From an uncultured bacterium (lineage in GTDB: Bacteria > Patescibacteriota > Minisyncoccia > Moranbacterales > UBA2206): a DNA stretch of 45,564 nt. Position numbers and translations under genes: made by a program. Where the stretch lies: assembly GCA_903937035.1 (NCBI GenBank), contig CAIZXS010000021.1, forward strand, positions 1 to 45,564. Direction: 5' to 3'. Below, in pieces: positions 1 to 45,564 of the stretch; the first letter of the stretch is position 1, and every line of letters begins with the position of its first letter. Under the pieces are notes generated by a model. The model was not told the DNA's origin, made no database searches, and saw nothing but the letters and a program-made list of their open reading frames with translations.

Positions 1-3000
1 ATCCATTGGCTCCTGGAGTATATGTCAGGGTGTAGATGTTAATGGCGAAGTTGGCCGTAACAGTAATGTTTCCAGTTACGTTGGAATCAGTTCTGGGGTT
101 TTGGGTTGAAGCATCACTCCAGTTGACGAAGTGATAGTTGGCGTTAGGGACGGCGGTGACGGCTGAACCAGAGGCTCCGTAATTAACTGTTTGGGGAGTT
201 GTGCCAGAGATCGTTCCGTTAGAGTCATGGTTGTAAGTGAGGGTGAAAGTATCAATAGCAAAGTTGGCAGTGACTGTGATGTCTCCGGTTACATTGGTGT
301 CGGTGCGGGGATTGGTTGTGGAACTATCAGACCAATCGACAAAGTGATAGCCCGTGTCAGGAACAGCGTTGACCGGCGATCCATCAGAACCATCAGCCAC
401 AGTTTGTGGTGAAGTGCCTGTGACTCCACCGTGAGCTCCGGCGGTGTAGGTGAGGGTGTGATTTGTGACGATGTTTTCAGCGAAGTTGGCGGTGACGGTG
501 ATATTGTTAGTCACATCAGTATCGGTTCTGGGATTTTCAGAAGATTCATCAGACCAACCAGTGAAGTGATAGCCCGCATCAGGAACGGCAACAACCTCTG
601 AGCCATCACCGTTTTCAATCACAGACTGAGGAGTTGTTCCTGAGATTGATCCATTAGCTCCGGCATTATAGGTTAACGTGTAACTCGTAACGCTTCCAAA
701 AGTCCAAAGCTCTCTCCCATTATCACCATTATCAGCCACGAATATTGGCACATTATCAAGATTAACAATTCTAGCATTAGTATTTAAACCCTCCCCTCCA
801 ACAAAGATATCTTCTACCATCTTGGTTCCAATAGTTGTTCCATCTGACTCCCAAAGTTCTGATCCATGACTTGAGGAGCCATCGGTTGCCTTAAAATACA
901 TAACCCCATCAACATTAGTCAGCTTATTGGGTTCAGTGGCACCCGTTCCAGAATAGATATCTTTAACTAGGACTGTCCCACTTTCAGTGCCATCAGTTTT
1001 CCAAAGTTTTCCCGGGTACTGACCAGCACTAAAATATAAGTTAGTATTGGAAGCAGCATAATTATTTGGATTGGAAAATGCTCCCACTGAAATATCTTTC
1101 ACCAGAACCGTTCCACTCGCGGTGCCATCTGATTTCCAAAGTTCGTTACTATGAACTGCATCATCTGCAGCAAAATACACCTCATTATTATATACAAAGA
1201 GGTTGTACCCAAAAGACCCATTGGATCCATCGTAGATGTCTTTGACCATCACTGTTCCACCTGCCGTACCATCTGATTTCCAAAGTTCACTTCCATAAAC
1301 ACCAGCGCTAGCATTAAAATACAATACATTACCGATACTCACCAACGTTTCCATGCCAGAACCATTCGAACCCGGATAAATATCTTTAACCATTGTCGTG
1401 CCAGCGCTTGTTCCGTCCGAACGCCACAACTCAGGACCATTAACATTGTCATTGGCCTTGAAATATAAAATGCCATTCATGGTGGTGAGTAGATATGGAT
1501 AAACAGAATCACCTCCCACTCCCGGATAGATATCCTTCACCATTACCGTTCCATCCTCAGTGCCATCTGATTTCCAAAGCTCATAGCCATTGCCCTCATT
1601 GGCAGAAAAATAGAAAATGTCATTCACATCGCCCCTAGCGCTCGCCCAATAATACAAGCTGTCTTGCGTACCAACGCGAATATCTTTCACGAGTACCGTA
1701 CCACCTTCTGTGCCATCCGTTTTCCACAATTCTCTTCCGTGTACACCATCATCGGCCGCAAAATATAGCGTATCACCAACAACATAAAAAAGGCTGGGCG
1801 AAGTATAAATTGAATTTCCAGGGTTTATATCTTTAACCATAGAAGTTCCGATGATTGTGCCATCTGTTTTCCAAAGCTCATAGCCATGAATGCCGTCGTT
1901 GGCAGTGAAATATGTCTCGCCATTGAAAATGGTTAGGTTATCTGGATAGGCACTACCTTTTGTTAAATTCGTATCCCGCACCAAAACAGTTCCCCCACTT
2001 GTGCCATCTGTTTTCCAAGGTTCTTCGCCATGATCACCATCACTAGCAGCGAAATACAGCGTTCCACCAGCATCAACCATGCGCGATGCCAATGAACCAT
2101 TAAACCCATTAAAAATATCTTTCATCATCACTGTTCCTCCAGATGTACCATCTGATTTCCAAAGCTCTTTCCCATGAACACCATTAGTAGCCTGGAAATA
2201 AAATTCTCCACCAAACCCTCCCGTAATTCTCGTATCACTATAGAAAACCAGAGTAACACCATCAGAAACACCAGAATTAATATCCTTAACTAAATTTGTG
2301 CCAAGATTCGTTCCATCCGACCGCCAAAGTTCGTTACCATTGTAACCATCGTTGGCGAAAAAATACAGTATACCGCCAACATTAGTCAAGAGACTTGGAT
2401 AGGATGAACCACTAATAACACCAATGTCCTTAACCATCGAAGCGCCACCACCATCAGCCCTCCATAATTCAGCACCCTGAGAATGATAGTGATCATCAAA
2501 AGAATCATAATAATAATTTGTCGCTTGAAAATACAAGACTCCATTCATTGTCTTGAAATAACTCGGTTCCGAACCAGTAGCTCCATCATAGATATCACCA
2601 ACTATTGTCGTACCAGCGCTTGTTCCGTCCGATCTCCACACCTCATCGCCAGTCGCTCCTGTCCTAGCAACAAAATAGAAAACACCGCTAACATTTTCTG
2701 TAATTTTAAAACCATTATTCTTTGCATATCCATAAGTAACAGAATCAAGCCCACTATTGCTTCCAGCGTAAATATCTCTTACCATCTCAGTTCCACCAGA
2801 CGTTCCATCAGATTTCCAAAGCTCATAGCCATCAACACCATTGTCTGCCCCAAAATACAAAATTCCGTTAACGTCAGTTAGACCGAGAACAAATCCTCCC
2901 GTAGAGCTAGGATTTGTGTCCTTCACTATCGCAGTTCCAGCTTCTGTACCATCAGATTTCCAAAGAGTATCGTTACACGCCCAATATAAAGATCCGCCAC

Positions 3001-6000
3001 TAGCCACGGGATCTGAATGATCAGCACAAACATCAACACCTGATTTCACTAATACCGTGCCAGCTACCGTCCCATCGGATTTCCACAACTGATCCTCTGA
3101 AGCAAAAGTAATAACCCCATAAAATGCAACTCCATCAACATCAGTTATGTCAATTCTGTCGCTATTCATAAAGGTACCCAGAAGTACAGTTCCATCATGC
3201 GTTCCGTCAGAGCCCCAAACTTGCATACTATTTCCCGATGTACCCTCCAATGTATCACCACCTTTTTCCGTGAAAAAAACCTTTCCGCCACTTCCTTCCA
3301 TGCTCCAAATTGTTCCGCCAGCATCCGTTGTCTTATTAATATCGATCATGTAAGGCTCCCCAAGTATTTTTGTGAAATTAACTGTAACGGAAATATTGGA
3401 ATTTATATCAGTGTCTGTTCTTGGATTTTGAGTGGATCCATCACTCCAATTAACAAAACGATAGCCTGAGTCTGGAATTGCAGTCACAACCGTTCCATCC
3501 CTTCCGGGATTAACGGATTGAGCTAGATTTCCCGAAAGAGTCCCTCCCGCTTCTCCTGTATAATTTAAACTATAGATAATATTTGAAAAGGTGGCGGTCA
3601 CATTAATATTACCAGAAACATCAATATCGGTTCTGGGATTTTGAGTTGAACCATCACTCCAATCGACAAGATGATAGGTGGGATCAGGAATCGCCTCAAC
3701 TGCTGATCCACTAGCACCATGATTAACAGTTTGTGATGTTATTCCAGAAAGAGAACCATTGGCAGCAGCAGCATAATTTAATGAATAAACATTGATTGCA
3801 AAATTAGCAGTAACCGCGATATGATTTGTCACATTCGTATCGGTTCGACTTGCTGTCAGCACTCCGTCGCTCCAATCAACAAAATGATAACCCGCATTAG
3901 GAACTGCAGTGACAGCAGAAGCATCATCACCGTCATCGACTATTTGAGGCGAAACGCCGGAAATTGTTCCATTTAATCCGGCTGTATAGGTTAAAGTATA
4001 TGGAGCAAAAAGAGCAGTGACCGTAATATTATCCTGGACATTGGTATCTGTTCTTGGATTTTGAGTAGATCCATCACTCCATCTCGTGAAATTATATGTC
4101 GAATCAGGGTTTGCCGTAACCGCGCTACCGTCTGCTTCATAAGCAACCGTCTGGGGAGTTGTGCCGCTGATAGAACCGTGCGGTCCCGGAACATAAGTCA
4201 GTGTTAAGTTTGCCGGAGCAAAATTAGCAGTGACCGAAATATTATTCATTACATCCATATCCGTTCTGGGATTTTGAGTTGAACCATCACTCCAACTAGC
4301 AAAATGATAGTCTACGTCCGGAATCGCTGTGACCGCCGTTCCATTGGAACGGTAAGCGATGGTTTGAGAAGTTGCGCCAGAAAGTGTTCCGTGTGCTCCT
4401 GCGACATAGTTCAATGTGCGAGTATCATTCTGGAATTCTACCGTAACATCTGAAATCGAGGAGGCATTTCTTCCGTCAGATAAGAGAAAAATTTTATATT
4501 GAACATATTGATCATTAGTCTTATCATTCTGAGTATCATCAATTAATTCGTCTCCGATAGGATCAGTGAAATATGTCGTTGAACTGCAAGACCCAACTAC
4601 GCCATCATTCGGCCCACACCAAGGAGTCCAGTTAGCATTGTCAGGAGAAGTACGAAGTTGAAAGTTAATATCAGAACCGGAAAGTAAGGTTTCATTCCAA
4701 TGCAACTTTCCGATAATCGCCAACGGAAGATTCGTGTTATAACTTGAAGATTGGAGGATTTGATTGGTTGGGTAGTATTGGTAATTGAAAGTGATGTCGC
4801 TCAAGGTCGGCGTTGCAGTTGTGTCCGTAGTGGCTAAATTCGCACGATACTGAAAATACTGATTTGTGCCAAGCGCTGAAATACTTGCTCCGGTTGAAAC
4901 ATCAAACTGCCAATCCGTCCAAGTCCCATCAGGCGTTCCAACACTTCCCGCACGAATATCAATCGTCAGGGTTGTATTTGCCGGAGTAGTTTTGGTAAAT
5001 GCAAGTGTGTCGGGAAAAGATTTTTGACCTGAGTCTATAATGGATGAAATGAATGTTCCTGGAGTACCAAATGTTATTGCGCCAAAATTAAAATTTGGTC
5101 CCGCATCCTTTACTTGAGTTGGTGTGAGTCTTTGCGTGATAGTCATATCGCCCAACTGACCATTACCATTGTTCCCCCAACAATAAACTGTATTGCCTGA
5201 TTCGAAAGTGCAAGAATGTGCATTGCCCGTTGTAACATCACTAGCCCCAGCTAGATTGCCAGACCCACCAACTCCCAATACTTGAATTGGAGCTAGCTTT
5301 TGAACAACAGTATTGTCGCCCAATTGACCATTGGCGTTAAGTCCCCAACAATAGGCTGAACCATCAGATATAGCCGCACATGAATAGGCATAGCCAGAAG
5401 CAATCCGACTGACACTCGCTAGGGTGCCGACACCTCCCACACCTTTCACTTGGGTCGGGATAAGTCTTTGTGTCGTACTATTATCGCCCAATCTTCCGTT
5501 TGTGTTCAGTCCCCAACAATAAGCCGCGCCATCTGATTTAACAGCACAAGTATGTGCATCTCCAGCTGAAATTTGATTAACACCAGTTAGACTGCCCAAT
5601 ACCTGAACAGGAGCTGGCCTTTGTGTGGTAGAATTATCTCCCAATCGCCCGTTTAAATTATATCCCCAGCAATAAGCAGTACCATCAATTTTTGCGGCGC
5701 AAGTATGCGCCATTCCTGCGGAAACTCGACTGACGCTTGTTAGATTTCCCGCACCACCCACGCCTAAAACTTGAATAGGTGCGTTTCTTTGTGTCGTAGT
5801 ATTATCTCCCAATTGACCAGTGCCATTACTTCCCCAACAAAAAATCGTATTATCCGTTTTAACAGCGCAAGTATGAAAACTTCCGGCTTCGATACTACCA
5901 ACGCCTGTTAAAAAGCCGCTCCCACCAACTCCCTTCACCTGAACTGGCGTATATCTGATTGAAGTTGTATTGTCTCCAATCTGACCACTAGTATTACTTC

Positions 6001-9000
6001 CCCAACAAAAAACTGTGCCGTCCGTTTTCAATGCGCAAGAATGAGTATCCCCCGTCGCCACCTGACTAACGCTAGTTAAATACCCAGTTCCACCAACACC
6101 CACAACTTGAACTGGAGCAGATGAGCCGGAAGATGAATTATTTCCCAGCTTGCCACCACTACCATCTCCCCAGCAATAGGCCGAGCCATCTGATTTGGCA
6201 ACACAACTATGGTATGATCCTGCCGAAACCTGGCTCGCACTTGCGATATCTCCCACTGTTCGCACATATACTGGAGTAGATCTAGTAGTAACTGATGTGT
6301 CCCCTAACTGACCATTGCTATTATACCCCCAGCAATAGGCCAAACCATCAGATTTAAGCGCACAAGTGTGAAAAGTTCCCCCTGCAATTTGCCTGATGTC
6401 AGCCAAATTACCAACACCCCCGACGCCCAAAACTTGAACTGGCGTGGTTTTTGTTACGTTAGTACCATCCCCCAATTGATAATAGTTGTTTCTTCCCCAA
6501 CAAAAAGTGGAACCATCTGATTTAACAGCGCAAGTATGATATGCCCCCAAAGCTAACTTACTAACACCCGTTAAGAATCCAGTTCCCCCCACACCTCTCA
6601 CCTGAACCGGAGTCAATCGCCCCCAAGGACTCGATCCAACAATCGTGCCATCTCCCAACTGACCATAGTCATTTCCACCCCAGCAAAAAACCGATTCATC
6701 AGATTTAGTAACGCAGGAACTATTACCATTCGATTCTAATTGAGTAGCATCTGTTAAATATCCAACCCCACTAACTCCCTTGGTTTGCACTGGGGTTAAT
6801 GATTGAGTAGTAGAATTATTTCCTAATTGACCATTACCATTGCCTCCCCAGCAAAAAACCGTACTATCGGATTTAAGCGCGCAAACATGCTGATTTCCCG
6901 CTGCGACTCGACTCACGTCAGTCAAATTGCCTGTTCCGCCAACACCCAACACTTGCGTTGGTGTGAGCTTTCGCGCGACGGTATTATCACCCAATTGGCC
7001 GGTGCTATTATAGCCCCAGCAATAAACTGAACCATCGGATTTAAGGGCGCAAGTATGAGAACTTCTTGCAACAATCTGGCTGACTCCAGCCAAGGTATCA
7101 ACCCCACCAACTCCCAACACTTGAACAGGAACAATTTTTTGCACAAGAGAATTATCCCCCAATTGACCATTACCATTGTTCCCCCAACAATAAACTGAAC
7201 CATCGGATTTAAGGGCGCACGTATGAGTATACCCTGCCGCAATTTGAACTATACTGGTTAAGTATCCCGAGCCACCCACGCCAACTACTTGCACAGGGAC
7301 ATATCTATCCCCAGTAGTATTATCACCCAAATAACCACTAGTATTACTTCCCCAACAAAAAACTGTGCCATCCGGTTTGAGCGCGCAAGTATGCGTGTCT
7401 CCTTCAACCACCTGATTAACCGTACCCAAAAGACTCACAGCGGAATCACTACTGGAAAGCTGCGTATTAGAATTAGTTCCCGCATTAAAATCCGCATTGG
7501 TGGTTTGACTTTCTGAGCCACTTTTTGATTGAAGCAACAGCTCTGTTGTCGCTGCAATATCGCCATCTTTGCTTGAATATTCAGTCCAATTTTGGGCATT
7601 GCCCGCATGACTCGCCACATCACTTGATGCCCCTCCGATCCAACTAGTCTGCGTCCACGCTTCATGTAAATCATCGATACCAATTGCAAAATTAGCCGTA
7701 ACATCAACGTCGCCAGTTATATTTATATCCGTCCTACTAGCTGAAGTTGCCCCATCACTCCAATTAAAGAAATGATAACCGGTATCAGGCACTGCGACTA
7801 CCGTCGAACCATTTGACCCATAGTTAACGGTTTGTGGCGAAGTGCCAGTAACAGTTCCGTTGGGACCGGTGGTGTATGTCAAAGTATGCGAATCAACCGC
7901 AAAATTAGCGCTAACAGAAAGATTGCCTGTCACATTTGTGTCTGTTCTAGGATTTTGCGTGGAGCTATCGCTCCAATCAACAAAATGATGTCCGACATCA
8001 GCGATAGCAGTCACCTCAACGCCATCCAACCCACGATCGACTGTTTGCGGTGAAGTGCCAGAAATTATTCCATTAGCGCCTGCGGTATAAGTCAATGTGT
8101 AGGCGTCAATTGCAAAATTTGCGGTGAATGTATTATTAGCTTGAACATTAGTATCAGTTCTAGGATTTTGCGTGGAACTATCATTCCAATTAACAAAATG
8201 ATAATAGGTATCAGGAACGGCTGTCACTGCAGTGCCCGCATTGCCCTCATCAACTGTTTGATACGCCGCACCAGAAATCGTGCCATTAGCACCAGCAAGA
8301 TAAGTTAATGTGTATGGAGCAAAAATAGCTGTGACCGTAACATCATTTTGAACATTCGTATCTGTTCTTGGATTTTGTGTTGAATCATCGCTCCATTTTA
8401 CAAAATGATAACTTGCATTTGGAACAGCCGTTACTGCAGCACCATCCTGACCAGGAGCAAGAGTCTGATAAGCTGTACCAGAAATCGTACCGTTGGGAGC
8501 AGGAATATAGGCAAGAAAATGACTCGCTTCAACAAACTTAAATTCAGCTGCGGCAAACCCACTCATGTATTGTCCAGAAGCTAATATCCGGTAAAAACGA
8601 TATCCGGTTGTATTTGCCCAGCCATGAAAATCATCTTCCCATGTCCCAGATGTCCAGTTATACGTTCCAAGGCCACTGTATAGTGTGCTCCAAGCAACTG
8701 CATCCTCCGGGTCAGCCACACTTACGCCAACATCGTTCGATCCTTGAATTTCAAAATTACCAATAATGCCATATTCAGCATATGCACGTGAATTACAATA
8801 TTTAAATTTATTAAAAATTTTTGCGTTTCCCGAGCCAAGGTCAATCATGATGTTATGAGGTTCATCAACGCCTATATATTCTTCGGTACCAGGCCCCTCA
8901 CTGCGCACATCTGGAATTTGGTCAAATAACTTCCATACCGGCCCACCCGAAGATGGTGCGCCAGTATATGTCAAAGTATACGGACTAGTATCGCTAGTTG

Positions 9001-10783
9001 CAGGAAGTGTCCCATAATTTTCAACTGCACCAATTGCAAAATTTGCGGTGACAGAAATTTCACTAGTCACATTCGTATCTGTTCTTGGATTTTGAGTTGA
9101 GGCATCACTCCAATCCACAAAATGATAGCCCGCATTAGGAACAGCCGCAACAGCAGAACCATTACCGTTAGGAACGACTGATTGAAAATAGTTGCCAGCT
9201 ATCATTCCATTGGGACCTGCAGCGTATGTCAAGGCGTAAACATCAGAAAAATTAGCCGTCACACTGATATTGCTTGTCACATTCGTGTCTGTTCTGGGAT
9301 TTTGAGTGGAACCGTCGCTCCAGCTTACGAAATGGTACCCACTATCAGGATTTGCGGTGACAGCTGTCCCGCTATTGCCATCAACAATAGTCTGCGGAGA
9401 TGTCCCAGAGATAGACCCATTAGGTCCGGCTGCGTATGTCAAAGTTCGAAACACGACAGTAGTATCCAGTAACATTAACTCAGACCCATTCACACCATTA
9501 TCCCCTGAAAAAAACAAGTACTGATCTTTTTTCAAAAAACCCTGAACTTCAGTATTAGCATCATCAGCTTGACTAGTTACTATTCCATCAGTTTTCCAAA
9601 GGTGTCGGTCCCACCAAAAACCGGTATCAAAATATGAAAAATATAGAACATTATTCATATCAATTATTTCATCACAACCCGCGGTGCTTGTGCCACCCAT
9701 CACAAGCGTCGCTCCTCCGCCATCGATTTTCCAAAGACCATTATTATTAACACTAGGATTGAAGATAGTCGCGTACAAAGCGCCATTCGAAATAACCTTA
9801 TTGCCAAGATACGAATCGCCCACTCCCGAGTTGACATCTTCCAATAAAACTGTCCCGCTCTCGGTTCCGTCAGATTTCCAAAGCTCTCCCCCGTGAACAC
9901 TGTCAAAGGCGGTAAAATAAAGATTGCCACCAAACTCTGTAAAATCATATGGGTCACCACCAACGCTGCCTGGCTCTATATCCTTAACCATTGCAGTTCC
10001 ACCCACCGTACCATCAGTTTTCCAAAGTTCAGCTCCAGAAACACCATCGTCAGCATTGAAAAATAAAAAACCATTGAGAATCACAAAACTATACGGATCC
10101 AAGCTAGCATCTCCAAATAAAACAGTGCCACCTTCCGTTCCATCTGTTTTCCAAATTTTCCCCACACCCAAACCGTCATAAGCATCAAAGAAGATTTCAT
10201 CGTTATATTTAATAAAATCACCTGGCCAACTGTTTCCACTCCCTGACACAATATCTTTCACCATCACCGTGCCGCTTTCGCTGCCATCTGACTTCCAAAG
10301 CTCCTTTCCATTAGAACCATCATTTGCAGCAAAGTAAAAAACGCCATCAATATTACTAACATCGTAAATATCAGAGTCACCAATGCCCGAATTAATATCC
10401 TTCACTATTACCGTTCCCGCTGCACTGCCATCCGACTTCCAAAGTTCACTTCCATGAGCCCCATCATCATTAACAGTAAAATAAATCAGACTGCCAACCG
10501 CAAACTTCAGGTGCGGGACGGAACCATCACCTCCCGGGTTGATATCCTTCACTATTACCGTTCCCGCTGCACTGCCATCCGACTTCCAAAGCTCTTGTCC
10601 ATTAATACCGTCATTGGCTGTAAAGTACACCAAATCTCCGACACGAAGAGAATCGGATATTTGACTGCCACTTGCCCCCAAATAGATATCCTTAACAAGC
10701 ACCGGGCTAGCCGCACGAGCATTCCCTGGGCCCAGAAATATGAAACTAAAAATCAAACTAAAAAAAAGAATCCTGTGTTTCAT
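1..10783 (-). CDS. Giant secreted repeat protein (ELWxxDGT / InlB B-repeat / RCC1 / discoidin-like), 3' end outside window
   Basis: One frame stays open from an ATG at 10783 to the left edge, giving at least 3,594 residues; the C-terminus is not seen. Residues 1-24 form a signal peptide (MKHR start, hydrophobic core, cleavage after ARA). Domain order by translation: about 8 ELWKSDGT-type repeats (residues ~25-435), 2 InlB-type B repeats with the YHFVDWSDGSTQNPRTDT signature (~438-598), a discoidin (F5/8 C)-like domain (~600-750), 4 B repeats (~752-1032), a linker, 14 RCC1-like repeats with CWGxNxxGQLGD (~1115-1890), two beta-rich linker domains (~1890-2115), 5 B repeats (~2115-2475), about 17 ELWxxDGT repeats (~2475-3365), then 3 complete B repeats and part of a fourth. 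A surface or secreted adhesin-like role is inferred from architecture. No clear Shine-Dalgarno precedes the ATG. Other-frame ORFs here are shadows. Confidence 0.93.
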   Translation of the reverse strand, partial: MKHRILFFSLIFSFIFLGPGNARAASPVLVKDIYLGASGSQISDSLRVGDLVYFTANDGINGQELWKSDGSAAGTVIVKDINPGGDGSVPHLKFAVGSLIYFTVNDDGAHGSELWKSDGSAAGTVIVKDINSGIGDSDIYDVSNIDGVFYFAANDGSNGKELWKSDGSESGTVMVKDIVSGSGNSWPGDFIKYNDEIFFDAYDGLGVGKIWKTDGTEGGTVLFGDASLDPYSFVILNGFLFFNADDGVSGAELWKTDGTVGGTAMVKDIEPGSVGGDPYDFTEFGGNLYFTAFDSVHGGELWKSDGTESGTVLLEDVNSGVGDSYLGNKVISNGALYATIFNPSVNNNGLWKIDGGGATLVMGGTSTAGCDEIIDMNNVLYFSYFDTGFWWDRHLWKTDGIVTSQADDANTEVQGFLKKDQYLFFSGDNGVNGSELMLLDTTVVFRTLTYAAGPNGSISGTSPQTIVDGNSGTAVTANPDSGYHFVSWSDGSTQNPRTDTNVTSNISVTANFSDVYALTYAAGPNGMIAGNYFQSVVPNGNGSAVAAVPNAGYHFVDWSDASTQNPRTDTNVTSEISVTANFAIGAVENYGTLPATSDTSPYTLTYTGAPSSGGPVWKLFDQIPDVRSEGPGTEEYIGVDEPHNIMIDLGSGNAKIFNKFKYCNSRAYAEYGIIGNFEIQGSNDVGVSVADPEDAVAWSTLYSGLGTYNWTSGTWEDDFHGWANTTGYRFYRILASGQYMSGFAAAEFKFVEASHFLAYIPAPNGTISGTAYQTLAPGQDGAAVTAVPNASYHFVKWSDDSTQNPRTDTNVQNDVTVTAIFAPYTLTYLAGANGTISGAAYQTVDEGNAGTAVTAVPDTYYHFVNWNDSSTQNPRTDTNVQANNTFTANFAIDAYTLTYTAGANGIISGTSPQTVDRGLDGVEVTAIADVGHHFVDWSDSSTQNPRTDTNVTGNLSVSANFAVDSHTLTYTTGPNGTVTGTSPQTVNYGSNGSTVVAVPDTGYHFFNWSDGATSASRTDINITGDVDVTANFAIGIDDLHEAWTQTSWIGGASSDVASHAGNAQNWTEYSSKDGDIAATTELLLQSKSGSESQTTNADFNAGTNSNTQLSSSDSAVSLLGTVNQVVEGDTHTCALKPDGTVFCWGSNTSGYLGDNTTGDRYVPVQVVGVGGSGYLTSIVQIAAGYTHTCALKSDGSVYCWGNNGNGQLGDNSLVQKIVPVQVLGVGGVDTLAGVSQIVARSSHTCALKSDGSVYCWGYNSTGQLGDNTVARKLTPTQVLGVGGTGNLTDVSRVAAGNQHVCALKSDSTVFCWGGNGNGQLGNNSTTQSLTPVQTKGVSGVGYLTDATQLESNGNSSCVTKSDESVFCWGGNDYGQLGDGTIVGSSPWGRLTPVQVRGVGGTGFLTGVSKLALGAYHTCAVKSDGSTFCWGRNNYYQLGDGTNVTKTTPVQVLGVGGVGNLADIRQIAGGTFHTCALKSDGLAYCWGYNSNGQLGDTSVTTRSTPVYVRTVGDIASASQVSAGSYHSCVAKSDGSAYCWGDGSGGKLGNNSSSGSSAPVQVVGVGGTGYLTSVSQVATGDTHSCALKTDGTVFCWGSNTSGQIGDNTTSIRYTPVQVKGVGGSGFLTGVGSIEAGSFHTCAVKTDNTIFCWGSNGTGQLGDNTTTQRNAPIQVLGVGGAGNLTSVSRVSAGMAHTCAAKIDGTAYCWGYNLNGRLGDNSTTQRPAPVQVLGSLTGVNQISAGDAHTCAVKSDGAAYCWGLNTNGRLGDNSTTQRLIPTQVKGVGGVGTLASVSRIASGYAYSCAAISDGSAYCWGLNANGQLGDNTVVQKLAPIQVLGVGGSGNLAGASDVTTGNAHSCTFESGNTVYCWGNNGNGQLGDMTITQRLTPTQVKDAGPNFNFGAITFGTPGTFISSIIDSGQKSFPDTLAFTKTTPANTTLTIDIRAGSVGTPDGTWTDWQFDVSTGASISALGTNQYFQYRANLATTDTTATPTLSDITFNYQYYPTNQILQSSSYNTNLPLAIIGKLHWNETLLSGSDINFQLRTSPDNANWTPWCGPNDGVVGSCSSTTYFTDPIGDELIDDTQNDKTNDQYVQYKIFLLSDGRNASSISDVTVEFQNDTRTLNYVAGAHGTLSGATSQTIAYRSNGTAVTAIPDVDYHFASWSDGSTQNPRTDMDVMNNISVTANFAPANLTLTYVPGPHGSISGTTPQTVAYEADGSAVTANPDSTYNFTRWSDGSTQNPRTDTNVQDNITVTALFAPYTLTYTAGLNGTISGVSPQIVDDGDDASAVTAVPNAGYHFVDWSDGVLTASRTDTNVTNHIAVTANFAINVYSLNYAAAANGSLSGITSQTVNHGASGSAVEAIPDPTYHLVDWSDGSTQNPRTDIDVSGNINVTATFSNIIYSLNYTGEAGGTLSGNLAQSVNPGRDGTVVTAIPDSGYRFVNWSDGSTQNPRTDTDINSNISVTVNFTKILGEPYMIDINKTTDAGGTIWSMEGSGGKVFFTEKGGDTLEGTSGNSMQVWGSDGTHDGTVLLGTFMNSDRIDITDVDGVAFYGVITFASEDQLWKSDGTVAGTVLVKSGVDVCADHSDPVASGGSLYWACNDTLWKSDGTEAGTAIVKDTNPSSTGGFVLGLTDVNGILYFGADNGVDGYELWKSDGTSGGTEMVRDIYAGSNSGLDSVTYGYAKNNGFKITENVSGVFYFVARTGATGDEVWRSDGTSAGTTIVGDIYDGATGSEPSYFKTMNGVLYFQATNYYYDSFDDHYHSQGAELWRADGGGASMVKDIGVISGSSYPSLLTNVGGILYFFANDGYNGNELWRSDGTNLGTNLVKDINSGVSDGVTLVFYSDTRITGGFGGEFYFQATNGVHGKELWKSDGTSGGTVMMKDIFNGFNGSLASRMVDAGGTLYFAASDGDHGEEPWKTDGTSGGTVLVRDTNLTKGSAYPDNLTIFNGETYFTANDGIHGYELWKTDGTIIGTSMVKDINPGNSIYTSPSLFYVVGDTLYFAADDGVHGRELWKTDGTEGGTVLVKDIRVGTQDSLYYWASARGDVNDIFYFSANEGNGYELWKSDGTEDGTVMVKDIYPGVGGDSVYPYLLTTMNGILYFKANDNVNGPELWRSDGTSAGTTMVKDIYPGSNGSGMETLVSIGNVLYFNASAGVYGSELWKSDGTAGGTVMVKDIYDGSNGSFGYNLFVYNNEVYFAADDAVHSNELWKSDGTASGTVLVKDISVGAFSNPNNYAASNTNLYFSAGQYPGKLWKTDGTESGTVLVKDIYSGTGATEPNKLTNVDGVMYFKATDGSSSHGSELWESDGTTIGTKMVEDIFVGGEGLNTNARIVNLDNVPIFVADNGDNGRELWTFGSVTSYTLTYNAGANGSISGTTPQSVIENGDGSEVVAVPDAGYHFTGWSDESSENPRTDTDVTNNITVTANFAENIVTNHTLTYTAGAHGGVTGTSPQTVADGSDGSPVNAVPDTGYHFVDWSDSSTTNPRTDTNVTGDITVTANFAIDTFTLTYNHDSNGTISGTTPQTVNYGASGSAVTAVPNANYHFVNWSDASTQNPRTDSNVTGNITVTANFAINIYTLTYTPGANG

Positions 10784-10841
10784 TTAATTAAAAGATTTTG
10801 TCTGGCCGTTTATTTGATTATTTTTTTCAAAACCAATCATC

Positions 10842-10873
10842 TCACGTTCGCCATATTCATAATATGGACGTGA
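10842..10873 (-). other. Stem-loop in the leader of the giant gene
   Basis: TCACGT and CCATATT (separated by a 3-base bulge) pair with AATATGG and ACGTGA across a 3-base loop, giving 13 base pairs. It lies about 60 bases upstream of the giant gene's ATG. No T-run follows on the minus strand, so it is not a terminator. It may affect mRNA stability or translation. Confidence 0.5.
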
Positions 10874-11020
10874 AATTATTCAGAACTGCCACTAAAATTT
10901 CACCCCCCAGCACTTCCTAGATTAAAGTTAATTAACCTCACCCTTAATATAAATATCCTCAGATTTTGATTTCAATTCTTCTTTTCTCAATTCCTATTTT
11001 TATTTATTTTATTATACCAC

Positions 11021-11026
11021 AATCAT
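11021..11026 (-). promoter_or_regulatory. Probable extended -10 promoter of the giant gene
   Basis: On the minus strand the sequence reads TGGTATAAT, an extended -10 element, with no convincing -35 at 17 bases. Transcription would start near 11014, giving a leader of about 230 bases. It lies downstream of the terminator of the preceding MFS gene, which supports independent transcription. Confidence 0.55.
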
Positions 11027-11147
11027 TAAAATAAAAACACAACACGACTGAACAATGAAATACTATGCCGCCATTAAATTTAATCTTCCGTCTTCATATG
11101 GCTCTAACGTGAACTGAAATGTAGATATCGCCTATTTTTTGAAAATG

Positions 11148-11180
11148 AAAAAAAGACCTATTACTGCTCCGTGATAGGTC
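11148..11180 (-). terminator. Intrinsic terminator after the MFS transporter gene
   Basis: GACCTATCAC and GTAATAGGTC form a stem around a 6-base loop, followed on the minus strand by seven T residues. It begins about 25 bases after the MFS stop codon. Confidence 0.85.
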
Positions 11181-11204
11181 AAATCATTATTCACTTCGTC
11201 AGAA

Positions 11205-12404
11205 TTAGGCTGTTCGACGTCTGAATTTTCTCACTATTTTATTTTCTGATAAATAAAAAGCAGGCACCAAAGCAGAAAATACCACTAAAGCCGCTAAAAT
11301 AAAAATGGCAGAAAGAGGTAAAAACAATAAAAGAACAAAAGAAAGGCTAGCCGCCAAGATGTAGCCAACCGGCATCGCCGTACGAAAAAAACCAATAAGG
11401 TCAACGTCGTCACCGTCAATTCGTTTGTAGAAATAGGAATCACGCAAAATTTCCACCATTGCCGCTCCGATTCTTGTCAAAAGCAGAACCAGCGACCAAG
11501 CGAGAACACTTGGTGAATTAGTTAAAAATACTATAATAGCAGAAAATGCCATGATAGAAAGAGCAAGTATCAAAAGCTTTTTTTCTCCCATTTTTTTATC
11601 GGCGAGAAATCCCATTGGATATTGCAAGACCACAAAAGGCAAAAGCATCACAGAAAAAATAATACCGATCTGGTTCCAGTTCAATCCCAAGTCCATAAGA
11701 TAAATGGGCATATAAATTATCATCAATGCAAAAAAGAATTCTAAGACAAAAGAGATGTAATAGATATACAAAACATTCTTCCGCTTGTAAACTTTCTTCA
11801 ACAAATCAATAACAGAAATGTCCGTGCTCGTTTTACCATTCGTATCACGGAGCTTAAGCAGGGCATAAAAAAATACTAAAATATTAAATATTAGAAGGAA
11901 AAGGAATATACCAGAAAAATCAAATCTTCCCAAGAGTCGCGTTGAAACGAACGGTCCCAGAAGGAATCCCGCATTCAAAATAGTTAGATGCTTTCCACGA
12001 ATTCTTCCCGACTCCTTGTCGCAAGAAAAAGATTCCAAAATCGTATCAAGACTCACCCACTCCAAACCAGAAGATATCACATAAAGCATCAACACAAAGA
12101 TGCCCCAGCTTGATGGATGAGAATTAGTTAGAAAAATAAGACTGATTATTTTAAATACCAAAACAAGTAAGAAAACACTAGTTTTTCCTAGTGTTCGCGC
12201 CAATTTATGCATATTCAAAAGAATCAAGAGTAGAATCGAATAGGCAATAAAATAAAAACCGCCAACATTTTCCGTTCCAGAGGCTTCCTTGAAATAGGAA
12301 GACATCACATAAATCAAAACGGCCTGGGAAAATCCCAGAAAAAAAGAAATATAGCCGATGGTTTTTGTTTTTTTTCGATCCAAATGTTCTTTGTGTTTTG
12401 GCAT
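11205..12404 (-). CDS. Major facilitator superfamily transporter
   Basis: The 399-residue protein is almost entirely hydrophobic segments separated by short charged loops, as in 11-12-helix MFS carriers. A basic cytoplasmic loop around residues 130-140 (DKESGRIRGKH) and the central stretch LADKKMGEKK after a PMGF motif near residue 265 resemble the interdomain MFS signature loops. The substrate cannot be read from the sequence; drug or metabolite efflux is possible. It lies 47 bases downstream of aspS and ends in an intrinsic terminator, so it is probably the last gene of that transcript. The start is the first ATG; no strong Shine-Dalgarno is visible. Confidence 0.8.
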   Translation of the reverse strand: MPKHKEHLDRKKTKTIGYISFFLGFSQAVLIYVMSSYFKEASGTENVGGFYFIAYSILLLILLNMHKLARTLGKTSVFLLVLVFKIISLIFLTNSHPSSWGIFVLMLYVISSGLEWVSLDTILESFSCDKESGRIRGKHLTILNAGFLLGPFVSTRLLGRFDFSGIFLFLLIFNILVFFYALLKLRDTNGKTSTDISVIDLLKKVYKRKNVLYIYYISFVLEFFFALMIIYMPIYLMDLGLNWNQIGIIFSVMLLPFVVLQYPMGFLADKKMGEKKLLILALSIMAFSAIIVFLTNSPSVLAWSLVLLLTRIGAAMVEILRDSYFYKRIDGDDVDLIGFFRTAMPVGYILAASLSFVLLLFLPLSAIFILAALVVFSALVPAFYLSENKIVRKFRRRTA

Positions 12405-12451
12405 GTTTTTTTGTTTTTGAAAGTTTTGCAGTCCCTAAGAGCCTGCGGATG

Positions 12452-13801
12452 TTACGGCGTAATTCGCTTTACATCACGAGGAAACAAAATCGCCTCTTTA
12501 ATACTTCCCAAAGCGAGAATTTTCTGCACGATCCGTTCTGATCCTAAGCCCCAGCCTCCATGAGCCGGCATACCGAGCTTAAAAATATCCAAGTAATGCT
12601 CAAAGTCTTCGGGTTTTAGACCATGTTTTACAATACTGCTTCTCAATTGCTCATAATCATGAATTCGTTGTCCACCACTGGCAATCTCCACTCCGCGAAA
12701 CAACAAGTCAAATGTTTCAGTGTATTGACCATCAACGCTTGGCATGGAATAAAATGGTCGCACACTGACAGGATAGTGAGTCAAAAAAACGAAATCCGAA
12801 TTGTGATTCTTCTTTGCCCATTCGCAAATCAAACGCTCACCTTCGGGATCAATATCCACATCCTCCGATTTCTTGCCATATTCCTTATCTAGAATCTCCA
12901 AGGCTTCAGTAAGTCGCAGGCGTGGAAATTTATCTGAAAATAGAAGTTCACCTGCAGCATATTCGGAAAGTTCCGCCTGACAATTTTTTGAAATATCCAA
13001 AAGCATTCTCTGCATCACTTTTTCCAACGCGTCCATCACATCAGAAAAACTGTCGATAAATCCCATCTCAGCGTCAAGTCCTGTATATTCATTAACATGC
13101 CGAGTCGTAAAATGCGGCTCTGCTCGAAAAACTGTTCCGATTTCAAATACTCGCTCAAAAGCGCCCACTCCGGCCTGCTTATAAAACTGAGGACTCTGGG
13201 CTAGATATGCATCACGATCAAAATATTTTATCTTAAAAAAATTCGCACCACCCTCTGTCGCAGCAGAAAGAATTTTAGGCGTCTTAATCTCAAGAAAAGA
13301 ATTCTCTCGCATCACATCGCCATACGATTTAATCATTTCCGCATACACCTTGAAAATGTCATTAATTTTTTTGTTACGCAAAACCAAGTTACGATTATCC
13401 AAAAGCGTATTAAGATTGGCATCTAGCTCACTTTTAGCCACATCAAACGGCAGTTCTGCTTCAACTTTCGAAATAACCGTTATTTTTGCCGCCTCCAGTT
13501 CAATTTTTCCGGTCTTAGCATCTTTTTCCAATCCGCCTGGACGTTCCTTGACCAGCCCTTCGATTTCCACCACAAATTCACTACGAATATCCTTAGCATT
13601 TTGATAGGCACTCTCCTTATCAGGAATAACCACGATTTGCACAACGCCAGTCCGATCACGAAGATCGATAAAGATTAATTTGCCATGATCACGACGTGAA
13701 TTAACCCAGCCAGCTAATTTGACATATTGACCAATCATTCTTGGTGCATCAGAGATAAGCGTCCTTTCCATAAATTTCTTGTCCCCTACTAACTTAGACA
13801 T
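12452..13801 (-). CDS. aspS: Aspartyl-tRNA synthetase, archaeal-type short form
   Basis: This 449-residue class II synthetase charges tRNA-Asp. The N-terminal OB fold (GWVNSRRDHGKLIFIDLRD) binds the anticodon. Class II motif 2 is seen as FRAEPHFTTRHVNEYTGLD and motif 3 as GLGSERIVQ near the C-terminus. It lacks the ~100-residue GAD insertion of ordinary bacterial AspRS, so it is the archaeal/short type, which in many organisms is non-discriminating and also charges tRNA-Asn. Whether that holds here depends on a GatCAB or AsnRS not visible in the window. The first ATG has no Shine-Dalgarno; an internal ATG at 13771 (MERTLIS, the usual family start) is preceded by AGGGGA and is an equally plausible start. 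Confidence 0.93.
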   Translation of the reverse strand: MSKLVGDKKFMERTLISDAPRMIGQYVKLAGWVNSRRDHGKLIFIDLRDRTGVVQIVVIPDKESAYQNAKDIRSEFVVEIEGLVKERPGGLEKDAKTGKIELEAAKITVISKVEAELPFDVAKSELDANLNTLLDNRNLVLRNKKINDIFKVYAEMIKSYGDVMRENSFLEIKTPKILSAATEGGANFFKIKYFDRDAYLAQSPQFYKQAGVGAFERVFEIGTVFRAEPHFTTRHVNEYTGLDAEMGFIDSFSDVMDALEKVMQRMLLDISKNCQAELSEYAAGELLFSDKFPRLRLTEALEILDKEYGKKSEDVDIDPEGERLICEWAKKNHNSDFVFLTHYPVSVRPFYSMPSVDGQYTETFDLLFRGVEIASGGQRIHDYEQLRSSIVKHGLKPEDFEHYLDIFKLGMPAHGGWGLGSERIVQKILALGSIKEAILFPRDVKRITP

Positions 13802-13868
13802 TGCGCGGGTTAGTTCGGAAAATTAAAGTTTTAACAAAATTAAATCAAAATCCAGGAGATAATTCCAA

Positions 13869-14255
13869 TTATTCAAGAGGGGCTTCTTCATCACTGGTCA
13901 GTCTTTTGATTTCTTCCACCATCTCGCTTGGCGTATATTGCGACTTTGTAATGAAACCATTTGCACCAAGTGCCAGCACCTTCTCACGATCTTCTTTTTG
14001 ACTCATATTACTGGAAATTATAATTTTAATATTTGGATCATAATTGCCATTCCTCAAATTTTCAGTTACCTGGAAACCATCCATTTTAGGCAAAAGCAAA
14101 TCCAAGAGGATAGTATCGATCTTTTCCTTCTTGACGATTTCTAGGACTTGATCACCCGAGAAGGCAGTCAAAACTTCGTAACCTTTTTCTGTAAATTTCC
14201 GTTGATAAATTTCAGAAATCATCAAATCATCTTCAGCAATAAGCACTTTTGTCAT
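13869..14255 (-). CDS. Single-domain response regulator (CheY-like receiver)
   Basis: The 128-residue protein is a receiver domain only. The acidic pocket is E8-D9-D10, the phospho-acceptor is D52 in LLDLLLPKMDG, the switch serine is S81/S82 and the conserved lysine is K104 (FITKSQ). There is no output domain, so it probably acts by protein-protein interaction after phosphorylation by a histidine kinase not present here. It is 67 bases upstream of aspS on the same strand, has its own promoter, and ends in an acidic tail (DEEAPLE). Confidence 0.92.
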   Translation of the reverse strand: MTKVLIAEDDLMISEIYQRKFTEKGYEVLTAFSGDQVLEIVKKEKIDTILLDLLLPKMDGFQVTENLRNGNYDPNIKIIISSNMSQKEDREKVLALGANGFITKSQYTPSEMVEEIKRLTSDEEAPLE

Positions 14256-14317
14256 ATTTTTTGTTTTAAAAACGCTGTTAAACTAGCATATTTATGCTCT
14301 AATTAAACTTCTATTGA

Positions 14318-14345
14318 ATTATAGCTAATTGGCAGAAAAAATCAA
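14318..14345 (-). promoter_or_regulatory. Promoter of the response regulator
   Basis: Minus-strand TTGATT (14345-14340) and TATAAT (14323-14318) are separated by 16 bases. Transcription would start near 14311, about 55 bases upstream of the ATG. The -35 lies within 12-17 bases of the cysteine synthase stop codon. Confidence 0.65.
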
Positions 14346-14356
14346 ATCTTTGCGTC

Positions 14357-15253
14357 CTATTCACCCCAAAGCTTTGTGCTGAGATATTTTTCTCCGCGAT
14401 CAGGAAAAATAACCGCCATTCTTCCGGAGACATTCCGATTGGCTAGTTCGAATGCAGCAAGCATAGCAGCGCCAGAAGACATGCCCACAAAGACTCCTTC
14501 TTCCTTGGCAATTCGCCTTGCCATATCAAAAGCTTTTTCACTTTCAATATTTACAAATTCATCAATCTGATTCTTATCATAAATCGCCGGAACAATCGCT
14601 TCATCCATATTTTTAAGCCCTTGGATATAATGACCTTTTTCTGGGTAGGCACAAACAATTTTTATATTTGGATTATATTCTTTCAAATATTTCCCCACCC
14701 CCATAATCGTACCAGAAGTGCCAATTGAAGAAACAAAATAATCAATTTTTCCATCCATGTCATCCCAAATTTCCTTGGCAGTTGTTTCATAGTGGGCAAT
14801 CTTGTTGTAGACATTAGAAAACTGATCAGGCATGAAATATTTTTCAGGATTGTCTCTCACTAATTCTCTGGCTTTCACGATTGCACCATCTGTCCCCCTT
14901 CTCGCGTCAGTAAGAATTATTTTTGCCCCGAAAGCCTCAAGCATCTTCCTTCTTTCCATTGAAACTGCCGCACTCATTACAATTTCCACCGCATAACCTA
15001 AGACTGTTCCGATCATAGCAATTCCAATCCCGGTATTGCCTGAAGTCGGCTCGATAATAATCCTATCTTTCGTGAGCTCACCGTTCTCAATAGCATGCCC
15101 GAGCATTTTTAGCGCTACCCGGTCTTTAATACTCCCACCCGGATTCTGTCCCTCTAATTTGGCAAAGATTTCTAGATTAGGATTTGGATTGAGTTTGTTG
15201 ATTTTGATAAGCGGAGTATTTCCAATAGTTTCTAAAATATTTTGATAAAGCAT
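14357..15253 (-). CDS. cysK: Cysteine synthase (O-acetylserine sulfhydrylase family)
   Basis: This 298-residue PLP enzyme makes cysteine from O-acetylserine (or O-phosphoserine) and sulfide. The PLP lysine is K43 in GGSIKDR. The substrate loop is TSGNTG at 70-75, and the phosphate-binding glycine loop is GTSGTIMG near 178-185. The C-terminal SSGAA and FPDRGEKY motifs are family hallmarks. Length is normal. A CysM-type or cystathionine beta-synthase-like specificity cannot be excluded from motifs alone. It is the first large gene after a 200-base leader containing a Cys-rich ORF and a terminator, so expression is probably set by cysteine supply. Confidence 0.93.
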   Translation of the reverse strand: MLYQNILETIGNTPLIKINKLNPNPNLEIFAKLEGQNPGGSIKDRVALKMLGHAIENGELTKDRIIIEPTSGNTGIGIAMIGTVLGYAVEIVMSAAVSMERRKMLEAFGAKIILTDARRGTDGAIVKARELVRDNPEKYFMPDQFSNVYNKIAHYETTAKEIWDDMDGKIDYFVSSIGTSGTIMGVGKYLKEYNPNIKIVCAYPEKGHYIQGLKNMDEAIVPAIYDKNQIDEFVNIESEKAFDMARRIAKEEGVFVGMSSGAAMLAAFELANRNVSGRMAVIFPDRGEKYLSTKLWGE

Positions 15254-15281
15254 TATTTTTGATTTAAATTATTATATAAAT

Positions 15282-15303
15282 AAAAATCCCGACTGGTTCG
15301 GGA
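15282..15303 (-). terminator. Attenuator terminator upstream of cysteine synthase
   Basis: Minus-strand TCCCGA and TCGGGA pair across a 5-base loop and are followed by TTTTTA. It sits between the leader ORF stop (15330) and the cysK start (15253), so unless it is bypassed it would stop transcription before cysK. Its 5' arm includes CTCCC (15304-15300), which can alternatively pair with GGGAG (15351-15347) inside the leader ORF. Confidence 0.75.
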
Positions 15304-15329
15304 GTTTCTCAGATCTTTTTTGTTTATCT

Positions 15330-15431
15330 TTAACAGAAAAAAGCTGCTCCCTGCGCAATTAGGTGATTACAGCAACAGCAAAAAAGACTGTTTAGCTGAA
15401 AATTATGAGAATTAGCCTTTTTTGGATTCAT
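15330..15431 (-). CDS. Polycysteine leader peptide of the cysteine synthase gene
   Basis: A 33-codon ORF starts with ATG at 15431 and ends with TAA at 15330. Codons 18-21 are TGC TGT TGC TGT (four consecutive cysteines) and the last sense codon is another TGT, so 5 of 33 residues are Cys. It begins about 20 bases after the predicted transcription start, is followed 27 bases later by an intrinsic terminator, and then by cysK. This is the layout of amino-acid attenuators such as trpL or hisL, with cysteine as the sensed amino acid; polycysteine leader ORFs are known ahead of cysteine genes in mycobacteria. No clear Shine-Dalgarno is seen. An in-frame TAA lies just upstream of the ATG, so this is not the tail of a longer gene. 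Confidence 0.75.
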   Translation of the reverse strand: MNPKKANSHNFQLNSLFCCCCNHLIAQGAAFFC

Positions 15432-15457
15432 TTTTTTATAAGCTTTGACCTGAGATT

Positions 15458-15486
15458 AATATAGCCTAAAATTTGAAGTTAAGCAA
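15458..15486 (-). promoter_or_regulatory. cysK: Promoter of the cysteine synthase leader
   Basis: Minus-strand TTGCTT (15486-15481) and TATATT (15463-15458) are separated by 17 bases. The predicted start is near 15451, giving a leader of about 200 bases that contains the polycysteine ORF and the terminator. Confidence 0.7.
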
Positions 15487-15496
15487 ATGCGCCATA

Positions 15497-15525
15497 TTGC
15501 TTATTCTTCTAATTAACTATACAAT
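15497..15525 (+). promoter_or_regulatory. prfA: Promoter of prfA-prmC
   Basis: TTGCTT (15497-15502) and TACAAT (15520-15525) are spaced by 17 bases. The predicted start near 15532 gives an 18-base leader. It is divergent from the cysK promoter and the two -35 elements have the same sequence, 10 bases apart. Confidence 0.7.
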
Positions 15526-15549
15526 ACTAAAAGTAACAAAAATATCGCT

Positions 15550-16614
15550 ATGCGCGAACAAATTGAACAAATTAAAGCCGAATATGCCCAAATAGCCGAG
15601 GAGCTCAGTAATCCTTCGGTAGTTTTTGACACGCAAAAAATGACCCAGCTCTCCAAAAAGCAAGCGGAACTGAATGAGGTGATGCGTAAAATAGAAGAAC
15701 TTGAACTTGTCGAAAAAAATATGCGCGAAAACGCCGAAATCGTCAATAGCGAAGAAGACTCCGAAATGAAGCAAATGGCAATGGATGAAAACATCTCCCT
15801 ATCAGGAAAAAAGGCAATTCTAGATAAAGAGCTAGAAACACTTCTCTTGCCCAAAGACCCAAATGATGCAAAAAATGTTATTGTTGAAATTCGCGCCGGT
15901 GCTGGTGGTGATGAGTCAGCTCTTTTTGCTGCTAGTCTTTTCCGCATGTATTCCCACTATGCTGAAAGTAATCGCTGGCAACTAGTCCTTCTTAATTCAC
16001 ACCAAAATGGAGTTGGCGGATTCAAAGAAGTTGTTTTTGAAATAAATGGAGCTGGAGCTTATGGCAAGATGAAATATGAATCTGGAGTGCACCGTGTCCA
16101 AAGAATTCCTGAAACTGAAAAAAATGGACGTATCCATACCTCCACAGCCACTGTGGCAGTTTTAGCAGAAGCAGAGGAGTTTGACTTTAAGATTGAAGAA
16201 AAAGATATCCGGATTGACACCTTTTGCTCATCCGGCCCGGGCGGACAATCGGTCAACACTACAAAATCAGCCGTACGCATTACATATCTTCCCACAGGAA
16301 TGATTGTTTCTTGCCAAGATGAAAAATCTCAACTTAAGAATAAGGACAAGGCCATGAAAGTGCTCCGCTCACGTCTTTTGCAAGCCGAGGAAGAAAAGCG
16401 CAGTAAAGATCTGGGAGACCAAAGAAAATCCCAGATCGGCACAGGAGACCGCAGTGAAAAAATCAGAACCTACAATTTTCCTCAAGACCGCATCACTGAC
16501 CACCGCATCAAGCAAAACTGGAGCAATATCCATGGTACGCTAGAAGGCAATATCGAACCGATCATATCCGCTCTTGAAGAAGAAGATATAAAGATAAAAC
16601 TCGCCAACCTTTAA
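15550..16614 (+). CDS. prfA: Peptide chain release factor 1
   Basis: The 354-residue protein recognises UAA and UAG in the ribosomal A site and triggers peptidyl-tRNA hydrolysis. The catalytic GGQ is at residues 231-233 in [12 protein letters not shown]. The stop-recognition PxT motif is PET in [15 protein letters not shown], which identifies RF1 rather than RF2 (SPF). The N-terminal helical domain and length are standard. It starts at ATG 15550 without an obvious Shine-Dalgarno. The next gene, prmC, begins 4 bases after its stop, the common operon pairing of a release factor with its modifying enzyme. Confidence 0.96.
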
Positions 16615-16618
16615 ACCT

Positions 16619-17506
16619 GTGATAACAATCCAAACCATCCTCAATAAATACAGGAAAAAAATAGACAGTCTTGATCTTGAACTCCTTGTCGCTCACGAGC
16701 TGAAAAAGTCTCGTGAGTTTGTTTTGGCGCATCCAGAAAGCACAGTGACTAGTAAACAGGAATCAGCAATTAGTAAACTACTCCGCAAAAGACTGCGGAA
16801 CGAACCGCTGGCTTACATTTTAGGTCAAAAAGAATTTTATGGTTTAGATTTTAAAGTTACCCGTGACACACTCATCCCCCGCCCAGAGACGGAACTTCTA
16901 GTCGAACAAGCACTACAACAAATATCTGTTATTAGAAATAATCCATTAAGCATCATTGACGTTGGCACAGGATCAGGAAATATTATCATTTCCATTGCAA
17001 AGAACAGTGGACAACTATCAATGAACAATAAAAACGCGAGATACTTCGCGATTGATATTTCAGAGAAAGCTTTAAAGGTTGCAAAATATAACGCCAAAAA
17101 ACATGCTTTAACAAAAATAAAGTTCTTGCGTGGAAATCTGCTTGATCCATTAATTAGAAATTTGAAATTAGAAATTAGAAATTCCAAAATTTTAATTTTG
17201 GCAAATCTCCCCTATCTCTCAAGAGAAATATATTCCGCCGCCACCCCAACTGTCAAAAACTTCGAACCAAAGTCTGCACTTTATAGTCCAAAGGCCGGAC
17301 TTGCGCATTATGAAAAACTTTTGAAGCAAATAAAAAAATTTACTGATCACTGTTCACTGATCACTGTTCACTGTTTCCTGGAAATCAGTCCTGAACAAAA
17401 AAAAGATTTAACTCTCTTGATTGAAAATATTCTCCCTTCCGCCGAAATTCAATTTGAAAAAGATTTAGCTGGTAAGTGGCGAATTTGTGTGATTAAATTA
17501 ATCTAA
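16619..17506 (+). CDS. prmC: Release factor glutamine methyltransferase
   Basis: The 295-residue SAM-dependent enzyme methylates the glutamine of the GGQ motif in release factors. The SAM-binding motif is DVGTGSGN from residue 114, preceded by the family segment FYGLDFKVTRDTLIPRPETE. The active-site NPPY motif reads NLPY (196-199), so a prolyl residue is replaced. It starts with GTG four bases after prfA, consistent with coupling. Two simple-sequence tracts lie in frame within the gene: 17151-17185 (AATTAGAAA-type units) and 17342-17374 (a 14-base unit repeated twice). They code for odd stretches around LKLEIRNSK and TDHCSLITVHC where family members usually have conserved sequence. Function is probably kept because the frame and flanking motifs survive. 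Confidence 0.92.
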   Translation: MITIQTILNKYRKKIDSLDLELLVAHELKKSREFVLAHPESTVTSKQESAISKLLRKRLRNEPLAYILGQKEFYGLDFKVTRDTLIPRPETELLVEQALQQISVIRNNPLSIIDVGTGSGNIIISIAKNSGQLSMNNKNARYFAIDISEKALKVAKYNAKKHALTKIKFLRGNLLDPLIRNLKLEIRNSKILILANLPYLSREIYSAATPTVKNFEPKSALYSPKAGLAHYEKLLKQIKKFTDHCSLITVHCFLEISPEQKKDLTLLIENILPSAEIQFEKDLAGKWRICVIKLI

Positions 17507-17515
17507 ATTCATATA

Positions 17516-17665
17516 CTCTTCTCCCTCCAGGAGAAGGTGAACCCGCCACGGCGGAGATGAGGGTGCTTTAGATAACACAAAGACTTAACTTAATTGATAA
17601 TTTTCTCTGCGTAGGTAAGAACCCTCACCTGTCCTACGGACATCCTCTCCCGAAGGGCGAGGAGA
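17516..17665. repeat. MITE/REP-like imperfect inverted repeat
   Basis: The left arm (17516-17565, starting CTCTTCTCCCTCC and ending GATGAGGGT) is an imperfect reverse complement of the right arm (17621-17665, starting ACCCTCACC and ending GGGCGAGGAG). Each arm carries its own small hairpin. No ORF is inside. The GC-rich arms contrast with AT-rich surroundings. A related hairpin lies at 34565-34586. Confidence 0.6.
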
Positions 17666-17676
17666 AATTATTCTAT

Positions 17677-17714
17677 ATAAAACAAAAACCGCGTGTTAGC
17701 GGTTTTTGTTTTAT
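17677..17714. terminator. Bidirectional intrinsic terminator
   Basis: A perfect 16-bp stem (ATAAAACAAAAACCGC paired with its complement) closes on a 6-base loop, GTGTTA, with A/T-rich outer ends that supply a T-run in both directions. It serves the end of prfA-prmC on the plus strand and the small Lys/Ala-rich gene on the minus strand. Confidence 0.85.
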
Positions 17715-17806
17715 ATCCAACGTTGATATAAGTCTTATGTCCGACATCATTGTCATAGACATAAAACACTACCCGAAATTTCGGGAATTCTCACTATACA
17801 AAAAGA

Positions 17807-17896
17807 CTATTTTTTCTTCTTAGCTACTTTCTTCTTAGCGACTTTTTTTACAGTCTTCTTTACAGCTTTTTTAGCTGCTTTTTTCTTTGCTGCCAT
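17807..17896 (-). CDS. 29-residue Lys/Ala-rich histone H1-tail-like peptide
   Basis: The ORF starts at ATG 17896 and ends at TAG 17807. It codes for 29 residues made only of K, A, V and T after the initial Met (MAAKKKAAKK...), with 16 lysines. A strong Shine-Dalgarno (AAAGGATGG) lies at the usual distance, and an AT-rich promoter is found upstream. The composition matches the C-terminal tails of bacterial histone H1-like and HU-tail proteins, so a nucleic-acid-binding, charge-neutralising role is inferred. A perfect 14-base palindrome at 17772-17785 lies just after the stop, and the bidirectional terminator at 17677-17714 follows. A chance ORF is unlikely given the ribosome-binding site and regular codon pattern, but expression is unproven. 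Confidence 0.75.
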   Translation of the reverse strand: MAAKKKAAKKAVKKTVKKVAKKKVAKKKK

Positions 17897-17997
17897 TTTA
17901 ATTCACCATCCTTTCTATTTTTATTTTTTTTCCAAAGTTTCGTTCAAGAAACTTCTCTGAAATATTTTTAATAATTTTGTTTCGACCTTTTATTTTA

Positions 17998-18034
17998 CAA
18001 AAATTATTTTTAAATTTTTTAGAAATAATTTTTG
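17998..18034 (-). other. Perfect 12-bp inverted repeat in the leader of the Lys/Ala-rich peptide gene
   Basis: CAAAAATTATTT (17998-18009) pairs exactly with AAATAATTTTTG (18023-18034) around a 13-base loop. It lies between the predicted promoter and the ribosome-binding site. Confidence 0.4.
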
Positions 18035-18041
18035 TATTTAA

Positions 18042-18069
18042 ATTATACAACATATATATTTTTATGCAA
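18042..18069 (-). promoter_or_regulatory. Promoter of the Lys/Ala-rich peptide gene
   Basis: Minus-strand TTGCAT (18069-18064) and TATAAT (18047-18042) are separated by 16 bases. The leader to the ATG would be about 140 bases. Confidence 0.65.
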
Positions 18070-18079
18070 TAGCAAAAAG

Positions 18080-18227
18080 TTATCCACAGTTATTTTTTTA
18101 AATAAAATAATATAAAACAAAATATTTCAATCTAATAGTGAAATTTTTTCAAATAAATAAATTATTTTAAAATAATTATTTCGGATAATAATTGCAAGAT
18201 ATTTTATTCATATAATTATTATTCACA
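18080..18227 (+). other. AT-rich stretch with two DnaA-box-like sites
   Basis: TTATCCACA (18080-18088) matches the DnaA-box consensus exactly, and TTATTCACA (18219-18227) fits TTATNCACA. The sequence between and around them is nearly all A and T. This could be a DnaA-titrating or origin-like region, but dnaA, dnaN and rpmH are not in the window and two boxes are few for an origin. Confidence 0.4.
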
Positions 18228-18345
18228 CAATAAAAAAATATTTATCAACTCCGACTTAGCAAAAAAATGTTAAAACACTGATTCGCATTTTACTTGCCAA
18301 ATTACCCCCAAATATACTACAAACTAAATTTAACGTCTTGTCTAG

Positions 18346-18373
18346 TTGACGCACACCTCAGCTTTGCTAAAAT
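18346..18373 (+). promoter_or_regulatory. Promoter of the single-pass membrane protein gene, with structured leader
   Basis: TTGACG (18346-18351) and TAAAAT (18368-18373) are separated by 16 bases. The leader of about 118 bases contains a perfect 16-base palindrome, TCCTGATTAATCAGGA (18450-18465), shortly before the ribosome-binding site AAAGGAAGG. Confidence 0.6.
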
Positions 18374-18497
18374 TTAATATTAGAAACCCGATTGCTAAAG
18401 AGCGATCACAGCTTCAACGCAAGCACATTAAAAATTTAAACCCAAAAAGTCCTGATTAATCAGGATATAGGGTAAACTAGAAAGGAAGGTGAAAATT

Positions 18498-19133
18498 ATG
18501 GAATTCAATCAAGAATCAAATGAGGAGCAAAATTCAAACGAAGATATGATAGATGAGGAAAACAATCAGTCGACAACCCAACAATGGCTTCAAGACAATC
18601 TAAGGATAATCGTAAGCATTTTTATTGTTGTTATTATTGCTGCTGGTATCTATTCCTATTCCAACCGTTCACAAAATGTTGATCAAGAGGAGCAAACTGA
18701 GCAAAGTGATATTCTGAAGGATTTAACAAAAAATGACGGGAAGACCGAAACTGAGACCTCTAGCGACGCTAAAACAGCAGACAAGACTGATAATAAAACG
18801 GATAAAACATCTTCAGTAACAACCAGTCAAGAAACTGACCAGTCATTCATTGAAACAGCTGGCAAAGGAGATGGCACCACCAAACTAGCGCGTAAAGCTC
18901 TAGCAGATTATTTGGAGAAAAATTCAGATTCCTCTCTCACCCCAGAACACAAAATCTACATTGAGGATTATCTCAGAAAGAATGTAGGTCACAAGGGAGG
19001 AGTGAAGATTGGAACATCAGTAGAATTTTCCAAAAGCCTAATCGGAGATGCAATTGCCAAGTCTAAAAATCTTAGCGACGGACAACTCAAGAATTTACAC
19101 AAATATGCGCTAAGAGTACCGTCTCTATCATAA
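18498..19133 (+). CDS. Single-pass membrane protein with extracytoplasmic C-terminal domain, unknown function
   Basis: The start is taken at ATG 18498 because a strong Shine-Dalgarno (AAAGGAAGGTG) precedes it; a GTG three codons upstream overlaps that site. The 211-residue protein has an acidic, Gln/Asn-rich cytoplasmic N-terminus (~1-33) and one transmembrane helix (~34-55). A low-complexity Thr/Asp/Lys linker (~60-115) follows, then a folded C-terminal domain beginning FIETAGKGDGTTKLARKAL. That domain resembles ones I associate with CPR surface proteins, but I cannot name a family. The leader has nearly the same ribosome-binding site as the Lys/Ala-rich peptide, suggesting both are well translated. 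Confidence 0.8.
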   Translation: MEFNQESNEEQNSNEDMIDEENNQSTTQQWLQDNLRIIVSIFIVVIIAAGIYSYSNRSQNVDQEEQTEQSDILKDLTKNDGKTETETSSDAKTADKTDNKTDKTSSVTTSQETDQSFIETAGKGDGTTKLARKALADYLEKNSDSSLTPEHKIYIEDYLRKNVGHKGGVKIGTSVEFSKSLIGDAIAKSKNLSDGQLKNLHKYALRVPSLS

Positions 19134-19206
19134 GTTCCAGTAAGTACGATCTTGTAAAATAAAATTCTACTGTTCTTTCTTACGAGCCAAGTATATCATT
19201 ACTTTC

Positions 19207-19252
19207 CTTAAAAAACACAAAACCCCGTTCATGGGGTTTTGTGTTTTTTAAG
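19207..19252. terminator. Bidirectional terminator between convergent genes
   Basis: A perfect 20-bp stem (arms 19207-19226 and 19233-19252, core AACCCC/GGGGTT) closes on GTTCAT. The A-rich and T-rich ends provide T-runs in both directions, for the membrane protein (+) and the cell-wall operon (-). Confidence 0.9.
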
Positions 19253-19271
19253 TGAAAAAATATCGCCTCAA

Positions 19272-20297
19272 TTAGCTCTTTCTAATCTTGGATAATTTTT
19301 TATTTATAATGAAGGAGGCAATGAGCATAATTGAGACAGAGATCAATAGCGTGATGCTTTTGCCAATAATTCTTGTATTGAGTGCGATAAGGGCAACTAT
19401 CGCTGTCAGAACGTAATAACAGATTGCGATTTTTCTCTGCGACCAACCAATATCCAGAAGTTTGTGATGTAAGTGATTATTATCTGGTTTAAAAATTGGC
19501 TGCTTATGTCTTATTCTTTCTCCGATAACCCACATAAAATCAATAATCGGTATTACGAGCACCAAAATTGCTGTTGCGATCTTTGTGCCAGAAAAGATTG
19601 CTAGAATTGCAAGTGATAAGCCCATAAACATCGCACCAGAGGTTCCCGCTAGTACTCGAGCTGGATTAAAATTGAAAATCAGAAAACCTAAGATGGCTCC
19701 AAATATCACGCAGGAAATAATCGCTACTGGCGGTTGATTGACTTCTGGTTTAAAGCTAAGAGCGAAAATTGTTCCGATAGAAATCAAGCTAATCCCACCA
19801 GACAAGCCATCAACCCCATCGATCCAGTTCACAGCGTTCATCACAAAAACAATCCAAAAGACAACCAATGCCAAGGAGATGAGGACGGTACTTCCTAAAT
19901 TCAAATCAAGGATACCACCAGTCAGTGGATTTGTTATATAGTAAATTCTCACGCCAAGAATAAAGATGAGAACGGCAGTGGCCATCTGAAAAAAAAGTTG
20001 CGTCTTCCAAAACAACTCCCGTATGTCATCTCGAACCCCCACCAACATCAAGATGATGGAGGCTAGCATAAAACCCAAAAGCTCAGGCGTCATAACAAGA
20101 TTAGCGTCAAAGATAACGGTCAAATTAAAAGCTAATACCATCGCAACGCCCCCAATCCGATAAACCCCTTTTTTATGAATATGCCGACCAAGACTTCGTC
20201 CGCTCCAATGAATTTTTTTTGCCACTGGCAAAATAATACTAATAAAGAATACGGTGAAAAAAAATGCTTCTACGAATGGAGTGAGATATTTTAGCAT
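19272..20297 (-). CDS. Undecaprenyl-phosphate GlcNAc-1-phosphate transferase (WecA/TagO family)
   Basis: The 341-residue polytopic protein moves a sugar-1-phosphate from a UDP-sugar to undecaprenyl phosphate, the first membrane step in making wall polymers or surface polysaccharide. Visible motifs are D90-D91 (GVRDD), N154/N157 with D160/D163 in NAVNWIDGVDGLSGG, and H275-L-H-H278 (PDNNHLHHKLL). The HLHH motif favours WecA/TagO over MraY, although it sits in a dcw operon where mraY would normally be. About 10-11 transmembrane segments are apparent. It is the last gene of the operon, ending at the bidirectional terminator. Confidence 0.88.
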   Translation of the reverse strand: MLKYLTPFVEAFFFTVFFISIILPVAKKIHWSGRSLGRHIHKKGVYRIGGVAMVLAFNLTVIFDANLVMTPELLGFMLASIILMLVGVRDDIRELFWKTQLFFQMATAVLIFILGVRIYYITNPLTGGILDLNLGSTVLISLALVVFWIVFVMNAVNWIDGVDGLSGGISLISIGTIFALSFKPEVNQPPVAIISCVIFGAILGFLIFNFNPARVLAGTSGAMFMGLSLAILAIFSGTKIATAILVLVIPIIDFMWVIGERIRHKQPIFKPDNNHLHHKLLDIGWSQRKIAICYYVLTAIVALIALNTRIIGKSITLLISVSIMLIASFIINKKLSKIRKS

Positions 20298-20335
20298 AAG
20301 CAGTAATCTTGTTAGGAATAATCAATCAATCTTTC

Positions 20336-22039
20336 TTATTTCTGTTTTTCTACACTTTTTTTCGGAGTTACCCAAAACTCACCAAAATATTTACCCAAAA
20401 GTATTCGCGTCTGAGAATCAATGGCCGGGAGCGAGCCAAGCAGTGGAGCGATAATCGGCACAAGCATCCACTGTAAAAGCATATAAATATTTCTCCAGCG
20501 AGAGTATTTTGCAGGACGCGGAGGAAGTAAAAGAAAACTAAGTGACATTGAAACGGCCAATCCAATCATAGCGAGCGTCATCAAATAGCGCGTATAGATC
20601 GGCAGATTCTTTGCTATAACCTGCTGATTAAATTCATCTCCACCCAAAATCAAGGGTAACCAACCCAAGATCGCCAAAATCAGTGATGAGGTCGCCCAAG
20701 AATGATGTCCTTCTAGCATTTCAAATGCCGTTTTAAATTTCTGTCTAAAGCCAATTTTCTTATTTGGCCCGATTGCCCGCATAATCACAGGAAAATTTTC
20801 AATTCCATAGGCCCAACGTCTTTTTTGCTTATATTGATTCACAATCGTTTTCCAATAAGTATCCGCGAGAACTGCATCTAATGAAATCGGCAAATAAATT
20901 GGCTTAACGCGATAATCTCCATTATAATAAGTAAAACACTTCCAATAAATAATAGAGTCTTCGCTAATCATATTTACCGGCCAAAAATCAACGTTATAGA
21001 GCGTATCAAAAGGTTCACTATGAGAAGAAAAAGTCACCATACCATCCAATCTCGTACTTTGAAAAATATGCCAAAAACTGGAACCGGTCACAATCACTCG
21101 CACGAACGCATTAGTATCCCAAAGATTGTTGTGATACATCGGAAGAGGCTGATAGCTCCGCTGTAGCCTTTTTGGATCGATGATGTACTGATAAGTCAGG
21201 GCAGCAAAATATTCCTTATGCGCCACACTATCGCAGTCAAAATTGGAAAAAATCACCCTGCGAAAGTCAATGTTCTGCGCTCTTAAATATTTGACCAATT
21301 CTCGCGCAGCAAAAGTAGCATTCGCTCCTTTGGCCTTCATCTCATCATCACGGACTCGATGTGTTGTCACAATAAACTCTCGAAATACCCCTGCAAACTT
21401 ATTTTTGAGATAATCCACTTTCTGGGTTCTATGCGCTTCATCCTCCCGCTCTTCTGTGGCCAGGAGAATGATGATTTGCTCATTAGGGAAATTCGCTTCT
21501 TTTATAGCAGCAATCGAAGGCTCAATCACTCCAGCTGGCTCACCAGCCGTAGGAAGCATGATCACATGGACGATCTCCCTCCAATCCAATACCTCGCTCG
21601 AAATCTTTTCCACCTCTTTCACCTCTTGCAAATATTTTTTTTGCCGCTTCAGCTCCCCCTTCAAGATTTTTGCATCTCTCCTTGCCATAACGCTTCGATC
21701 ACGCAGACTCTCCTCCATTTTCAAAATTCGCGCGCTAATCAGCTCTATGTAATTTTTAGGATTGCTAATATTTTGACAGCGCTCCCACCAATCAATTTTT
21801 TTTCCGTCTCGCAATTTTTTATACCCATCAATTGAATAATGAGCGATAAAAATTGTCCTCAATATCCAATAAATATCAAAAGTAATGATAAAATATGCCA
21901 CCCAGTCAGGCAAGAAAAAGGAAAAGGCAAACATGCCAATAATCGTGAACCAGGTCAAAATACCGGGGATTACCTCCAACGTACGCTGTATTCTCCGCTC
22001 TTTTGGGTTTTTTGTCTTTGGATTAGGAAATGCGAACAT
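20336..22039 (-). CDS. Membrane family 2 glycosyltransferase
   Basis: With ATG 22039 as start (11 bases after the upstream stop; a GTG at 22072 would overlap it) the protein has 567 residues. Two N-terminal transmembrane helices (~25-65) and a coiled, charged stretch (~105-150) precede the GT2 domain. Its sugar-nucleotide motif is DCDS near 268-271, the catalytic acid pair is ISEDS near 359-363, and the acceptor motif is QKRRW near 405-409. Three or four helices follow at the C-terminus. This is the pattern of processive, cellulose-synthase-like polymerases, though the product is unknown. Linkage to tagO suggests surface polysaccharide synthesis. Confidence 0.85.
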   Translation of the reverse strand: MFAFPNPKTKNPKERRIQRTLEVIPGILTWFTIIGMFAFSFFLPDWVAYFIITFDIYWILRTIFIAHYSIDGYKKLRDGKKIDWWERCQNISNPKNYIELISARILKMEESLRDRSVMARRDAKILKGELKRQKKYLQEVKEVEKISSEVLDWREIVHVIMLPTAGEPAGVIEPSIAAIKEANFPNEQIIILLATEEREDEAHRTQKVDYLKNKFAGVFREFIVTTHRVRDDEMKAKGANATFAARELVKYLRAQNIDFRRVIFSNFDCDSVAHKEYFAALTYQYIIDPKRLQRSYQPLPMYHNNLWDTNAFVRVIVTGSSFWHIFQSTRLDGMVTFSSHSEPFDTLYNVDFWPVNMISEDSIIYWKCFTYYNGDYRVKPIYLPISLDAVLADTYWKTIVNQYKQKRRWAYGIENFPVIMRAIGPNKKIGFRQKFKTAFEMLEGHHSWATSSLILAILGWLPLILGGDEFNQQVIAKNLPIYTRYLMTLAMIGLAVSMSLSFLLLPPRPAKYSRWRNIYMLLQWMLVPIIAPLLGSLPAIDSQTRILLGKYFGEFWVTPKKSVEKQK

Positions 22040-22049
22040 AATTAATGTA

Positions 22050-22460
22050 TTAATAGTTAATAATAATGACACTAATTGCAGAAATAAGCAAGCTTAATTG
22101 CACCATTAGCGCAGTTAGCAGCATCACGTAACTGGCCACACGCTCCTTTTGAGTATAAAAGAAGAAGGACAGTACCACATTAACAAACAGAACGATAGTA
22201 CCAATAAATGGCAATATATAGGCGCTTCGCGCCGCACCCATGGAATCAACGCCAAAATACACATTATAATGCAAAATCACATAATTCCCAGCTGGGGGCA
22301 GAAAAATTTTCAATACAGACCAGTTAACAATGTCAAACAAGATTCCAAAGAAGAGTAGCCAGCCAATAATTCGACTTTTGAAATATTCCCGGCCAAAAAA
22401 AAGCTTGATTTTTTCATTCAAGCTTTTTGCAAAAAAAATTTTATCCGTATTTTCAACCAT
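22050..22460 (-). CDS. Small polytopic membrane protein, unknown function
   Basis: The 136-residue protein has a charged N-terminus (~1-30) and about four hydrophobic segments (~32-52, ~80-103, ~108-130), including YILPFIGTIVLFVNVVLSFF. I recognise no catalytic motif. It lies between the HTH regulator (5-base gap) and the glycosyltransferase, so it is cotranscribed with the wall operon and may be an accessory membrane subunit for glycan assembly. Confidence 0.75.
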   Translation of the reverse strand: MVENTDKIFFAKSLNEKIKLFFGREYFKSRIIGWLLFFGILFDIVNWSVLKIFLPPAGNYVILHYNVYFGVDSMGAARSAYILPFIGTIVLFVNVVLSFFFYTQKERVASYVMLLTALMVQLSLLISAISVIIINY

Positions 22461-22465
22461 TTTTG

Positions 22466-23068
22466 TTATAATTTTCTTTTTGCAATAAACTGCTTCAAGC
22501 CAATAATCTTGTTAATCACCTCTTCATTCGGACCCTCAAGAAATTCCAGAACAAACTTATCCAACATATTCAAACGATATTTGAATTCGTCCATCGTCAT
22601 AAGAACAAAGCTAATCTCTTTGCCAATTTCCGCTTCCAGACTACTCATCAAATTTTTCAATTTTGCCTTGCCAATATCATCACCAACAATAATCATATCC
22701 GCTTTGCTTTTGTGATAATTGATGAAAACGCCACTAATCACCGCCAACTTCACATTGCCGATATTGCCGATTTTCTCAAGACTCTTGCATTGCGGAGAAG
22801 TGTTCGACTTGGCGATCAAATTTTTCAATTCTGGATAGAAATCAAAATCTTGGTTGAGGCGATAATAATACTTGCCCTTTTGGGTGTTTTTAATGATAAA
22901 CTTTACCCGCACAAGCATTTCAATTTCTCTTCTAATTTTCGCTCCTTTGAGCATGTTTCTTCTGGCAATTTCCGCTGATTCAAAATGACTTTCCGGGTTT
23001 TGTAAGAAAAATCGAAGTAAACGAGCACGTTCCTTGGAACCAAAAAGGCTTTCTAAAATTTCAGACAT
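22466..23068 (-). CDS. Winged-helix protein with nucleotidyltransferase-like C-terminal domain
   Basis: The 200-residue protein opens with SEILESLFGSKERARLLRFF and a winged-helix-like half (~1-75; ESAEIARRNMLKGAKIRREIEMLV). A C-terminal half (~95-190) follows with the NKLAVISGVF and KADMIIVGDD strands of minimal nucleotidyltransferase folds, in which a DxD-like pair would be expected. Such wHTH-NTase proteins are common in CPR and archaea, mostly of unknown function. It may regulate the operon or act as an antitoxin-like module. It is followed closely by the membrane protein gene. Confidence 0.7.
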   Translation of the reverse strand: MSEILESLFGSKERARLLRFFLQNPESHFESAEIARRNMLKGAKIRREIEMLVRVKFIIKNTQKGKYYYRLNQDFDFYPELKNLIAKSNTSPQCKSLEKIGNIGNVKLAVISGVFINYHKSKADMIIVGDDIGKAKLKNLMSSLEAEIGKEISFVLMTMDEFKYRLNMLDKFVLEFLEGPNEEVINKIIGLKQFIAKRKL

Positions 23069-23148
23069 CTGAGTGTAGTTAATTAAAGATTAATTTGATA
23101 GCTACTATTAAGTATAGCTTTTGGAAATAAAAAAGCAAACGTGCGACC

Positions 23149-23232
23149 GTAGAGACGCATTTTAATGCGTCTTGCGCTATCGTCAATACCACTATTGTCG
23201 CTAATTCTAGACGCGATGAATCGCATCTCTAC
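23149..23232. repeat. GTAGAGACGC-type inverted repeat element
   Basis: The element begins GTAGAGACGCAT and ends GCATCTCTAC. Each half holds its own hairpin: AGACGCATT pairs with AATGCGTCT, and AGACGCGAT faces ATCGCATCT. It lies between murF and the HTH gene with no ORF inside. Similar dispersed palindromic elements are known in other phyla. Confidence 0.65.
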
Positions 23233-23246
23233 AACAAATCAAAATT

Positions 23247-24617
23247 TCAAACCTCCTGCCACGGCTCATCTTTCCACTCCGGATTTTGACGGCAAAGCAA
23301 TTCTTCGGCGCGATTCGGCTCAGCCATTACTTCTTCCACTACTTTTTCCATGCGCATGCCCTGTGAACCTTTGACTAAAACTACATCGCCTGAGCGCAAT
23401 ATTGTTTGCAATTTCTTCCCCGCCTCCATTGGACTCCTAAATTCGTAAATTTCTCCAGCAAACTTGTGCTTCCGCAACTCGTCAGTGGCGAATTTCATTC
23501 TTACGCCAACCGCCAAAAATACATCGCCACCGATTTCTAGAAACTTTTTTGCAACTTGCCGATGCTCCACTTCCGTATTTGGACCAATCTCTAGAATATC
23601 CCCCAGTACCACAATCTTTCTACCATTGCTAAATTCTCGCAACACCTCCAAGACACCTTCGACAGATGTAACAGAAGAAGAATTATATGTATCATCAATA
23701 ATATTTGTATTTTTCATTCCTCGAATTAAATTAGTCCTGCCAGAAGGCAAAATAAATTTTTCCAGACTCGCGGCAATATCCACCAAGTTCACTCCCAGCT
23801 CAATACCAACCGAAACGCCCACAAGCGCCGCATATATGTTATGACGAGCCAAAACATTATTTAGTCGCAAGGGCATTGTCGTACCTTTATAGTTCAGTTT
23901 AAAACTCAATCCATTGACCTCTTTCCCGGACAAATCATTTTCATCTCCATGATAATTCATAAACACATCCATCGCGCGCGCATCAGCATCCTCTTCAAAT
24001 CCAAAAGAAAATATCCGGCTCGTCGCTCCAAATTGGCGTGGATTTTCTTTAAGTTTCAAAAGGTACTTATTGTCTGTATTAATAACTAGCAAACCCTTTT
24101 CCGATAGGACTCGTGCCAATGTCGCCTTTTCTTTGAAGATAGCATCAGTATTTTTGAAAAACTCCAAATGACTAGAAGCTATTTCTGTGATAACGGAAAT
24201 ATCAGGCTGAGCTAAGTCAGTAAGATATTTCAAATCACCCGGCTTATCCGCGCCCATTTCCAAGATTATTATCTCTGGAAATTTTAATGGAAAAATGAAA
24301 TATAGCAACCAATGCAGAAAAACACCGATCCATTTCAGGAGCGATTTACCACCACTTTCCGCACCAATAATCGTCAACGGAACGCCAATTTCGTTATTAT
24401 AGTTTTTCTCGCTTTTGCGAACAGAATAGCGACCAGAGATCACAGCGAAAATAGCTTCTTTCGCCGAAGTCTTTCCGACCGAACCAGTCACCGCAATTAT
24501 TCGTGGCTTATATTTATTCAAAAGAGTTTTTGCCATGAAAAACAAAAACCTCTCCATTTTTGCTACCTGCCTCTCTGAAGCCTCGCTCGGCTTATTTTTT
24601 CTTAGTTTTTCTTTCAT
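23247..24617 (-). CDS. murF: UDP-N-acetylmuramoyl-tripeptide:D-Ala-D-Ala ligase
   Basis: The cytoplasmic Mur ligase adds D-Ala-D-Ala to the UDP-MurNAc-tripeptide using ATP. The ATP loop is GSVGKTS (~45-51), followed by KNYNNEIGVPLTI, the EMGADKPGDL segment, the ASSHLEFF motif and IIDDTYNSS, which is characteristic of MurF. From ATG 24617 it has 456 residues and overlaps the 3' end of ftsI by 26 bases; a TTG at 24635 and an ATG at 24557 are alternatives. The long basic N-terminus (KKRMKEKLRKNK) is unusual for the family. Its place after ftsI matches dcw order. Confidence 0.92.
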   Translation of the reverse strand: MKEKLRKNKPSEASERQVAKMERFLFFMAKTLLNKYKPRIIAVTGSVGKTSAKEAIFAVISGRYSVRKSEKNYNNEIGVPLTIIGAESGGKSLLKWIGVFLHWLLYFIFPLKFPEIIILEMGADKPGDLKYLTDLAQPDISVITEIASSHLEFFKNTDAIFKEKATLARVLSEKGLLVINTDNKYLLKLKENPRQFGATSRIFSFGFEEDADARAMDVFMNYHGDENDLSGKEVNGLSFKLNYKGTTMPLRLNNVLARHNIYAALVGVSVGIELGVNLVDIAASLEKFILPSGRTNLIRGMKNTNIIDDTYNSSSVTSVEGVLEVLREFSNGRKIVVLGDILEIGPNTEVEHRQVAKKFLEIGGDVFLAVGVRMKFATDELRKHKFAGEIYEFRSPMEAGKKLQTILRSGDVVLVKGSQGMRMEKVVEEVMAEPNRAEELLCRQNPEWKDEPWQEV

Positions 24618-26505
24618 CCTTTTTTTCAACCTCAATATTTAACTTATTCTCCCCTTCCCTTACTTCTTCCAGCTTATCCTCCTTGATAAGTGAATTCCCC
24701 AATGTGTGCGTTTGGTTGAATTTATCCAGGTCAGCTTGCGTATATTTTTCGGTTGGTTCAACATGATAGTATTCCAATAAAAATTTCATCAATTCTCCAA
24801 ATGTCGGCGCCGCACTAGATTCTGCCCATTGCACCGTTTTCGGATCATCTAAACGGACAAGGATTGTGAATTTTGGATTATCAGTCGGTGCATATCCGGC
24901 AAATGATCCAATGCTTTTTCCATCTTCATATCCGCCACTCGGTCCCACAACCTGAGCTGTTCCAGTTTTACCTCCGACCAAATAGCCCGGGACATTCGCT
25001 TGCTTACCATGACCATCCGTAACAACACTTCGCAGCATCTGAGATATCTGAAAAGCACTCTGTTGCGAAATCACCCTGCGTACTTCTTGAGTTGACGATT
25101 CAGACACACTACCATCACTATGCATCACGCTATCAATAATCTGTGGCTTCAGAAGAATTCCATTATTTGCCAAAACATTATATGCCATGACCAATTGCAA
25201 TGGCGTCACGGTAATTCCTTGCCCAAAAGATGCGGTAAAATACTCGATATTTCTCTTTTGATTGGAAAGATTAGAAATATTCCCCGGAACTTCGGCAAAA
25301 ATATCCACTCCGGTTGATTCGCCAAAACCAAATTTTTTGATATAATCGCCAAAAACTTGATTCCCCATAAGCCTTTCCGCATAAATCACGCCAGTATTCA
25401 AGGATTTTTCCAAAACTTGCGTCATCGTCTGGACACCATTCGATTTAAGATCTGAATTTTTGATTGTATACCCAGCTTCACCAACCGCGCCAGTATCGAC
25501 ATAGGTTGTCTCTGGAGTGATTTTTCCGACATCAATGGCTGAGGCCAGCGTGAAAGATTTAAACACACTTCCACACTCATAGGGATCACTAACGGCCAAA
25601 TTTCTGAATACTTCCATATTTTCCACCTTGGCGTATTCATTGGGATTGAATGTGGGATAGCTTGCCATGGAGATAATTTTGCCCGTAGCAGATTCCACAA
25701 CAATTATCGTGCCCCTTTCTGCTTGATATTTTTCCATTGCCGCTGCCAAAATTTTTTCCACCTTATATTGCACACTATGATCAATCGTTAAAAGTAATTT
25801 ATCGCCATTTTTTGCGTAAGCGATATCTCGTTCACCAGTCGCAATCCACCTTCCTGATGCATCCTTGTTTTGGAAAAGCTTCCCATTTTCACCTTTAAGC
25901 TCTGACTCGAAAAACAATTCACTGCCATATCTCCCTCCAAACTCGTTATCTTTCCAGCCAACAAAACCCAATATATGCGAAGCAAGCTCTCCAGCTGGGT
26001 AATAGCGAAAATCTTCATTCGTAAAACGCACACCTTTCAAGTTTAATTTTTTTATCCCAGAAATCTCCTCTTCACTAAGCCGATGCTTTAACACTTCATA
26101 CATATCATCCTTCTTATCCAACTTTGCGAATAATTCATCACGATCCAAGCCTAAAATTGTCGCTAAACCAGTGCTAGCAACAGTTGGGTCTTCAATCTCT
26201 TTCGGCACCGCATATGCCATCTTTGTCTCCCGATTAACTGCAACAGGATAAAGGGCGTCTCGATCCTTCAAAAAGATCTCTCCGCGCTCTGGGATCAACT
26301 TACGAAAAAGTGAATGCTGATTCTCAGCCAACGCTCGGTAATAGCCCTGGCTGCTAACTTGCAAAAAATACATCCTTCCGATGATTATAAAAACGATAAC
26401 AACTATCAAAATGGCCAAAGCATAAATCCTTGGTTTTTTTATGTTTTCTCCAAAGGAGTTCCGAGCGCCAACTCCACATTTTTTATGCCTTTGCGCATTG
26501 GACAT
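24592..26505 (-). CDS. ftsI: Penicillin-binding protein, FtsI/PBP2-type transpeptidase
   Basis: This 637-residue class B penicillin-binding protein cross-links peptidoglycan at the division site. There is one N-terminal transmembrane helix (~28-43), then a dimerisation domain containing ERGEIFLKDRD, then the transpeptidase domain. Active-site motifs are S313-V-F-K316, S368-L-N370 and K513-T-G515. A cysteine (C311) replaces the usual PG of the EPGS motif (ECGS). The C-terminus carries a charged, lysine-rich tail. It lies 9 bases after the ftsL-like gene and overlaps murF. Confidence 0.93.
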   Translation of the reverse strand: MSNAQRHKKCGVGARNSFGENIKKPRIYALAILIVVIVFIIIGRMYFLQVSSQGYYRALAENQHSLFRKLIPERGEIFLKDRDALYPVAVNRETKMAYAVPKEIEDPTVASTGLATILGLDRDELFAKLDKKDDMYEVLKHRLSEEEISGIKKLNLKGVRFTNEDFRYYPAGELASHILGFVGWKDNEFGGRYGSELFFESELKGENGKLFQNKDASGRWIATGERDIAYAKNGDKLLLTIDHSVQYKVEKILAAAMEKYQAERGTIIVVESATGKIISMASYPTFNPNEYAKVENMEVFRNLAVSDPYECGSVFKSFTLASAIDVGKITPETTYVDTGAVGEAGYTIKNSDLKSNGVQTMTQVLEKSLNTGVIYAERLMGNQVFGDYIKKFGFGESTGVDIFAEVPGNISNLSNQKRNIEYFTASFGQGITVTPLQLVMAYNVLANNGILLKPQIIDSVMHSDGSVSESSTQEVRRVISQQSAFQISQMLRSVVTDGHGKQANVPGYLVGGKTGTAQVVGPSGGYEDGKSIGSFAGYAPTDNPKFTILVRLDDPKTVQWAESSAAPTFGELMKFLLEYYHVEPTEKYTQADLDKFNQTHTLGNSLIKEDKLEEVREGENKLNIEVEKKDERKTKKK

Positions 26506-26514
26506 TTTTATTCT

Positions 26515-26919
26515 TTATCTTATCGCGACAGTATTATTAACTTCTAGATAAGTTACATTGACAGGACTAACGAGGTTAAAGTCTTGGGCGGATTTTTCGA
26601 TTACATACATTGAGCGCAGTTCCATCTCTCGAATCTGCATCTGTTTATTTTCCTTCTCTAGCTCGCTTATCTTATTTTCCAATTCACGAATATCATAACC
26701 CTTAACAGCCAGATCATTTACTTGAAATAAGTAATAGGCGCAAGAAAAAACCACAAAAAATGCCACCAAAAATCCCATACTTGCCAAGCCAATCTTGACA
26801 CTGCCTTTCTTGGATGCAATCAATCCGACAAAAGAAGCTTTATCGTCCTGAACTTTTCTGGACGCCCTTTCATGATAATTTTGCGAATTATGCTTATTGA
26901 TAATAAGAATTTTTGCCAT
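26515..26919 (-). CDS. FtsL-like division protein
   Basis: The 134-residue bitopic protein has a basic cytoplasmic N-terminus (~1-43), one transmembrane helix (~44-66) and a coiled coil (~75-105, ENKISELEKENKQMQ), then a short tail. This topology and its position between rsmH and ftsI are those of FtsL, which recruits FtsI/FtsW with FtsB. Sequence conservation in FtsL is too low to prove the call. Confidence 0.75.
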   Translation of the reverse strand: MAKILIINKHNSQNYHERASRKVQDDKASFVGLIASKKGSVKIGLASMGFLVAFFVVFSCAYYLFQVNDLAVKGYDIRELENKISELEKENKQMQIREMELRSMYVIEKSAQDFNLVSPVNVTYLEVNNTVAIR

Positions 26920-26997
26920 TTTTGTTTTATTACCCAGTTAAGTTGCCACAGGTCCAATTTTTCACAGCAGAATCAACCGGATATTTTTTTGTTTTTT

Positions 26998-27939
26998 TTA
27001 TTTTGAGATAAATTCACAAACCCGGAGCTTTGCACTCCTTGCGCGCGGGTTTCTTTCGATTTCATCAGGACCTGCAATTACTGGTTTTTTTGTTATTATC
27101 TTTAATTTTGCCAATTTTTCACAAAGACAGACTGGGAAATCTTGGGGACAAATGCATCCCCTAGCATTTTCCCTAAATATTTCTTTCACAATTCTGTCTT
27201 CTAACGAATGGAAGGAAATCACTGCCAGCCTTCCTCTGAAACTGAGCATTCTTATCGCCGCTGACGTAAACTCACGCAAACTATCTAATTCTTGATTAAC
27301 TTCAATGCGAATTGCCTGGAATGTTTTTGTGGCTGGGCTGATTCGTCCTCTCCGATACCCATCAGGCACATGACTCTCAATTATCGAAACCAACTCTCGC
27401 GTACTTTCAATTCTTTTTTTTGACCGATATCCAACAATTCCTCTGACAATATTTTTGCAAAATCTCTCTTCTCCATAATTTTTAATAATCCTCTCTAAAT
27501 CTTCCCGACCATAATCATTCACAATCTTCTCAGCTGTCAATTTTTGTGATTGGTCGAAACGCATATCCAACGGCGCATCCAATTGAAAACTAATTCCTCT
27601 CTCCGCGTCTTCCAGCTGATCAGAAGAGTAGCCAATATCAGCCAAAATAGCATCTACCCTCTCAATCTCTAAACTTTTCAAAATACTGCCTAAATTCCGA
27701 AAATTATCGCGCACCAGAGTGACATTTTCAATTTGCTGTTCTTGCATTCTTTTTCCAAATCGTGCAATCGCTCCATCGTCAGCGTCTATTACAATCAACC
27801 TTCCTCCTTTTCCGATTAGTTTTAAAATTTCCAGAGAATGACCCCCCCCACCAAGCGTCGCATCCACCACAACAGAACCTTCTTTCAAATTTAGAGCTTC
27901 TATTGCTTCTTCCAGTAAAACCGATTTATGGATAGTCAT
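26998..27939 (-). CDS. rsmH: 16S rRNA (cytosine-1402-N4) methyltransferase
   Basis: The 313-residue SAM enzyme modifies C1402 in the ribosomal P site. N-terminal HKSVLLEEAIEAL and the SAM motif DATLGGGGHS are exact family signatures. Also seen are ADIGYSSDQLEDAERG, RISPATKTFQAIRIEVNQEL and ISFHSLEDRIVK. A CxCP...CxC cluster near the C-terminus (GCICPQDFPVCLC) is also typical. It follows mraZ by 16 bases. Confidence 0.97.
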   Translation of the reverse strand: MTIHKSVLLEEAIEALNLKEGSVVVDATLGGGGHSLEILKLIGKGGRLIVIDADDGAIARFGKRMQEQQIENVTLVRDNFRNLGSILKSLEIERVDAILADIGYSSDQLEDAERGISFQLDAPLDMRFDQSQKLTAEKIVNDYGREDLERIIKNYGEERFCKNIVRGIVGYRSKKRIESTRELVSIIESHVPDGYRRGRISPATKTFQAIRIEVNQELDSLREFTSAAIRMLSFRGRLAVISFHSLEDRIVKEIFRENARGCICPQDFPVCLCEKLAKLKIITKKPVIAGPDEIERNPRARSAKLRVCEFISK

Positions 27940-27955
27940 GAAAATAATTTTAAAT

Positions 27956-28390
27956 CTAATACACTCCCAGCTTACCTAATTGCTCAGCAATATCATCAGT
28001 ATTTTTTTCAGCATTCTTTTTGTATTCATTCCATTTCACTTCGTCCCAGATTTCCAAGCGATTGTATATTCCAGCAATAATTACATTTTTGTCCAAGCCG
28101 GCATATTCTTTCAAATAATCTGGAATCAAAATTCTCCCCTGCTTATCCGTTTCCACATCAGTCGCTCCCGCAAGCATAAGTCGCACAAAGCTTCTCGTAC
28201 CTGACTCTCCGACTGGAATCGCTCCCAGTTTTTCGGCTAACGCTTGCCAGACCTTCATCGGATAAATAAAAAGGCATTTGTCGAGTCCGCGCGTCACAAC
28301 CACTTTGTTTTTCAGCTCATCGCGAAATTTGCTTGGCACCGCCAATCTTTTTTTCGGATCAATCGAATGTTGGTATTCGCCGATAAACAT
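27956..28390 (-). CDS. mraZ: MraZ transcriptional regulator
   Basis: The 144-residue protein has two tandem AbrB-like (SpoVT) DNA-binding units, each with a DxKxR-type motif: HSIDPKKRLAVPSKFRDEL at residues ~9-27 and ETDKQGRILIPDYLKEYA at ~80-97. MraZ binds repeats near its own promoter and represses the dcw operon. It is the first gene of the nine-gene leftward operon. Putative binding repeats lie at 28411-28425. Confidence 0.96.
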   Translation of the reverse strand: MFIGEYQHSIDPKKRLAVPSKFRDELKNKVVVTRGLDKCLFIYPMKVWQALAEKLGAIPVGESGTRSFVRLMLAGATDVETDKQGRILIPDYLKEYAGLDKNVIIAGIYNRLEIWDEVKWNEYKKNAEKNTDDIAEQLGKLGVY

Positions 28391-28410
28391 AGGTGTTTTT
28401 TATTAGTTCC

Positions 28411-28425
28411 CCACTTTTCACCACT
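28411..28425 (-). promoter_or_regulatory. mraZ: Putative MraZ operator repeats
   Basis: Minus-strand AGTGG occurs at 28425-28421 and 28415-28411, a 10-base period like known MraZ boxes. A third AGTGG lies in the promoter spacer at 28456-28452. The repeats lie downstream of the predicted start, which suits repression. Confidence 0.5.
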
Positions 28426-28443
28426 CATATGGACTATGAATCT

Positions 28444-28472
28444 ATTTTACCCCACTAGCTCGCACTCGTCAA
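28444..28472 (-). promoter_or_regulatory. mraZ: Promoter of the mraZ/dcw operon
   Basis: Minus-strand TTGACG (28472-28467) and TAAAAT (28449-28444) are separated by exactly 17 bases. The predicted start is near 28437, a leader of about 47 bases. Confidence 0.75.
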
Positions 28473-28522
28473 CACATGGAAAACAAATTAAAAGCACCGA
28501 TTTTAAGCCTTTTTAAAAAAAG

Positions 28523-28543
28523 TTATCCACAGGATGTGGACAA
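28523..28543. promoter_or_regulatory. Inverted pair of DnaA-box-like sites
   Basis: TTATCCACA (28523-28531) faces TGTGGACAA (28535-28543) across 3 bases. Both match the DnaA-box core TTNTCCACA. The pair lies between the divergent mraZ and rightward promoters, in an AT-rich stretch of about 200 bases with no gene. Confidence 0.5.
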
Positions 28544-28653
28544 AATTTCGCTTTTCGCATATTTCAAATTAAAAATTATTCATTGCTCATTAAAAAAAAT
28601 ATTTTTCATCAATTTTTAAAATAATAAAATATTCTCTTCTCTAAAAAAATTAC

Positions 28654-28682
28654 TTGCACAATAATCCTAAAAAATGTATAAT
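28654..28682 (+). promoter_or_regulatory. Promoter of the 255-residue hypothetical protein gene
   Basis: TTGCAC (28654-28659) and a perfect TATAAT (28677-28682) are separated by 17 bases. The start near 28689 gives a 30-base leader. Confidence 0.8.
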
Positions 28683-28718
28683 TGTTTTATAAAATAAAAA
28701 TACTAAAACAAAACAAAG

Positions 28719-29486
28719 ATGGAAGAAAAAAATATTAACGATGACAATAAAAATGCGGACAAAATTCAAGCACTCCGTGATATGATTTCTACAGCTGAGA
28801 CAACTCTGCAAGGAGCCAAGTCAATGCTCTTGCAACTTGAAGGCAAGAAAAAAGTCGGCAGAAGAAGAAAAGCCGAAGACTCCGATGATGAAAAAGTAAT
28901 TGAAGGAACTTTCGATGGCCAGATTATGCTGGGAACTGATGGAAAACAATATCCCGTTCCAGCCAACTACGCTTCAAAATCAAAATTAGTCAAAGGCGAC
29001 ATGATGAAGCTGTCAATCACCAGTGATGGCTCCTTTATCTATAAACAAATCGGGCCAGTCATCAGGAAGATGGCAATTGGCACAGTCAACCAGGATACTG
29101 ATGGAAACTATTTTGTCGTGGCCGAAGGCAGAGCCTATCGAGTTTTACTTGCCTCCATTACATACTTCAAAGTAGAACCGGGTGATGAGGTGACACTAGT
29201 CACTCCTCGTGATCTCGACTCTGAATGGGGCGCCATCGAAAACCTCTTGCAAAAATCACGTGAAAAAGAAACGCCAAAAAGAGATGTCAACCAAGACATC
29301 GGCGGATTCAAAAAAATTGACGATATTTTCAACGAAAAACCGACATCATCGGAGCCAGTTGCACAAATGTCACTAGCACCAAAAGATGAGATCATCCCAA
29401 GTAGTGACAATCTTTCAGCTATTGACGAGTGGATGCCCAATCTAGAGGAGCTACGAAAAGAACTTGAAGAAAAAACAAACGAGTAA
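28719..29486 (+). CDS. Conserved-looking hypothetical protein with central beta-rich domain
   Basis: The 255-residue soluble protein has an acidic helical N-terminus (~1-45), a basic patch (GKKKVGRRRK), a central beta-rich domain (~60-175, including GQIMLGTDGKQYPVPANYASKS and KVEPGDEVTLVTPRDL) and a disordered acidic C-terminus. I do not recognise the family. The central domain has the strand-turn spacing of small beta-barrels, and the basic patch suggests nucleic-acid contact, but this is inference. It has a strong promoter of its own and is followed by the GtrA-family gene. Confidence 0.8.
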   Translation: MEEKNINDDNKNADKIQALRDMISTAETTLQGAKSMLLQLEGKKKVGRRRKAEDSDDEKVIEGTFDGQIMLGTDGKQYPVPANYASKSKLVKGDMMKLSITSDGSFIYKQIGPVIRKMAIGTVNQDTDGNYFVVAEGRAYRVLLASITYFKVEPGDEVTLVTPRDLDSEWGAIENLLQKSREKETPKRDVNQDIGGFKKIDDIFNEKPTSSEPVAQMSLAPKDEIIPSSDNLSAIDEWMPNLEELRKELEEKTNE

Positions 29487-29489
29487 TTC

Positions 29490-29616
29490 ATCCCCCACCA
29501 CTTTTTCGCTTTTTTGGAATTATTTTTCTTACACAATAAGCTGCTAAAAAATAATAAACTAACCGACAACCCTCTCTGCCTGCCTCGCAAATGCGAGCGA
29601 AAAAGTGGTGGGGGAT
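29490..29616 (+). repeat. 21-bp perfect inverted repeat enclosing the leader of the GtrA gene
   Basis: Bases 29490-29510 are the exact reverse complement of 29596-29616, with 85 bases between. The right arm contains the G-rich ribosome-binding region (GGTGGGGGAT) of the next gene. A small internal hairpin (CTCGCA/TGCGAG) lies at 29584-29597. If folded in RNA the arms would mask the ribosome-binding site. Confidence 0.7.
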
Positions 29617-29622
29617 AAAAAT

Positions 29623-30273
29623 ATGGAAGAAATAAAAATGACGAAAAAAGACGTCGCGTTTGCGACTGGCGCTGGCCTTCTTATTGGACTCCTATTGCTC
29701 CCTGTCCTAAAAACCGCTAAACCCGAACTCTACTATAGACTATCACTCTGGATCGTGCCATTCTTCCTCATTGCCACTCCCTTTGGGCTAACTGTCGCCT
29801 ATTATATCAGCAAAAAAATTGCCGTCATCTGGCAACTAGGGAAATTCGGTGTCACAGGAGTGATGAATGTTTTGGTTGATATGGGCGTCCTCTCTCTGCT
29901 GATCGCCTTTTTCAGGGATTCCTTCAGAATCGATGCCAAAGATGCGGTCGTCGCCGGGCTAGGAATAATCACCTTCTATTCTCTGTATAAAGCAGCCTCC
30001 TTTATCGTTGCCAATATCAACAGCTACCTTTGGAATAAATATTGGACATTCAACCAAACTGGTGAAAAGAAAACTGAATTTATTCAATTTTTTCTCGTCA
30101 GCGTTCTTGGATTCATCATCAACGTCACCGTTGCCTCATTAGTTTTCCATCTAGGAAACCCAGCAGGAGCTCTCGCACAAGGACAATGGGGCCTAATTGG
30201 CGCCGCCATGGGAAGTATCGTTGGATTGGCTTGGAATTTTATAGGTTACAAGTTTTTCGTTTTCAAAAAATAG
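29623..30273 (+). CDS. GtrA-family membrane protein
   Basis: From ATG 29623 (a GTG at 29605 is possible but lies in the ribosome-binding region) the protein has 216 residues. An N-terminal two-helix extension (~10-60) precedes the GtrA core: FGVTGVMNVLVDMGVLSLL, then NINSYLWNKYWTF, GFIINVTVASLVF and WNFIGYKFFVFKK at the C-terminus. GtrA proteins are four-helix membrane proteins implicated in moving lipid-linked sugars across the membrane for surface glycosylation. The extra N-terminal helices are atypical. Confidence 0.85.
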   Translation: MEEIKMTKKDVAFATGAGLLIGLLLLPVLKTAKPELYYRLSLWIVPFFLIATPFGLTVAYYISKKIAVIWQLGKFGVTGVMNVLVDMGVLSLLIAFFRDSFRIDAKDAVVAGLGIITFYSLYKAASFIVANINSYLWNKYWTFNQTGEKKTEFIQFFLVSVLGFIINVTVASLVFHLGNPAGALAQGQWGLIGAAMGSIVGLAWNFIGYKFFVFKK

Positions 30274-30287
30274 CCCATTTTAACAAG

Positions 30288-30320
30288 AAATCCTGTCGAT
30301 TAGGCAGGATTTTTCTTTTT
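30288..30320 (+). terminator. Intrinsic terminator after the GtrA gene
   Basis: AAATCCTG and CAGGATTT pair across a short loop and are followed by a T-rich run (TTTTCTTTTT). It separates the GtrA gene from dnaX. Confidence 0.8.
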
Positions 30321-30344
30321 GTCTAAATGGTGGTAAGCTGGAAA

Positions 30345-30350
30345 TATAAT
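30345..30350 (+). promoter_or_regulatory. dnaX: -10 element of dnaX
   Basis: A perfect TATAAT lies 13 bases before the dnaX ATG. No good -35 is seen at 16-18 bases. The predicted start near 30357 would give a very short leader. Confidence 0.5.
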
Positions 30351-30363
30351 ACAAAGAATAATT

Positions 30364-32004
30364 ATGTCCCAAACTCTCTACCGCAAATATCGTCCAAAAA
30401 ACTTTTCGGAAATTATCGGACAAGCGCACATTGTGCGCACTCTTTCCAATGCCATTAAAAACAACCGTGTCGCCCACGCCTATCTTTTCACTGGTCCCCG
30501 TGGCACTGGGAAGACCACTTTCGCTAGGATCTTTGCCAAAACCATCAACTGCCAGGACCACACAGATATCAATGCTTGCGAAGAATGCCCAGCTTGCCTC
30601 ACCATCCAATCAGGAAAAACTCTCGATATCATTGAGATTGACGCAGCTTCCAACACTGGCGTGGATAATATCCGCGAGCTGAAAGAAACGATCGCGCTTC
30701 CTCCAACTCTTCTGAAATACAAAGTCTATATTATTGATGAGGCCCACATGCTTTCGACCGGGGCATGGAACGCCCTCCTTAAAACCCTTGAGGAACCGCC
30801 CGCCCATGTCATCTTTATCATGGCCACAACTGAGATCCACAAAGTTCCTGCCACCATCGTTTCTCGCTGTCAGAAATTCGACTTCCCCCGCTGGCCAATG
30901 GCTGACATTATTGAAAAACTAACCATGATTGCCAAGGAAGAAAAAATTAGCGTTGAAAAAGAAGCACTAGAAATGATCGCACTATCAGCCGAAGGCGGAA
31001 TGCGCGACGCTGAATCACTGCTTGGTCAAATCATTGCGCTTGAAGATCAAAATATTTCCGCCAAAGATGTGGAAGAAATTCTGGGCACAGTGGACAAGAG
31101 TTTTATTGGTGATGTGGCGGAAGAAATTGTTTCGAAAAATACAAAAAAAGCATTAGAGAAAATTAATGAACTCATTTCTGGTGGCTATGATTTACAAATA
31201 TTTTCAAAGGCCCTCATTAATCATTTCAGACAACTAATGCTTCTCAAAATTGATGAGAATTTTAAAACCTACTTTGTACGCGAACTAACCCAAGATAAGA
31301 TCGAAAAACTCGTCGCGCAAGCAAAAAATAGTGAACTCTCGCAAATCGTCGCCACCATCGACCTGCTCTTGGTCGCACAAACTAAATTATTTTCTTTCCT
31401 TCTCCCCCAGCTCGCACTCGAAATCGCCATCATCAAAGCCACGCAAAAGTTCCCCGCACCGCAAAAACCCTACACACCGGAAATCACAATAGAAGGCAAT
31501 GCCCAAATCAACCCACACTCAACAATAATCCCAATCACTCCACATGCGCCAGAAAAAAAAATCAACATTGAACAGAAAGTAAGGCCATCAGCTGGAACAC
31601 AAATAAATTCAGACGTCACTATTGATCCAGACACCCTAAAAGGCCGCTGGAACCGCCTGCTCATCGATATTCGCGCCTATAACCATTCCCTCTGCGCACT
31701 CCTCACCAACTGCCAAATCGTGACCACAGAGGGCAACCTCATCACACTTGCCACGCCCTATGAGTTTTATAAGGAAAAACTAGACGATCCGCAAAATAGA
31801 TTGACAATCGAGGATGTTTTTAGTAAGATTCTAGAATTGGCCGTTCGGATCCAGGTGGTCGTCGACAAGACCCTAGCCCCCGTTCAAAACTCCGCCGCCG
31901 ATGATGAAATTGAGCAAGCCAAAGAAAAAGAAAAAACCACCCACGAACAATCATCTCTTCTCAGCTCCGCGATGGAGATTATGGGCGGGAAGATTGTGGA
32001 ATGA
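30364..32004 (+). CDS. dnaX: DNA polymerase III subunit gamma/tau
   Basis: The 546-residue clamp-loader ATPase opens with MSQTLYRKYRPKNFSEIIGQ, the DnaX signature. Walker A is GPRGTGKTT (K50), the zinc module uses C63, C72, C75 and C78, and Walker B is IIDEAH (125-128). The SRC sensor motif is in TIVSRCQKF. Domain III and a Pro-rich linker (~365-420) lead to a C-terminal domain (~415-546). No obvious frameshift heptamer for a short gamma form was noticed. It ends in TGA, supporting the standard code. Confidence 0.96.
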   Translation: MSQTLYRKYRPKNFSEIIGQAHIVRTLSNAIKNNRVAHAYLFTGPRGTGKTTFARIFAKTINCQDHTDINACEECPACLTIQSGKTLDIIEIDAASNTGVDNIRELKETIALPPTLLKYKVYIIDEAHMLSTGAWNALLKTLEEPPAHVIFIMATTEIHKVPATIVSRCQKFDFPRWPMADIIEKLTMIAKEEKISVEKEALEMIALSAEGGMRDAESLLGQIIALEDQNISAKDVEEILGTVDKSFIGDVAEEIVSKNTKKALEKINELISGGYDLQIFSKALINHFRQLMLLKIDENFKTYFVRELTQDKIEKLVAQAKNSELSQIVATIDLLLVAQTKLFSFLLPQLALEIAIIKATQKFPAPQKPYTPEITIEGNAQINPHSTIIPITPHAPEKKINIEQKVRPSAGTQINSDVTIDPDTLKGRWNRLLIDIRAYNHSLCALLTNCQIVTTEGNLITLATPYEFYKEKLDDPQNRLTIEDVFSKILELAVRIQVVVDKTLAPVQNSAADDEIEQAKEKEKTTHEQSSLLSSAMEIMGGKIVE

Positions 32005-32019
32005 AGTCATGAAGCATAA

Positions 32020-32092
32020 AGCATGCAACATGAAACAAAATGCTAGAAATAGCTCATTTCTTGTTACATGTTTTATGTTGCGTGTTACATGA
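32020..32092. repeat. Imperfect inverted repeat of ATGTTGC/GTTACATG units
   Basis: GCATGCAACATGAAACA and TTGTTACATGTTTTATGTTGCG are imperfect reverse complements around GAAATAGCTCATTTC. The element fills the gap between dnaX and tRNA-Gln. It may be a dispersed simple repeat rather than a functional site. Confidence 0.45.
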
Positions 32093-33715
32093 AGATGGGG
32101 AGTAGCCAAGCGGTAAGGCAACGGACTTTGACTCCGTCATGCGAAGGTTCGAATCCTTCCTCCCCAACAATTCAGGACAAAAAGGAGCAAAAGCTCCTTT
32201 TTCCTTTTGTGAAAGCGTTAAAACTGGTTCGGTTTTTCCAAATCCGCCTTTCGGCGTTTCGAAGCTTTTTAAGTCTTCAAACAAATAATTAAACGGCTCC
32301 TTGAGGCTCAAATCAACAACTTTCTTGTCCTTAATTATGAGGTTCGAAGATATTATTGATAGCACTTCTTTTTTAGTGTCCTCGTTCCCATCTTTAAAAA
32401 TTCCGTTCGCCAGTCGCATAAATCTTGCTAGCAGTTCGATAATCCCAAAAATATCCTGCCCATTGCTTTTAATATTCTCAACTTTATTTTCCAGCGTTGC
32501 TTGCTCATTTCGCAAATCTGTCAGCGTGCGATCATAAATGTCGTCTGGTATCTTTCCGTCAATATACTTTTCCACCAATGCGCCCTGCCTTATTTTATTA
32601 CGCTCAAGCAAAAAAGAATTCTTTTCTTCAATATCAATTTGATAGGCATATTGCTTCTGACCCATTTCTTTTGTCGTATCAACAACCAAGTCCAACATTT
32701 TCTCATCAAAGCGTATCTCGGAAAGATTATCGCAAATTTCCTTGTCCACTTCTTCCTCGCGAATGTATTTCTGTGAACACTTTTCTGTGCCTCTTGATTT
32801 CGTGCATCGATAATAAATATACTCGTGTATTTTCTTTTTGTTTTTCTTAATCTTGAATTCGGCCGTCATGCGCAAACCGCAAATGCAATGCATAAATCCA
32901 TGAAACAAAAAATGTTTTTTGTTATCACGCTTTGAGTGCTTTTTTGGCAATAAGACTTTTTGCACTTCGTCAAAAAGGTCTTTGGAAATTATCTGCTCAT
33001 GAATGCCCTTGTGAAGTTCGCCTTTCCAGTTAAAATATCCATAATAAAGCGGATTTTTGAGGATTTTATGAATTGCCGAATGAGAAACTTTCTTGCCAGT
33101 ATTAGAACGCAAGCCGTCCGCATAAAGCTTGTCTGCAAGATTGTTAATCGAATAATTCCTCGAAGCATAGAGCTGAAAAGCGTTTTCGATATATGGTGCC
33201 TGATCCGTGTTTGTTATCAGTTTGCGCGTTTTATGGTCTGTCTGATATCCGACTGGCGGACAACCAGCATATTCTCCGCGCTTTACTTTTTCATTTAGTC
33301 CACGTTTAACATTCTTACTGAGGTCAATCACATACTGGGTGGCAAACCCAAATTCTACTGAAGCGATAAGCGTATTATCATCTGGCAGATATTCTTTTTC
33401 AAAAGTTTTTATGACTTTAATAATTCCTTTTTGCAACATCCATTTCACAGTGCCTTCGTCTTTCGGATTTCTTGCCAGTCGGTCAATTTTCCAGCAAAGA
33501 ATGCCGTCAAATTTTCCCTTTTCAAAATTCTTAATCATTTCGTTGAACACGGGCCGGCCCGGCTCCTTGGCAGATTTTGATTCTTGGTAAATTTGCAAAA
33601 TATCAACATTATCGCGCTTGGCGATTTCTTTCATGGTCGCGATTTGGTCTTCAATGGATTTGGCTTGTCGATCTTCTCCCTCGGAAGACTTTCGAGCATA
33701 AATAACAAACTTCAT
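32054..33715 (-). CDS. Large serine recombinase (integrase), C-terminus antisense to tRNA-Gln
   Basis: The start is ATG 33715 (MKFVIYARKSS), giving 553 residues; the GTG at 33775 would add 20 residues. The N-terminal resolvase domain has Y6-x-R8-x-S10 (catalytic serine S10, S11 adjacent), then DGILCWKIDRLARNP. A recombinase domain follows (AGCPPVGY, SINNLADKL, KNPLYYGYFNWKG), then a zinc ribbon (CICGLRMT...YYRCTKSRGTEKC) and a coiled coil (~390-450). The last ~50 residues (GRKDSNLRMTESK...) are antisense translation of tRNA-Gln and its terminator, so the native C-terminus probably ends earlier or was altered on integration. It marks an integrated element. It is translationally coupled to the small upstream ORF by an ATGA overlap. 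Confidence 0.9.
   Translation of the reverse strand: MKFVIYARKSSEGEDRQAKSIEDQIATMKEIAKRDNVDILQIYQESKSAKEPGRPVFNEMIKNFEKGKFDGILCWKIDRLARNPKDEGTVKWMLQKGIIKVIKTFEKEYLPDDNTLIASVEFGFATQYVIDLSKNVKRGLNEKVKRGEYAGCPPVGYQTDHKTRKLITNTDQAPYIENAFQLYASRNYSINNLADKLYADGLRSNTGKKVSHSAIHKILKNPLYYGYFNWKGELHKGIHEQIISKDLFDEVQKVLLPKKHSKRDNKKHFLFHGFMHCICGLRMTAEFKIKKNKKKIHEYIYYRCTKSRGTEKCSQKYIREEEVDKEICDNLSEIRFDEKMLDLVVDTTKEMGQKQYAYQIDIEEKNSFLLERNKIRQGALVEKYIDGKIPDDIYDRTLTDLRNEQATLENKVENIKSNGQDIFGIIELLARFMRLANGIFKDGNEDTKKEVLSIISSNLIIKDKKVVDLSLKEPFNYLFEDLKSFETPKGGFGKTEPVLTLSQKEKGAFAPFCPELLGRKDSNLRMTESKSVALPLGYSPSSCNTQHKTCNKK
32096..32167 (+). tRNA. tRNA-Gln (anticodon TTG)
   Basis: The 72-base gene folds into a cloverleaf. 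The acceptor TGGGGAG pairs with CTCCCCA, the D arm is GCC/GGC with loop AAGCGGTAA, and the anticodon stem ACGGA/TCCGT holds loop CTTTGAC (anticodon TTG at 32128-32130). The T arm is GAAGG/CCTTC with TTCGAAT. The discriminator is A32167, and CCA is not encoded. It is overlapped on the other strand by the 3' end of the serine recombinase ORF. Confidence 0.97.
32179..32202 (+). terminator. Terminator of tRNA-Gln
   Basis: AAAAAGGAGC pairs with GCTCCTTTTT around AAAA, ending in a T-rich run. It lies 11 bases after the tRNA and within the antisense recombinase ORF. Confidence 0.85.
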
Positions 33716-33843
33716 GGTTTTGAAAAATAATAAATTAAGCCAAAAATGATCAAAATAATTACATAGCCAATCCACTCAGAAAGTGACCAGTTCCAGATTG
33801 ACTTTGCGCCTTTATATCGTAAATTTTTTTGATAATATTTCAT
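33712..33843 (-). CDS. 43-residue single-pass membrane protein coupled to the recombinase
   Basis: The ORF starts at ATG 33843 and its TGA overlaps the recombinase ATG (ATGA). After a basic N-terminus (MKYYQKNLRYKGAK) there is one hydrophobic helix (IGYVIILIIFGLIYYF). An in-frame upstream extension to 33960 would run through the hairpin at 33873-33945 and is judged less likely. Its function is unknown. Confidence 0.55.
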   Translation of the reverse strand: MKYYQKNLRYKGAKSIWNWSLSEWIGYVIILIIFGLIYYFSKP

Positions 33844-33872
33844 TTTTGCATAACAAAAAGGACAACCCCGCT

Positions 33873-33945
33873 TGGACGCAACTTCTAACCGAAGATTGCA
33901 GCAAAGGTTGCCCTTCCTGCTTCGGTTAGTATTTAGTTGCGTCCA
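33873..33945 (-). repeat. Two-part inverted repeat upstream of the recombinase operon
   Basis: TGGACGCAACT (33873-33883) pairs with AGTTGCGTCCA (33935-33945), and TAACCGAAG (33886-33894) pairs with CTTCGGTTA (33920-33928). An internal loop separates the stems, and a 25-base apical loop contains a GCAA/TTGC mini-hairpin. No T-run follows. It could be a leader RNA structure or a recombinase/attachment site. Confidence 0.6.
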
Positions 33946-34149
33946 CTTGCATAATACCATGATTTTGATTTATCTATCAAGGACAGGCTCGCGCATATCC
34001 TCCTAAGAAAATAAACCCCAGCCTCGCCTGATATTTATAATGAAAACCGAATGGTTTTCAAGCTTTCCTTTTAAGGTGGTTTTCTTCCAAACCGTTCAAC
34101 AAGGAAAGCAGAATGAACCAGTGACATTGGAAAATATTTATTCAAGGAA

Positions 34150-34211
34150 GATTTGACTCACTGCGCTTTTTCGCTTCCTGCTGAAAGCGAAAAACCACAG
34201 GCAGTCAAATC
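34150..34211. repeat. Nested inverted repeat
   Basis: GATTTGACT (34150-34158) pairs with AGTCAAATC (34203-34211). Inside, CTTTTTCGCTT pairs with AAGCGAAAAA. Further out, TTGGAAAAT and ATTTTCCAA continue the pairing, suggesting a larger cruciform or structured RNA. Confidence 0.65.
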
Positions 34212-34403
34212 ATCTATTCTTGATTTTCCAACGCCCCTGCTTCATACTGCACATCTGAGAAAGGCTTGGAAGAAAACTTTTTATAATGAAAAAACCTCAG
34301 CGGTTTTCTCAAACTCTTTCCCCTCAAGGTGGGAAAAGAATTGACGCAAGGGGATTGGCAAAAAACTCTTTTAAAATCTTAAGGATTGATTTTTTGCCAA
34401 CCC

Positions 34404-34523
34404 TCCGACAACGAGGCATTTTGCGACACACTCCATTTTGTGGCAAAAACAGTTCTCCGTTGTTACCACACTGCAAACTGTTTTTGACAAAATGGGAGTG
34501 TCGCAAGAATGCTCGTTGTCGGA
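34404..34523. repeat. Long imperfect palindrome, arms about 50 bases
   Basis: The left arm begins TCCGACAACGAG and continues through TTGCGACAC, CATTTTGT and CAAAAACAGTT. The right arm (34475-34523) mirrors it through AACTGTTTTTG, ACAAAATGG, GTGTCGCAA and CTCGTTGTCGGA. The central loop is about 20 bases. Mismatches are few and partly indels, so the structure appears maintained. Confidence 0.75.
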
Positions 34524-34564
34524 CATCAACTCTTTTCCGCCATTTTATCTCCCCACTCCCCCAA

Positions 34565-34586
34565 CCCCTCGCCCCAAGGCGAGGGG
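34565..34586. repeat. GC-rich REP-like hairpin
   Basis: CCCCTCGCC pairs with GGCGAGGGG around CCAA. It resembles the arms of the element at 17516-17665 in composition and pattern. Confidence 0.55.
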
Positions 34587-34881
34587 AGCAAAAGCAACTC
34601 CGAACAAAAACCTTTTCAACTGCGCCTCTGCCAAGATTTCCCCATTTTCGAAGCCCCTGCTTCGTTGCCCACGGCGCGGCCAAATCACAGCTTGGTTCAA
34701 TTCTTCTAATCTTGGCTTATTTGAGCCGTTTTATTTTTTACGGTTAGCCTGTCGCATTTATCGTGCGATTTTACCAAATTACGGAATTGTTTTATTTTTT
34801 ACGCAATGTTCTTTCGGTAGGTAGATCGTATAGGTAGTGTATCTAGATAATGAATTTTCAAATACAATACCTAATACATAG

Positions 34882-35316
34882 CTATTCTTTCTTTTTGGCG
34901 ACTTTTTCTTTGTTGCTAATCACCTTTCTCTTCGGAGCTGTAACAAGTTCATGTGCTCGATATTGGCTAAACGCTGGACACTCTAGAAATTTAATACTGT
35001 GGCACCAAATTTCCTTGCCTTTTTCGCAACCGGTGCAATATGGCCAGTTTGGTTTTGTCAGCATCGGACAGCTCATATGATCGAGTAATCTGTCGATGAT
35101 ATCCCTCGCCGCAATACTTTTGACAATTTTTATCAAATCCTCCTGAAGATTTTCTTCCGAATAAAGCGAATTTTTGTTCATCACTTTTTCCACAAGCTTG
35201 TGAGCCGCTATTTCCAGCACTTTTTCAACACTCTCTGCTTCTTTCTGCATTCGTTCCACAAGTGCCTTCTTTTTTTGCTCGTTATCCTCCTGCAGTTTTT
35301 TAATTTCGTCTGTCAT
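34882..35316 (-). CDS. Hypothetical protein with coiled coil and Cys-rich segment
   Basis: The 144-residue protein has a charged coiled-coil N-terminus (~1-45), a helical middle (~45-80), a cysteine-rich stretch (~83-115: CPML, YCTGCEKG, IWCHS, LECPAF) able to bind zinc, and a basic C-terminal tail (KRKVISNKEKVAKKK). I do not recognise a family. It belongs to the accessory region next to small mobile-element-type genes on the same strand. Confidence 0.65.
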   Translation of the reverse strand: MTDEIKKLQEDNEQKKKALVERMQKEAESVEKVLEIAAHKLVEKVMNKNSLYSEENLQEDLIKIVKSIAARDIIDRLLDHMSCPMLTKPNWPYCTGCEKGKEIWCHSIKFLECPAFSQYRAHELVTAPKRKVISNKEKVAKKKE

Positions 35317-35418
35317 AAATTTGAATTTAAAGATTAAAATTAGTTATTATAGGTCCAATGTATGCTTGGCGTGGAAAAACCTCGCCAGCATCACTTTTAC
35401 TCTCGAATTGTGCAGGCC

Positions 35419-35628
35419 TCAAGGCACTTTCAAATTTTCCAAACCTTGCAAAATAGTCCTTTTGTCTTTTTGAGCATAATCGTCTTTTTCCACGAGACGA
35501 CCAAACCAATGACGGATCGTGCGTTTTTTGAAATTTTGACCTTTAACTGCGCGCTCAAAACAAACGAGCGAACTCAAGTATTGATTTTTTTGCGAGATTT
35601 TATTAAACCTTCTTTCGATTGATCGCAT
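35419..35628 (-). CDS. Small accessory-element protein (69 aa)
   Basis: From ATG 35628 (MRSIERRFNKI) the 69-residue basic protein includes SSLVCFERAVKGQNF and TIRHWFGRLVEKDDY. I believe similar small proteins occur near integrases in CPR genomes, but this is from memory and the function is unknown. The start lies inside the end of the upstream gene, suggesting coupling. An upstream start at 35661 is possible. Confidence 0.6.
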   Translation of the reverse strand: MRSIERRFNKISQKNQYLSSLVCFERAVKGQNFKKRTIRHWFGRLVEKDDYAQKDKRTILQGLENLKVP

Positions 35629-35800
35629 AATTTTTGATTTTAGTCCGATTATCCAAAACATTTTTCACAAAAAGCATTCCCAGTCTGCCAAGTCGATCAA
35701 GCATTATTTCAATTTCATCGTCAGTTAAAACACGTCCGCATTTTTCCTCTAAAACGGTTTTGGCTTTACACATTAATTTTTCTGAGAATTGTCGTTCCAT
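35603..35800 (-). CDS. Small helical protein, paralogue of the proteins at 44303 and 44514
   Basis: The 65-residue protein (MERQFSEKLMCKAKTVLEEK...) shares a pattern with two genes at the far end of the island: FS/PxxL, K.K.L, a Gly-x-x-hydrophobic-Thr-x-(D/E) stretch, L.(R/K)LGRL.(L/M), and a basic tail. The family is unknown to me. Its ATG is at 35800. Confidence 0.65.
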   Translation of the reverse strand: MERQFSEKLMCKAKTVLEEKCGRVLTDDEIEIMLDRLGRLGMLFVKNVLDNRTKIKNYAINRKKV

Positions 35801-35841
35801 ACACAGGTCGTGGTTAGCTACCTATATATCTTCTCAAACAA

Positions 35842-35884
35842 AAAAATCTCACGCGTTCGCTGTGAGATTCACTGTGAGATTTTT
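35842..35884 (-). terminator. Terminator after the CGNR-like zinc-finger gene
   Basis: AAAAATCTCAC (35842-35852) pairs with GTGAGATTTTT (35874-35884); GTGAGATT is also repeated at 35861-35868. On the minus strand a run of T follows. It lies 10 bases after the stop of the 364-residue gene. Confidence 0.75.
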
Positions 35885-35894
35885 ATCTCAAATC

Positions 35895-36989
35895 CTATTT
35901 TTTCTTTTCATCCGCCCTTTTCTTGCTTCTCTTGGCGTTTCGCCACTGGTTACACTTCTCTTTGCCACAATATTCATGCCCTTTTCTTATTGGCCTGAAA
36001 TATCTTTGGCAAGTCGGATTTTTGCAAACGGCAATTTTTTGTTTCTCCATGATTCTTAGGAATAGTTCCAAGCAACATGCGGCAAAATGTCCATAAATTC
36101 TATAATGAACCAAGAAATTTGTTTCACTTAATTTCTTGGTACTGATAATTTCTTCAATCGTTCTCCGGTCTTTAATTATATTTTCAATTGATCTATTGGC
36201 AATATCGATTTTATAAAAAGCATCTTCGTCCACCAAGGAATCTGAAATATTCTCCATCTGGTCATTTATGAACAGTATATTGTTTGCCATAAGCTCGTCA
36301 TTCTCATATTTTTTTACATAATCAAGAAGCCTTTCTTTTTTGCTCCACATAAAATCCAGGTTTACTTCTTCGATCTTTTCTCGGTCAGTATTTTTTTCTT
36401 CATCCCAACTCTCAGGAAACGTTCCGTCATCTGTCACGCGAAAAACTGGAATACCGGCAATCCCGGCATCATCATATTTTTTAAGCAGAAAATTAAGCTC
36501 CTCAAAGCTGGGGAAAATTGAAAAGCCAGTCTTTTCTATAAACTTTTTAAGCTCTGACTTGTCTTTCAAGTTTATAAAGTCAAAAAGTAGTTTTTCGAAA
36601 ATATAATACCAGTCATGAGAAAATCCTTCTGGATTTATGAATCCGTGATTTATTTTCTGAATTGCATAAAAGTCTAATTTTCTCGGTTCACCTGATTGTC
36701 TTTTCCCCAAAAAAGAAATCACTCCGCCATCCTCTTTGATATATATCGCCTTGATCGGATCGTTTGAAAATTCAGTAAGGAAAAAAGATGTAGAAAGTCC
36801 GCCATCGATTGCTTGCGAAGGAAACAGACAAAAATAATTCGACTGCTGAATCAGTTGGACAAATTTTCTGACTGGACGAAGCGGATTAAAAATCGGCTGT
36901 CCTTTTTGGACTCTGGCAATTCTCTTATTCGCTCTTTTTAGCGCATCGGGGTTAATTTCCAATGGCAAATCTCCTACTTTTGACTCCAT
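35895..36989 (-). CDS. Protein with C-terminal CGNR-like zinc finger, possible regulator
   Basis: The 364-residue protein has a long N-terminal part with no motif I recognise (~1-315). A C-terminal zinc finger (~317-345) follows: CKNPTCQRYFRP, then YCGKEKCNQWRNAKRSKKR, the C-x4-C...C-x4-C plus Arg-rich pattern of CGNR fingers. These fingers bind nucleic acid and are found in transcription regulators. It is transcribed divergently from the protease-type III RM operon, with a palindromic site in the 72-base gap, so a regulatory role is inferred. Confidence 0.75.
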   Translation of the reverse strand: MESKVGDLPLEINPDALKRANKRIARVQKGQPIFNPLRPVRKFVQLIQQSNYFCLFPSQAIDGGLSTSFFLTEFSNDPIKAIYIKEDGGVISFLGKRQSGEPRKLDFYAIQKINHGFINPEGFSHDWYYIFEKLLFDFINLKDKSELKKFIEKTGFSIFPSFEELNFLLKKYDDAGIAGIPVFRVTDDGTFPESWDEEKNTDREKIEEVNLDFMWSKKERLLDYVKKYENDELMANNILFINDQMENISDSLVDEDAFYKIDIANRSIENIIKDRRTIEEIISTKKLSETNFLVHYRIYGHFAACCLELFLRIMEKQKIAVCKNPTCQRYFRPIRKGHEYCGKEKCNQWRNAKRSKKRADEKKK

Positions 36990-36998
36990 TTTTGAAGT

Positions 36999-37020
36999 AT
37001 TGAGTAATTACTTACTTAAT
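36999..37020. promoter_or_regulatory. Palindromic operator between divergent genes
   Basis: ATTGAGTAA (36999-37007) and TTACTTAAT (37012-37020) form an inverted repeat with one mismatch and a 4-base spacer. It overlaps the -35/spacer of the rightward promoter and lies just downstream of a leftward extended -10 (TGGTATCAT, reading 37027-37019). Confidence 0.6.
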
Positions 37021-37028
37021 GATACCAT
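37000..37028 (+). promoter_or_regulatory. Promoter of the protease-type III RM operon
   Basis: TTGAGT (37000-37005) and TACCAT (37023-37028) are separated by 17 bases. The predicted start near 37035 gives a 27-base leader. The weak hexamers fit a regulated promoter. Confidence 0.5.
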
Positions 37029-37061
37029 AAGAATATAAGGAAATCCTTAATTTCAACAAAT

Positions 37062-38087
37062 ATGGAACGAAGAGACATTATCAAAAAAATTGAGCAATTG
37101 CGAGGCTCAAAAGTCATAACTTACGCGACTAGCGATCGCCAAGGTCCGGTGAGGGCGGCGGTGGCTATGGATATTATCCCGATTATTAGCTCGCAATTGC
37201 GACGTATCGGAAAGCAAGAAAAGATTGATTTGGTTTTATACAGCGCAGGCGGAGACACAATGGTCCCTTGGCGCTTGGTTTCGATGATTCGCGAATATTG
37301 CGACAAGTTTTCGGTGATTATTCCCTACAAAGCCCATAGCGCTGCCACAATGATTTCATTGGGAGCGGATGAGATTGTGATGAGTGATATGAGTGAGCTT
37401 TCGCCAATTGATCCGTCCACGGCCAATGTCTTCAATCCAGTCGATCCGCAAAATCCGCAAAGTCGTATTCCAATTTCAGTGGAAGAAGTGATGAGCTATT
37501 TTGATCTAGCGAAAAACAAATTTGGCATCAAGAGTGACGAGGAACTGACCAAAATTTTCAACAAGTTTGTCGAAAGCACGCCGTCGATTCATCCTTTGGC
37601 ATTGGGCAATGTGAACCGCACACATAACTTGATTAAAATTTTGGCCAAGCGACTCTTGAAAAGCCATAAAGAATCAATGAAAGAGGATGAGGTTGAAAAA
37701 GTAATTGAATTTCTGACGGAAAAACTTTATTCTCATCAATATTACATCGGACGCAAAGAAGCCAAAGAAGATCTGGGCATCAAGTCTGTGGTTTTTGCCG
37801 ACAAGGAACTTTCTGATTTGATGACGGAAATTTATGAAGAATACAACAAGGAAATGAAAATGACGGAAATTTGGAATCCGGAAATTGAGATGGCTGGAAA
37901 TGATCCGGTCAGTCGCAAAGCCTATCGAATTGCTTTTGTAGAAAATGATCTGGACAGTGAATTTTTTGAAATTACCCTAGAATTTAAAAAAGTCCAACAA
38001 AATATCCAACAACAAACTCCGCAAGGAATGATTAATATTCCGCAGGAGCAAATTGTTTGGAGAGCAATTGGGCAGGGGTGGAAATAA
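37062..38087 (+). CDS. ClpP/SppA-fold serine protease (serine dehydrogenase proteinase-like)
   Basis: The 341-residue protein has the core of the SDH_sah/SppA group: DLVLYSAGGDTMVPWRLVSMI (oxyanion loop at G63-G64), PYKAHSAATMISLGADEIVM (candidate nucleophile S93) and SELSPIDPS (~111-119). The remainder (~130-341) is a mostly helical extension that may bind partners. No signal peptide is present, so it acts in the cytoplasm or at the membrane face. It is the first gene of a rightward operon, 19 bases before the next ORF. Proteases of this fold are recurrent in defence islands, which suggests but does not prove a protease effector or activator role. Confidence 0.82.
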   Translation: MERRDIIKKIEQLRGSKVITYATSDRQGPVRAAVAMDIIPIISSQLRRIGKQEKIDLVLYSAGGDTMVPWRLVSMIREYCDKFSVIIPYKAHSAATMISLGADEIVMSDMSELSPIDPSTANVFNPVDPQNPQSRIPISVEEVMSYFDLAKNKFGIKSDEELTKIFNKFVESTPSIHPLALGNVNRTHNLIKILAKRLLKSHKESMKEDEVEKVIEFLTEKLYSHQYYIGRKEAKEDLGIKSVVFADKELSDLMTEIYEEYNKEMKMTEIWNPEIEMAGNDPVSRKAYRIAFVENDLDSEFFEITLEFKKVQQNIQQQTPQGMINIPQEQIVWRAIGQGWK

Positions 38088-38106
38088 TTAAAAATATAAA
38101 TTTATT

Positions 38107-38799
38107 ATGGAAACGAAAATTAGAAAAATTCAAACAGCTATCTTTACGAGAAATTTTAATATTTCAAATGATTTGGAAAGAGCTGGATTGCTTACGGAAA
38201 TTCATCAGCACACCAATTCTATTTTCAATGGAACGCCAACGCAATTGCCGATTCCCAACGATACTCCTCCTGAATTCCCCAGATTTATATTGAATAGCAT
38301 GGATGGGAGATTTAATTGTAATATTGCCCTTTCGAGGGTGGATGTTTTTTACAATGTTTCACCTACATCCACTGAGAGTGATAGCCAATTATTTGAAACG
38401 CAAAAAACTAACATTCAAAATATTTTTAGTTTCTTATTGGGCAAATCGATAATTATCAATCGTGTCGGGTTTATTGCTGCGGTGGAAAAAATATTATCAC
38501 CAGAAGAAGGTAATAGCATTGATTATTTAAGAAATAATTTTATTCGAGAGGATAGATTTGCTAGTCCCAAAGAATTATTGTTTAACTATAATCGCGCTGG
38601 CAGATCAGGAAACTTTGAGATGAATAATCTGATCACTATTAATGCGAAAGAAAATGCAAATATAGTAATACAGACTGACATTAACACGGTAGCAGAAAGA
38701 ATGAGTGAGAATAATTTTAATCTGGATAATTTCAATGAAATTGTGGATTATGCCGTTCAGGAAACGCAAATGTTTGTGGATAATTTCCCCAATATATAA
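38107..38799 (+). CDS. Unknown 230-residue protein between protease and membrane protein
   Basis: The soluble protein (METKIRKIQTAIFTRNFNIS...) shows an alternating pattern with predicted beta strands (PRFILNSMDGRFNCNIALSRVDVFYN) and helices (QKTNIQNIFSFLLG). I do not recognise a family with confidence; the size and layout recall the sporadic TIGR04255 group. It is noticeably more AT-rich than the protease gene and the start of mod. It ends 2 bases before the two-TM gene, so the pair is probably functionally linked. Confidence 0.7.
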   Translation: METKIRKIQTAIFTRNFNISNDLERAGLLTEIHQHTNSIFNGTPTQLPIPNDTPPEFPRFILNSMDGRFNCNIALSRVDVFYNVSPTSTESDSQLFETQKTNIQNIFSFLLGKSIIINRVGFIAAVEKILSPEEGNSIDYLRNNFIREDRFASPKELLFNYNRAGRSGNFEMNNLITINAKENANIVIQTDINTVAERMSENNFNLDNFNEIVDYAVQETQMFVDNFPNI

Positions 38800-38801
38800 A
38801 T

Positions 38802-39335
38802 ATGGCTCGAAGAAAAGGACAACTTAATTCAGGTCTTTCATCTACTAGCACTGATGATCTCGCTGAAAATCTGGACGCAACGCCTCCTGCACGACCTCTT
38901 GATGCTGGAGAGCAAGCATTTCAATTGGCAACTTACAATAAACAAGAAATTGGCAAGATTAGAGTGGAAATCAATCATCCTTTGTGGGCGAAAGAAGCCC
39001 TAAATATAAATTTACAATTAAGTTGGTTCGTTAGATTTATTGTTTTGATTTTTTTGATAATATTGACTATTTCCTTAATAATTTTTTTGTTATATTCAGC
39101 ATATCAATTAAAAAATTTGAATGATATCTTAGAAGATATTAGAGATAGTAAAAGCATTATTATCAATGAAAATATGTTAAGTCAATTTAACTCACTATTT
39201 TTTCATGCTAGAAAAATGATTAATTTACAATTAATTATTTCAGGCTCGATTGCAGTTATAACCGCGCTGGGTTTTTTCCTGAAGAAATTAATAGTTGATA
39301 AATTGTTGGATTATTTATCAAATAAAAAAAGCTAA
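38802..39335 (+). CDS. Two-transmembrane-helix protein, possible membrane effector
   Basis: The 177-residue protein has a polar N-terminal domain (~1-70), a transmembrane helix (~77-101), a short loop region (~102-140) and a second helix (~143-161) with a basic tail. No enzymatic motif is visible. Small two-helix proteins beside a sensor or protease are typical membrane-disrupting effectors in abortive-infection systems, which is an inference here. It lies 6 bases before mod and is AT-rich like the preceding gene. Confidence 0.72.
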   Translation: MARRKGQLNSGLSSTSTDDLAENLDATPPARPLDAGEQAFQLATYNKQEIGKIRVEINHPLWAKEALNINLQLSWFVRFIVLIFLIILTISLIIFLLYSAYQLKNLNDILEDIRDSKSIIINENMLSQFNSLFFHARKMINLQLIISGSIAVITALGFFLKKLIVDKLLDYLSNKKS

Positions 39336-39341
39336 AATCTC

Positions 39342-41339
39342 ATGAAAAACTCACTCATATACGAACTTCCAAAAATTGTTGATGAAGGCAAAAAGGAAGT
39401 TGAGAAAATTTTGGAACGGCTTTCGAGTCAGAATAAGTTGGGATTGCAGACCAATGAATTGGTTTTGCCGGCGAAAGACAGTGCTGGACTTTTTTCTGGT
39501 CAAATGCCGACTGTGGATGAAAAAGAATGGATGAATCGCTTGGTGTATGGCGACAATCTTTTGGTGATGCAGGCGTTGCTTGCTGGTGATCCGGAGTCTG
39601 GGCTGCCTTCGATGCGAGGAAAAATTGATTTGATTTATATTGATCCGCCGTTTGACAGCAAGGCTGACTATCGCACAAAAGTGACTTTACCCGGCGTGGA
39701 TTTGGAACAAAAACCGACGGTCATCGAACAATTCGCCTACGCTGACACCTGGAAAGACGGCACGGTGTCGTATTTGAAAATGCTCTACCCGCGCTTGGCG
39801 CTGATGAAAGAGTTGCTTTCCGACAAGGGTTCAATTTATGTTCATCTAGATTGGCATGTTGGATTTTATGTAAAAATGATTTTAGATGATATTTTTGGCA
39901 AAGATAATTTTTGTAATCAAATTATCTGGAAAAGATCTACCTCTATTGGGGCAAAAGCTAAATCAAAGATGATGGCAAGGAATTGTGATCACATCTATTT
40001 TTATGCAAAGGACTATTCGTCAATTCTTTACAATCAATATTATAAGCCATATTCGAATGATTATATAGAAAATTATTTTAAACATGTGGATTCTCAGGGC
40101 AGAAGATACAGAATTCAATCTCTTGGTGATTATACTGAAGAATCGAAAGTGAAGTTTAGAGAGGCTGGAAAAATATATGTAAGTAAAAACAATAAGGAAG
40201 CGTTAATACAATATCTCGATGAATCTCCGGGTGTAATTCTGGATGAATTATGGGATGATATAAGGGGTATTCAATTTCAGGCGTTTCAACAACAAAAATC
40301 TTTAGAAAAAGTTGGATATGATACGCAAAAACCCGAATCTTTATTGGAAAGAATTATAAAAATTTCTACAAATGAAGATTCAATTATCGCTGACTTTTTT
40401 GCCGGTTCCGGCACTACTGGCGCGGTGGCGGAAAAGTTGGGAAGAAAATGGATTATGTCCGATCTTGGAAAGCCGGCGAGTTTGGTGATGCGCAAACGTC
40501 TGATTGATCAAAATTCCAAACCATTTCTTTTTCAATCGATTGGTGACTATCAAAAAGAAGCCTTTGCGTCTTCGAAGCAATTTCGTCGTATCGGCGATCT
40601 GGCAAATGTGGTGTTGCAACTTTTCGGCGCGATTCCGTTTCCGGATGATCAGAACGCAAACAGGAATGTCGGCTATATCAAAGACAGTCGAACTTTGGTT
40701 GTCGTGGATTCGCCAAGCAAAATGACTGGACTTGCCACTCTCAAAAAAGCGCAAGAACTGAAAAATTCTTTTATGGGTGGTTGGAACAAGGTTGTGGTTT
40801 TAGGTTGGAATTTCACCTATGACATCACGGAAGCTATCCAATCTTTGAACGACAAAGATTTGGAGGTATTAGTGATTCCGCCCGATCTTTTGGATAAATT
40901 GAAAACCAAAGCGACCTACAAAGATTTGATTGATAAGGGGAAAATTAGATTTTCTTCTTTGCAATATCTGACGATCAAGCCAATTAAGAAAGAAGGTTTT
41001 TCCGACGGTGAAGAAAAACTGGAAATCGAATTGGATAATTATGTCTTGCTTTCGCCAGACAACATTCCTCTTGACGACAAGGACAGAGACAAATTGCGCG
41101 ACATCATTGCTAAAGATCCATTGGCGCTCATTGAGTATTGGAGCATCGATCCGGATTATGACGGCATCACTTTCCGCAGCCGTTGGCAAGACTATCGTGG
41201 CAATACGGAAAATGATAATGATCCGTTGCATATCATTCGCAAAACGCAACTGACAGTTGCCAAAAAAGACAATCGTAAAATTTGCGTCAAAGCAGTTGAT
41301 GTGTTTGGGTTTGAAAGTATTGTTTTGGAAAATTTGTAA
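39342..41339 (+). CDS. Type III restriction-modification methyltransferase (Mod)
   Basis: The 665-residue adenine-N6 methyltransferase has motif IV DPPF at 101-104 ([16 protein letters not shown]) before motif [10 protein letters not shown] at 352-360, the beta-class order of type III Mod. The segment between (~165-340) should be the target recognition domain. It is more AT-rich than both flanks and probably arose by domain exchange. The C-terminal part (~420-665) would contact Res. It is cotranscribed with res 17 bases downstream. Confidence 0.93.
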
Positions 41340-41356
41340 ATTTAATGAAATAAATT

Positions 41357-44275
41357 ATGCCATCACCGATTAACATTGGAACAAGATCGATCCCGCTTAA
41401 ATTAGCAAGTAGCATAACTCAAAAAGTGAATGATTCTTGGGCGAGCGGAGAAATGCTGTCCAAGGTGTCTTTGGTGACGCAAGATTTGCTCAAGTTTTGG
41501 TTTCGTGAGCCACACATTGAAACAAGATACATAAATTTTCACGATGGACAAAAACAAGCGATTTTAAACGCGATTTATTTGCACGAAATAATTGGCATTA
41601 AAAGTGTCAAAGAAATTTATGACAACATCGAATTTGAACTCTTGGCAGACATTGATTCGGTGGAACTCAGGAAGGAAAAATATGAAATTCCTAAATATGC
41701 CATCAAGATGGCCACGGGAACCGGAAAAACTTGGGTGATGCACGCACTTCTAATTTGGCAATATCTGAACGCCAAATATGAAACGGAAAAATCCGGCAGA
41801 TTTACCAAAAACTTTCTGTTAGTTGCTCCGGGCATTATCGTTTATGATCGACTATTGGATGCCTATCTCGGAAAAGAAAACGAGAAACAAGAAAGAGAGT
41901 TTGAGCAATCGGATTTTTTCAAATTCAAAGAACTTTTTATTCCTCCGCAATATCGCGAAGATGTTTTTGGTTTTATTCAAAACAGCGTCGCCAAGAAACA
42001 AGAAATCGGCACCAAGACAACCGGCGACGGACTCATCGCGATTGCCAATTGGCACTTATTTATGGACAAGGATGATCAGGAAGAAATTTTTGACTCTCCC
42101 ATGGATGATCCGAGCTCGATCGTGAAAGATATTCTTCCAATTCGTCCGGGAATCTCCGGCGGTAATGCGTTGGATTCATTGGACGCAGCGTATTTGAGCG
42201 GACGAGAAGTTAATTTTTTAGCGGAACTTCCGGATTTAATGGTGATCAATGATGAAGCACATCATATTCACGAAAACAAGATTTATGGCGAAATCAAGGA
42301 GGTTGAATGGCAGAAAAGTCTGAATAAAATTGCCAAAGGCAAAATGGAAAAATTTATGCAAATCGACTTTTCCGCCACGCCCTATGATGTGACCGGTAGC
42401 GGGCAAAAAAGAATCAAACATTATTTTCCGCACATCATAGTTGATTTTGATTTGAAAAACGCAATCCGAAAGGGACTTGTAAAAACAATCGCAATTGACA
42501 AGCGGAAGGAGTTGACTGATATGGCTTTGGATTATAATGCAATTCGTGAAGGTAATAAGGTCATTGGATTATCGGATGGGCAAAAGCTGATGATACGCGC
42601 CGGACTGAATAAATTAAAAATACTGGAAAATAATTTCGTTGATTTTACAAAAGACAAAAATGGGGCTTCGGACAAATATCCGAAAATGCTCATTATGTGC
42701 GAGGACAAAAGCGTTTCACCATTAGTTGAAAGTTTCATACGGGAAGAAGGTTTTTCCGAGGAAGATGTGTTGCGAGTAGATACTGGAAAAAAGGGAGAAA
42801 TTCCGGAAAGTGAATGGCTGACGCTGAAACAAAAACTTTTCAATATTGATAAACACAAAAGCCCAAAGGTGCTTGTTTCAGTGCTTATGCTCCGCGAGGG
42901 TTTTGACGTAAGCAATATCTGTGTCATTGTGCCGTTGCGCTCCACGGCTGCGCCAATTCTTTTGGAGCAGACGATTGGGCGTGGATTGCGATTGATGTGG
43001 CGTGAGCCGGAATTTTTGGATATAAAGCAAGATAATATAAAAAGACTATTGGTTGAAAAGAAGGAGCCGAATAATTATTTGGATCTGTTGACGATTATTG
43101 AGCATCCCTCATTCGTTCAGTTTTATGATGATTTATTGGCAGAAGGATTATTGGGCGAACTCGAACATGATCCGACGGGCAAGGACGGAGTGCTGGGCGA
43201 TATAATAAAAGTGGGATTGAGAAGTGATTACAGAGAATATAATTTGTATTGGCCGATAATCATCAAGGAATCAGAGGAAGAATTGGCAGTGGGCGAAGTC
43301 GGGGTTGAAAAACTTGAGACATTTTCCGTTTTTCCATTGGAGGATTTGCAAAGATTTTTCCAAAAAGAAGGAGAGAGTTTTGTTTCCGAAGAAATGACCG
43401 TCAAAACCAGATTTGGAGAATATTCAGTCGATGCCAGTTTATTCAAGTCACAGAGCTATAACGAATATTTGGAAAAAATTCTCAATGTAGTCGTGAATCG
43501 AATGGCTCGTGTGAGCGCTCGAAAAACAAAAACTTTTCCAGTGATGCAGATTAATAATCTCGAAGTGGTGAAGGTTGTTGACCAATATATCAAAACAAAA
43601 TTATTTGGAAAACCATTTGATCCATTTATTGGAAATAACTGGAAAGTATTGCTGATGAAAAATGGGATTGTGACGCAACATATTGTGAAAGAAATCAGCA
43701 AGGTTATTATTGAAATGCAAAATTCCGTTGAAGTGAGTGAGGCGAAAATAGAGAAAAGATATTTTTCAGAGGTGCCAGAACTGCGGATGCGAGAAAATTA
43801 TTCTTTGGAAATTACAAAAACAATTTACGAAAGATTGCCATATCCGTCAAACAAAGGAGGATTTGAAAAAGCCTTACTGGAATATGCGGATGCCGATTCC
43901 GGGGTTGAAGCGATTATGAAGGTTAATGAATATTTCCATAATTTCGCTAATGTTATTTATATCAGAATGGATGGATTTTTGTCGCTATATTATCCGGATT
44001 TTATGGTGAAAACTGCAGACAAAATTTATTTCATCGAAACAAAATCGGACAAAGATTTGAATGACCCCAATGTTAAACAAAAACAACTGGCAACCCTTGA
44101 TTTTCTCAGTCGTATAAACAGATTAAGCGCAGAAGATAGAATGGGTAGGGTTTGGGAGTATATCCTGCTTGGCGAAAATAATTTTTATAGCTTGCAAAGC
44201 AATAATGCTTCAATAGATGAAATTTGTCAGTTGGCAAAAATGACACAAAATAAAGTAGAAGGAAAATTATTATAA
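41357..44275 (+). CDS. Type III restriction enzyme Res subunit (helicase-endonuclease)
   Basis: The 972-residue protein is a superfamily 2 helicase with Walker A ATGTGKT (119-125), DEAH (299-302), SAT (from 339) and motif VI TIGRGLRL. The C-terminal PD-(D/E)xK nuclease is visible as YPDFMV (D881) and ETK (E894, K896), followed by QKQLATLDFL. Together with Mod it cuts DNA with unmethylated head-to-head sites. All key residues are present, so it is probably active. Confidence 0.94.
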   Translation: MPSPINIGTRSIPLKLASSITQKVNDSWASGEMLSKVSLVTQDLLKFWFREPHIETRYINFHDGQKQAILNAIYLHEIIGIKSVKEIYDNIEFELLADIDSVELRKEKYEIPKYAIKMATGTGKTWVMHALLIWQYLNAKYETEKSGRFTKNFLLVAPGIIVYDRLLDAYLGKENEKQEREFEQSDFFKFKELFIPPQYREDVFGFIQNSVAKKQEIGTKTTGDGLIAIANWHLFMDKDDQEEIFDSPMDDPSSIVKDILPIRPGISGGNALDSLDAAYLSGREVNFLAELPDLMVINDEAHHIHENKIYGEIKEVEWQKSLNKIAKGKMEKFMQIDFSATPYDVTGSGQKRIKHYFPHIIVDFDLKNAIRKGLVKTIAIDKRKELTDMALDYNAIREGNKVIGLSDGQKLMIRAGLNKLKILENNFVDFTKDKNGASDKYPKMLIMCEDKSVSPLVESFIREEGFSEEDVLRVDTGKKGEIPESEWLTLKQKLFNIDKHKSPKVLVSVLMLREGFDVSNICVIVPLRSTAAPILLEQTIGRGLRLMWREPEFLDIKQDNIKRLLVEKKEPNNYLDLLTIIEHPSFVQFYDDLLAEGLLGELEHDPTGKDGVLGDIIKVGLRSDYREYNLYWPIIIKESEEELAVGEVGVEKLETFSVFPLEDLQRFFQKEGESFVSEEMTVKTRFGEYSVDASLFKSQSYNEYLEKILNVVVNRMARVSARKTKTFPVMQINNLEVVKVVDQYIKTKLFGKPFDPFIGNNWKVLLMKNGIVTQHIVKEISKVIIEMQNSVEVSEAKIEKRYFSEVPELRMRENYSLEITKTIYERLPYPSNKGGFEKALLEYADADSGVEAIMKVNEYFHNFANVIYIRMDGFLSLYYPDFMVKTADKIYFIETKSDKDLNDPNVKQKQLATLDFLSRINRLSAEDRMGRVWEYILLGENNFYSLQSNNASIDEICQLAKMTQNKVEGKLL

Positions 44276-44302
44276 TCTTTTCGGTTAAATTTGTTGATAA
44301 AA

Positions 44303-44512
44303 ATGGAACAAATAAAGCGCACGTTTCCGAACGAGCTAATCAAAAAATGCCAAAAACTGGTATTTGAACGAAGTGGTAAAAAAATCACAAAGGATAAAGC
44401 AGAAATTTATCTTGAAAAATTAGGACGATTCTTTTTGTTGGCGGTCAAAGTATTAGAACAGGAGGAAAGGGCGAAAAAGACAAGCGCAATAAAAAAGGCA
44501 AAGAAAAAATAA
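44303..44512 (+). CDS. Small helical protein, paralogue family (copy 2)
   Basis: From ATG 44303 (a TTG at 44291 is an alternative) it has 69 residues: FPNELIKKCQKLVFERSG, then KITKDKAEIYLEKLGRFFLL and a lysine-rich tail. It shares the pattern of the genes at 35603 and 44514. Its stop is one base before the next ATG. Its function is unknown; co-occurrence with Res and HEPN genes suggests an accessory role. Confidence 0.7.
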   Translation: MEQIKRTFPNELIKKCQKLVFERSGKKITKDKAEIYLEKLGRFFLLAVKVLEQEERAKKTSAIKKAKKK

Positions 44513-44513
44513 T

Positions 44514-44723
44514 ATGCAAAAATTGAAAAACAAAGGACAGCTGATAGGCAATGAATTTTCAGAGGAGCTGATTGTTAAATGTAAGAAATTAGTCCATAAA
44601 AGATCAGGCGTGCGCATCACAGACGAACAAGCCGAAAGATGCCTTGAAAAACTAGCACGCCTCGCAAAACTTGCCTATGAAACAATAGTTCTTGATAAGT
44701 ATAGAGCAGATGAAAAAAAATAA
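44514..44723 (+). CDS. Small helical protein, paralogue family (copy 3)
   Basis: The 69-residue protein has FSEELIVKCKKLVHKRSG, then RITDEQAERCLEKLARLAKLA and a polar C-terminus. It is clearly related to copy 2 directly upstream and to the 65-residue protein at 35603-35800. The local tandem duplication suggests element-borne genes. Confidence 0.7.
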   Translation: MQKLKNKGQLIGNEFSEELIVKCKKLVHKRSGVRITDEQAERCLEKLARLAKLAYETIVLDKYRADEKK

Positions 44724-44791
44724 TTTTTCAAAGCGCTTTATTGCATTTCAAGCGCAAGAGCGATTTGTTTTCAATAATAACTCCAAAAGAA

Positions 44792-45268
44792 ATGCTAAAC
44801 AAAAACAACCCACATACTGAAGATAGAGTTTCTTCGCGTGGTCTGCATAGATTCGCCGACGATTTCTTTCAGGCTTATAATCTGATAACTTCCCAAAAGA
44901 ATAATGCCGTGCAGGTTCGCTATTATTTGCTTTGCCATTCTTTTGAGTTGAGCATGAAAGCACTCTTGAGAGAAGCCGGATATAGCGTAAAACAACTTCA
45001 AGATTTCGGTCATGATCTAGAAAAAATAGCCACCGAACTTGAAACGAATGAAAAAACAAAAATCCATTGGACACCCGAGGATAAGGAAATGATAAGAATT
45101 GCAAATACCCACTATGTCACGAAAGAGATGGAATATTTTACTAGAGGGGCAAAAGTACTAGTTGATCCTGACAAGTTTTCTAATTTCTTAGGCTTTTGGC
45201 TAAGAGTATCCCATATTACGATTGTTGAAATAGCCAGAAAAGAGGGTCGGCCATTTCCAAGCATCTAG
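44792..45268 (+). CDS. HEPN-like domain protein
   Basis: From ATG 44792 (TTG 44741 is an alternative start) it has 158 residues. The segment VRYYLLCHSFELSMKALLRE followed by DFGHDLEKI is the helix pair of HEPN-like proteins. Two R-x(4-6)-H candidates are seen, R43...H49 and R102...H107 (RIANTH); the second lies in the later helix where catalytic HEPN motifs are usually found. HEPN proteins are often RNases in toxin-antitoxin and defence loci. It is the last gene of the operon, before an intrinsic terminator. Confidence 0.7.
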   Translation: MLNKNNPHTEDRVSSRGLHRFADDFFQAYNLITSQKNNAVQVRYYLLCHSFELSMKALLREAGYSVKQLQDFGHDLEKIATELETNEKTKIHWTPEDKEMIRIANTHYVTKEMEYFTRGAKVLVDPDKFSNFLGFWLRVSHITIVEIARKEGRPFPSI

Positions 45269-45390
45269 TCCGTTAGTTTCAGAAGCGCCATAATCCGCTC
45301 CGCCTCCAGTCCCGCAACATCCTTATTTTCCAAAATCCAAGCATATGTTAAACTAAACTGGTTGCTGGTCTTATCCTCAACTCCCAACAT
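45265..45390 (-). pseudogene. Possible remnant ORF convergent with the HEPN gene
   Basis: A 41-residue minus-strand frame (MLGVEDKTSNQFSLTYAWIL...) ends at 45265 and overlaps the HEPN stop by a few bases. Its coding-like composition suggests the C-terminus of a truncated gene, possibly cut by the IS element to the right, but it may be chance. Confidence 0.3.
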
Positions 45391-45400
45391 TCAATAAATC

Positions 45401-45421
45401 AGGCTTATTTAAGCCTTTTTT
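45401..45421 (+). terminator. Terminator of the defence operon
   Basis: AGGCTTA and TAAGCCT pair across two bases and are followed by a run of seven T residues. It ends the rightward operon before the IS element. Confidence 0.85.
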
Positions 45422-45450
45422 GTTTAGTCAGTTCAACAAGTAAGTGCAAC

Positions 45451-45469
45451 ACTCTGATATAATCAGAGT
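45451..45469 (+). promoter_or_regulatory. Palindromic -10 element directly before the transposase ATG
   Basis: ACTCTGAT and ATCAGAGT form a perfect inverted repeat around ATA and contain TATAAT (45458-45463). The transposase ATG at 45470 lies about where transcription should begin, implying a leaderless mRNA and an operator overlapping the promoter. No good -35 was found. Confidence 0.5.
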
Positions 45470-45564
45470 ATGAAATATCAACATTTTACAATTGAAGAAC
45501 GTGAGAAAATCCAAGAAATGCTTTGGGAGAAGCAAACAGTAAGAGAGATTGCAAGAACACTAAG
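45470..45564 (+). mobile_element. IS30-family transposase, 5' end only
   Basis: The visible 31 codons (MKYQHFTIEEREKIQEMLWE...) match the N-terminal helix-turn-helix of IS30-type transposases (HFTxEEREKI...REIAxxL). The gene continues beyond the right edge. The preceding AAGTAAGTGCAACA (45438-45451) may be part of the left terminal inverted repeat. The rest of the element is outside the window. Confidence 0.8.

Follow-up and report, generated by a model that had tools for sequence, protein, structure and literature searches.

A very probable cysteine-sensing polycysteine leader upstream of the cysteine synthase gene in Patescibacteria (CPR bacteria)

Transcription attenuators of the trp, his, leu, thr, ilv and phe type carry a leader ORF with a run of regulatory codons; in all of them the antiterminator and the terminator share one segment and the target belongs to the same amino-acid pathway. 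For cysteine, a survey published in 2021 (PMC8632094) predicted the Cys-codon transcription attenuator uORFC-8-2 before cysS in Rhodobacterales, for which attenuation through Cys-tRNA was proposed; it combines a uORF with two tandem Cys codons, a conserved RNA motif and an intrinsic terminator, and occurs in one alphaproteobacterial order. Cys leader peptides were also predicted in Mycobacterium, Propionibacterium and Bifidobacterium, without terminators (Seliverstov et al., 2005, PMC1262725), and PMC13236596 describes the control exerted by mycobacterial polycysteine ORFs (Canestrari et al., 2020, on cysteine-responsive attenuators) as translation attenuation. A first-pass annotation of the DNA studied here had described polycysteine leaders as established in mycobacteria. 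T-box leaders likewise sense uncharged tRNA and control a terminator; there the RNA binds the tRNA directly and no leader peptide is involved. Cysteine attenuation is already known elsewhere, and what is new here is its very probable occurrence in CPR bacteria, where no other example is known to us; a search of the open-access literature found no relevant report of attenuation, a leader peptide, a riboswitch or a T-box in CPR bacteria, which is not proof of absence.

CPR bacteria, most of them uncultured, live on other cells, and to our knowledge next to nothing has been learned of how they regulate their genes. The locus described here lies in a 45.6-kb stretch of DNA (the window, meaning the whole stretch analysed), and the element preceding its cysteine synthase gene is, with high probability, a ribosome-mediated transcription attenuator sensing cysteinyl-tRNA. 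The contig belongs to a 1.22-Mb genome (98.7% complete) whose nearest named relative is a Moraniibacteriota MAG (Patescibacteria/CPR) with a cysK 89% identical. The gene product scored 375.5 bits against NCBIfam TIGR01136 (cysKM), above the cut-off for that model and below the cysK and cysM equivalog cut-offs, and its nearest solved chains are cysteine synthases; the name cysK is used for the window gene although only the cysKM subfamily cut-off was passed. Its divergent neighbour is a prfA-like release-factor gene. Despite the presence of a cysteine synthase gene, no match to cysE (serine acetyltransferase, TIGR01172) was found in the genome at E 0.001.

The elements of the leader are listed in Table 1. 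As the first-pass annotation had read, the ORF has 33 codons with four consecutive Cys codons and a final one before the stop (15335-15333), and the T-run of the terminator ends 28 nt before the ATG of cysK. The promoter proposed there is present and is kept as TTGCTT-17-TATAGT in the relative G028, but its -35 box agrees with TTGACA at 3/6 positions only. The predicted 5' UTR is of ~20 nt, and the ORF lacks a clear Shine-Dalgarno sequence. The proposed pairing of GGGAG with CTCCC is also present, in a longer helix that includes CAG:CTG and U6:A6, and the distance from the end of the Cys run to GGGAG (15351-15347) is 17 nt instead of the ~22 first given. The cysK leader is the sole short ORF in the window with at least 3 Cys per 5 codons followed by a terminator. 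The pattern TGYTGYTGYTGY (TGY-x4) has 5 matches in the 1.22-Mb genome, among which the cysK leader alone is leader-like, the other 4 lying in ordinary alternative frames with no leader anatomy. The minimum free energy of the leader is not unusual relative to shuffled sequences (z -1.08), a measure that is uninformative for a switch.

Table 1. Positions of the cysK leader elements in the window.
Feature	Positions	Strand	Evidence
Promoter-like element TTGCTT-17-TATATT	15458..15486	-	sequence; predicted transcript start ~15451
Leader ORF, 33 codons, ATG start, TAA stop, peptide MNPKKANSHNFQLNSLFCCCCNHLIAQGAAFFC	15330..15431	-	
Proposed sensor, 4 consecutive Cys codons TGC TGT TGC TGT	15369..15380	-	sequence
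Antiterminator, GGGAGCAG (15351-15344) and U-run against A-run, CTG and CTCCC (15304-15300)	15300..15351	-	
Intrinsic terminator, stem TCCCGA-ACCAG-TCGGGA (15303-15287) and TTTTT (15286-15282)	15282..15303	-	
cysK (cysK/cysM-type cysteine synthase)	14357..15253	-	Pfam PALP 2.9e-68

The locus carries a Cys-codon leader ORF, an intervening terminator, an antiterminator that shares the 5' arm of the terminator and is mutually exclusive with it, and the geometry of an attenuator. In the proposed mechanism, transcription of the leader by RNA polymerase would proceed together with translation of the 33-codon ORF by a ribosome. If Cys-tRNA is ample, the ribosome would pass the Cys run, reach the end of the ORF and cover the GGGAGCAG region, leaving CTCCC free, so that the terminator would form and a short transcript would end before cysK. 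With scarce Cys-tRNA, the ribosome would stall on the Cys codons, and GGGAGCAG, ~29 nt past the first of them, would stay free to capture the 5' arm of the terminator, whereupon cysK would be transcribed. From leader translation and stalling to the response to cysteine, the function in vivo is what we infer from this arrangement. Such a coupled transcription-translation sensor, read from sequence, would indicate that CPR bacteria monitor their cysteine supply, would predict when cysK is switched on, and would imply transcription-translation coupling in CPR bacteria close enough for attenuation; the natural leaders would be candidates for regulated expression parts in these organisms.

The distribution of cysK in CPR bacteria is patchy: some match at E 0.001 was present in 19/34 genomes of the family, and at E 1e-60 the gene was found in 32/131 genomes of the order, 30/384 of a class sample and 7/380 of a phylum sample. 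A total of 62 CPR cysK loci and 24 cysK loci labelled non-CPR were collected, counts that include related genomes. The check put forward in the first-pass annotation, whether related cysK genes are preceded by a conserved Cys run and terminator, was passed widely: 47/62 CPR cysK loci have an intact Cys-rich leader ORF with a terminator behind it, and among the named carriers are Moraniibacteriota, Komeilibacteria and a Gracilibacteria MAG. At one further locus (L025) the Cys run is present and leader and cysK are both frame-broken, 5/62 (family f9) have a T-box-like leader, and 9/62 have neither leader type, the contig ending 98 nt upstream in one of them. One locus (L093) has two complete modules of Cys leader and terminator in tandem, giving 48 modules in total. 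Under a strict mechanical criterion (at least 3 Cys in 5 codons within 350 nt), a leader was detected at 36/62 CPR cysK loci, at 0/24 cysK loci labelled non-CPR and before 0/63 other genes of the same loci. The curated count of 47 is higher than the mechanical count because leaders with two adjacent Cys codons (e.g. L014 and L017, on position and pairing) and some lying beyond 350 nt were accepted. For L007 and L067, the hairpin downstream of the stop codon was used as terminator in place of automatic picks inside the ORFs, and five terminators of low GC content were entered manually. Four loci labelled non-CPR (L028, L030-L032) fall inside the CPR part of the cysK tree and may be transfers or misbinned contigs. 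As a separate observation, L004, L007, L010, L011, L067, L081 and L086 contain an extra 60-250 nt between terminator and cysK, partly with inverted repeats.

The pairing in which the 5' arm of the terminator (segment 3) engages the post-Cys region (segment 2, located between Cys run and terminator) recurs in most of this set with differing sequences. The segment 2:3 duplex of the window has an energy of -13.5 kcal/mol against a shuffled mean of -7.2 (p=0.017), and the duplex was better than dinucleotide shuffles at p<0.05 in 44/48 modules, upholding the post-Cys pairing that the earlier annotation had proposed; the Fisher combination over the 48 modules is 1.8e-49, a value to which related loci contribute as non-independent observations. 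The pairings that were not significant alone are those of L093 (the module next to cysK), L095, L013 and L085. Among 28 cluster representatives, the summed energy of each leader with its own partner was -443 kcal/mol, compared with -245 +/- 16 for exchanged leaders, a difference of 12 sd, and the lowest sum among 20,000 leader permutations was -322 kcal/mol. The segment 2/3 sequences are GGGAG/CTCCC in the window, CGAGAAAT/ATTTCTCG in genus g15, AGAGTATTT/AAATACTCT in L017 and AGGTTGATTTTT/AAAAATCAACCT in family f49, differing among lineages, and therefore it is complementarity and not sequence that has been kept. The distance from the first Cys codon to the start of segment 2 is 23.6 +/- 3.3 nt (29 nt in the window), against an sd of 14.5 nt for shuffled segments, the smallest in 60 trials being 11.1, whereas the start of segment 2 varies between 32 nt upstream and 10 nt downstream of the stop codon. 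This near-constant spacing is as expected if the ribosome stops at the first Cys codon with segment 2 just beyond its edge. A leader ORF with a stop codon followed by a terminator could also be a small gene in its own right, the Cys-rich peptide (e.g. thiol- or metal-binding) being the product, the hairpin its own terminator and cysK expressed by readthrough. This is very improbable, as outside the Cys run the peptides (~13-33 residues) diverge widely among lineages, the position of the leader relative to cysK is constant, and both the antiterminator pairing and the fixed distance from Cys run to segment 2 would be left unexplained. Since this leader-terminator arrangement is repeated in CPR bacteria with sequences that differ between lineages, cysteine shortage is very probably sensed through stalled ribosomes.

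The behaviour of the attenuator was computed by folding with a blocked footprint that covers the A-site codon, 17 nt on its 5' side and 12 nt on its 3' side, a size taken from the E. coli ribosome. Over the 48 modules, the median predicted probability of the terminator was 0.001 with a ribosome at the first Cys codon, 0.84 with a ribosome at the stop codon and 0.24 without a ribosome, and 44/48 modules changed in the expected direction (terminator more probable at the stop than at the stall). For the window RNA ending at segment 3, the antiterminator was predicted with P=0.98-1.00 for a ribosome at Cys1-4 and 0.00 for a ribosome at the stop. In the full-length window RNA, the terminator still reached P 0.68-0.96 at equilibrium despite the stalled ribosome, and therefore readthrough would require the RNA to be trapped co-transcriptionally in the antiterminator; in G028, by contrast, the predicted switch is complete at equilibrium. 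The switch of the window is weak at equilibrium, and its outcome would depend on the antiterminator forming first. The earlier proposal that stalling at the Cys codons favours antitermination is thus consistent with the folding of most modules and, for the window itself, would apply co-transcriptionally only.

The genes grouped with cysK point to the same signal. cysS, recognised in these operons by its N-terminal motif and not by family search, follows cysK at five Cys-leader loci (L073, L088, L089, L090 and L093), as well as in family f9 and at L029, whereas a dense Cys-run leader was found at 0/31 free-standing cysS genes in CPR bacteria. A tRNA-Cys (GCA) gene lies between terminator and cysK in L073 (2400-2472, -) and just after cysK in L036 (4032-4105, +), in both cases in the same orientation as cysK, and is probably part of the attenuated operon. 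Compared with uORFC-8-2, the CPR leaders have 2-5 Cys codons in place of two, lack a conserved RNA sequence and precede cysK, with cysS present only within the operon. In family f9 (L058, L060, L062, L064 and L066), which is of the same order as the window genome, a T-box-like leader without a Cys leader precedes cysK-cysS. The leader of L060 scored 38.8 bits (E 4.3e-07) against the T-box model, which falls short of the Rfam gathering cut-off, the T-box-like core GTGGAACC(A/G)CG is found in three more f9 leaders, and the T-box-like loci cluster together in the cysK tree. In L058, the specifier region of the leader contains an N gap. Together, the operons with cysS or tRNA-Cys, the T-box-like leader of f9 and the lack of a Cys leader at free-standing cysS fit control by Cys-tRNA.

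The T-box-like family also raises the question of whether a riboswitch or T-box, that is, an RNA binding a ligand or tRNA, controls the terminator elsewhere and the Cys run is incidental, and the antiterminators of G028 and others are indeed predicted to form without any ribosome. There is scarcely any likelihood of this for the window, as an Rfam search of the window gave a match to tRNA but none to a T-box or any other family, no aptamer-like core is conserved among the Cys leaders, and what recurs is the Cys run, spelled with varying codons, and not the RNA sequence.

The 5' ends of the leaders bear on whether transcription or translation is controlled. A promoter score of at least 9 was obtained for 32/48 leaders, compared with 13% of shuffled sequences, and the leaders lack a clear Shine-Dalgarno sequence. 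In 13 CPR leaders, 6-8 nt separate the end of the -10 box from the ATG, and therefore the transcript would start at or beside the ATG, which suggests leaderless transcripts for these 13. In their cysteine codons, their occurrence in Patescibacteria, the lack of a clear Shine-Dalgarno sequence and the probable leaderless state of some, the CPR leaders are unlike the attenuators of the trp, his, leu, thr, ilv and phe type. They resemble the mycobacterial polycysteine leaders, which are likewise short Cys-run ORFs upstream of cysteine genes and are partly leaderless, as some of the CPR leaders may be. By analogy, the leader ribosome might control translation of cysK, with the hairpin incidental, as mycobacterial polycysteine leader ORFs are cited to do in PMC13236596. 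Such translational attenuation is unlikely for the CPR leaders, as a hairpin and T-run lie between leader and cysK in 48/48 modules, the alternative pairing uses an arm of the terminator, and cysK usually starts 20-35 nt or more past the terminator. The mycobacterial leaders have no recognisable terminator (PMC1262725) and, according to PMC13236596, act on translation, whereas the CPR leaders have both terminator and antiterminator.

Among close relatives, the orthologous leaders of G028 (MKKSKVQNFQLASIFCCCCNHLIAQGAAFFC) and G029 (MYPKRQNSQNFRNNLFCCCCNHAIVLGAAFFC) differ from that of the window in length by whole codons with all Cys codons kept, these codons showing one synonymous and zero non-synonymous change, and the terminator and segment 2 are common to all three. 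The first-pass annotation had regarded cysK genes without a Cys-rich leader ORF in close relatives as evidence against an attenuator. Such genes do exist in G030 (L005/L027), in the family member G033, where cysK lies behind another gene, and in a few others, while G028 and G029 retain the leader. G030 belongs to the same genus and has a cysK 87% identical directly behind the divergent prfA; the -10 box, the leader and the terminator are absent there as a single block, with no clear leader copy elsewhere in the genome, and because they were lost together this case was not counted against the mechanism.

On balance, it appears somewhat probable that cysteine supply in Patescibacteria is widely, and perhaps ancestrally, controlled by the polycysteine attenuator, which moves or is lost with cysK as a unit, draws in cysS or tRNA-Cys in some lineages, and has been replaced by a T-box-like leader in one family.

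Two further observations concern the cysK genes themselves. The cysK tree conflicts with taxonomy in places, L017 and L018 (family f1) grouping with L069 (f11) and with L036 of Komeilibacteria, and each of these genes retains a leader, as would be seen if the two moved as a pair. In family f49 (L076-L086), many loci have a gene for a thioredoxin-like protein (WCGPC motif) 600-1300 nt downstream of cysK.
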